Shown here: positions 1 to 39,465 of the stretch, in pieces
Layout: each line of letters begins with the position of its first letter
Numbering within the stretch: position 1 is the first letter of the stretch
Assembly: GCA_903921365.1 (NCBI GenBank)
Contig: CAIXPS010000381.1
Coordinates: 1 to 39,465 of the forward strand
Reading direction: 5' to 3'
From: an uncultured bacterium
GTDB taxonomy: Bacteria; Chloroflexota; Anaerolineae; J036; Brachytrichaceae
Length of the DNA: 39,465 bases
Notes under the pieces: generated by a model
What the model was told of the DNA's origin: nothing
Database searches by the model: none
What the model saw: the letters and a program-made list of their open reading frames with translations, nothing else
Made by a program: the position numbers and the translations under genes

Positions 1-85
1 TAGCCACATGTGGACACACACTGGCGCAGAGTTCGCAGCCCTTGCATCTGTCAGTGTCAATTACAATGCGTCCTTTCAAGGTCAT
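1..85 (-). CDS. 4Fe-4S ferredoxin-type subunit, N-terminus only (runs off left edge)
   Basis: Reading the minus strand from an ATG at 85 gives 28 codons beginning MTLKGRIVIDTDRCKGCELC and continuing with ASVCPHVA. The C-x2-C-x2-C-x3-C-P cysteine motif binds a 4Fe-4S cluster. The start is supported by AAGGGGG about 8 bases upstream of the ATG. The short basic lead followed by 'VIDTDRCKGCELC' is typical of the small ferredoxin-like (delta) subunit of 2-oxoacid:ferredoxin oxidoreductases (KorD/PorD type), which is usually first in its operon. That assignment is inference because the rest of the gene and the alpha, beta and gamma subunits lie outside the window. It is on the same strand as the upstream sugar kinase gene, but a 174-base gap with its own regulatory site suggests separate control. 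Confidence 0.8.
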   Translation of the reverse strand, partial: MTLKGRIVIDTDRCKGCELCASVCPHVA

Positions 86-168
86 ATGCAACCCCCTTCG
101 CTATGGGTTTGTCATAATTGTAGACTTGGAATCCCCATTTGGCGAGTGGCATATGTCACTCAATTGAT

Positions 169-184
169 TGTGAAATAAGTCACA
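169..184. promoter_or_regulatory. CRP/FNR-superfamily-type binding site
   Basis: The sequence is TGTGA-AATAAG-TCACA, an exact match to the TGTGA-N6-TCACA consensus of the CRP family. It is centred about 91 bases upstream of the ferredoxin start codon. A second palindrome, TCAATTGA, lies immediately upstream at 160-167. On the minus strand a TACAAT box (117-122) could be the -10 of the promoter, which would put the site near -65, a class I-like position. No regulator gene is in the window, so the identity of the binding protein is inferred from the site only. Confidence 0.5.
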
Positions 185-259
185 TAGGGGTTGTGTTACT
201 ATCACACGTGAAAATAAACGAAAGATAGCAAAACACATCGAAGCAGGAACACATGGGGA

Positions 260-1249
260 CTAGAGGAGGTCGTACTTCAGCCCACCGTCGAGTAACCTTT
301 GCCGGATCGCGGGGTCTGAAGCGTTAACCGCAATGGCGCGCAGTGCGAGCGCGGCTGCGCCGATAGCGGTGCATTTGAGTGGCGGCAACAACTCGGCGTA
401 AGGGGCATACTGGTGTATTCCCGCGCGCAACGGCTCGATAATCACCGCCCCGGCACGAAAACAACCGCCATAAAGCTGCACCTTCACCGGGTCATTCTGC
501 ATGTCAAGCAAGCGAATCACGGCGTTGGCTTGAAACGCCAACTCATCGCCCGCGCGGCGGAAGAGGTCGATGGCAAACGGTTCACCCTCATTGGCCAGCT
601 TTGCGACACGCGGGGCAACTGCAGCCATCTCATCGCGCGTAATCGGTTTCACACCGCGCCCATACACCCAGTCAATCAACGTGTGGTGATCGGGAATGTT
701 CAACGTCTGCGTCAGTTCCTGCGCGAAGCGCTCGAACGGCCTGCGACCATCAAAGCATTCGACCAGCCGCGTGAGCGCGCGCACCCCTACCCAGTAGGCG
801 CTGCCTTCATCACCCACGATCGATCCTGCGCCGCCAACGCCGCGCTGCTTGCCGTTGCGCCCCCAGCCCGCCACCAGCGATCCGGTGCCGCTGACGACGA
901 CGAGGTCCGGGGTGCGCAGGTGCGCGACCTCGCTGGATGCGCGCGCGGGCAACGCCTCTCCAATCCACTGCATGTGCGCGGGATCGAGGGCATAGGCCTG
1001 TGCGATGGCGCGCATCGCCGGGCCGTCACAGACCATCGAACCGACGACCCAGGCCAGTTCGCGCACCTCCGGGGCAGTGTCGAGTGCGCCCTGCACGGCG
1101 TCGCGCACCGAGCGCTCATAGCCCTCGGCGTTGATGAAGTTGCGGTTGACGCCGCCGCCGCGCGCCCGCCCGACAATGGCGCCGTCCTCGCGCGCGACGA
1201 CGCATTCCGTCTTCGATCCGCCGCCGTCAAGACCTAAAACGTAACGCAC
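260..1249 (-). CDS. BadF/BadG/BcrA/BcrD-family ATPase, N-acetylglucosamine kinase-like
   Basis: A predicted cytoplasmic sugar kinase of 329 residues in the ASKHA fold, COG2971-type. The N-terminal phosphate-1 loop VLGLDGGGSKT (about residues 4-14) and the later SGTGS loop bind ATP. The family phosphorylates GlcNAc or related amino sugars, or acts as BadF-type ATPases; the transporter and SIS neighbours favour the sugar kinase reading. The start chosen is GTG at 1249, five bases after the upstream stop codon, because this places the GLDGGGSKT motif at the N-terminus as in homologues. The 48 residues that would precede it (to 1393) are out-of-frame readthrough of the SIS gene. Last gene of the sugar operon. 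Substrate specificity cannot be read from the sequence. Confidence 0.85.
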   Translation of the reverse strand: MRYVLGLDGGGSKTECVVAREDGAIVGRARGGGVNRNFINAEGYERSVRDAVQGALDTAPEVRELAWVVGSMVCDGPAMRAIAQAYALDPAHMQWIGEALPARASSEVAHLRTPDLVVVSGTGSLVAGWGRNGKQRGVGGAGSIVGDEGSAYWVGVRALTRLVECFDGRRPFERFAQELTQTLNIPDHHTLIDWVYGRGVKPITRDEMAAVAPRVAKLANEGEPFAIDLFRRAGDELAFQANAVIRLLDMQNDPVKVQLYGGCFRAGAVIIEPLRAGIHQYAPYAELLPPLKCTAIGAAALALRAIAVNASDPAIRQRLLDGGLKYDLL

Positions 1250-1254
1250 TCTTC

Positions 1255-1989
1255 TTAATATCCCTTCTCCACATACTCCTGCTCGACGGCCTTGATCATG
1301 TCGCCGCCACCGGGGAGGTTGACGCTGCGGAAGACGGTGGGAGGCATGCCGGCCGCGACCATGCGGTCGATGATGCCGGCCACAACCGACCACAGCATGA
1401 CGGCGCCCAGGATGCCGGACGAGGGGATCACGGGGTAAGCCAGCCCGGGAACATCGAACATGGCGTCGCCGTACTCGGTGGGATGGTCGAGCACGAGGTC
1501 GGTCGCCTCGAACAGGCGCTTACCGCTGGGATGCTCGGAGGTGAGTTTCGACGAGTGCGCCACGGCGGTGAGGGCGATTGTGGGGATGCCCATCTCGCGC
1601 GCCTGCAACGCCAGTTCTACTTGCGGGGCAGTGCGCCCGCTGACCGACCCGATGATGATAACATCGCCGGGGCGAACATTGCTGGCGCGCAGGGCGTAGG
1701 GCAGGAAGCCAAGCTGCGGCCCGTTCGGGTTAGGTTGCGAGGCGCGTAGTTTGTTCAGGTTGTCGATGTTCATTGTCAGGTTCAGGCGACTGAACGCCAG
1801 GAACCCGCCGGCGCGGTTGACCAGTTCCGCCGAGACCATATGGCCGGTGTCGTGGATGTGAATCACGCCTTTCTTCATCAGGCTGTTGGCGCACAATTCC
1901 GCGGCCGCGTCGATCTGGCCCATGCGGGTCGCCTGCATCTTCGCGATGCGCGCCTGGATCTCATCCAGGTAGGTGTTGGTTAATGTCAT
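1255..1989 (-). CDS. SIS-domain sugar isomerase-like protein (UPF0309/COG4821 type)
   Basis: A cytoplasmic protein of 244 residues with one SIS (sugar isomerase) domain, a fold that binds phosphosugars. Visible features are 'IHIHDTGHMVSAELVNRAGG' (family pattern GTGHSxxxAEELxxRAGG) and a second phosphosugar loop 'IIIGSVSGRTAPQVELA' (GxSGxxxxxVE). It resembles the COG4821 proteins commonly encoded with GlcNAc-kinase-like ATPases. It is shorter than MurQ and shows no MurQ signature, so a MurNAc-6-P etherase role is not supported. The ATG at 1989 is chosen over one at 2079 because GGAG lies just upstream and the extra 30 residues look non-coding. It sits between the permeases and the kinase, so a job in processing the imported phosphorylated sugar is inferred. 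Confidence 0.8.
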   Translation of the reverse strand: MTLTNTYLDEIQARIAKMQATRMGQIDAAAELCANSLMKKGVIHIHDTGHMVSAELVNRAGGFLAFSRLNLTMNIDNLNKLRASQPNPNGPQLGFLPYALRASNVRPGDVIIIGSVSGRTAPQVELALQAREMGIPTIALTAVAHSSKLTSEHPSGKRLFEATDLVLDHPTEYGDAMFDVPGLAYPVIPSSGILGAVMLWSVVAGIIDRMVAAGMPPTVFRSVNLPGGGDMIKAVEQEYVEKGY

Positions 1990-2088
1990 GTCAACTCCAG
2001 TTGTTCCGTGAATATGCGGCGGGCCATGCGCACAGCCTGCACCGCCCTGTAATTCTTGCACAGTTTGGCGGATGGTCAATCTCTCTTC

Positions 2089-2979
2089 TTATCCCTTCAA
2101 TGCGCCGACGGTCAGGCCAGCCTCGATGCGGTCGTGGAAGAGGATGTATACGACGAGTGTGGGGATGGTGACGAGTGTGACGGCGGCAAAGAGGCCGCTC
2201 CAGTCGCTCTGGTAGAACTGTTGCCCGTACAGGTAATACAGCCCTTGCGAAAGCACATAGCGCGATTGGGATTCGTCCAGACCCACGTTGCTCATCAGCA
2301 CGTTGGGCAGGATGAACTGATTCCATTGGCCGAGGAAGTTGAAGATGCCCACCGAAACCAGCGCAGGCGCGGCCAGCGGGAGCATGACATTGAAGAAAAT
2401 GCGGTAATGGCTCGCGCCGTCCATCATGGCGGCTTCGGCCAGTTCAGTTGGGAGCGTCTTGAAGAAGCCGGTGAGGAAGAACACTGTAAACGGCAGCGAG
2501 AAGGCCACGTAAACGATGATCAGCCCCTGGAAGGTGTTGAGCAGCCCGCTGAACTGCATGACGAAATAGAGCGGCACCAGCGCCAGGAAGATCGGGAACA
2601 TCATGCCGGTGAGGAAGAGGTAGAACACAAACTGCTTGCCGCGGAAACTGAAGCGCGCCAGCACATAGGCCACCATCGACGAAAGCAGCAGGGTGAGTCC
2701 GATGGCGGGAATGATGACCAGGATCGTGTTGAAGAAGAAGATGCCGAGCTTGGCTTTGGTCCAGGCGCGCGCGAAGTTATCCCACTGCAATGCGCCGGGC
2801 AGCCCCCACGGGCTGAAGAATATCTCCTGGTCGGTCTTAAATGAACTGATCGTCGCCCAGAGCATGGGGAAGATCACCATGAACGCCCAGAAAGCGAGAA
2901 CGACATAGATGAGTGCTTTCCAGATGGTAAAGGTTGACCGTTCTTTCCTGTTCTGTTGAGTAAAAGCTGGTGATGCCAT
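2089..2979 (-). CDS. Carbohydrate ABC transporter permease (MalG type)
   Basis: An inner-membrane permease of 296 residues with about six transmembrane helices. The first is near residues 21-43 (IYVVLAFWAFMVIFPMLWA). The EAA loop that contacts the ATPase is visible as ELAEAAMMDGASHYRIFFNV followed by MLPLAAPAL, the form found in MalG/CUT1 permeases. The start at 2979 is preceded by AAAGGAG. It lies 15 bases after the MalF-type gene, so the pair is co-transcribed and should form the heterodimeric channel. No ATP-binding subunit is encoded nearby, which is common for CUT1 systems that share a MsiK/MsmK-type ATPase. The substrate is unknown; an amino sugar is suggested by the adjacent kinase. 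Confidence 0.93.
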   Translation of the reverse strand: MASPAFTQQNRKERSTFTIWKALIYVVLAFWAFMVIFPMLWATISSFKTDQEIFFSPWGLPGALQWDNFARAWTKAKLGIFFFNTILVIIPAIGLTLLLSSMVAYVLARFSFRGKQFVFYLFLTGMMFPIFLALVPLYFVMQFSGLLNTFQGLIIVYVAFSLPFTVFFLTGFFKTLPTELAEAAMMDGASHYRIFFNVMLPLAAPALVSVGIFNFLGQWNQFILPNVLMSNVGLDESQSRYVLSQGLYYLYGQQFYQSDWSGLFAAVTLVTIPTLVVYILFHDRIEAGLTVGALKG

Positions 2980-2994
2980 GGCATTCTCCTTTGG

Positions 2995-3882
2995 TCAGAA
3001 TTCAAGTGTTTCGCGTTGCGTAAAACGCAAACTGAGGATGGACAGGATCAGAATGATGAGCATCAGCACTACGGCCATGGCGGTAGCGTAGCCCCATTCG
3101 CCGTTCTGGAAGGCGGCTTCGACCATGTAGCGCGGGACGACATCGGCAGCGCGGCTGGGGCCGCCGGAGCCGTTGGTCATGATCATCACGATGGCATACA
3201 TGTCCATCGCGCCCAGCGCCAGGAACACGATGGCCGTGCGGATGGATTCCCACAACATCGGGATCGTGATCTGAATGAACATGACTATTGAGTTGGCGCC
3301 GTCGAGTTTGGCCGCTTCGTAAAAATGCGGCGGGATGCTCTCCATACCGGTAATGAACAACACCATGTAGAACCCGACCGCCTGCCATACTGTTACTGCG
3401 AGGATGGCGCCAAAGACGGTATTGGGATCGCCCAGCCACGGGAAGGACTTCATCGACGATACACCCAGAATACCCAGAAACCCATTCAACATGCCGATGG
3501 TGGGGTGATAGACAAAGCTCCACAGCACGCCGACGATGATGGCCGACATCACCTGCGGGAAAAAGAATGCGACGCGGAAGAATCCGTTGCCCCTGATGCC
3601 CTGCGTAAACAGGAAGGCAAAGAACAGAGAGATGATGATGATCACAATCGGCAGAGCGATCAGCGCGATGCCGTTGTGGCTGAGCGCATTCCAGAAGTTT
3701 TCGTCGTTACCAAGCTTGATGAAGTTATTGAAGCCGTTGAACGTGATATTCATCGACAACCCGCGCCACTTGGTGAATGCGACAGCCATCGAGGTGAGAT
3801 AGGGGACTGCGACGAAGACCACGTAGACCAGCACCGGTATGAACAGGAATGTGAAGATAAACGTCCTTTGTCCGTATTTCAC
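2995..3882 (-). CDS. Carbohydrate ABC transporter permease (MalF type)
   Basis: A membrane permease of 295 residues, CUT1 family, about six transmembrane helices. The first is 'FTFLFIPVLVYVVFVAVPYL' near residues 10-29. The EAA loop reads FYEAAKLDGANSIVMFIQIT then IPMLWESI, matching MalF/UgpA-type permeases. The start is a GTG at 3882 with AGAGGT seven bases upstream. It is second in the operon, separated from the binding-protein gene by a 174-base gap full of palindromic repeats that may lower its expression relative to the binding protein. It pairs with the MalG-type permease encoded immediately downstream. Confidence 0.93.
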   Translation of the reverse strand: MKYGQRTFIFTFLFIPVLVYVVFVAVPYLTSMAVAFTKWRGLSMNITFNGFNNFIKLGNDENFWNALSHNGIALIALPIVIIIISLFFAFLFTQGIRGNGFFRVAFFFPQVMSAIIVGVLWSFVYHPTIGMLNGFLGILGVSSMKSFPWLGDPNTVFGAILAVTVWQAVGFYMVLFITGMESIPPHFYEAAKLDGANSIVMFIQITIPMLWESIRTAIVFLALGAMDMYAIVMIMTNGSGGPSRAADVVPRYMVEAAFQNGEWGYATAMAVVLMLIILILSILSLRFTQRETLEF

Positions 3883-3927
3883 AAGCTACCTCTCAGCAAA
3901 ACGGAAGTGGATATTACCTGAAAAGCA

Positions 3928-4039
3928 ACCCTTGCGAAGGGTGTTTCACAGGGCGCGATCCCGTTCCGAAACCCTTCGCAAGGGTGATGCTCAGCACATG
4001 CGACCCTTGCTAAGGGCGTCTCAATCCTTTCGCAAGGGT
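3928..4039. repeat. Cluster of four REP-like palindromes between binding-protein and permease genes
   Basis: Four copies of a 15-base imperfect palindrome lie at 3928-3942 (ACCCTTGCGAAGGGT), 3971-3985 (ACCCTTCGCAAGGGT), 4003-4017 (ACCCTTGCTAAGGGC) and 4025-4039 (TCCTTTCGCAAGGGT). Arms are CCCTT/AAGGG around a 3-base centre, and the centre alternates GCG/CGC, so copies 1 and 2 are in opposite orientation. The set fills most of the gap between two co-transcribed genes. A related set occurs at 32083-32213, so this is a dispersed family. Confidence 0.85.
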
Positions 4040-4056
4040 ATCGCAAATTTATCGAC

Positions 4057-5538
4057 CTACAGGACGTGCTTCTGCTTCGGGGTATCGGGGTCCTTCGCCA
4101 CGTCGTCGGCGATCTTCTGCATCGTCTTCAGGAAATCGGCGGGCTTGGCCTTGCCAGTCAGCAGTTCGCCCGTGCGGACTTCCAGTTCTTTGTTGATCTT
4201 CGAATAGTAGTTCGCTACCTGGACGTTGATGATCGCGTTACCGGCGCTTGCAACCACTGCCAGTGCAGACTTCATGCCGTCACTGACCTTGGCGCCTTCG
4301 GTCGCGCCAGCGACAGGCATCATCGAACTGACGTTCTCGGCAAACCACTTGGCGGATGACTTGGACAGGATGGCGCGCAGATATTCCATGCCGCCCTTGG
4401 TGTTCTTGGCCTTGGCCGGCACGACGAAGGTCTCGCCGCCGTCTGCCATGACAGCCTTCTGATCACCCTTGCCATCCTTGAAGCCCGGTATGCCGCCCAT
4501 GACCATGTTGAAGTCGGCGGGGGTCACGGTCTTCATTTCGTTCTCAAGCCAGGTGCCGCATGGAATGAACACAGCCTTATTCTTCAACCACTCGGCCTGA
4601 GACTCGGTGTGTGTCAGACCAGCTGTGCCGTCCATGATGTACTTCTTGTCCCACAGGGCGTAGATGGCCTCAGTGGCGCGCAGGACTGCTGGGTCAGACC
4701 AGGCATTCGGCTCCAAGTTGTCGATCTTGAGAACAACATCGTTGCCGCCGGCCTTGTAGAGCAACTGTTGCCACACGATGCCCCACATGTAGTAGGGGTA
4801 TTTGCCCTGATAGGTCCATGGCGCGTATTTGCCGTCTTTCTTGATCTGCTCGCAGAACGCCAGCATGTCATCCCATGTTTCCGGGTACTTCCAGCCCATC
4901 TTGTCAGCAAGGGTCTTGGATTGCCAGATGCCGGAGACGGTGTAGGCGATGTTCACGCCGTACTGCTTGCCACTGAAGACGCAGCCGCTGATCTGAGAGC
5001 CTGGGAACAGCGTGTCCTTGAACTTCTTGCCGGGGGTGTCGAGCGAAGGCGATTCGAACAACTCAGTCAATTCGAGCAGTTGGCCATCGTTGACCAGGTC
5101 AACGGTCTTGAACATGCCGGCGCCGGAGTTGTCCATCACGTCGGGCGGATTGCCGCCGACGAAGCGCGGTTGCAGCGTCTCCTGGACTTTCTGCAGCGGC
5201 GTGACATTGACTTTCAGACCTGGGTGCACCATTTCCTGAATCTTGGCGGCATAGCGAATGTACTCATCGCCAAAGCCGCCGGAGAAGAACTGGCCATCCA
5301 CGGGCGTCTTGACATCCAGCTTGAACGGGTCCATCGCCGCGGCGTCAACCGGGAATGGGAGATCGAGCTTGGCGGCAGGAGCCATCGTCGCAGCGGGCAC
5401 GGCGGTTGCGGCTGGAGCAGCTGTGGGTGCTGCGGTCGGGGCGGCGGCCGGGGCGCAGGCTGCCAATGCAGCAGCACCGCCAATCAATACGCTGGACTTG
5501 ATGAAAGTTCTGCGAGAAATCCGTTTCTTATCTAACAT
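4057..5538 (-). CDS. Sugar ABC transporter substrate-binding lipoprotein (possibly NgcE-like)
   Basis: An extracellular solute-binding protein of 493 residues, family 1 (CUT1). The N-terminus combines a twin-arginine motif SRRTFIKSS (residues 8-16) with a lipobox LAAC (Cys28), so it is probably exported by Tat and lipid-anchored. A 30-residue Ala/Pro/Thr linker follows. The body shows the family pattern 'PPDVMDNSG', 'KQYGVNIAY', 'YPETWDDMLAFCEQIKK' and 'GTWLENEM'. Its length and the adjacent GlcNAc-kinase-like gene resemble NgcE N-acetylglucosamine/chitobiose binding proteins, but that specificity is inference. The ATG at 5538 has AGGAGAG upstream. First gene of the operon, with a candidate promoter/operator at 5606-5634. 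Confidence 0.9.
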   Translation of the reverse strand: MLDKKRISRRTFIKSSVLIGGAAALAACAPAAAPTAAPTAAPAATAVPAATMAPAAKLDLPFPVDAAAMDPFKLDVKTPVDGQFFSGGFGDEYIRYAAKIQEMVHPGLKVNVTPLQKVQETLQPRFVGGNPPDVMDNSGAGMFKTVDLVNDGQLLELTELFESPSLDTPGKKFKDTLFPGSQISGCVFSGKQYGVNIAYTVSGIWQSKTLADKMGWKYPETWDDMLAFCEQIKKDGKYAPWTYQGKYPYYMWGIVWQQLLYKAGGNDVVLKIDNLEPNAWSDPAVLRATEAIYALWDKKYIMDGTAGLTHTESQAEWLKNKAVFIPCGTWLENEMKTVTPADFNMVMGGIPGFKDGKGDQKAVMADGGETFVVPAKAKNTKGGMEYLRAILSKSSAKWFAENVSSMMPVAGATEGAKVSDGMKSALAVVASAGNAIINVQVANYYSKINKELEVRTGELLTGKAKPADFLKTMQKIADDVAKDPDTPKQKHVL

Positions 5539-5605
5539 GTCGTCTCTCCTGTTACAAATGTATACTGACTTACCGGCAGAAAACTTGCTTTGAGACAGAG
5601 ATAGG

Positions 5606-5634
5606 ATAATGCTTTACTGGTGGTGACTGTCACC
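5606..5634 (-). promoter_or_regulatory. Candidate promoter and palindromic operator of the sugar operon
   Basis: On the minus strand GTGACA (5628-5633) and CATTAT (5606-5611) are separated by 16 bases and match -35 and -10 consensus at 5/6 and 4/6 positions. A perfect inverted repeat GGTGAC-T-GTCACC (5622-5634) covers the -35 box. A palindrome in that position is where a repressor would block RNA polymerase. The predicted transcript would start near 5599, about 60 bases before the binding-protein ATG. No regulator gene is adjacent. Confidence 0.5.
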
Positions 5635-5759
5635 TCCTTTTGCACGATGAACAGGGTGCTTCATAGGTTTTCCTCAGAACGCTTCATACGGCGTGGACTT
5701 GAAGCGCTCAGGTGATTTTAACTCAATATTTAATAAAGATTTAACCTCCTTACTTCCGT

Positions 5760-7073
5760 ATGGACGCAAAAAGCACCTTTATGAGATGCGGCGCTGGTCG
5801 CGCCGATATCACGCCGCCAGTTGGCACGCCCATGGGCGGGTTTGCCAACCGGCTGATGCCATGCCAGGGCGCGCGCGACCGGCTGTCTGCGCGCGCCTTG
5901 TTTTTACACACAGCCGATGCGTCGGCGCTCATCATTACGCTGGACGCGCTGGCAGTGAACCCGGCGCGGACGCAGCAGTTGCGTGACATCGCAGTGCGGG
6001 TGGGCGGCGTCGCAGGTGTTCAGGCTGACCACATCCAGATCACGTGCTCGCACACCCATAGTGGCGTCGATCTCGCTGGACTGCGCCTACGCGCTGATAT
6101 TGCGCGCATCAATCGCATCAATGATTACTTTGACCACGTCTGCGCTGCGGTGCGCGATGCCGTGGGCGCTGCCTGCGCGGATACGGCGCCGGCGACGCTC
6201 GGCCTCGGCACAATGCCCTTCGTTATCGGGCGAAACCGTCGCCTGCGCCCCGGACACGCCAACGTGACCGACCTCGAACGTTCGCAGGGTGAGAACATCG
6301 ATCAAGCTCTGACTGTATTGCGCTTCACACACGCCGAGCGCTCAACACCAATCGCCACATTGTTCCAGATCGCATGCCATCCTGTGTGCCTTGGGCCGGA
6401 GAACGTATTCGCATCGGGCGACTTCGCCGGCATCGCGGCACAGTTGGTCGAGGCGCACACTGGGGCGCCAGCATTGTTTCTTAACGGTGCCGCGGGGAAT
6501 GTGACGCCGCTGATCGGGCGCGGCTCATCGTATGATGCCACACGGGGACTGGCACAAACGCTCGCGGACGCGGTTTATGCAATCGACCTGCACCCGGAAC
6601 CCGCTGAACTGCGCTGCTCGTCCCCGACCGTTGCCCAACTACCGCTATCCTGTCGCTTTACCAATGATGACGACATCGACAGACAAGCCATGTGGCTGTT
6701 GGGACAGAAGACTGAGTTCCCATCATGGCCCAGCGTGGTTGCCGGATGGCAGTCGCGCATGCGGTCGCAACTCGCCGCGGGGCAATTGCCTGCGACAATC
6801 GACATCCCATTGAGTGCGACGCGCATCGGCGGGACGACCTTCGTGTTCGCCGGCGCAGAGCTGTTCAACGAGTACCAACTCTGGCAACCGCCGAACGCGC
6901 GCCTGGTGAGTTATGCGAACGGCGAATGTTGCTATGTGCCCACGTCCGCGGCGCTCGCGAGTGGAGGCTACGAAGTGACGACTTCGCCGGTATTCTACGG
7001 GTTACCGTGCGCGCCGGGTGAGGACGCCGAACTGGTTCTTCTCGATGCCATCCATCGCGCATCCCGGTTGTAG
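5760..7073 (+). CDS. Neutral/alkaline ceramidase-like hydrolase (Ceramidase_alk N-terminal domain)
   Basis: A 437-residue protein matching the N-terminal catalytic domain of neutral/alkaline non-lysosomal ceramidases (PF04734). Visible signatures are 'GAGRADITPPVGTPMGGFA' near residue 10, the zinc-ligand segment 'CSHTHSGVD' near residue 99, 'ACHPVCLG', 'NGAAGNVTP' and the C-terminal 'YVPTSAALASGGYEV'. It is much shorter than full ceramidases (about 650-750) because it lacks the C-terminal immunoglobulin-like domain, and it has no signal peptide. Many bacterial proteins of this type have unknown substrates, so amidase action on ceramide is not assured. No clear ribosome-binding site precedes 5760; an ATG at 5781 (MRCGAGRADITPP) is an alternative start. 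Transcribed divergently from the sugar operon. Confidence 0.85.
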   Translation: MDAKSTFMRCGAGRADITPPVGTPMGGFANRLMPCQGARDRLSARALFLHTADASALIITLDALAVNPARTQQLRDIAVRVGGVAGVQADHIQITCSHTHSGVDLAGLRLRADIARINRINDYFDHVCAAVRDAVGAACADTAPATLGLGTMPFVIGRNRRLRPGHANVTDLERSQGENIDQALTVLRFTHAERSTPIATLFQIACHPVCLGPENVFASGDFAGIAAQLVEAHTGAPALFLNGAAGNVTPLIGRGSSYDATRGLAQTLADAVYAIDLHPEPAELRCSSPTVAQLPLSCRFTNDDDIDRQAMWLLGQKTEFPSWPSVVAGWQSRMRSQLAAGQLPATIDIPLSATRIGGTTFVFAGAELFNEYQLWQPPNARLVSYANGECCYVPTSAALASGGYEVTTSPVFYGLPCAPGEDAELVLLDAIHRASRL

Positions 7074-7101
7074 TACCCGGGCGCCGTCCCGCGTACTACA
7101 A
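7068..7101. terminator. Hairpin between convergent genes
   Basis: Arms 7068-7081 and 7088-7101 pair over 14 bases with one mismatch around the 6-base loop CGCCGT. The outer part is TTGTAGTAC/GTACTACAA. It overlaps the stop codon of the ceramidase-like gene and ends two bases before the end of the convergent gene, so it could serve both strands. There is no clear T-run on either side, so factor-independent termination is uncertain. Confidence 0.5.
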
Positions 7102-7103
7102 CC

Positions 7104-9263
7104 TCACCATGTCAATTCCCACGCCACGGCGGTTTGGGGCGCGAAGGTCACGGTGCGATGGAACCGGGCGCCAACGGTTTCAGCAGGGGCATCCACCTCG
7201 TCAGGAAAATGAACAGTGAGTTGCGCGTTATCAAAGTCGATGTCATGGTCCCGGCGGTCGAAGTGCAACAACGCCCGCACTTCGGCATCGCTCACGTTGG
7301 CGAAAAGCATCACCATACGATGTTCGCCGCGGATCACCCACGCGCCGGTAAGCACCGCGTCGGTCGTGACCCGGCACTCGCCATACCATTTCCAGTCGGC
7401 TGTAACCTGTGGAAGTTGGCCTTCAAATTTCGGCGGGCGCAGCATCTCGCCGGCGCTAAAGTAGCGCGACAACCCATTGCGCAGCCGGATGACCCGCCGC
7501 AGGAAGACAGCGACATCGGGCTGGTCGATGACAGCCGGTGCGAACCAGCCGATCTGTTCGCCAAAGATGTACTGCTGCGCGGCCTTCATGCGCTGCGCCA
7601 GCGCATCGCCGCTGTAGGATCGCCCGAACGTCAGGATTAGTCCGCCGTACACTGCCTGAAACGCGGGAACCATAGTGTCGTGTTGCCAGTGCCACGTGAG
7701 GTATCCATCGAACTGGCGGATGAACCCCTCCGCGTTACACTCGGTCGTTAGCATTCGCCCAGGCGGGAGCGCCTGCCGGATGCGATCAATCATGTCCCAG
7801 TACCCTTCGTTCCACCAGTGCCCGCCGCCCAGCGGGTGGCCGTGCGACGGATCGACGCACAACACCGGCTTCGCCGCCGCAACCTGATCGATGTACACGC
7901 CGTCTGCGCCGATGGCGTTGATCAGCCGCAGCGTGATCTCGCGCACGCGCTCCTGCCATAACTCGGTCGTAGGGCACATCACGGCCAGCGTCACCGGGCT
8001 GCCGTCCGCCTCGATGCTGCCGTACCGTTCAACAAATGGCTTGCCGTCCATATCTTTCGTCGCGGCAGGCAACGCCAACCGCGTGAACTCAAAATCTTCG
8101 GCGCCGCGGTCGCGCGTGTCCCACAGTCGCCCATTGATATAGGGCATACTGGCGACACCCCACTGGTGCAGTTCCCTGATGACGTCTGCGAAGCCCGTCT
8201 TTTCGGGAAAGTAATGGGGATAGTCGTTGTCAAAGGGGATCTGATGCCAGTTGTACCAGTGCACCGCGACCGTCACACCCATGTACTCGCGGAAGCGCCG
8301 GATGGCCTGAACGTTTTCGCCGGGTTCGTAGTTGATCTGAAGCCACGCCCCCACTTCGCGCATCCACATTGGCGTGTCCTCACGCGGTCGGACGGGCCAC
8401 CAGCGCGCATTCTGGGCGCACCACCGGCGGTATATCTGCGCCGCATCAAACCAGTCGCCGCGTAACAACTGCCAGCATGCCTCGCCGCTGAAACGGAACC
8501 CGTTGCCAGGGCGCAACAACTCGGGTGCAGGGATGTCGTATTGCAGTGTGACAGTGTGCGTCTCCGGATCGCTCAACGCGCGCAACTCCTTGGCGCTGCC
8601 AAATGGGTCATGCGCGCCCAGGTACAGTCCCCCGGCTTCTGCCCCTTCAGCGTATGCGGCCATAAACTGCATGCTGCACCAGGCCTGCCCATACGGCTGG
8701 TCATACTTCCAACTCTCGTCCCACGCATTACGCTTCAGCTCCCCTGGGCCGCTCGGGATAAAAACAACGGCGCGCCCGTCGAACTTACGCAACGCTGCCT
8801 GCGGGAAGATGACGCGTCTCACACTGCAAGGCGAAAGGCTGTTCGTCGCTGTCATCGTCCAGTTCAGCATATGATGCTGCGCGTCCATCGTCGCGTGCAG
8901 CCATACGTTTAATCGCCCCAGCCGTTCATCGAGCGGTTCGCTCCACTTCAACGTGATCCCACCAGCCGCCTTGCGCAGTTCAGTCTGACCCCAGCCAGCA
9001 TCGGCGCTGATAGGCAGATCATCGTCGCCGTTGAAAAGCGTGATGACGAACAACGGCGCAGGCGTGGCTGCAAGCATTTCGCGTTGCAGGCGCAGGTCAT
9101 ACAGGCTGCGGATGCTGATACCCGCATCCGCTTGCTCAAACGCAATCGCCAGATCGCCGCACACGCAGGTTGACCAGTCAGGAGGCAGCAGACCGTCAGG
9201 GGCGAGCGTGTGCTGCCACTGCGCGATGCGATCGGACTTGCGGCGGGGTTTTGGCTGGCTCAT
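7104..9263 (-). CDS. Large TIM-barrel glycoside-hydrolase-like protein (DUF6259-like)
   Basis: A 719-residue protein without a signal peptide, so probably cytoplasmic. The central part reads like a (beta/alpha)8 glycosidase barrel: 'VTVAVHWYNWHQIPFDNDYPH', 'ADGVYIDQVAAAKPVLCVDP', 'GRMLTTECNAEGFIRQFDGY' and 'LTWHWQHDTMVPAF'. The Asp in VYIDQV and the Glu in TTECNAEG sit where clan-D-like glycosidases have catalytic residues, but I cannot assign them. This pattern recalls the DUF6259 family, whose substrates are not characterised. The N-terminal third is beta-rich and the C-terminus ends in a predicted beta domain. It starts six bases after the GH10-like gene, so the two are translationally linked. 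Last gene of a minus-strand operon. Confidence 0.7.
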   Translation of the reverse strand: MSQPKPRRKSDRIAQWQHTLAPDGLLPPDWSTCVCGDLAIAFEQADAGISIRSLYDLRLQREMLAATPAPLFVITLFNGDDDLPISADAGWGQTELRKAAGGITLKWSEPLDERLGRLNVWLHATMDAQHHMLNWTMTATNSLSPCSVRRVIFPQAALRKFDGRAVVFIPSGPGELKRNAWDESWKYDQPYGQAWCSMQFMAAYAEGAEAGGLYLGAHDPFGSAKELRALSDPETHTVTLQYDIPAPELLRPGNGFRFSGEACWQLLRGDWFDAAQIYRRWCAQNARWWPVRPREDTPMWMREVGAWLQINYEPGENVQAIRRFREYMGVTVAVHWYNWHQIPFDNDYPHYFPEKTGFADVIRELHQWGVASMPYINGRLWDTRDRGAEDFEFTRLALPAATKDMDGKPFVERYGSIEADGSPVTLAVMCPTTELWQERVREITLRLINAIGADGVYIDQVAAAKPVLCVDPSHGHPLGGGHWWNEGYWDMIDRIRQALPPGRMLTTECNAEGFIRQFDGYLTWHWQHDTMVPAFQAVYGGLILTFGRSYSGDALAQRMKAAQQYIFGEQIGWFAPAVIDQPDVAVFLRRVIRLRNGLSRYFSAGEMLRPPKFEGQLPQVTADWKWYGECRVTTDAVLTGAWVIRGEHRMVMLFANVSDAEVRALLHFDRRDHDIDFDNAQLTVHFPDEVDAPAETVGARFHRTVTFAPQTAVAWELTW

Positions 9264-9269
9264 CGTAGT

Positions 9270-10784
9270 TCAAGTGCGCAGCGGGAACTCGTTTCGCAAC
9301 GCTACGATCGCATCGAAAGCGGGTTTGGGGACGCCAGCGCGATTGACCACGCCTGATCCATCGATAAACGCGCGGCTATCATCCAAATCCCAGTAGTTGA
9401 GTGCGCGCACGCCTTTACGCGCCGAGGCAATGGTGTACCACATGCGCAGCCAGTCGGCCTGCAGCGCCTCGCTCCACGGCCCGCGCCACCCGCCGCCCGG
9501 GGTGATCTGCCCGGTTTCAATCTTCTGCGCAGCGCTGACCAGGCCGGGCGTGCCCATCTCGGTAATCCAGATGTCCTTGCCAAAGGCCAGGTACCGGTCA
9601 AGCTGGTCGGCGCACTCCATCAGATCGCGTCCCGGCAGGTAGTATTGCAACCCGATGCCCTCGTACGGCACGTTGCGCTCGTTCAGATATTCGAGGAAGG
9701 TCAGAGGCGTGTCGCTCGCGGGCGGGAGATCCACAGGCAGCCACGAGCTGCGCCGATCGTTCGAAGCCGCATAGTCGCCCCAGATGCAGCAGTTGTTGAT
9801 CACCCGCGGTGCGCCCGGATCGAGCGCGCCCACTACCTCATTAACCAGCCGCGTCACCTGGAGTCGCTGGTAGCGCGACCAGTTAAACGGGTTGCCAAAA
9901 GACCAGTCGTGGTTTTCGTTGACTGTCTCCCATGCCGAGATGCGTCCCTTATAGCGCCCGACGAGCGCCTGCGTCCACTGCTCGACGGCAGTGAGTTGCT
10001 CGCGGAAGTTAAGGTCGCGCAACCACTGTGGAGCGCCGCCGATGCCGAGCCAGACGATGGCAAAGCTTTTGACAACCAGCTTGCGCTCCTCGGCCCATTC
10101 CAGCATCTCGTCTAACACGTCCCAGCGGTACTTCCACTGCACGGGCTCGATCCAGCGCCAGAAGTTGGGCAGCGTCATCGCCTCACACACGGGCAGCAAC
10201 ACCTCACGAGCCGGCAGCGCGCGGGCGAAGTTGGGTGGGGCGCCGTCTGTCGGCCAGTCCGGGCCGACGCCAATCGACCACTGCCCCAATCGTTCGCCAA
10301 AGGTGATCGAGCCGGAGAGTAACGCCTTGCGCCCGCCTGTGGCACGCAATGCCTTCCGCGACGCGGCATACTCGATATCGTCGCCGGCACGGATGGCCTG
10401 CAGGAATGCGCCGGCAAAGTCACCCTGCGCAAAGAGATCGCGCGCGGTGGTCAGCGCAACAAAATCGCCGTCGCTCAGCCTGGCATTCTTCAGGCGGCGC
10501 TCGCACCGCTTGAGGCGGCAATGGATGGCCTCGATCAACAGGTTCGGCGCGGCGTCGCCCGGCATATAACCTTCGTCATTGTTATCGATCACCACATCTA
10601 GGTCGCCATAGGCGGAGCCAAACGTGGCGCGCACGATATACGGCGGTCGCGCCACAGTGTCGATCTGCAGCCAGCGTCCGCTCGAAACGCGCGTCTTCAA
10701 CGCCCGGCGTCCCATATCGGTAAGGTAGGCGGAGCGGAATTCAATCCCGTTGGGCAATGTCAGATCGAAATTGAGCGTCGACAT
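9270..10784 (-). CDS. GH10-like glycoside hydrolase, cytoplasmic
   Basis: A 504-residue protein. The C-terminal 300 residues carry the GH10 (endo-xylanase family) active-site pattern: 'ISAWETVNENHDW' with Glu290 as predicted acid/base (GH10 consensus WDVVNE) and 'DIWITEMGTP' with Glu409 as predicted nucleophile (consensus TELD). The N-terminal 150 residues form a separate beta-rich domain beginning MSTLNFDLTLPNG, which may be carbohydrate-binding. There is no signal peptide, unlike most secreted xylanases, so an imported oligosaccharide is the likelier substrate. Four bases separate it from the M42 gene upstream, and it is followed within six bases by the DUF6259-like gene. Exact substrate unknown. 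Confidence 0.8.
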   Translation of the reverse strand: MSTLNFDLTLPNGIEFRSAYLTDMGRRALKTRVSSGRWLQIDTVARPPYIVRATFGSAYGDLDVVIDNNDEGYMPGDAAPNLLIEAIHCRLKRCERRLKNARLSDGDFVALTTARDLFAQGDFAGAFLQAIRAGDDIEYAASRKALRATGGRKALLSGSITFGERLGQWSIGVGPDWPTDGAPPNFARALPAREVLLPVCEAMTLPNFWRWIEPVQWKYRWDVLDEMLEWAEERKLVVKSFAIVWLGIGGAPQWLRDLNFREQLTAVEQWTQALVGRYKGRISAWETVNENHDWSFGNPFNWSRYQRLQVTRLVNEVVGALDPGAPRVINNCCIWGDYAASNDRRSSWLPVDLPPASDTPLTFLEYLNERNVPYEGIGLQYYLPGRDLMECADQLDRYLAFGKDIWITEMGTPGLVSAAQKIETGQITPGGGWRGPWSEALQADWLRMWYTIASARKGVRALNYWDLDDSRAFIDGSGVVNRAGVPKPAFDAIVALRNEFPLRT

Positions 10785-10788
10785 AGCG

Positions 10789-11862
10789 TTACAGATCTCT
10801 CAGAGCGACATCCATCAGCTTGACGGTGTTGCGGTAGTCGCGCGGATCAAGCGCCGCGATGGGTGAATGGATGTACCGGCACGGCACTGAGACGGCCACA
10901 CTCGGCACGCCCTCGCGCGTGAGGTGAATACTGCCGGCATCGGTGCCGCCGATGCCGGGCTGTTTGAACTGGTGCGGGATGTCGTCGCGCTCGGCCACAG
11001 CGACCAGGTGATCGACCAGCCGCCGGTCGGCAATGGCGCTGCGATCCATGATACTGATCGCCGGCCCGTCTCCCAACCGCGTCGTCGGGCTGACATCCTT
11101 CTTTTTCGGCAGGTCGTCGCAGATCGTGCCTTCGAAGATAAAGGCGCAACTGGGATCGACGCGATGCGCCGCGACGCCCGCACCGCGCAGCCCGACCTCC
11201 TCCTGAACAGTGAACACGCCATACACATCGAAACCATAAGGTTTGCTCAGCAGCAAGTCGGTGAGCACAGAGCAACCCACGCGGTCGTCAAACGCCTTAC
11301 CCGTCACGAGCCGGCCGAGCTTGCGATATTCGGCCTGGAAGGCGCCATAAGTGCCGAGGGGCGCGACGCCCTCCGCTTCGCTTTTCGACGATGCGCCAAT
11401 GTCGATCACCAGCGATTCGCGCGACGCGGTGTGCTCGCGTTCGGAAGGTTTGACGTGGTGAATCGCCTTCACCCCGACGATGCCGAGCACCCTGTCGTTG
11501 CCAAGCTGCACGCGCAGCCCGGGCATGACGCGGTCGTCGATCCCGCCAACATAGCGGAACTTGAGACAACCATCGCTGGTGTGACCAGTGACCATGAAGC
11601 CGACCTCGTCCATGTGCGCTGCGAGCATGACGCGCGGTTCCGCGGCCGCGGTCGCGGCGCTCGGCGCGGCGGTATGAAGCTCCGTCAGCAGTGCTGATAT
11701 GCGTCTCGTGCCCTTTGCCTTCGCCTTGAACGCGATCACATTGCCCATCGTGTCCACCGTGACATCATCAACGTGGGGTTTCACCGCGTCGATGATGATA
11801 TCCCGCACGGCATCTTCATTTCCCGACACACCAAAAGCGTTTGAAAGTTTTTCCAGAATCAT
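10789..11862 (-). CDS. M42-family metallopeptidase (glutamyl aminopeptidase/endoglucanase-type)
   Basis: A cytoplasmic dinuclear metal aminopeptidase of 357 residues, FrvX/CelM/PepA-type fold. Predicted metal ligands and catalytic residues are visible as LAAHMDEVG (His, Asp), 'GKAFDDRVG' (bridging Asp), 'VQEEVGLRGA' (catalytic Glu and ligand Glu), 'FIFEGT' and 'CRYIHSP' (final His). 'GVSGNEDAVRD' at the N-terminus is the family start, so the ATG at 11862 is preferred over one at 11931. The upstream 23 residues are an artefact of the heptamer repeat. M42 proteins often form 12-subunit particles that trim small peptides; some were annotated as glucanases. Second M42 gene in tandem, paralogous to the one just upstream. 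Confidence 0.92.
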   Translation of the reverse strand: MILEKLSNAFGVSGNEDAVRDIIIDAVKPHVDDVTVDTMGNVIAFKAKAKGTRRISALLTELHTAAPSAATAAAEPRVMLAAHMDEVGFMVTGHTSDGCLKFRYVGGIDDRVMPGLRVQLGNDRVLGIVGVKAIHHVKPSEREHTASRESLVIDIGASSKSEAEGVAPLGTYGAFQAEYRKLGRLVTGKAFDDRVGCSVLTDLLLSKPYGFDVYGVFTVQEEVGLRGAGVAAHRVDPSCAFIFEGTICDDLPKKKDVSPTTRLGDGPAISIMDRSAIADRRLVDHLVAVAERDDIPHQFKQPGIGGTDAGSIHLTREGVPSVAVSVPCRYIHSPIAALDPRDYRNTVKLMDVALRDL

Positions 11863-11873
11863 GTCTTTTTCGG

Positions 11874-11936
11874 AGAGATTGGAGATTAGAGATTGGAGAT
11901 TTACGGAACTCGCCAAATCTCCAATCTCCAATCTCT
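11874..11936. repeat. Inverted heptanucleotide tandem repeats between the two M42 genes
   Basis: Four tandem RGAGATT heptamers (11874-11901: AGAGATT, GGAGATT, AGAGATT, GGAGATT) are followed by a 14-base spacer and three tandem AATCTCY heptamers (11916-11936), the complement of the first set. The transcript could fold into a hairpin of up to about 21 paired bases. The array fills the gap between two co-directional paralogues and lies 12 bases from the downstream ATG. The same heptamer recurs at 17050-17098. Confidence 0.9.
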
Positions 11937-11954
11937 CTTCTCCGCTCCCCGTTC

Positions 11955-13013
11955 TTAAATCTCCTCTGCCAGGTCCGCCGCAAAATGAGCCATCAAGCGA
12001 CCCACGCGTTCAACGTCCTTTACATTCACCGTCTCGACGGGCGAGTGCATGTAGCGCAACGGCAGGCTGATTAATGCCGTCGGGACGCCGGAGCGGCTGA
12101 CCTGAATCGGCCATGCATCCGTCCCGCCGCCGATATCGGGCTCGACCTGATAGCTCATGTCGAGCTTCTTCGCCAGATCCATCAACCGCTTGCCCATCTT
12201 CGGATGGTAGTTCGGGCCGATTGCGATAGCCGGCCCCTTGCCCAGTTCGAGATGCGACGAGTCGTCATGCTGGTCGGCAAAGGTGACATCGATGGCGATG
12301 GCGGCGTCGGGCTGGATGCCATACGCGCTGGTGGTCGCGCCGGCGAAAGAGGTTTCCTCACCCGCAGTCGCAACCGCAACCACATCCCACGAATGCTTCA
12401 GGCGCTGTAACTCATCGAGGCACACGATCATCGTTGCCACTGAAGCGCGGTCATCCATCGACTTGCCGGTGAATAGGTCGCCGCGCAGTCGCACCGTTTC
12501 GATGTCAAATGACACCAGATCGCCCACCTGGATATCGCGCGCAGCCTGCGCCGCGGTCAAGCCCACATCCACAAACAGGTCATCGATGCCGACCACCTTG
12601 TCGCGTTTGTCGGCCGGGAGAACGTGCGGCGGGCGCGATGCAATCAGACCCGGTATCGGGCCGGACGCATCAGCGTCGCGCCCCACCGGATGCACCAGCA
12701 CACGCTGACCGAGCAGGATGCGCGGGTCGGTTCCGCCAACGCGCGCGACGCGCAGAAACCCCTTCTCGATGCCTGTGACCATCATGCCGATCTCATCGAC
12801 ATGTGCGGCCAGCATCAGGCGTTTCGCGCGCGGCGCGTTCCGAAGCGGGGCGCCTCCCCACTTCACGCCAATTACACTGCCGACTTTGCTGACGCTGACC
12901 TCATCGACCAGCGGCGCGAAGAGCGTCTTGATCAACTCGTGAATCTGTGATTCATTGCCGCTCAAGCCAACGGCGTTCGTGAGTGTTTTGATCAGTTCTG
13001 CGGTTTGGATCAT
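11955..13013 (-). CDS. M42-family metallopeptidase (first of two)
   Basis: A second M42 protein, 352 residues from the ATG at 13013. Predicted ligands and catalytic residues are LAAHVDEIG, 'GKSMDDRAS', 'ATAGEETSFAGA' (catalytic Glu), 'AIDVTF' and 'RYMHSP'. It differs from its neighbour by an Asp where the neighbour has the Glu of FEGT, a difference also seen among characterised M42 ligand sets. The N-terminal 'LTNAVGLSGNESQIHELIKT' fits the family. The start at 13013 is preferred over 13043 because a TATACT box (13021-13026, minus strand) ends seven bases before it, suggesting a leaderless transcript. Head of the operon with the second M42, GH10-like and DUF6259-like genes. Confidence 0.9.
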   Translation of the reverse strand: MIQTAELIKTLTNAVGLSGNESQIHELIKTLFAPLVDEVSVSKVGSVIGVKWGGAPLRNAPRAKRLMLAAHVDEIGMMVTGIEKGFLRVARVGGTDPRILLGQRVLVHPVGRDADASGPIPGLIASRPPHVLPADKRDKVVGIDDLFVDVGLTAAQAARDIQVGDLVSFDIETVRLRGDLFTGKSMDDRASVATMIVCLDELQRLKHSWDVVAVATAGEETSFAGATTSAYGIQPDAAIAIDVTFADQHDDSSHLELGKGPAIAIGPNYHPKMGKRLMDLAKKLDMSYQVEPDIGGGTDAWPIQVSRSGVPTALISLPLRYMHSPVETVNVKDVERVGRLMAHFAADLAEEI

Positions 13014-13020
13014 ATTGCTG

Positions 13021-13026
13021 AGTATA
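13021..13026 (-). promoter_or_regulatory. Candidate -10 box of the M42 operon (leaderless geometry)
   Basis: TATACT on the minus strand ends seven bases before the ATG at 13013. Transcription would begin at or next to the start codon. No convincing -35 hexamer is visible. Confidence 0.4.
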
Positions 13027-13047
13027 TCTGAGAGCGCGCGCATCCCA

Positions 13048-13053
13048 TATAAT
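13048..13053 (+). promoter_or_regulatory. Candidate -10 box of the STAND regulator gene (leaderless geometry)
   Basis: An exact TATAAT ends eight bases before the ATG at 13062. There is no Shine-Dalgarno sequence in the eight bases between, so the mRNA probably lacks a leader. It is divergent from and 22 bases away from the -10 box of the M42 operon. Confidence 0.5.
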
Positions 13054-13061
13054 CATTTTCT

Positions 13062-13889
13062 ATGCCGACAAGCTCCCCTTTTGGACAATGGTTACGGCAG
13101 CGGCGCAAAGAGCGCGAGTTAACTCAGGCTGAACTTGCAAAGCAGGTAAGCTGCGCTGCTGACACAATAAAGAAAATTGAGGCCGGGTCGTTGAAACCAT
13201 CCAAGCAACTGGCCGAGTTGCTGGCGGGTTGCCTGAATCTCCCGGTCAGCGAGTATCCGGCGTTTGTCGACTTCGCGCGCGGTGTGACGCACAACCCAGT
13301 GTTTGACCCCGCGCCGAGTGCGCCACCGCCGCAATCCGCTCAGTCAGCCTTTCATGCTCCTGCGCCAATAACATCGCTGGTGGGGCGGGCGCGGGAAGTG
13401 CAGGCGGCTGTGCGCCTGCTGCGACAACCGTCCAAGCGCCTTCTCACATTGCACGGGCCGCCCGGTGTAGGCAAGACGCGCCTCAGCCTCGCAATCGCGT
13501 CGGCACTGCAGAGCGAGTTCACACATGGCGTCTATTTCGTCCCGCTCGCGCCGATTAGCGACATGAACATGGTGCTGCCCGCGATTGTGGCCGTTCTGCG
13601 CGTGCGCGAGTCGCCGGGCGAGTCGATGCTCGAAACAGCGCAGGCATGGCTGCACGACAAGCGCCTGTTGCTGGTGCTCGATAACTTCGAGCAGGTGATG
13701 GGCGCAGCAGGGGTGGTGCAGCAATTACTGGCCGACGCACCAGGGGTGAAGGCGATGGTGAGCAGCCGTGAGTTGCTCAAACTATATGGCGAGGTCGGCT
13801 TCTCGGTGGGGCCGCTTGAAGTCCCTGCCGTCGCTGACACTCTCAGGGACGCAGCCATCGAACGCGTTAGCGCAGTACCCGGCGGTTGA
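13062..13889 (+). CDS. STAND-type regulator, N-terminal half (XRE HTH + NTPase), interrupted by frameshift
   Basis: A 275-residue reading frame. Residues 8-60 are an XRE/Cro helix-turn-helix ('LTQAELAKQVSCAADTIKKI'). A linker rich in Pro/Ala follows, then the NB-ARC-like NTPase with Walker A GPPGVGKT (132-139) and Walker B LLLVLDNFE (202-210), and 'AMVSSREL' near residue 227. The frame ends at a TGA at 13887 in a region where homologues continue with ALAQYPAVxLF. That sequence is present here one frame over (from 13864), so the gene is one protein split by a +1 shift (one extra base or two missing bases) between about 13801 and 13863. Family members are transcriptional or signalling ATPases with TPR sensors. 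Confidence 0.85.
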   Translation: MPTSSPFGQWLRQRRKERELTQAELAKQVSCAADTIKKIEAGSLKPSKQLAELLAGCLNLPVSEYPAFVDFARGVTHNPVFDPAPSAPPPQSAQSAFHAPAPITSLVGRAREVQAAVRLLRQPSKRLLTLHGPPGVGKTRLSLAIASALQSEFTHGVYFVPLAPISDMNMVLPAIVAVLRVRESPGESMLETAQAWLHDKRLLLVLDNFEQVMGAAGVVQQLLADAPGVKAMVSSRELLKLYGEVGFSVGPLEVPAVADTLRDAAIERVSAVPGG

Positions 13890-15804
13890 CCTGTTCGTGC
13901 AACGCGCGCGCGCTAAAACCCCTGACTTCACGCTGACCGATACGAACGTCACCGATGTGGTGCGTATCTGCGCGGCGCTCGATGGTCTCCCGTTGGCAAT
14001 TGAGATGGCCGCTGCCCAGGTGAAGTCGTCGGGCGTGTCGCTGCCGCAGCTTCACACCCAGTTAACCACGCGACTCACCGAGTTATCGGGCGGGATGCGC
14101 GGACTGACCCCTCGCCAGCAGACACTGCGGGGCGCGATCAACTGGAGCTTTCAGTTGCTCAGCCCGACCGACCGCGCGCTATTCGCGCGCCTCGCGGTGT
14201 TTGCCGGCGGTTTCACCCCCGAGGCGGCTGGAGAAGTCATCGGACAGTGGCTGCTGGCGATGCGCGACTCATCCAACGAGGGCATCGCGCCCACGGATGG
14301 GGCAAACACGGCGCGTATGCGCAAGGCAATTGCTCCCAGCGATCACCCAGTCTTCAGCGACTTCCAGTCCCCGATCGCGCACTTCGAGTCGCCGGTCACT
14401 GCCGCCCTGGAGTCGCTCAACGATAAAAGCCTGCTGCGCCATGAACAGGGCACAGATGGGAACGACGCGCATGACGCGTCGCGTTTCTCGATGTTCGAGA
14501 CGATTCGTGAGTTCGCGCTGGAGAAACTGGCGCAATCGGGCGAGATAGCCGACGCACAGCGTCACCATGCCGGGTATTACGCCCAACTGGCGCGCCGCGC
14601 GGAACCGCATCTGAGCGGGCCACAGCAGGAGCAATGGCTCGCGCGCCTCGACGCCGATCTCAATAACCTGCGCACCGCGCTGGACTATTGCGCCGAGCAC
14701 GCCGTTGGCGTCGGCCTGCAAATGGCGACGGCGTTGTGGCAGTTTTTCCACGCGCGAGGTTACCTGAGCGAGGGGCGCGCCCGGATCGAGAGATTGATAC
14801 AACGATGCGATGACTCGATCCCGCCGTTGGTGCGGGCGTGGGCCTTGCGCGCCAACGCGGCGCTGTGCCAGCAACAGGGCGATACCGCGCGCGCCACCCA
14901 CCTGGCAACCGAAAGCCTCACGCTGTTCCGCGCCATCGGTCTCAAAGATGGCATAGCCGCTCTGCTGCACCTTCTCGGCAATGTGGCGCTGATGCAGAGC
15001 AACTACGCCGCAGCAACCGCCAACTACGAGGAAGCGCTGGCGCAGTATCGCGAGACCGGCAACCGGCTCGCAATGGCGACGGTGCTTACCAATCTCGGAT
15101 TGATTACGAAAGACCAGGGCAACTATCGCCATGCGATGGCGCTTTACGAGGAGGCGCGCGACCTGCACAGCCAGCTTGGCAACAAGCGCGGCATCGCCAA
15201 TACGTTCATTCATTCCAGCATCGCGGCATACTGGCAGGGCGACTACGTGACGGCGGGAACGCTGGCCGAGCAGGCGTTGGATCTGCAACGCGAAAGCGGC
15301 AATCGGCTCGATCAGGCCTACGGCATGGAAAACCTTGGCATGGTGCTGTTCAAACAAGGCGCCTACGCGCGCGCATGGGACATGCTGAACGAGAGCCTGG
15401 TCAGCTTGCGCGAGCTTGGCGACAAGTCGGGCATTGCGCTGCTAAACACGGACCTGGGATGCCTGGCGCATGCGCAGGGACATGACGAGCAGTCGCGCGA
15501 CTGGCATCTACAGGGGTTGCGGCTCAGCATGGAAGTTGGCGACAAGCGCCGCGCGGCCTTCTGCCTGGAAGGGCTGGCGGCAGCTTTTGCGGAAGAACAA
15601 CCCGAACGCGCGACGCGCCTGTTCAGCGCGGCTGCGCGGTTGCGCGAAGATATCGGCGCGCCGCTGCCGCCATCGGAGCAGCAGGACTATAACACCGCAC
15701 TGCAACAACTCCACACCCGATTAGACGACGGAACAAACCGATTCGAGTCGGCGACCGCCGCCGGCCGGTCGATGACGCTTGATCAAACTGCGTCTATAAT
15801 CTGA
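13768..15804 (+). CDS. STAND-type regulator, C-terminal half (NB-ARC remainder, winged helix, TPR repeats)
   Basis: This is the continuation of the upstream half in the next frame. Meaningful sequence begins around 13801-13864; the first residues after 13768 are an out-of-frame shadow. It carries 'ALAQYPAVDLFVQRA', the GLPLA motif 'ALDGLPLAIEMAAAQVK', a winged-helix segment ending 'MFETIREFALEKLAQSG', then at least five TPR-like repeats from about 14940 ('NYAAATANYEEALAQYRETGN', 'NYRHAMALYEEARDLHSQLGN', 'DYVTAGTLAEQALDLQRESGN'). TPRs bind a peptide or protein ligand. The unbroken 2 kb downstream frame shows that the break is recent, a sequencing error, or functional. The full product would be about 910 residues. 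Confidence 0.8.
   Translation: MSCSNYMARSASRWGRLKSLPSLTLSGTQPSNALAQYPAVDLFVQRARAKTPDFTLTDTNVTDVVRICAALDGLPLAIEMAAAQVKSSGVSLPQLHTQLTTRLTELSGGMRGLTPRQQTLRGAINWSFQLLSPTDRALFARLAVFAGGFTPEAAGEVIGQWLLAMRDSSNEGIAPTDGANTARMRKAIAPSDHPVFSDFQSPIAHFESPVTAALESLNDKSLLRHEQGTDGNDAHDASRFSMFETIREFALEKLAQSGEIADAQRHHAGYYAQLARRAEPHLSGPQQEQWLARLDADLNNLRTALDYCAEHAVGVGLQMATALWQFFHARGYLSEGRARIERLIQRCDDSIPPLVRAWALRANAALCQQQGDTARATHLATESLTLFRAIGLKDGIAALLHLLGNVALMQSNYAAATANYEEALAQYRETGNRLAMATVLTNLGLITKDQGNYRHAMALYEEARDLHSQLGNKRGIANTFIHSSIAAYWQGDYVTAGTLAEQALDLQRESGNRLDQAYGMENLGMVLFKQGAYARAWDMLNESLVSLRELGDKSGIALLNTDLGCLAHAQGHDEQSRDWHLQGLRLSMEVGDKRRAAFCLEGLAAAFAEEQPERATRLFSAAARLREDIGAPLPPSEQQDYNTALQQLHTRLDDGTNRFESATAAGRSMTLDQTASII
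15772..15800 (+). promoter_or_regulatory. Candidate promoter of the HNH-nuclease gene
   Basis: ATGACG (15772-15777, 4/6 match to TTGACA), a 17-base spacer and an exact TATAAT (15795-15800) lie at the extreme 3' end of the STAND gene. Transcription would start near 15807, about 80 bases upstream of the HNH start codon. The leader contains AAGGAG at 15827-15832, too far from the start to be its ribosome-binding site. Confidence 0.5.
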
Positions 15805-15885
15805 ATTGTTCAAAGTTTCCGTAAGTAAGGAGAAGAGCCACCAACTGACACCGCATTTCCGAGTGCGGCGCCGGGGCTGCGCCGC

Positions 15886-16380
15886 GTGTTGGTGCTAAAT
15901 GCAACCTATGAGCCACTGAGTGTGGTTCCGATGCCGCGCGCCATCCATCTGCTGATGGCAGACAAGGCCGAGGTGATAGAGACCGACGGCACCCGCATCC
16001 ATAGTGTGACCGCCAGTTTCCCTGCGCCGGTCGTTATCCGCTTGCGTTACTATGTGCGCGTGCCCCATAACCTGCCGATGCCGCTGTCGCGCCGCGCCAT
16101 CTTGTTGCGCGACGCTTACACCTGTCAGTATTGCGGCAGCCAGCCCGGTCGCGAATTGCTCACGATCGACCACATCATGCCGCGCTCACGCGGCGGCCGC
16201 ACGGACTGGGAAAACACGGTGGCGGCCTGCGGCTCGTGCAACCGTAAGAAGGCCAACCGCACACCTGACGAAGCTCACATGATGCTGGCGCGACCGCCAG
16301 TGCGGCCGCGCTTCTGGGCGATGGCGCTTATGATGATCCCGGGCAATGACGCCTGGCGCAAATATTTGTTAATAAAATGA
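15886..16380 (+). CDS. HNH endonuclease
   Basis: A 164-residue protein of the widespread COG1403 HNH type found in actinobacteria, cyanobacteria and Chloroflexota. The N-terminal VLVLNATYEPL and 'AIHLLMADKAEVIE' are typical of this subgroup. A zinc-binding CQYCG (about residue 85) and CGSCNRKK frame the active site 'LTIDHIMPRSRGGRTDWENT', with the Asp-His pair, Asn and the downstream Cys pair all present. These proteins are stand-alone and their biological role is unsettled (repair or nicking is suggested). The start is a GTG at 15886 followed by TTG and GTG. No good ribosome-binding site is visible and the frame is open back to 15829, so the start is uncertain. Confidence 0.88.
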   Translation: MLVLNATYEPLSVVPMPRAIHLLMADKAEVIETDGTRIHSVTASFPAPVVIRLRYYVRVPHNLPMPLSRRAILLRDAYTCQYCGSQPGRELLTIDHIMPRSRGGRTDWENTVAACGSCNRKKANRTPDEAHMMLARPPVRPRFWAMALMMIPGNDAWRKYLLIK

Positions 16381-17072
16381 ACCTTGAACGAGTTCAAACC
16401 AATCGATTGACGGCCCTGCGCTTCATGCTGGGCGCGATCTCCGCGCGGCGCTGGCTCATGCTCTTCGCCGGTCTGGCCTGCTTCGGCTTTGGCATCGCGT
16501 TGATGGTGCAGGCCGGGCTGGGCCTTGCGCCATGGGAGTCGCTGAACCAAGGCATCGCGCGGCATGTTGGTCTGCAGATTGGCACGGTCAGCATTCTGCT
16601 CGGCGCGCCCATCCTGCTATTGTGGCTGCCGCTGGGCGAGCGCCTCGGCGTCGGCACTCTGTTTAACGTCGTCTGTATCGGCACGGTCACCAACCTCAGC
16701 CTGATATTCCTGCCGTCATTCTCGTCGCTCGTATTGCAGCTGATCGAGATGGCGCTGGGAATCATCGTCATCGGCATCGGCAGCGGGTTGTACCTCAGCA
16801 CGCGCCTCGGCGCCGGACCGCGCGATGGCCTGATGATGGGTCTGCACCGCCGCACCGGCTGGAGCGTCCGACTCACCCGCACGGTTATTGAGATCACTGT
16901 TCTCGCCATCGCGTGGCTGCTGGGCGGAACGATCGGCATCGGCACACTCGCCTTCGCCCTTGGCATCGGGCCAGTGGTGCAACTGGCGTTCCGCATCCTG
17001 GGCACAAAACCGGTCATCGTCGCCCCCTCAGAACGCCCCGCATTGCGTGAATCTCCAATTTCTACTCTCTAA
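16377..17072 (+). CDS. YczE/YyaS/YitT-family integral membrane protein
   Basis: A 231-residue membrane protein with about five predicted transmembrane helices (for example residues 27-47, 70-86, 94-113, 121-142, 170-200). The family signature appears as 'GFGIALMVQAGLGLAPWESL' followed by 'NQGIA', and again as 'GSGLYLSTRLGAGPRDGLMM' followed by 'GLHRRTGWSV', an internal repeat typical of YczE-like proteins. Function in the family is not established; transport or regulation has been proposed. The ATG overlaps the HNH stop codon by four bases (ATGA), showing translational coupling. The last codons are built from the heptamer repeat at 17050. Confidence 0.85.
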   Translation: MNLERVQTNRLTALRFMLGAISARRWLMLFAGLACFGFGIALMVQAGLGLAPWESLNQGIARHVGLQIGTVSILLGAPILLLWLPLGERLGVGTLFNVVCIGTVTNLSLIFLPSFSSLVLQLIEMALGIIVIGIGSGLYLSTRLGAGPRDGLMMGLHRRTGWSVRLTRTVIEITVLAIAWLLGGTIGIGTLAFALGIGPVVQLAFRILGTKPVIVAPSERPALRESPISTL

Positions 17073-17098
17073 TCTCTACACTCCAATCTCCAATGAGA
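17050..17098. repeat. Seven degenerate heptamers spanning a stop and the next start codon
   Basis: Consecutive seven-base units read AATCTCC, AATTTCT, ACTCTCT, AATCTCT, ACACTCC, AATCTCC, AATGAGA. Five of them have the form AMTYTCY. The array encodes the last residues of the YczE-type protein, crosses its stop codon and includes the ATG at 17093 of the next gene in its last unit. It matches the AATCTCC arm of the repeat at 11916-11936, so this is a dispersed heptamer family. Confidence 0.8.
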
Positions 17099-18346
17099 CC
17101 CCGACTCATCCTCTTCTTGGCCGTGATCGTGTTTGCGGTCTGGTTCGCCCTGCCGTCCACCGCCCAGCAACTGGTGATGGCGACCGGCGAGGAGGCGCGC
17201 CCATCGCAATTGCGCGCGTTGTGGAACCAGTTCCTGAACCTGGCGCGCCCGCCGCTGCAACTGGCGCCTACTGCCGATATCAAGTATGTCAAGGACGTCA
17301 GCCCGTTCGGCGTCAACACCTTCCTCGAACAGGAAGTGGAGGTGGCCAAACGGGAGCAAACAGTGCAGATGATCAAGGAGTCCGGGTTTGTCTGGGTGCG
17401 CCAGCAGTTCCCGTGGGCCGATATCGAGATCGATGGCAAGGGCGACTTCACCGACCGGCGCAACCCGCCCGAGCGGAGCGCCTGGGACAAGTATGACAAC
17501 ATTGTGGGGCTGACCGAGAAATATGGGCTGAAGGTCATCGCCCGCTTAAGCGCGCCGCCCAAATGGTCCCACCGTGGCTATGCCGACCTGGGCGACTTCG
17601 GCCCGCCCGCCCAATTTGAGGACTATGCCGACTATGTTGCGGCGGTAGTAACGCGTTATAAGGGGCGCATCCAGTACTATCAGCTCTGGAATGAGCCAAA
17701 CATCTACCCGGAGTGGGGCGATCAGCGCGTCAACCCGGAGGATTACGCCCGCATGATGTGCATGGCCTATGACCGCGCCAAAGCGATTGACCCGAACGTG
17801 GTTGTTCTGAGTGCGGCGCTCGCTCCAACGATCGCGCAGGATGGGCGCGACCTGAGCGATCTTATTTTCCTGCAACGCATGTACAACGCCGGCGCCGGCC
17901 GGTGCTTTGACATTCTATCGGCGCAGGGCTATGGCTTGTTTTCCGGGCCGTACGACCGGCGCCTCGATCCGCAGACCACTAACGTCGCCCGCCACATGCT
18001 GTTGCGCGACATCATGGTAAGCAATGGCGATGCGACCAAGCCAATCTGGCTCTCCGAGTTGAACTGGAACGCCGTGCCGAACACGCCGGAAAAAATCCAA
18101 GGGTGGGGCAAGTACGGCACGGCGACCGAACAGCAACAGGCTAATTATGTTCCGGCAACCTACGACCGGGCGCGCCAGGAATGGCCGTGGGTAGGTGTTA
18201 TGTCAATCTGGTTCTTCAAACGCGCCTCCGACGCCGAGCGCGACCAGTCATGGTATTACTTTCGCATGCTGGAACCCGACTTTACGCCCACACCACTGTA
18301 TGATTCGATGAAAAGGTATATGCAGACGCACAAGCCGGGTGTATGA
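17093..18346 (+). CDS. Secreted clan-A (GH39/GH5-like) glycoside hydrolase-like protein
   Basis: A 417-residue protein with an N-terminal signal peptide or anchor (LILFLAVIVFAVWFALPSTA, residues 5-24), so exported. The rest is a TIM barrel with clan GH-A hallmarks: 'GFVWVRQQFPW' after strand 2, the acid/base motif YQLWNEPN (Glu201) and the nucleophile segment IWLSELNWN (Glu322). 'SIWFFKRAS' follows strand 8. The Trp-Asn-Glu-Pro motif and spacing resemble GH39-type or GH5-like proteins; the exact family and substrate are not clear. No Shine-Dalgarno sequence precedes the ATG because the heptamer repeat occupies that space. It is 20 bases after the YczE-type gene. Confidence 0.8.
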   Translation: MRPRLILFLAVIVFAVWFALPSTAQQLVMATGEEARPSQLRALWNQFLNLARPPLQLAPTADIKYVKDVSPFGVNTFLEQEVEVAKREQTVQMIKESGFVWVRQQFPWADIEIDGKGDFTDRRNPPERSAWDKYDNIVGLTEKYGLKVIARLSAPPKWSHRGYADLGDFGPPAQFEDYADYVAAVVTRYKGRIQYYQLWNEPNIYPEWGDQRVNPEDYARMMCMAYDRAKAIDPNVVVLSAALAPTIAQDGRDLSDLIFLQRMYNAGAGRCFDILSAQGYGLFSGPYDRRLDPQTTNVARHMLLRDIMVSNGDATKPIWLSELNWNAVPNTPEKIQGWGKYGTATEQQQANYVPATYDRARQEWPWVGVMSIWFFKRASDAERDQSWYYFRMLEPDFTPTPLYDSMKRYMQTHKPGV

Positions 18347-18402
18347 TAGGGGCAAGGACTTGTATCAGGCCCTAAGGAAGACTATTGACGTTCATTTCGC
18401 GG

Positions 18403-18415
18403 TTCATTTAATGAA
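18403..18415. promoter_or_regulatory. Inverted repeat next to the nusA -35 box
   Basis: TTCATT-T-AATGAA ends four bases before the TTGACA of the nusA promoter. A further GTTCATTT copy lies upstream at about 18390, so the motif is repeated. It could be an operator or activator site. No binding protein is known here. Confidence 0.35.
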
Positions 18416-18418
18416 TCG

Positions 18419-18447
18419 TTGACAAGAGTAAGACCAGTTGGTACACT
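18419..18447 (+). promoter_or_regulatory. Promoter of the nusA-infB cluster
   Basis: An exact TTGACA (18419-18424), a 17-base spacer and TACACT (18442-18447) form a strong sigma-70-type promoter. Transcription would start near 18454, leaving a leader of about 80 bases that contains the hairpin at 18479-18505. Its position directly before nusA shows that rimP is not co-transcribed here. Confidence 0.8.
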
Positions 18448-18478
18448 AAGCATACTTAAAACTTCTGGCAACTAGATC

Positions 18479-18511
18479 GAAGAGTGGGCGATGAACCCAC
18501 TCTTCCTTTTC
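18479..18511 (+). terminator. Terminator-like hairpin (attenuator) in the nusA leader
   Basis: GAAGAGTGGG (18479-18488) pairs perfectly with CCCACTCTTC (18496-18505) around a 7-base loop and is followed by CTTTTC. It lies between the promoter and the start codon of nusA, so it can terminate transcription only before the operon. That is the arrangement of an attenuator. Because NusA affects pausing and termination, feedback by NusA is a plausible reading. Confidence 0.65.
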
Positions 18512-18532
18512 TACGGCGCAGGAGTCCGTACG

Positions 18533-20560
18533 ATGAAGAGCGAGTTTACTTTAGCTTTAAACCAAATCTGTTCGGAACGCAACCTACCGCGTGAGATCAT
18601 CACTCAGGTGTTAGAGAGTGCGTTAGTCACGTCCTATCGCAAGAACGCCAACATAATGGCCGCCCAGAACGTGGAGGTCAAAGTCGACATTGACAAGGGC
18701 GATATGAAGGTGCTTGTCGAAAAAGAGGTCGTTGATGCTGTCGTCGACGATCGCACTGAAGTGTCGCTTGAAGAAGCCAAGGTCGATAAGGCGGATGCAG
18801 TGATTGGCGACTGTGTCCTGGTCGACGTGACTGTGAAAGACTTCGGGCGGATCGCGGCTCAAAACGTCAAGCAGATGATCGTGCAGAAACTGCGTGAGGC
18901 TGAGCGCGACTTCCAGTACAACTCGTTTGCCGAGCGCGAAGGTGAGATCGTGCACGGCGTCATTCAGAGCGTTACTCCAGCCGGACTGGTCTTGAACCTC
19001 GGTCGCGCCGAGGGGATTCTGCCGCGCAAAGAACAGATCCCTGGCGAGCGGCTCGAAAACCAGCAGCGCCTGCGCGCTTATGTCACCGAGGTCAAGCGCA
19101 CTAGTCGTGGCCCGCAGATTATGCTCTCGCGCGCCCACAAGAATATGCTGCGCCGCCTGCTCGAGATCGAGATACCGGAGATTCAAAAGAGCCAGGTCGA
19201 GATCAAGTCGATCGCTCGTGAACCCGGTTCACGATCGAAGGTGGCTGTCGCCGCGATAATCGAAGGGATTGACCCGGTTGGCGCATGCGTTGGCCAGCGC
19301 GGCACGCGCGTCCAGAGCATCGTCAACGAACTCAACGGCGAAAAGATCGACGTCATCGAGTGGAGCCAGGATCCGACTGTCTTCATAACCAAGGCGCTCG
19401 GTCCGGCCAAAGTTCTGGCCGTTCACCCGAGCTTGGATGCCAAGGATCAGAAAAGCGGCACGGTGATTGTGCCGGATGATCAGTTGTCGCTGGCGATCGG
19501 GCGCGAGGGGCAAAATGCGCGCCTGGCTGCAAAGCTGACTGGCTGGCATATTGACATCAAGAGCGGCAGTGAGGCATTGAGCGAGGCGCTCGTCCGCATC
19601 GCGGAAAGCGAGTCCCTGCGGGACTGGGGCGGGCCGGACATTGTCCAGGCTGTCCCGATGTTGCGCGAATTGCTGGTGCGCCAGCGGGCGATGCCGGTGG
19701 CCTTGTCGCCCGAAGAATTTCTGATCGTAAAGCGCGCGCTCGATAGCGTGTATGGCTATTCGGCCCAGCGTGTTCGCAGCGGCGGCGACAAACTCGCCAT
19801 CATCGACTCCAAGCCAGATGCCGTTGTGCCCAGTGTGAAACAGGAAGCGCGCAATGCGGCAATTGCCGCGATCCCCCGCCAGTCGTACAACATGCCGATC
19901 GAGCAGTTGGGACTGTCGTCCCGCGTCATGCAACACATCATGGCGGCCGGCGTGTTATCCATCGGCCAGTTGATGGAACGGCGCGTGCACGGTGACGAGG
20001 GGTTGCTTTCGATTGAGGGTATCGGATCCAAAGCGCTTACCGAGGTCAAGGCGGCACTCGACAAAGTGATTGGCCAGGTCAAGGATGTTGAATATGAGCC
20101 TGCCAGCGCTCAAATCGTTATTCCCATCGAAGCTGAGGCGCCGGCCGTTGATACAGATCAGGCTGCGGTCGTCGAGTCCCCGACCGAATCCGTCGCAGTG
20201 GTCGAACTGATCGAACCGACCGAACAGGTCGACAGTGAGCCCGTTGCGGAAATCAGCCCGGCAACATCTCCGGCTGAAGCAAGTGTGGAAGTGGTGATAC
20301 CGGTCGAAGAAGAGGAAGAGACGCGCTCACCTGAGCAGATATTCCTTGAGGCGATGGGTCAGACGGATGAAGATGAGTCCGGCCCCGGCGGAACACCGAA
20401 GGCCGGTGTCAAGAAGAAGGACAAAGACAAGGACAAGGGCAAGAAAGCCGGGCGCGATCGTGTGTTAGTATATGATGAAGCGTTAGGGCGTAATGTGGTG
20501 CAACGCAGTCGAAAGCCCGGCCGTGTTGGCGATATACCCGACGACGTTGATGAAGAGTAG
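18533..20560 (+). CDS. nusA: Transcription termination/antitermination factor NusA
   Basis: NusA binds RNA polymerase and nascent RNA and modulates pausing, termination and antitermination. The 675-residue protein has, in order, an N-terminal polymerase-binding domain (1 to about 125), an S1 domain (about 136-205, '[20 protein letters not shown]'), and two KH domains ('[18 protein letters not shown]' and '[19 protein letters not shown]', to about 344). A helix-hairpin-helix segment lies at about 451-516 ('[19 protein letters not shown]'). The last 150 residues are an acidic low-complexity tail ending in a Lys/Asp-rich stretch, longer than in most NusA. The ATG at 18533 has AGGAG upstream; an in-frame ATG at 18491 lies inside the leader hairpin loop and is rejected. 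Confidence 0.97.
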
Positions 20561-20837
20561 TCAGTTGCGGGTAAAGCATGTCCCAATGCGCACTTGCATT
20601 GGCGCGCAAACCCAGCACCCGAAACGCGACATGGTGCGCCTGGTGCGCACCAGCGATGGTCACATTGTTGTTGACCCGACTGGAAAGGCGAGTGGCAGCC
20701 GTGGCGTATATCTCAGCAAGAGTAAGGCGGCGGCTGAGGCGGCGATCAAAAACAAGCGGTTTGAGGCCGCATTTGAACAGCCGATCATGAAAGAGGATAT
20801 TGAAGCCATTTTGGCTTTCTTTAGCAAATTTCAATAG
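20550..20837 (+). CDS. ylxR: YlxR/RnpM-family RNA-binding protein
   Basis: A small basic protein of 95 residues (DUF448). The signature is 'VPMRTCIGAQTQHPKRDMVR' then 'LVRTSDGHIVVDPTGKASGS' and RGVYL (family pattern: PxRxCxxC..K..L.R.V......D...K..GRGaYl). The usual second Cys after CIG is an Ala here, and the usual GRG is GSRG. In Bacillus subtilis the homologue modulates RNase P; the role here is assumed similar. The ATG at 20550 overlaps the end of nusA by 11 bases, implying translational coupling. Starts further upstream lie inside nusA and add residues not seen in the family. Confidence 0.9.
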   Translation: MKSSQLRVKHVPMRTCIGAQTQHPKRDMVRLVRTSDGHIVVDPTGKASGSRGVYLSKSKAAAEAAIKNKRFEAAFEQPIMKEDIEAILAFFSKFQ

Positions 20838-20958
20838 CATGAATCCGACAGTTTGTGAGCCGATTGGTTCTTGGAGCTTAGCGATGACAGAGACACTGTA
20901 AGCGTCTCAATCATAGAGCGGATGTTAAGCTCGCTCGCTACATAGGCATTGTGATCCA

Positions 20959-20994
20959 AAACACAACGCAGGCTCATCAGCCTGCGTTGTGTTT
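20959..20994. terminator. Strong hairpin terminator between ylxR and infB
   Basis: A perfect 16-base stem pairs 20959-20974 with 20979-20994 around the 4-base loop CATC. The arms end in AAA and TTT, so a U-rich end forms on both strands and it could act in either direction. It stands in a 237-base gap between two genes that are adjacent and co-transcribed in most bacteria. Apart from an isolated TTGACA (20999-21004) with no matching -10, nothing else is recognised in the gap. Confidence 0.85.
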
Positions 20995-21074
20995 GCTATT
21001 GACAGGTTATACAGCGCAATCAGGGCGTAAGACAGGTGTCGTTTGGGCCCGGTTGCTTTAGAGAGGTGGCGTAT

Positions 21075-23045
21075 ATGGCGATCTTAACGAAAGATTCCGC
21101 AAAACCGGCAAACCCGACGCCGGGCCGCGACAATCGCGGTTCAAGTTCTCAGGGGAGAGGGACTAACTCAGGTCGTGGACCTGCGCAGTCAGATCGAAGA
21201 CCAGCCCCGCAGCCCGAGCGGAAACCCGAAAAGAAAATCGTGGAACTGTCCGATTCCGTGACGGTGCGCGAGTTTGCGACTATGATCGGCGTCAGCCCCA
21301 TCAATGTTATTCGTGAATTGATGAACAACGGGGTGATGGCGAACATCAACCAGCAGCTCGATTTTGATACGGCTGCTATCGTGGCTGAGGCGTTTGGCTT
21401 TGAAGCCAAGCCGATGCAAATCGCCGTCCCCGTGCAGGAAGCGACTGCGGTGGTGGTAGACCCCGCCACGGGCAAACCTGCGCCTGCCCGGCTCACTACA
21501 CTTCGTCAGCGACTGTTGGCGCGCGAGTCCGCCGAAATGCAGGACAAGCGCCCGCCAGTGGTTACCGTCATGGGACACGTTGATCATGGCAAGACGTCGT
21601 TGCTCGATGTCATCCGCAAAACAGATGTTGCGGCGGGCGAGGCTGGCGGCATCACTCAGCACGTTGGCGCCTATCAGGTGGAGCATGAAGGCAGAAAGGT
21701 CACGTTCCTCGACACCCCCGGACACGAGGCGTTTACCGCCATGCGCGCGCGCGGCGCATCCGTCACTGATGTAGCGGTGCTGGTGGTTGCTGCCGACGAT
21801 GGCGTGATGCCGCAGACGCGCGAGGCTATTGCGCACGCGAAGGCCGCCCAGGTGCCGATCATCGTCGCCCTGAACAAGATTGATAAGTCGAACGCGAACC
21901 CGGACCTGGTTAAACAGCAACTGGCTGACGCCGGTCTGGTGTCGGACGAATGGGGTGGCGATACGATGATCATCCCTGTCTCGGCCAAACAGCACAAGGG
22001 CATCGAGGACCTGATCGAAGGCATTTTGCTGGTGGCTGATTCGCTGGACAGCATCCGCGCCAACCCCGACCGCACTGCCATCGGGACGGTCATCGAGGCC
22101 GAGCTGGACAAATCCAAGGGCGCCCTGGCTACCGTGCTGATTCAGAATGGCACGTTGAATCTGGGTGACGCGTTTGTGATCGGCAAAGTCTATGGGCGTG
22201 TCCGCGCGATGTTTGACTTCCGCGGCCACCGCATCAAGAAAGCAGGACCGTCCACGCCTGTCAGCATCATCGGCATGTCGGACGTTCCTGTCGCCGGCGA
22301 CGTGCTCGAAGTGGTCGAAGACGACAAGATCGCGCGCGTGATGGCTGCACAGAACATCGCGGCTGCGACCCGCGAGACTTCACACAGCCGCGCCACGACG
22401 TTGCAGGAGTATTTCGCGCAGGCCAAGGCTGGCAAGGCGAAGAAGCTGTTGCTGATTGTCAAGGCCGATAACCAGGGCACACTGCCGCCTATCATCGAAT
22501 CGCTCGAACGGCTGAACGTCGAGGACGGCGAGGTTCATCTCGAGATCATTATGCGCGGCATCGGTGGCATCACCGAGTCCGACGTTGACCTGGCCGCCGC
22601 CGCGGGCGCAGTGATCCTTGGCTTCGAAGTGACCATGGACAACGCAGCCCGTCGCAAGGCCGAGTCGAGCGCTATCGACGTGCGCACCTACGAAGTGATC
22701 TACAAGATGATCGAGGACGTCGAACTGGCGTTGAAGGGCATGTTGACGCCCAAGCTGGTGCAACGCGTCATCGGAGCAGCCGAAGTCCGCCAGGTGTTCA
22801 AGATCAACAAGGTGGGCAACATCGCTGGCGCGATCATCCGCAGCGGCGTGGCGCAACGCGGCGCGAAGGCGCGCGTGGTTCGCGACGGCAAGGAACTCGC
22901 GGTTGGCATAGTCAGTTCTCTCAAGCGTCTTACCGATGATGTTCAGGAAGTTCGCCAGGGCTTCGAGTGCGGCCTGGGTGTTGAAGGGTTCACCGAGTAC
23001 AAGCCGGGTGACACCCTCGAGTTCTATGTGGAAGAGTACAAGTAA
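21075..23045 (+). CDS. infB: Translation initiation factor IF-2
   Basis: A GTPase that brings initiator tRNA to the 30S subunit and promotes subunit joining. The 656-residue protein has a short basic Gly/Pro/Arg/Ser-rich lead (1-55) and a single IF2_N domain (about 56-105, '[20 protein letters not shown]'). The G domain has G1 GHVDHGKTS (about 167), G3 DTPGHEAF, G4 NKID and G5 SAKQ, followed by domains II-IV ending '[20 protein letters not shown]'. It is compact compared with the 890 residues of E. coli IF-2. The ATG at 21075 is preceded by GAGAGGTGG; an upstream frame start at 21036 lacks such a site. First gene after the strong hairpin, so its own promoter is expected. Confidence 0.97.
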
Positions 23046-23067
23046 ACGCAAAGCGAAAGCGGGTTGA

Positions 23068-23475
23068 ATGAGTAAAAAGTATGAACGGCGCGTCAGCGAA
23101 CTGGTGCGGCAGCATCTATCTATGCTGATTGAACAACGCCTGAAGGACCCACGAGTCTCTGGCGTGAGCGTGACCGAAGTCGATGTTTCATCGGATACGC
23201 GCCACGCCAAAGTGTACTATAGCCTGATCGGCAATGACAAAGACCGTGAGCAGGCTGCACAGGGACTGGCAAGCGCCGCCGGCTGGTTGCGCCATGAGCT
23301 TGGCATCCATCTGCACACCCGCCACACCCCCGAACTGGTCTTTGAGTATGACTCGTCGCTGGAGAATGGCGCGCGTGTGTCGGATCTGCTGGATGCATTA
23401 AAAGAAAAAGAGGCTGCGCGAGCGCAGCAGAATCCGGAATCCGGCGATTTGCCCGGCGACCTGCCTGGCGGCTAA
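23068..23475 (+). CDS. rbfA: Ribosome-binding factor A
   Basis: RbfA is a KH-like protein that binds the 30S subunit and assists maturation of the 16S rRNA 5' end. The 135-residue sequence has the typical N-terminus ('YERRVSELVRQHLSMLIEQR'), 'LKDPRVSGVSVTEVDVSSD' and the core 'ARHAKVYYSL'-like segment (here RHAKVYYSLIG), then 'LGIHLHTRHTPELVFEYD', close to the family's RxxPxLxFxxD. The C-terminal 25 residues are an acidic, Gly/Pro-containing extension. It follows infB by 22 bases, its conserved position. Confidence 0.95.
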   Translation: MSKKYERRVSELVRQHLSMLIEQRLKDPRVSGVSVTEVDVSSDTRHAKVYYSLIGNDKDREQAAQGLASAAGWLRHELGIHLHTRHTPELVFEYDSSLENGARVSDLLDALKEKEAARAQQNPESGDLPGDLPGG

Positions 23476-23491
23476 GCGAGCAAAAATAGAA

Positions 23492-24544
23492 ATGTCCACT
23501 TCATACACCGTGAACGGCGAGGAAAACGAAGCCGGTCTACAACAGTTTCCAGATTCGGAGGAAGGCAACCGGCAGACCGGCATCCAGGCATGGATCGAGG
23601 CTGAGGGTTATCTGCGCCGCTCGCAACGCATTCTGGCGGTTACGCATCTGGCGCCCGACGGCGACGCCATTGGCAGCATGCTGGCGTTTGGTCACGCGAT
23701 GCAGAGCCTGGGCAAGAATGTCACAGTTGCGTGCCAGGACTCAGCGCATTCGCGCTTTGATTATCTCAATGGGGTGCACGACATCCGGCGGAGCGGCGAA
23801 GGCAATTTTGATCTGATCGTGTCGATTGATGCGAGCGACCTGCAAAGGTTAGGAACCATCTTCCTGCCAGTGCAGCACGGGCGCATACCGATGGTGGTAT
23901 TCGACCACCACATCACCAACACCAACTTTGGATCGGTCAATGTCGTCGACTCAAGCGCGTCTTCGTCGGCGGAGGTCATCTATCGACTGCTGCGGCGCCT
24001 CGACGCGCGCATTAACGCCGATATAGCAGCAGCCCTGCTCACGGGCATCATCACCGACACACTGGCGTTCCGCACGTCGTCCACCACGCCAGACACGCTT
24101 GCGATCGCGATGGAGTTGATGCGCGCAGGCGCATCGCTGCCCGACATTACGCGCCAGGCGCTGGTGCTGCGGTCGTATGACTCGATTCGCTTTCTGGCCA
24201 GCGGTATTGTCGCGTCGCAACTCGAAGATGGCATCGTCTATGCCGCCATTAGCCGCAAACTGCGCAAGGAGCTCGGGGTTAAGGAAGACCGCGGTGACGC
24301 CGGACTGGTCGGCACGTTGATCACATCAATGGAAGCGAAGGTTGCGGCGGTGTTTGTCGAACTCTCCGATGGCAACATCGAAATAGGGTTGCGCAGCGCC
24401 CCCGGCTACGACGTGTCGCAAGTGGCGTTTGAGTTCGGTGGCGGTGGGCATGCGGCTGCGGCTGGCTGCACATTGCCCGGCCCACTGCGTGACGCCGTCA
24501 ATCGTGTGTTGCAGCGGTTGCGCCGCATGATCCGCGAAAAGTGA
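23492..24544 (+). CDS. nrnA: DHH/DHHA1 phosphoesterase, NrnA-like oligoribonuclease/pAp phosphatase
   Basis: A cytoplasmic Mn-dependent phosphoesterase of 350 residues. It has a DHH domain with 'THLAPDGDAIGSMLAFGHAM' (metal-binding DGD), 'VSIDASD', the DHH triplet in 'VVFDHHITNTNFG' and 'LLTGIITDTLAFRTSSTTP', and a DHHA1 domain with the 'FGGGGHAAAAGC' substrate loop near the C-terminus. NrnA degrades nanoRNA and dephosphorylates pAp, and this gene regularly sits between rbfA and truB. The 40 residues before the DHH domain are longer than in Bacillus NrnA, so a later start is possible; no clear ribosome-binding site precedes 23492. Confidence 0.92.
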   Translation: MSTSYTVNGEENEAGLQQFPDSEEGNRQTGIQAWIEAEGYLRRSQRILAVTHLAPDGDAIGSMLAFGHAMQSLGKNVTVACQDSAHSRFDYLNGVHDIRRSGEGNFDLIVSIDASDLQRLGTIFLPVQHGRIPMVVFDHHITNTNFGSVNVVDSSASSSAEVIYRLLRRLDARINADIAAALLTGIITDTLAFRTSSTTPDTLAIAMELMRAGASLPDITRQALVLRSYDSIRFLASGIVASQLEDGIVYAAISRKLRKELGVKEDRGDAGLVGTLITSMEAKVAAVFVELSDGNIEIGLRSAPGYDVSQVAFEFGGGGHAAAAGCTLPGPLRDAVNRVLQRLRRMIREK

Positions 24545-25455
24545 GCACTACCGACGGCCTGCTGTTAATCGATAAGTCGCAAGGCATGACCTCGCACGAC
24601 GTGGTGGCGCGCGCGCGGCGCATCATCGGCATACGGGCCATCGGTCATGCCGGCACGCTCGATCCTTTCGCCACGGGGCTGTTGATCCTGTGTGTGGGCA
24701 ACGCCACTCGCGTGAGCGAGTACCTGCTCGGCGAGGTCAAGCGCTACTCCGGGCGGATGAAACTTGGTGAACGCACCAACACCGACGACCTGGACGGCGA
24801 GGTGATCGAACGGCGCGACGTGCGCGCGACGCCGGCAGACCTCGAACGCGCCCGCGCAGCCTTCACGGGGCATATTCTACAAATCCCACCGCAGTATTCG
24901 GCGATCCAGGTGGGTGGGAAACGCGCCTACAAGTTGGCGCGCAGTGGCGAGACGGTTGAACTCATGGCGCGCCCGGTGCATATTATTGAACTGGATATGG
25001 CTTTCGCCGATGCAACCACTGTCGATCTGCACATGACGTGCACCGCCGGAACCTACGTGCGCGCTCTGGCGCGCGATATCGGCGAGATGCTGGGCTGCGG
25101 GGCGCATCTGGTATCGTTGCGCCGCGAGCAGAGCGGCCTGTTCATGCTTGCTTCCGCAATCACGCTGGAAGTGCTGCAACAGGCTGCTGCCGCAGTCACA
25201 GGTGGATGGGCGGCGCATCTGTTGCCTAAAGACCGCGCGGTTGATCATTTCCCGGCGCACCACCTCGACTCGATGGCGTCACAGCGTCTGCTGATGGGCC
25301 AAACGGTGCGTGTCGAACCCGTTGTGGACGCAGTCGCGCCCGCACTCTGCCGCGTGTATGATGCCACTGGCGCCTTTGTCGCCATCGGCGAGTTTGATGC
25401 GGCGGCTGGCACAATCAAGCCTGTCAAGGTATTTCATAAAGACGACACTCCGTAA
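24541..25455 (+). CDS. truB: tRNA pseudouridine(55) synthase TruB
   Basis: TruB converts uridine 55 in the T loop of tRNAs to pseudouridine. The 304-residue protein shows 'LLIDKSQGMTSHDVVARAR' and the catalytic motif 'GHAGTLDPFATGLL' with Asp41 as nucleophile, then 'QIPPQYSAIQVGGKRAYKLA', 'RSGE' and 'TYVRALARDIGEMLGCGAHL', all standard. A C-terminal PUA-like segment ends the protein. The GTG start overlaps the nrnA stop codon by four bases (GTGA), so translation is coupled. Confidence 0.96.
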   Translation: MSTTDGLLLIDKSQGMTSHDVVARARRIIGIRAIGHAGTLDPFATGLLILCVGNATRVSEYLLGEVKRYSGRMKLGERTNTDDLDGEVIERRDVRATPADLERARAAFTGHILQIPPQYSAIQVGGKRAYKLARSGETVELMARPVHIIELDMAFADATTVDLHMTCTAGTYVRALARDIGEMLGCGAHLVSLRREQSGLFMLASAITLEVLQQAAAAVTGGWAAHLLPKDRAVDHFPAHHLDSMASQRLLMGQTVRVEPVVDAVAPALCRVYDATGAFVAIGEFDAAAGTIKPVKVFHKDDTP

Positions 25456-25491
25456 TTCGTAATAGTCATCACACGACGTTGAACCCTGTGT

Positions 25492-26280
25492 ATGCAGCTT
25501 TTTCATTCTTTCACCGAGATTGATCGCCCTGTGGGTTCGGTATGCACGGTCGGCACCTTTGACGGCGTGCACCTCGGACATCAGGCGCTCTTGCGCGCAA
25601 TGGTGGACGATGCGCATACACGCGGCGTGCCTGCTGCGGTCGTGACCTTCTATCCTCATCCTCGCGTGGTGCTTGGACGCGCTCCTGCGGCATACCTGAC
25701 CTTGCCGGACGAGAAAGCGCGCCAGATGCAATTGTTCGGCATCGACATCCTGGTCGTCATCGCATTTACACGTGAGACCATTCAGATCACTGCCGCGCAA
25801 TTTGTGCAGTTGATGCGCGATCGCCTCCGAATGGCTAGTTTGTGGATCGGCCCGGATTTTGCGCTAGGTAATCGACGTCAGGGCGATGCTGCCTTCCTGC
25901 GCATGCAGGGGGCTGAGTTCGGGTTCGCCGTAAACGTGCTCACGTCCTTTAATGCCGGCGTTGAGACCGTTTCGAGCACTCGCATTCGGGCGGCGTTGGC
26001 GCGTGGGGATATGCGCGAGGCCAACCTCTGCCTGGGCAGGCCATTCATGGTTGCGGGCACAATGATCAACCCGCTTACTATCCGCCTTTCGTCCGATCAT
26101 GCCTTGCCTGCGCCGGGCAATTATTCTATTCTGGTGTGCGGCGAGCCCCATACCGCAACGCTGCCAGCGCCAGCGGATGCAGCCGCAGATGCGCCGCGCC
26201 TACTCCAACTGGATCGTCCCGTAGAATGTGAGCGCAATGCCCAGAATGCCAGTGTGGTTGAATTCACCAGTGGAGGCTAA
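25492..26280 (+). CDS. ribF: RibF-type FAD synthetase lacking a recognisable riboflavin kinase domain
   Basis: The N-terminal FMN adenylyltransferase domain is intact: nucleotide-binding 'GTFDGVHLGHQALL' (residues 21-34), 'TFYPHP' and 'GPDFALGNRRQGD', and the ISSTRIR-type loop as 'VSSTRIRAALARGD' (160-173), then 'NLCLGRPFMVAGTM'. In normal bifunctional RibF (about 310 residues) this is followed by a kinase domain with GDxxGRxLGFPTAN. Here residues 182-262 contain none of it, only 'LPAPGNYSILVCG' reminiscent of the kinase's first strand, and the protein ends at 262. It should adenylate FMN but probably cannot phosphorylate riboflavin. It keeps the usual place after truB. Confidence 0.88.
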   Translation: MQLFHSFTEIDRPVGSVCTVGTFDGVHLGHQALLRAMVDDAHTRGVPAAVVTFYPHPRVVLGRAPAAYLTLPDEKARQMQLFGIDILVVIAFTRETIQITAAQFVQLMRDRLRMASLWIGPDFALGNRRQGDAAFLRMQGAEFGFAVNVLTSFNAGVETVSSTRIRAALARGDMREANLCLGRPFMVAGTMINPLTIRLSSDHALPAPGNYSILVCGEPHTATLPAPADAAADAPRLLQLDRPVECERNAQNASVVEFTSGG

Positions 26281-26289
26281 GACAACGTA

Positions 26290-28038
26290 ATGACCAGGTT
26301 TCGGTTGCCCATTCGTAAAACGCGGGTTGGTCTGATGAACCTGCTCCGCAAGGGGCGGCGTGTGTCGCCCTGGCTAATGCTTTCACTGAGCGGAGAAATC
26401 GATGAGTTGCCGCAACCCCGCCCACGCGTGCCTTTCGCGCGTTTCGTCCTGCCGCCCGATCCACCAAGTGTGAGCAGCCTGCGACGAACCTTCGAACAGC
26501 TTGGACTCGACCCGCGCATACAGGGCGTGGTGCTCAGGATCGAATGCGCCGCCAGCGCAGCAACCTATCAAAGCCTGCGCAAAGTGCTGCTCGATTTTCG
26601 CGCGCGCGGCAAACGTCTGATCGCCTATGCCACATCGTTCGGCCCGTTCCAGTATTACCTCGCTTGCGCATGCGACCAGATCATCATGCCGCCAACCGCC
26701 GAGTGGGGCATTACTGGTTTGTTGCGTGAGTATCTGTTCTTCAAGGACGCGCTCGATCAACTTGGCATCGGCGTCGATGTGGTCAATGTTTCGCCGTTCA
26801 AGTCAGCGTTTGATCAGTTCACACGCTCGGATTTCTCCGCTGAATCACGCGCGCAGGCGGAGTGGCTCCTCGACGCGACATTCAACGAACTGGTGCGCGG
26901 GATTGCCGAGGGGCGCAAGCTGAGTGAGGCGCAGGCGCGCGCATTGGTGGATGGCGCACCGCTCGGCGCGTGTGAGGCAGTCGAGCAAGGGCTGCTCGAT
27001 GCCGTGCTCTACGAAGACGAACTGGAAGCTCATCTCACACCTGCCGCCACGGCCCCTGACGCATCGTCTGCCCCAACCGGTGCGAAGAAGCCGCCCCAAA
27101 AGCCGGAGCCGCTCCCGCAACTGGCGCTTTATGACGACGCGCGCAAGTTGCTGCTGATCCCGTATTTCGAGCGCAGCGCGAAACCAATCGGCGTCGTGAT
27201 GATCGAAGGCACGATTGTGGAAGGGCGCAGCCAGTCGCTCCCACTGCCGCTTCCCTTGCCCTTCTTCGGGAATCGCTTTGCCGGATCGGAGAGCGTGGTG
27301 CAGGCGTTGCGGCAGGCGGGCGAAGACGAGCACATCGCGGCGGTTATCCTGTATGTGGACTCGGGCGGTGGCAGCGCGCTCGCATCAGACCTGATCGCGC
27401 GCGAAGTGCGGCGCGTGCGCGAGCGCAAGCCGGTGGTGGCCTACATGGGCGGCGTGGCCGCGTCGGGCGGTTATTACGTCGCAGCGCTGGCGCAGAGCAT
27501 CATCGCGCAGCCGCTCACGATTACAGGCAGCATCGGCGTCATCACGATGAAGCCGAACGCACAAAACGCACAACACAAGCTGTTTCTGCATAATACCATC
27601 CTGCAGCGTGGCGCGCGCGCAGGCATGTACAGCACAGCTACGCCATTGAGCGCGGACGAGCGCACGGCCGTCGCCGCGTCGATTCAGCGCATTTATGACG
27701 ACTTCAAGCGCGTCGTCGCTGAGGGACGGAAGTTGGAATTCGACGCCATCGAGCCGCTTGCCGGTGGGCGCGTGTGGACAGGGGCAATGGCGCTCGATCG
27801 TGGGTTGGTGGACGAGCTAGGCGACTTCACGCTTGCGCTCAACAAAGCGCATGCCCTGGCCGGTCTGCCGCAGGCGCAACGGCCCCACGCAATTGTCATC
27901 GCGCCGCCGCGCAAGATCGCACTTCCGACGCCCAAAGCCGCCCAGGAGGGCCTGAGTGATCTACGCACCTTGTGGAATCACTTCAACCGTGCGCGAACCT
28001 GGGCATTGCTGCCGTGGAGCGTTGCGAAAGGGGATTAG
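26290..28038 (+). CDS. sppA: Signal peptide peptidase SppA (S49, double-domain form)
   Basis: SppA (protease IV) degrades cleaved signal peptides with a Ser-Lys dyad. The 582-residue, two-domain form is like E. coli SppA. The N-terminal domain supplies the base in 'NVSPFKSAFDQFTR' (Lys171). The C-terminal domain supplies the nucleophile in GGVAASGGYYVA (Ser392), with 'LYVDSGGGSALASDLIARE' and 'TGSIGVI' before and after. A Pro/Lys-rich linker (about 258-277) joins the domains. No membrane anchor is visible at the N-terminus, which is unusual for this family. The ATG at 26290 has GGAGG about 14 bases upstream; a later ATG at 26335 is possible. Confidence 0.93.
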   Translation: MTRFRLPIRKTRVGLMNLLRKGRRVSPWLMLSLSGEIDELPQPRPRVPFARFVLPPDPPSVSSLRRTFEQLGLDPRIQGVVLRIECAASAATYQSLRKVLLDFRARGKRLIAYATSFGPFQYYLACACDQIIMPPTAEWGITGLLREYLFFKDALDQLGIGVDVVNVSPFKSAFDQFTRSDFSAESRAQAEWLLDATFNELVRGIAEGRKLSEAQARALVDGAPLGACEAVEQGLLDAVLYEDELEAHLTPAATAPDASSAPTGAKKPPQKPEPLPQLALYDDARKLLLIPYFERSAKPIGVVMIEGTIVEGRSQSLPLPLPLPFFGNRFAGSESVVQALRQAGEDEHIAAVILYVDSGGGSALASDLIAREVRRVRERKPVVAYMGGVAASGGYYVAALAQSIIAQPLTITGSIGVITMKPNAQNAQHKLFLHNTILQRGARAGMYSTATPLSADERTAVAASIQRIYDDFKRVVAEGRKLEFDAIEPLAGGRVWTGAMALDRGLVDELGDFTLALNKAHALAGLPQAQRPHAIVIAPPRKIALPTPKAAQEGLSDLRTLWNHFNRARTWALLPWSVAKGD

Positions 28039-28043
28039 TGTGT

Positions 28044-28415
28044 TTAGCGATCTCGGTGCACAGTGCGCCACTCGCCGTCGATGATGGTCTCATCCGTCTT
28101 GCTGTGGTTGCCTCGTGACACATTTTCGATGGCCGCCATATGCTCCTGCACCACATCCTGCGGTGCCATCATCACGAAGGCCTCAATCGCAAGAATGATC
28201 ACGCCCAGGTCGTCCAACTGTCCAAGCACAGGAATGACATCCGGGATCACGTCAAACGGCATAAGCGCATACGCAACCGAGGCAATCGGCACAAGTTTCA
28301 GATAGACTGGGACGCGCGGGTCCATGAACAGGCGCCCCACCAATCGCAGACGGTTGATCACCGACACCACCACGTTTACTCTTTCCTCAGGCGCCGAATT
28401 TGGATTAGCCACCAT
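28044..28415 (-). CDS. DUF1232 (YkvA-like) membrane protein
   Basis: A 123-residue protein with the DUF1232 core 'PVYLKLVPIASVAYALMPFD' then 'VIPDVIPVLGQLDDLGVIIL', which includes the family's DxIPDxIPVxGxLDD motif and two short hydrophobic helices. The function is unknown. It is convergent with sppA, five bases apart, and divergent from the cupredoxin gene. AGGAGG touches the ATG at 28415 with only one base between, so initiation may use a GTG at the second codon or one further in. Confidence 0.85.
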   Translation of the reverse strand: MVANPNSAPEERVNVVVSVINRLRLVGRLFMDPRVPVYLKLVPIASVAYALMPFDVIPDVIPVLGQLDDLGVIILAIEAFVMMAPQDVVQEHMAAIENVSRGNHSKTDETIIDGEWRTVHRDR

Positions 28416-28617
28416 ACCTCCTGCTTGATTTCATATAACAACTGAACCATCATACACTTTGTTGATTGTATTGCCTGTCTTCCGCCTGATATTTTGCTGA
28501 TGATTGGCTTTCGCCATTCTCAGGAAGGCGATATTACAGCTTTGAATGATATACTTTCAGGGTTTGTTTAAGTTGGACAGTGTAATTTGACCATTTTGTT
28601 TTAGGAGATTAAAAAGG

Positions 28618-29115
28618 ATGGCGACAATAGTTTCGCGCAGAGAGTTTTTGAAGAGCATGGGTTTGGTTGGTGGGCTGGCTTTGAGTAGCGTTATCGTTGC
28701 GGCGTGCGGCGGGGGGAGCGCACCGGCGGCGACAAGCGCACCGGCTGCTGCGCCGGTGACCCTCGACATTGCTTCAAAGGGCGAAGAACTGGTGTACGAC
28801 AAGAATACACTTGAAGCCCCGGCCAATTCGAAAATCACATTGAACTTGAAGAACAACTCCACGGCGCTCTCGCACAACTGGGTGCTGTGCAAGCCGGGCA
28901 CAGCCGACACGGTTGCTACAGATGGCATGGCTGCTGGCGACACCAAGAACTATCTCAAGGATAACGACGCCAACGTGATCGCCCATTTACCATTGATTAA
29001 GCCTGGTCAGACTGGTTCCGTCACCTTCAATGCGCCCGCACCCGGAGCCTATCCTTTCGAGTGCACCTTCCCTGGTCACAATGCGCTGATGAAGGGCACG
29101 TTGACAATCAAGTAA
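28618..29115 (+). CDS. Type 1 blue-copper protein (azurin/auracyanin-like), Tat lipoprotein
   Basis: A small electron carrier of 165 residues. The N-terminus has a consensus Tat motif SRREFLK (6-12), a hydrophobic stretch and a lipobox ending at Cys30, then an Ala/Pro-rich linker. The mature domain has the cupredoxin ligands His86 (ALSHNW), Cys149, His154 and Met158 in 'FECTFPGHNALMKG', giving C-x4-H-x3-M, the azurin spacing. Tat export fits a protein that folds with its cofactor inside the cell. In Chloroflexota, auracyanins carry electrons between alternative complex III and oxidases or reaction centres; the partner here is not in the window. AAAAAGG precedes the ATG. Confidence 0.93.
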   Translation: MATIVSRREFLKSMGLVGGLALSSVIVAACGGGSAPAATSAPAAAPVTLDIASKGEELVYDKNTLEAPANSKITLNLKNNSTALSHNWVLCKPGTADTVATDGMAAGDTKNYLKDNDANVIAHLPLIKPGQTGSVTFNAPAPGAYPFECTFPGHNALMKGTLTIK

Positions 29116-29155
29116 CGGGAAGTAACGGGTTTTGATATGAAGCCCGATAAACAAC

Positions 29156-29185
29156 GAGAGCCAACGACGCCGAACGTTGGCTCTC
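29156..29185 (+). terminator. Hairpin downstream of the cupredoxin gene
   Basis: GAGAGCCAACG (29156-29166) and CGTTGGCTCTC (29175-29185) form a perfect 11-base stem with an 8-base loop, 40 bases after the cupredoxin stop. The sequence that follows is purine-rich (AAAGCAAAAGGAGGAGAAG) instead of T-rich, so it may protect the mRNA end or need a factor to terminate. Confidence 0.6.
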
Positions 29186-29354
29186 AAAGCAAAAGGAGGA
29201 GAAGAGGAGGTCCCACCCTGACTCTAGTGCTTTCTTTATAACGCTTTTGGTTGATCTCTCCATGACGTTCGGCCTACGAATCCCCTACGGTTGACTCTGC
29301 TCCTGAATCTGCACTAAGACATTTGAACTGGGCGCGCGCAGGCTGCGCATGCAT

Positions 29355-29360
29355 TATCAT
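29355..29360 (+). promoter_or_regulatory. Candidate -10 box of the M28-like gene (leaderless geometry)
   Basis: TATCAT ends seven bases before the ATG at 29368, with no ribosome-binding site between. The arrangement repeats that seen at 13021, 13048 and 37617. Confidence 0.35.
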
Positions 29361-29367
29361 GCAACGC

Positions 29368-30621
29368 ATGACATCACTCGAACACTTTCGCGCGATTGCT
29401 GTTGGGATTGGTCCGCGCAGCAGCGCCAGCGAAGAAGAAACAAAAGCAGCTGATTACGTGGCGGAGCAATTGACCGCATATGGTCTGACCCCGCAGAAGC
29501 AACACTTCCTGAGCGCGGAATATACCTATGCGCCGCACATGCTGTATGCCGGGCTAGGCTTGCTCAGCCTCTTCCTGTTCTGGCAGACGCAACCGGTCGG
29601 CGCCGCCGCTGCTGTGCTCATCATGGTCACGGCGCTGATATCCATAGCGCTGGAATTACAACTGCGACCGAATCTGTTGCGCTGGTTGCTGCCCATTGAG
29701 CGCGGCACGAATGTCATTGTCGATATTCCCCGCGCCGATGCGCCTGCAGAGGGCGATGGCGCAGCCTCAGCCGGTGTGGGTGGTAAGAAGATCATCGTTA
29801 CGGCGCATCTCGACGTGCATCGCAAACCCGCTATCTTCATTGCGCTGGGCGGCGTGAAAGTGCTGCCGGCGCTGTTTCTGGCGGGCGAGATTGCCGGCGC
29901 GGTGTTGATTGTGCTGGCAGCTATTGGCGTGCCCGTATCCGTCTCCATCCTGCGCCAGATCGCGCTCGCGCCGGGTCTGGTGTTTCTCGCGCTTCTGGTG
30001 GTGATGTTTCTCGCCAATCGGTCGCCTTACGAGAAGGGCGTGGGCGATAACGCGGGCGGCCTTGCTGTATTGTTGAGCGTCGCCGAGCGATTGAAGACTA
30101 CGCCCCTGGCGCATTCGGAAGCGACACTCGTTTTCACAGGCGCGGAAGAAGCCGGCTGTTATGGAGCGCAGGCGTATTTTGCATCTCGGCAAGATATGCA
30201 GCATGATACTGTGCATATCGTTGTTGATGCCGTGGGAGCGCGGGGAACTGCACCCGCTATCGTTCGCGCCGAACGATACGTGAGCACTGTGGCCAGTGAC
30301 GCCAAGTTGCTGGCGATCGCGGACGCGATTGCATCCGCCCACGCGGAATTGAGTGTCACTCAGTTGCCTCAGATCGCAGGGCGCGGCGAACTCACCCTGA
30401 GCGCAAGCTTGTTGCTCCCGGTGATCCCAGTGATTGGCGTGACTTCAGTGGCAAAGGATGTGCCGCCGCCGGCTGAAACGATCGAACCCATTGAGCCAAT
30501 TGAACCCATCGATCCAGATCAGTCGTCCCTACAACGCCACGAGTCGTTTCTCTGGGAGTTGTTACAAGGCATCGATGCATCAGCAGCAGGCGATACTGCA
30601 CCCGCGTCCATGGCAGCCTAA
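29368..30621 (+). CDS. M28-peptidase-like protein with inserted transmembrane segments
   Basis: A 417-residue relative of M28 zinc aminopeptidases. The N-terminal helix region 'AIAVGIGPRSSASEEETKAA' fits the family. Zinc-site motifs are present as VTAHLDVH (His, Asp), GVGDNAGG (bridging Asp), TGAEEAG (catalytic Glu pair) and VVDAVGA. Two hydrophobic hairpins are inserted: one before the first strand (about residues 54-92) and one of about 60 residues between the first His and the bridging Asp. The family's last ligand motif HTPxDT is replaced by PPPAETIE, followed by a short IEP repeat. So it is membrane-embedded and its catalytic status is doubtful. The ATG at 29368 is chosen because a -10-like box sits seven bases upstream. 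Confidence 0.8.
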   Translation: MTSLEHFRAIAVGIGPRSSASEEETKAADYVAEQLTAYGLTPQKQHFLSAEYTYAPHMLYAGLGLLSLFLFWQTQPVGAAAAVLIMVTALISIALELQLRPNLLRWLLPIERGTNVIVDIPRADAPAEGDGAASAGVGGKKIIVTAHLDVHRKPAIFIALGGVKVLPALFLAGEIAGAVLIVLAAIGVPVSVSILRQIALAPGLVFLALLVVMFLANRSPYEKGVGDNAGGLAVLLSVAERLKTTPLAHSEATLVFTGAEEAGCYGAQAYFASRQDMQHDTVHIVVDAVGARGTAPAIVRAERYVSTVASDAKLLAIADAIASAHAELSVTQLPQIAGRGELTLSASLLLPVIPVIGVTSVAKDVPPPAETIEPIEPIEPIDPDQSSLQRHESFLWELLQGIDASAAGDTAPASMAA

Positions 30622-30653
30622 GGCGCTCAGCACAAATCAAGGGTGAATCCAGG

Positions 30654-31511
30654 TTGAACCCAGCCATTAACAGCGGCAGGCGATTGTTCGTCGTCCTGCT
30701 CGTTATCGCCATGTGCGCCGGGTGCGCGCGCATGGAGACGCCGAAGGTCACACCCGTGATCACCACATTTCGCGTCATTGCCGATGGTCCCACGGCGCCA
30801 TTGCTGAAGGCGCTCACTGCGGCCTATACCGATCTGCACCCGACGACTGCCTTCAACATGCAGTCCGCAAACAACCAGGCATCGGTCGATGCGCTGTATG
30901 CCGGGCAGGCCGATCTGGCCGGGGTGTCATTGCTTCCGCCTGCAGCGCCTGACCAGTCCTCGCTATGGGTGACCGATCTCGCCATCGACGGCGTCGCGGT
31001 CATTGTCAACCCGGCCAACCCAATCGACACACTGAGCCTGCCAGAAGTGCGCGATCTGTTCGCAGGTGTGCGCACGCGTTGGAGCGACTTTGGCGTCGTC
31101 GGCCTTGGCGATATCGATGTGGGCGTGCGCGAGGAGGGCGATGGCGCGCGCGATACATTCGATGACCGTGTGATGGACGGCGCGAAGCTGGGGCTGAACT
31201 GCATCGTGCTGCCATCCGCAGAAGTGGCGATGAACTTCGCGGCATACCAGACCACCGCCGTTGCCTATGTCTCTCGCGCGCGTATCACCGACACGGTCGC
31301 CCCGCCGGTGAAGATGATCGGTGTTGACGGTGTGCTGCCCACAAGGGCAAACATTGCCAGTGGCGCCTACCGGCTGTCGCACACGCTCAACCTGGTAGCG
31401 CTGTCTGAACCGCAGGGCGAGTTGCGCCAGTTCGTGGCGTGGATGCTTGGCAAAGACGGCCAGGCAATCGTTGGCCAGCTAAACTACGTTGAATTGACGC
31501 AGGCGAAATAA
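30654..31511 (+). CDS. PstS-like periplasmic/extracytoplasmic binding lipoprotein
   Basis: A 285-residue lipoprotein. A signal sequence with lipobox AMCAGC anchors it at the membrane. The remainder resembles PBP-like phosphate or anion binding proteins: 'VIADGPTAPLLKALTAAYTD', 'VDALYAGQADLAGVSL', 'DGVAVIVNPANPIDTLSLPE' and 'VRDLFAGVRTRWSDFG', the last a hallmark of PstS-type proteins (LS..ei..IF.G...W). The usual SxG-S/T ligand-binding loop is less clear, so phosphate is not certain. No permease is nearby. The start is a TTG at 30654 with AAGGG ten bases upstream. It follows the M28-like gene by 32 bases. Confidence 0.75.
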   Translation: MNPAINSGRRLFVVLLVIAMCAGCARMETPKVTPVITTFRVIADGPTAPLLKALTAAYTDLHPTTAFNMQSANNQASVDALYAGQADLAGVSLLPPAAPDQSSLWVTDLAIDGVAVIVNPANPIDTLSLPEVRDLFAGVRTRWSDFGVVGLGDIDVGVREEGDGARDTFDDRVMDGAKLGLNCIVLPSAEVAMNFAAYQTTAVAYVSRARITDTVAPPVKMIGVDGVLPTRANIASGAYRLSHTLNLVALSEPQGELRQFVAWMLGKDGQAIVGQLNYVELTQAK

Positions 31512-31551
31512 TGGAGTTCTTCCGTTCGGTGGATAAGATCGCGGAGCACAT

Positions 31552-32082
31552 ATGACGACAGTGAGTTTTGCAGTAGGTTCGCTCAACCCCGTTAAACTGG
31601 AAGCGCTGCGCACGGGTGTTGCTCAGCTATTTGATCACGCCGATGTCCGCGCGATTGAGGCGCCCTCTGGCGTCAGCGTGCAACCTGTAGGTGATGAAGA
31701 GATGATCGCCGGCGCCACACAGCGCGCGCAGTTTGTATTGCAGGCGTTACCGGATACGGACTATGGCGTTGGGCTGGAAGGGGGCGTGCTGGAGTTGAAA
31801 GAAGGGATGTTTGCGTGTGCGTGGTGCGTGATCGCGCATCGTTCCGGCAGTATCGGTCTGGCGTCTACAGGACGTTTTCTGTTGCCGCCCCGCGTGGCCG
31901 AACTTGTGCGCGGCGGCATGGAACTGGGTCACGCCGACGATGTGGTGTTTGGTCGCACCAACTCAAAACAACAGGAAGGCGCGGTCGGCATCCTGACGCA
32001 TGGCCGCCTCAACCGCGCGCAGTTCTACACGCCCGCCGTGCTGCTGGCGCTGGCGCGATTCGTGAACGAGGAACACTACTAA
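31552..32082 (+). CDS. DUF84 inosine/xanthosine triphosphatase (YjjX type)
   Basis: A 176-residue cytoplasmic enzyme of the NTPase_I-T (YjjX/COG1986) family that hydrolyses ITP and XTP and so keeps damaged purines out of nucleic acids. Visible motifs are 'FAVGSLNPVKLEALRTGV' at the N-terminus, 'GVSVQPVGDEEMIAGATQRA' and 'DYGVGLEGGV', and 'GRFLLPPRVAELVRGGMELG' with 'KQQEGAVGILTHGRLNR' towards the end. The length matches the family. GGAG precedes the ATG. It is the last plus-strand gene before the convergent dnaK. Confidence 0.92.
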   Translation: MTTVSFAVGSLNPVKLEALRTGVAQLFDHADVRAIEAPSGVSVQPVGDEEMIAGATQRAQFVLQALPDTDYGVGLEGGVLELKEGMFACAWCVIAHRSGSIGLASTGRFLLPPRVAELVRGGMELGHADDVVFGRTNSKQQEGAVGILTHGRLNRAQFYTPAVLLALARFVNEEHY

Positions 32083-32213
32083 CCCCCTGCGAAGGTTGCA
32101 GTCACGAAACACAACCCACAAAAGACCCTTCGCAGGGATGGTGTCACGAGTAAATCACCCCTGCGAAGGATACCCTGCCGCATTGAGTGCCTTGGAATTA
32201 ACCTTCGCAGGGG
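32083..32213. repeat. Second cluster of REP-like palindromes, alternating orientation
   Basis: Four copies sit at 32083-32097 (CCCCTGCGAAGGTT core), 32125-32138 (ACCCTTCGCAGGGA), 32157-32171 (ACCCCTGCGAAGGAT) and 32200-32213 (AACCTTCGCAGGGG). Orientations alternate as TGCGAAG, CTTCGCA, TGCGAAG, CTTCGCA, so neighbouring copies can pair into long stems. They fill the whole gap between the convergent DUF84 and dnaK genes. The core CTTCGCA is shared with the cluster at 3928-4039. Confidence 0.85.
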
Positions 32214-32221
32214 ATTTCAGA

Positions 32222-34105
32222 TCAGACGGAGCGGAACTCGCCTTCGACCACGCCTTCTTCCTCAGTCCCCTTCGATTGGGGGGTGTCGTCAGGCTGACCG
32301 CCGCCCGCGTTAGCCGCAGTGCTCATCTTTGTCGCCTGCGCCTGTAGCGTCTCTGTAGCCTTCTTGATGCGACTCTGGTCGTCGGTCTTCAACGCGTCGC
32401 GCAGGTCGTTCAGCGCGCCTTCAACGCTCGCGCGGTCCGCAGCGCTGACTTTGTCGCCGAGCTCCTTGAGCGACTTCTCAACGGAGTACACCAGGCTGTC
32501 GCCGATGTTGCGCGCCTCGACGGTTTCCTTGCGCTTGGCGTCCTGAACCGCATTGCGCTGCGCTTCCTGCACCATCCGCTCCACATCCTGCTTGTTCAGG
32601 TTGGTGCTTGCGGTGATGCTGATGTGCTGCTCTTTACCAGTCGCCTTGTCCTTGGCCAACACATTCAGAATGCCGTTCGCGTCGATATCGAACGTTACTT
32701 CGATCTGCGGGATGCCTCGCGGCGCCGGCGGCAGCCCGTCCAGCCGGAACTGACCGAGCATCATGTTGTCCGCGGCCATCGGGCGTTCGCCCTGGAACAC
32801 GCGCACATCCACCCCGCTCTGGCTGTCCTCGGCCGTGCTGAATATCTCGCTCTTGCGCGAAGGGATCGTCGTGTTGCGTGTGATCAACGGCGTCATGACG
32901 CCGCCCAATGTCTCAAGCCCCAGGCTCAAGGGCGTCACGTCGAGCAACAGCACGTCCTTGACTTCGCCGCCCAGCACGCCGCCCTGGATCGCCGCGCCAA
33001 CGGCTACGACTTCATCCGGGTTGACGCTCTTGTTCGGCTCTTTGCCGCCGGTGATATCCTTCACGAGCGCCTGGATCATCGGCATGCGCGTCGCGCCGCC
33101 GACGAGCACGACCTCGTCAATGTCCTTGATTGCCAGCTTGGCGTCCTTGAGCGCCTGTTCGACCGGGCCGCGCACGCGCTTGACCAGCGCTTCGCTCATC
33201 TGCTCGAACTTCGAGCGGGTGATCTTTACAATCAGGTGCTTCGGGCCGTTCTGGTCAGCGGTGACGTACGGCAAGTTGATCTCCGTCTCCATCAGCGCAG
33301 ACAACTCGATCTTGGCCTTCTCGGCAGCCTCGCGGATGCGCTGCAGCGCCTGGCGATCGCTGCGCAGGTCAACGCCTTGTTCCTTCTTGAACTCGCCGAT
33401 GACCCACTCCATAATCGCGGCATCCCAGTCGTCGCCGCCCAGATGCGTGTCGCCGCTAGTGGACTTCACCTCCACCACGCCTTCGCCCACGTCGAGGACG
33501 CTGACGTCGAAGGTGCCGCCGCCCAGGTCAAAGACCAGGATCGTCTCATCCTTCTTCTTGTCCAGGCCATAGGCCAGCGCCGCCGCCGTTGGTTCGTTGA
33601 TGATGCGCAACACTTCCAGCCCGGCAATCTGGCCAGCGTCTTTAGTCGCCTGGCGCTGGCTGTCGTTAAAGTAAGCAGGAACGGTGATGACCGCCTGCGT
33701 GACTGGCTCACCCAGGTAGGACTCCGCGTCAGCCTTGAGCTTCCCCAGAATCATGGAACTGATTTCCTGCGGTGTGTAAGTCTTGTTGGTGTTGGCGATC
33801 TTAATGCGGGCGTCGGCAGTCGGCCCCTGCACCACAGGATACGGCACGCGCTTGCGTTCGCTTTCCACTTCGTCGTAGCGGCGTCCCATGAAGCGTTTGA
33901 TGGAGAACACCGTGTTCTCCGGGTTGACCACTGCCTGGCGCTTAGCCGGTTGGCCTACGACGCGCTCGCCGTTCTTATTAAAGCCCACCACTGAGGGTAG
34001 CAGGTTGCTGCCTTCCGAGGTGGGGATAACCGTCGGGCTGCCGCCTTCCAGCACTGCAACCACGCTGTTTGTCGTTCCCAGATCGATTCCTATAATTTTT
34101 GACAT
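32222..34105 (-). CDS. dnaK: Molecular chaperone DnaK (Hsp70)
   Basis: DnaK binds exposed hydrophobic segments of proteins in an ATP-driven cycle with DnaJ and GrpE. The 627-residue protein has the ATPase domain with GIDLGTTNS (5-13), '[16 protein letters not shown]', '[20 protein letters not shown]' and '[10 protein letters not shown]', the linker [12 protein letters not shown], a substrate-binding domain and a helical lid. It ends '[13 protein letters not shown]', a variant of the EEVD-like acidic tail. The ATG at 34105 has AAGGGGTG upstream. grpE and dnaJ are not adjacent, and no CIRCE element is found in front of it. Confidence 0.98.
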
Positions 34106-34162
34106 TTTTTCACCCCTTCTGATACGTTCTTATCTATTTGAGTATGAGGATAGGGACGTTCA

Positions 34163-34200
34163 GTTAGACGAATAATGGCGCTCTGTTAGTGAAGTGTTAG
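34163..34200 (-). promoter_or_regulatory. Three helically phased CTAAC repeats upstream of dnaK
   Basis: On the dnaK strand CTAAC occurs at 34196-34200, 34185-34189 and 34163-34167, spaced 11 and 22 bases, that is one and two helical turns. The first two are within CTAACA-CTTCA-CTAACA. Direct repeats in phase are typical of sites for response-regulator-like activators. A weak CATTAT -10 candidate lies between the second and third copy. Confidence 0.4.
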
Positions 34201-34211
34201 AAGGCCTGTGT

Positions 34212-34248
34212 GAAAAAATAAAAGGGCGACACGATGCCGTGTCGCCCT
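34212..34248 (-). terminator. Intrinsic terminator of the small gene upstream of dnaK
   Basis: On the minus strand AGGGCGACACG and CGTGTCGCCCT (34238-34248 with 34223-34233) form an 11-base perfect stem with a 4-base loop, followed by TTTATTTTTT (to 34212). This is a textbook factor-independent terminator, 29 bases after the stop codon of the 52-residue gene. Confidence 0.9.
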
Positions 34249-34276
34249 CGACTGATCCAGTGTTGCGGGACTGTCG

Positions 34277-34435
34277 TTACCTGATCATTCCCACGCGGCG
34301 CATCCATTCCACGCGCGCCTGCAAGTATTCCAGCGAGACATGTTCAGCCTTGGCAATCGCTGACCAGTCTGGCAAACCAAGCTTGGCTGATTTGATGGCG
34401 TCCATAATCAGTTTTTCGAGCTTAGTGGGTTTCAT
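34277..34435 (-). CDS. Small conserved-looking protein, 52 residues, HTH-like
   Basis: The frame runs from ATG at 34435 to TAA at 34277 and reads MKPTKLEKLIMDAIKSAKLG then LPDWSAIAKAEHVSLEYLQA then RVEWMRRVGMIR. It is predicted to be nearly all helical, with 'WSAIAKAEHVSLEYLQARV' resembling a helix-turn-helix ending at a wing-less Arg-rich tail. Support for a real gene: a strong terminator directly downstream, a TATAAT (34489-34494, minus strand) upstream, and it fits cleanly between dnaK and the phosphatase gene. No function is recognised; a small DNA-binding protein is an inference. Confidence 0.65.
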   Translation of the reverse strand: MKPTKLEKLIMDAIKSAKLGLPDWSAIAKAEHVSLEYLQARVEWMRRVGMIR

Positions 34436-34488
34436 ATCGGTTTTATCCACTTTATTACATAACGGGCGGAACGCCCTACCTCATTACA

Positions 34489-34494
34489 ATTATA
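34489..34494 (-). promoter_or_regulatory. Candidate -10 box for the 52-residue gene
   Basis: An exact TATAAT on the minus strand overlaps the stop codon of the phosphatase gene, 53 bases upstream of the ATG at 34435. A short hairpin GGGCG-GAA-CGCCC (34464-34476) would lie in the leader. No good -35 is visible. Confidence 0.4.
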
Positions 34495-35188
34495 CTACTT
34501 GATTCAGGTTCACCAGCATCACATGCCCTTTCATCACCATAACGGTGCTGACGGAAGCGGGTGAAGCGCCGATGCGTTGGAAATTGTCCAACGGCATGCC
34601 GAGGAAATGCGCCACGGCGGCCTTGATCGGGTCGTTATGCATCACCACGGCGATCATCACCGGGGGTTTGCGTTCCACCTCTGCGGGCGGTTTGGGCGTC
34701 TCGCCGTTTGCGCCTGGTTCCGGTTTGGGTTCAGGCGGCTTAGGGGGCTCCGGGTCAGCGTGTGCGGCGCAGATGCGTTCCAACTCGGCGACCACGCGCG
34801 CCTGCATCTCAACCAGCGATTCGCCCTTGGGCAGCCGCCCCTCAGAGGGTTTTTCGACGATGGTTTTCCAGTTGTCCTTTGTCTCAGGTGACTCGCCCAG
34901 TTCCTTGATGAGCCGGCCGGTGTAGTCGCCCGCGTTGGTATCCGCCAGCCCGGGGCGAATGGTGATTGGCAACCCGCGCGGCGCCGCGATTCCCCACGCC
35001 GTTTCAATGGCGCGTTCCAGGTGGCTGGCATACACTGCGGCAATCGGCTGTTTCTCCAACAGTCTGGCCAACGCCTGCGCCTGCGAACGACCCTCTTCGT
35101 TCAGGTGGATGTTGGGCGCTTGTCCGGGCAGACGCCCGGTTTTAACGTAATCGTTTGTTGCGTGTCGGATGAGTAATAGTATGGGCAT
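34490..35188 (-). CDS. Histidine phosphatase family protein (phosphoglycerate mutase-like)
   Basis: A 232-residue cytoplasmic phosphatase. The catalytic motif is LLLIRHATND (RHG variant, His9), followed by 'LNEEGRSQAQALARLL', 'VYASHLERAIETA' and the second catalytic His in 'VVMHNDPIKAAVAHFLGM'. A Pro/Glu/Lys-rich insertion of about 30 residues ('DPEPPKPPEPKPEP' onwards) separates the last helix from the second His motif. Substrate in this family cannot be told from sequence (phosphosugars, nucleotides, or cofactors). AGGA is present upstream of the ATG. It is 20 bases from the LysM-M23 gene upstream. Confidence 0.9.
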   Translation of the reverse strand: MPILLLIRHATNDYVKTGRLPGQAPNIHLNEEGRSQAQALARLLEKQPIAAVYASHLERAIETAWGIAAPRGLPITIRPGLADTNAGDYTGRLIKELGESPETKDNWKTIVEKPSEGRLPKGESLVEMQARVVAELERICAAHADPEPPKPPEPKPEPGANGETPKPPAEVERKPPVMIAVVMHNDPIKAAVAHFLGMPLDNFQRIGASPASVSTVMVMKGHVMLVNLNQVV

Positions 35189-35208
35189 GGAGTGTCCTGT
35201 TCAGAGAA

Positions 35209-36360
35209 TCAAGGCAAATAGAAGAGCGGGTTCTGCTGCACGCCGCCATAGCGCACCTCGAAATGCAGGTGTGGGCCGGTGGAACGCCCGGTGCTGCCCA
35301 TGGCGGCGATGATCTGGCCGCGGGCGACGGCCTGGCCGGGTTCTACGTAATACTGGCTGAGGTGGCCGTACAGGGTTGAAAACCCATTGCCGTGGTTGAT
35401 GATAACCATGTAGCCATATCCGGTGTTGTCCCAGCCTGCGGCGCTGACGTAGCCGCCATCCGCCGCCCCGATTGGGATGCCGATGGCGTTGGCAATGTCG
35501 ATACCACGGTGGTAGGCATAGTAGCCCTGCGTCAGAAAGCCGTTCGTTGGCCATTGGAATTGACCACTGCCAGAAGCACTGACCGCCGGCCCGGAGTACG
35601 TGGTGTAGGCGCTCCCAGTTGATGCGACGCTGGCGGCTTCTACCGGTTTGGCCACAAAGGGTTTTATCCCGTTCGGGATCATGATGCGCGAGTCGGCCAC
35701 CAGGTTGGCGCCGGCCGTCAGGTTGTTCATCGGATAACTGACAATCTCTTCCGGCTTGGCTTTAAACTTCTCTGCGATCCCGGAGAGCGTGTCAGCGCTC
35801 TCTACCGTGTACCAAATGCCGTCGATCGGCGGGATGTTGATGACCTGGCCGATGCTTAGGCGGTCGGGCGCGTCTTCTACATCCTTGTTGGACCACACCA
35901 GCGTAGTTGGCAGCAATCGGAATCGCGCGGCGATTGTCTCAATCGTGTCGCCCCCCTGCACCGTATAACTGATGATCCCGCTGCGGGTTTCGGAGGGTGC
36001 GATGGTTTCGGCTACGACGCGCCGTGACACTAAACCGCCGTCCTGGTTAATGATCGAGATATACGACGACACCGCAGCGGGTGAAAAGACGCGTCCACCG
36101 CCGTTGCCGGATTGATCGTTCGTGAGCGGGTTCGGATTCGCGAGGGGGTTGGCGGCGGGTTTGGGAGCGCCGCCGATGCGCGCGCCCGCCAGCACAACGG
36201 CGAGCAGTGCGACAGCAATGATGGCGATATGCGATGTGAAACGGCCAGTCGTCACCAGCATGCGCCAGCGCACTTCTTCTGACGCGAGGTAAACACGCGC
36301 AACGCGTTGTACAACACGCGCTCGCACAGCTAACCGTTGTGTTAATAAGGGGCGTTTCAC
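35209..36360 (-). CDS. LysM-domain M23 metallopeptidase (second of tandem pair)
   Basis: A cell-envelope peptidase of 383 residues. One membrane segment (about residues 43-61) anchors or exports it. Two LysM modules that bind peptidoglycan follow at about 130-178 ('YTVQGGDTIETIAARF') and 183-230 ('YTVESADTLSGIAEKF'). The C-terminal M23 domain has the zinc ligands HRGID (His284, Asp288) and HLHF (His364, His366), with the substrate-side His in 'LYGHLSQY'. All catalytic residues are present, so it should cleave peptide crosslinks in the wall or activate such enzymes. The start is a GTG at 36360 with no strong ribosome-binding site; an ATG 33 codons later is possible. Confidence 0.92.
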   Translation of the reverse strand: MKRPLLTQRLAVRARVVQRVARVYLASEEVRWRMLVTTGRFTSHIAIIAVALLAVVLAGARIGGAPKPAANPLANPNPLTNDQSGNGGGRVFSPAAVSSYISIINQDGGLVSRRVVAETIAPSETRSGIISYTVQGGDTIETIAARFRLLPTTLVWSNKDVEDAPDRLSIGQVINIPPIDGIWYTVESADTLSGIAEKFKAKPEEIVSYPMNNLTAGANLVADSRIMIPNGIKPFVAKPVEAASVASTGSAYTTYSGPAVSASGSGQFQWPTNGFLTQGYYAYHRGIDIANAIGIPIGAADGGYVSAAGWDNTGYGYMVIINHGNGFSTLYGHLSQYYVEPGQAVARGQIIAAMGSTGRSTGPHLHFEVRYGGVQQNPLFYLP

Positions 36361-36429
36361 TATGTGTTCTTAAACCAGCGCATGGTATCAGCTATGTGCG
36401 CAATCATACTTTGGTTTTTATCAGCGCGT

Positions 36430-37608
36430 TTATGGCGCAGGGAGAATGCTCCATGGGTTGAGCGCGATGCCCCCTCTGCGTATCTCGAAGTGCAGATGCG
36501 GCCCTGTGGAGTTTCCAACTGACCCGATGGCTGCGATCTGGGTGCCTTTTAACACTTGCTGGCCGCACGTGACGAACAACTGGCTGGCGTGGGCATACAG
36601 CGTCTGGTAGCCGTTGCCATGATCGATCACCACATAGTGGCCATAGCCAACCGGCGCGCCAGCGGCGTTGAGCGAGTAACCGGCATAAATGACCGTCCCG
36701 CTGTCCGCGGCGTATATCGGATCGGCCATGTGGCCGGAGAAGTCGAGGCCGGGGTGCCACGCGCTGAAGTTGTAGCCCGACAGGTAATGGGCGTTGGCAG
36801 GATAGATAAAACCACCCGTGCCCAGCGCTGGAATAGCAACTTCACCGCACGTGCCAACGCTATAAACCTTTACCCCGGTGGTCGTCTGACGCACCTCAAC
36901 GGGTTTGGGAATCTGCCACACCACCGTCTCTCGCTGGCCGCCTGGGATGAAGAGTTGCTGACCGGCGATTAAGACCTGGTTGATGTCGCGCAACCCATTG
37001 ACCGGATCCTTTAGTATCTCCTCGGTCGTCGCCTTGAATCGGCGCGCCATGATCGCGATAGTGTCGCCTTCCTGCGCCGTCGTGATCAACCCGTTGCTGG
37101 GCGGGATGAGCAGATCGATGCCGAGGCGAAGAAAGTCAGGGTTGTCCTTGAGTGTCCCATAGTTTGACCAGAGCACCGTCTCCGGGGCAAGGCCGAAGGC
37201 TCCGGCGATGCCGAAGAGTGTGTCGCCTGACTGTACCGTGTAGGTGATCAGCCCGCGCGATATCGGCGCAATGATGGTCGTGTTATCTGCAGAAACTGTA
37301 TTCGAGATCGGGGCGAAGCTGCGCACGATCGAACTTTCGTCGATGGCAACGCCGGCGCCACTCGCATCGACCGGCGCCGGAAGCGGATACGCAGTGGTGT
37401 TGCGTTTGATCGGAAGGTTCAAGGAAGTGTCGGCGGGTTTCTCAAGGGGAGCGCTCTGTGCCTGTGGCAGGTTTGCGGTTGCGAGCATCACTGCAACCAG
37501 GGTGATCGCTAATACAGTCAGATGGGTGATGTACCGTGATGCTCCTGCGATGCGCAGGCGTGTGCTCTTGCTCCGCCAGAACTTTACATAACCGAAACGC
37601 TTATCCAT
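36430..37608 (-). CDS. LysM-domain M23 metallopeptidase (first of tandem pair)
   Basis: A 392-residue paralogue of the next gene with the same order: membrane segment (about 28-46), LysM at about 121-169 ('YTVQSGDTLFGIAGAFGL') and 174-222 ('TAQEGDTIAIMARRF'), and M23 with 'WHPGLDFSG' (His285, Asp289), 'LYAHASQL' and 'GPHLHFEI' (His371, His373). Two cysteines (254, 348) are unique to this copy and could form a disulfide. A TATAAT box (37617-37622) ends eight bases before the ATG, so the mRNA probably has no leader. It likely acts on peptidoglycan outside the membrane. Confidence 0.92.
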   Translation of the reverse strand: MDKRFGYVKFWRSKSTRLRIAGASRYITHLTVLAITLVAVMLATANLPQAQSAPLEKPADTSLNLPIKRNTTAYPLPAPVDASGAGVAIDESSIVRSFAPISNTVSADNTTIIAPISRGLITYTVQSGDTLFGIAGAFGLAPETVLWSNYGTLKDNPDFLRLGIDLLIPPSNGLITTAQEGDTIAIMARRFKATTEEILKDPVNGLRDINQVLIAGQQLFIPGGQRETVVWQIPKPVEVRQTTTGVKVYSVGTCGEVAIPALGTGGFIYPANAHYLSGYNFSAWHPGLDFSGHMADPIYAADSGTVIYAGYSLNAAGAPVGYGHYVVIDHGNGYQTLYAHASQLFVTCGQQVLKGTQIAAIGSVGNSTGPHLHFEIRRGGIALNPWSILPAP

Positions 37609-37616
37609 CCGCCGCG

Positions 37617-37622
37617 ATTATA
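37617..37622 (-). promoter_or_regulatory. -10 box of the first LysM-M23 gene (leaderless geometry)
   Basis: TATAAT on the minus strand is followed by eight bases (CGCGGCGG) and then ATG, the same distance as at 13048-13062. The GCGG just before the ATG is not a Shine-Dalgarno sequence. Confidence 0.5.
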
Positions 37623-37700
37623 CAGCGCTCACCGCGGCGATCTCTTTCCGGCAATGGCCGGGCGCGCAAAGGCGTAACCCGGCCACCGTGTCGGTGTCGG

Positions 37701-38174
37701 CTACTCTTTTGGCAGCGGTGTTGTTGGCGTCGTTACCGTGGGCTCAGATGGATCAGCTTCCCGATAGGAGAGCGCCATCGGCGCTGGCATCACCTGGGGC
37801 GCCGCAACGGGGGCGACGGGCTGAACGGGTTGCTGCGTCTGCAACAACTGGCGCAGGTAGTCCGCACTGATGCGCGTATTCTGTTCAGTGTCGATCAGGA
37901 CATACAGATACTCGGCGCTCGCCAGCAGCACGATGAAGCTGATGACTCCGAACACGATGATGCCGATGGCGCTGGCGATCCCGGCAACCACACTGGCGAA
38001 AGCGGCTGAGTTGCCCCTGTTCAGGTTTTCCAGAGCCTGCATCGAGATGTATCCCGTTAGACCAGCGATAACAGCCCCGATCGCCCCCAGGATGCCCAGC
38101 ACCAGCGATACCCAGGCCAGCACCTGGCAAATGAAAGCGACGAAACGCAGAGCGCGATATTTCTTCTTTATCAT
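37701..38174 (-). CDS. Small membrane protein of unknown function
   Basis: A 157-residue protein with two strongly hydrophobic segments (about 11-41 and 61-86) separated by a short loop, then a cytoplasmic or external tail rich in Gln, Pro and Ala ('QTQQPVQPVAPVAAPQVMPA') ending in Thr/Pro. The small-residue pattern in the first helix ('VLGILGAIGAVIAGLTGYIS') suggests tight helix packing. I do not recognise the family. The ATG at 38174 has AAAGGAG upstream, and a TATACT (38204-38209, minus strand) provides a -10. It is divergent from yajC. Confidence 0.8.
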   Translation of the reverse strand: MIKKKYRALRFVAFICQVLAWVSLVLGILGAIGAVIAGLTGYISMQALENLNRGNSAAFASVVAGIASAIGIIVFGVISFIVLLASAEYLYVLIDTEQNTRISADYLRQLLQTQQPVQPVAPVAAPQVMPAPMALSYREADPSEPTVTTPTTPLPKE

Positions 38175-38203
38175 CTAAGCTACTCCTTTATCTTCGTTGA
38201 TTA

Positions 38204-38209
38204 AGTATA
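38204..38209 (-). promoter_or_regulatory. Candidate -10 box of the small membrane protein gene
   Basis: TATACT on the minus strand lies 29 bases upstream of the start codon, leaving room for the AAAGGAG ribosome-binding site. No clear -35. Confidence 0.4.
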
Positions 38210-38243
38210 AGCGCATGTTTGTTTGTGGTTTGAACCCGCTGGG

Positions 38244-38249
38244 TATAAT
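38244..38249 (+). promoter_or_regulatory. Candidate -10 box of yajC
   Basis: An exact TATAAT ends 11 bases before the yajC ATG, so the leader would be only about four or five bases. It is divergent from the -10 at 38204-38209. Confidence 0.5.
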
Positions 38250-38260
38250 GAGAACGCATT

Positions 38261-38629
38261 ATGGATCAAACAAACTTTGGCATTGTCATCGTCATTACAT
38301 CGATTGCGCTCGTTTTCATTCTCATCTGGATCGTTGTGGTGCTTCCACAGAACCGCGCGCGCAAGGTTCAAGAGGAAGTGGTCAGCGACCTGAAAGTGGG
38401 CGACCAGATCGTCACCGTTGGCGGCCTGATTGGCAAACTGACCTATCTCAATACTGCTGAAGACCTGGCGCGCATCGAGATCGCCAGCGGCGTCGAAGTC
38501 CGCATCATCCCGGCAGCGATCAGCCACCCGCTCGATTACAAGCAACGCATGCAAAAGGCCAAGCGCGATGAGATCATGGACAAGCGCAAACCCAGAGAGC
38601 AGCACAGCGGCCGCAAGCAGAAGTCCTGA
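38261..38629 (+). CDS. yajC: Preprotein translocase subunit YajC
   Basis: YajC is a small single-pass protein associated with SecDF and the Sec translocon. The 122-residue sequence has one membrane helix (residues about 8-29, '[20 protein letters not shown]') followed at once by PQNRARK (family pattern RPQxKR). A conserved small domain then begins '[20 protein letters not shown]' and includes '[16 protein letters not shown]'. The tail is long and basic ([16 protein letters not shown]). secD, secF and tgt, its common neighbours, are not adjacent; trmD follows by 32 bases. Confidence 0.93.
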
Positions 38630-38661
38630 TCGCGTCTTCGATATCGACGCCCCCTAACCCC

Positions 38662-39408
38662 ATGCCCATACGTTTCGATGTCTTTACGCTTTTTCCGGGG
38701 ATGTTTACAAGCCCGTTCGCGGAGAGCATCCTGCGCCGCGCGATCGACGCGGGCATCATCGACCTGCGCGCTCACAACATCCGCGACTATACAACGGACA
38801 AGCATCACATCACCGACGACTATGCCTACGGTGGCGGCGGCGGGATGGTGATGAAACCCGATCCGATCTTTGCGGCGGTTGAGGCCGTGCTGGGAGAGGA
38901 GAGCGGCGTTCCAATAATTCTGATGTCGCCGGCGGGGCGAGTGTTTACCCACGCCATGGCGGAGGAACTGGCGCGCCATCCGCGCGTCGCGTTCGTCTGC
39001 GGCCATTATGAAGGTGTGGATGAGCGCGTGCGCGCGCACCTCGCAACCGACGAGATCAGCATCGGCGATTACGTCCTCACCGGGGGCGAACTGCCTGCCA
39101 TGGTCATTATTGACGCCGTGTCGCGCCAGGTGCCGGGTGTGTTGCCGGCTTGGGCCACGCGCCAGGAATCTCACGTCCACGGCATGCTCGAATACCCGCA
39201 CTATACCCGCCCGGCTGAGTTTCGCGGCTGGCGCGTGCCTGATGTATTGTTGAATGGCAATCACGCCGAGATTGCCCGCTGGCGCCGCGAACAGTCTGAA
39301 TTCATCACGCGGCAGCGCAGCGCACAACGAACCGATCAGTTGCAGCGCGAACACGACGCCCGCACCGCCGATTCTGGAGGCAGTGGACAGAGCAATGATG
39401 AAGTATGA
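38662..39408 (+). CDS. trmD: tRNA (guanine-N1)-methyltransferase TrmD
   Basis: TrmD methylates G37 next to the anticodon of several tRNAs with SAM, preventing frameshifts. The 248-residue SPOUT enzyme shows '[11 protein letters not shown]', '[20 protein letters not shown]' with '[11 protein letters not shown]', the SAM-binding knot '[13 protein letters not shown]' and '[20 protein letters not shown]', and '[20 protein letters not shown]' with '[13 protein letters not shown]', all canonical. The last 25 residues are polar and variable. The usual partners rimM and rplS are absent before it. The stop codon lies in a heptamer repeat. Confidence 0.96.
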
Positions 39409-39420
39409 AGCATGAAGTAT
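39400..39420. repeat. Three tandem heptamers at the trmD stop codon
   Basis: GAAGTAT, GAAGCAT and GAAGTAT follow each other without spacing. The first two contain the last codons and TGA stop of trmD. This is a different heptamer from the AATCTCC family at 11874 and 17050 but has the same unit length. Confidence 0.8.
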
Positions 39421-39449
39421 GGCCATTGATGACCACAAATACCGGGTGC

Positions 39450-39465
39450 GAAGGACGAGGGACGA
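39450..39465. repeat. Heptamer repeat cut by the window edge
   Basis: GAAGGAC, GAGGGAC and the first two bases of a third unit (GA) end the window. It is a third heptamer family with a 7-base period; how far it continues is not visible. Confidence 0.6.

Follow-up and report, generated by a model that had tools for sequence, protein, structure and literature searches.

Nicastrin, nicalin, and the transferrin receptor are non-catalytic M28-like proteins in which an M28-derived domain has been kept for binding after catalysis was lost. Solved structures of M28 enzymes have the zinc site 1 His and the site 2 Asp close together in the chain, at His85 and Asp97 in 1f2o and at His97 and Asp117 in 1amp (PMC7522609, Table 1), such that the two sites are 12-20 residues apart, and His is present at sites 1 and 5 in every Zn-bound M28 structure surveyed (PMC7522609). 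Multi-spanning M28 peptidases have also been described, among them Fxna/ERMP1, which have nine transmembrane segments (PMC11120530). None of the papers found in a search of the open-access literature dealt with hairpin insertions in M28 proteins. Here we analysed a gene of this kind from an uncultured bacterium of the phylum Chloroflexota, located in a 39,465-nucleotide stretch of DNA that we refer to as the window. The features of the locus are collected in Table 1.

Table 1. Features of the hairpin-type M28 locus and its neighbours, in window coordinates
Feature	Coordinates	Strand	Basis
Cupredoxin gene, lying upstream in much of the family	28618..29115	+	Pfam 6.5e-15; synteny
Hairpin-type M28 relative gene	29359..30621	+	Open frame; Pfam Peptidase_M28; MQRM start common to congeners
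Predicted membrane hairpin 1, residues ~53-104, two predicted TM segments	29524..29679	+	Family hydropathy; profile alignment to YwaD 6hc6
AHLD, zinc site 1 His147 and supporting Asp149, kept	29803..29814	+	Alignment
Predicted membrane hairpin 2, residues ~156-217, two predicted TM segments, between site 1 and site 2	29833..30018	+	Hydropathy; H-to-D gap in homologues; position versus YwaD
GDNAGG, bridging Asp227 (site 2)	30043..30060	+	Alignment
Glu260 (general base) and Glu261 (site 3), kept	30145..30150	+	Alignment
Asp287 (site 4; VVDAVG), kept	30226..30228	+	Alignment
PPPAETIEPIEPIEPID replacing the site 5 WHxPSDT motif	30463..30513	+	Alignment; no hidden motif in other frames
PBP_like_2 (PstS-like) lipoprotein gene, conserved downstream neighbour	30654..31511	+	Pfam 1.4e-21; adjacent in family f1

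Predicted membrane hairpins within an M28 domain

The open frame at 29368-30621 specifies a product of 417 amino acids; an upstream start at 29359, MQRM, is kept in congeners and suggests three additional N-terminal residues, for a product of 420 amino acids. A scan for sigma-70 promoters gave no hit, fewer than the 1.8 expected by chance on average. Pfam Peptidase_M28 (PF04389) covers residues 222-313 (2.3e-13, 50.8 bits versus a gathering cutoff of 21.3), and a phmmer search with the window protein matched the M28 aminopeptidases of known structure 2ek8 and 6hc6. An AlphaFold2 model, generated from the window protein and one homologue, had a pLDDT of 36 and a pTM of 0.22, too low for the model to be of use. 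Together with the hydropathy of the protein and an Ile in the alignment column of the site 5 His, the Pfam match bears out the original prediction, made from the sequence, of an M28 relative with inserted membrane hairpins and a replaced last zinc ligand.

The site 1 His (H147) and the site 2 Asp (D227) of the window protein are separated by 80 residues versus 12-20 in the solved enzymes, which corresponds to an insertion of about 60 residues. Hydropathy between the two residues peaks at 2.8, in agreement with the prediction that about 60 hydrophobic residues separate the first His from the bridging Asp, and the second hydrophobic hairpin that had been predicted ahead of them is likewise found, as a stretch at residues ~53-104; the TM segments of both hairpins are called from hydropathy only. 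When a profile of the homologues was aligned to YwaD, the N-terminal helix, the SQNV...AHxD strand, and the sequence from GANDN onward all aligned, which places hairpin 2 in the loop joining zinc sites 1 and 2. The hairpin 1 region (profile positions 49-109) faced residues 94-223 of YwaD (6hc6), and hairpin 1 is thus located where YwaD has ~130 residues of additional sequence, ahead of the SQN strand. We take these additional residues to be the protease-associated domain.

To place this architecture in context, homologues were gathered from relatives, the family, the class (396 genomes), and the phylum (400 genomes). The gap from the site 1 His to the site 2 Asp was 72-94 residues in all 98 aligned homologues, and mostly 79. 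Simple patterns were applied to 16 more homologues, of which 15 belong to other classes of the phylum and one is encoded on a Mycolicibacterium farcinogenes plasmid; both motifs were recognised in 12 of the 16, with gaps of 72-89 residues. As the insertion is family-wide, it is not peculiar to the window gene, and the predicted hairpins are a normal trait of a wide M28 subgroup. The original prediction had taken the insertion for the anomaly; this view has to be revised, as what sets the window gene apart is a lineage-specific loss at the active site. Pfam and NCBIfam yielded only generic matches for the hairpin-type architecture, and no relatives were found in the viral contigs scanned. The plasmid homologue (L167 1105-2325) lies beside alpha/beta hydrolase and enoyl-CoA hydratase genes.

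The window protein lacks a signal peptide, and Lys and Arg are somewhat more frequent in the hairpin flanks on the catalytic side than in the hairpin loops. From these two features, the second of them a weak signal, the catalytic domain is most likely oriented toward the cytoplasm.

Loss of the site 5 ligand

Alignment of the window protein to its homologues revealed that AHLDVH provides H147 and D149, AEE provides E260 and E261, and that, with GDNAGG and VVDAVG also found, the zinc ligands at sites 1-4 and the general base Glu260 are present, in keeping with the expectation that most zinc-site motifs would be kept. Site 5 is gone: the Ile in the column of its His falls inside PPPAETIEPIEPIEPID. 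The replacement of the HTPxDT region and the short IEP repeat, both described in the original prediction, are seen in the protein. The IEP repeat is missing from the sister species, and at the DNA level it was not scored as a tandem repeat. We also considered whether the missing site 5 His could be due to a frameshift or to an assembly or sequencing error. Since no WHxxSD motif was found in the other frames of the window gene, and since the loss is common to four separate assemblies, this explanation was ruled out.

Hairpin 2 exits the fold right beside zinc sites 1 and 2, so the cleft should be near the membrane, and residues 224-227 read GVGD, similar to the GxGD motif found in presenilin-type proteases. 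Both observations would be compatible with an intramembrane-cleaving peptidase in which the hairpins would carry membrane helices up to the zinc site, one of the functions originally offered, but we consider this highly improbable. The retained zinc-site residues are all found in soluble M28 segments on either side of the hairpins, with none in the hydrophobic stretches, and the active sites of intact relatives look like those of ordinary M28 enzymes. The GVGD string is itself the M28 site 2 motif, falls outside the hydrophobic stretch, and is absent in the sister protein L003. The window protein sequence has no HExxH motif, and site 5 is lost.

The ligands and catalytic residues (His, Asp, Asp, Glu, Glu, Asp/Glu, His) are all intact in 77 of the 98 aligned homologues, and the subgroup therefore probably descends from a normal enzyme. 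Altered sites were found in the remaining 21, one of which, L025, is counted as altered only through a contig end; on a quick tree of the 97 homologues without L025, the altered states need about eight changes. A mixture-model tree groups the window gene with three genes from the same genus, L003, L004, and L006, in one clade (support 97/99). Site 5 is lost in all four members of this clade, site 4 in three (Cys or Thr in L003, L004, and L006), and the general-base Glu in two (Ser in L004 and L006), and the NDNASG motif has become GDNAGG in all four. Unlike its three sisters, the window protein has lost only the last His. The fifth species of the genus, L008, is intact, and its position adjoining the altered clade has support of 44/58, a value that neither establishes nor rejects the placement. 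The predicted loss of the active site, not the insertion, is thus the lineage-specific feature of the window gene.

The main rival to loss of catalysis is that the window protein has an altered metal site but remains active as a hydrolase or transferase, either with one metal at sites 1, 2, and 4 or with an acidic residue of the IEP loop replacing the site 5 His. His147, Asp149, Asp227, Glu260, Glu261, and Asp287 are all kept, and since only one of the five ligands is gone and the general base is in place, a one-zinc or altered-zinc activity stays conceivable. Site 5 was the weakest contributor to zinc binding in the simulations of PMC7522609, and human GPAA1, an M28 relative in which Tyr occupies site 5 and Pro site 1 (PMC7522609), makes an altered site conceivable as well. 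Against this, the same-clade sisters lack site 4 and two of them also lack the general base, and the loop that replaces site 5 is unconserved in the clade and nearly absent in L006, so no substitute ligand is common to the clade. We therefore regard residual enzyme activity at an altered metal site as unlikely, if worth keeping in view.

Ligands have been lost elsewhere in the hairpin-type subgroup. In another genus of the same family, g3, L028 and L029 are without essentially every ligand and have kept the hydrophobic segments; a His in the site 5 column of L029 is probably an alignment chance, and the L028 protein had no match in Pfam. Within the family, the genomes of two species, G006 and G013, encode proteins without nearly all ligands. 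The genes L046 (8385-9428) and L047 (8046-9104) have lost nearly all zinc ligands and kept the hairpins, and the lipoprotein gene still follows them. In L126, L127, L128, and L130 (genus f46/g88), the site 3 Glu is replaced by Thr and the site 5 His by Arg, and this loss is apparently independent of that in the window clade. The general-base Glu is replaced by Lys in L012, a change that we call recent, as its close relatives L010 and L011 are intact.

Gene neighbourhood and gene loss within the family

Upstream of the M28 relative lie genes for a cupredoxin, a small opposite-strand protein, and an S49 peptidase, and downstream lie those for the PstS-like lipoprotein and a DUF84 NTPase. A 12-pair stem-loop lies just 3' of the cupredoxin gene, at 29155-29186 of the window, and has a terminator-like score on the minus strand. 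The window contains no transporter genes to accompany the PstS-like lipoprotein gene.

The M28 and lipoprotein genes overlap by 4 nucleotides in several intact family members and in the ligand-less L046. Based on this adjacency and overlap, a dedicated partnership between the two proteins was considered. However, the lipoprotein gene is present in 27 of the 28 family genomes, and in nine family genomes no M28 gene lies beside it, which argues that the lipoprotein is independent of the M28 protein, and the partnership was downgraded. In the genome G010, the M28 gene is a 77-codon stub (L188 3076-3309, G010:C39), of which only the N-terminal part matches and which overlaps the lipoprotein gene by 4 nucleotides; it looks like the product of a large internal deletion. 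Given the nine genomes where it is missing and this stub, the M28 gene is not essential in the family.

Selection on the altered genes

A dispensable gene may simply be on its way out, decaying without function. The absence of the M28 gene beside the lipoprotein gene in nine genomes, the stub in G010, the loss of nearly all ligands in G006 and G013, and a C-terminal part that looks relaxed would each be in line with this. The genes of the window clade, however, have full-length open frames in four species at ~50-58% identity. In 300 runs of a neutral simulation, in which the window gene was evolved to its observed divergence from L003, a mean of 9.4 in-frame stops arose and no run was without a stop, whereas the real genes have none.

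Codon models were then used to compare constraint along the gene. Omega for the four altered genes was 0.16 overall, and by region it was 0.074 for the hairpins, 0.165 for the N-terminal and middle catalytic parts, and 0.24 for the C-terminal catalytic part. Two sets of intact relatives gave 0.12-0.14 overall, 0.10-0.13 for the hairpins, 0.11-0.15 for the N-terminal and middle parts, and 0.09-0.16 for the C-terminal part; since synonymous changes are near saturation and significance was not assessed, these values are rough and serve for comparison. Purifying selection on the altered genes continues, and the hairpins of the altered clade, with an omega below that of intact relatives, show no sign of relaxed constraint. 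The C-terminal catalytic part, which held site 5, looks to be under relaxed selection. With omega well below 1 and the frames open, we consider decay without function improbable, and somewhat more so than an altered metal site.

A probable membrane-tethered pseudopeptidase

Ligand loss extends across the window clade, and the reading frame is under purifying selection, the two features by which a pseudopeptidase would be recognised. Our preferred reading, to which we assign a probability of about 0.6, is that the window protein is a membrane-tethered pseudopeptidase, derived from the hairpin-type M28 subgroup and still in transition. In this subgroup, two TM hairpins would be spliced into the catalytic domain of an M28 zinc peptidase, hairpin 1 between the N-terminal helix and the SQN strand and hairpin 2 in the loop between the site 1 His and the site 2 Asp, and would tie the active-site cleft to the membrane surface. 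By analogy with M28 chemistry, intact relatives may trim N-terminal residues off peptides or proteins at the membrane. The alignment and tree show that the site 5 His was lost, and NDNASG changed to GDNAGG, in the ancestor that the window species shares with its three congeners. With a key zinc-binding residue gone in the window species and its three sisters, the peptidase role probably ended, and the window protein is probably no longer an aminopeptidase. Constraint persists on the hairpins and on part of the former metal site (His147, Asp227, and Glu261), and the membrane-anchored protein would now serve in binding or as a scaffold. Of the three functions originally offered, a pseudoenzyme is thus the best supported, by the clade-wide loss of site 5, the further ligand loss in sisters, and the selection on the hairpins.

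More tentatively, the lineage may be passing through a stepwise transition, from an intact enzyme through loss of site 5 to loss of site 4 and the general base, with nearly all ligands lost on another branch. The hairpins, rather than the cleft, could have become the selected part, in a membrane receptor or a chaperone-like partner as in nicastrin and nicalin; we think this possible and put it well behind pseudopeptidase status itself. What emerges is a widespread M28 architecture in which predicted hairpins separate the ligands of zinc sites 1 and 2, and which is not set apart by general family models. Within a single bacterial family, the enzyme, the probable pseudoenzyme, and the loss of the gene can be followed as natural steps, which makes the role of the non-catalytic part testable.

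Comparison with known systems

The soluble M28 enzymes (Bacillus YwaD 6hc6, 2ek8, and 1amp) align with the family profile at the N-terminal helix, the SQNV strand, AHxD, GANDNASG, EE, and the H-P-x-D-T region. In these enzymes, sites 1 and 2 are 12-20 residues apart and a site 5 His is present, whereas the window protein has two inserted hairpins and no site 5 His. The hairpin-type homologues of the same phylum and of Mycolicibacterium (WP_221853559.1, annotated as an M20/M25/M40 family metallo-hydrolase) have the same architecture and spacing as the window protein; unlike the window clade, 77 of the 98 aligned keep every catalytic and zinc residue.

Fxna/ERMP1 likewise combine an M28 domain with several transmembrane segments. 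The ERMP1 helices are located outside the M28 domain and not between zinc sites 1 and 2, whereas the hydrophobic stretches of the window protein are inside it. GPAA1 also has a membrane-associated M28 domain with a replaced site 5 His (Tyr in GPAA1; PMC7522609). It differs in being eukaryotic, in the lumenal location of its M28 domain, and in having the site 1 His replaced as well, whereas the window protein keeps site 1. Nicastrin, nicalin, and the transferrin receptor, too, are eukaryotic, and they carry a terminal TM anchor and no hairpins inside the domain.
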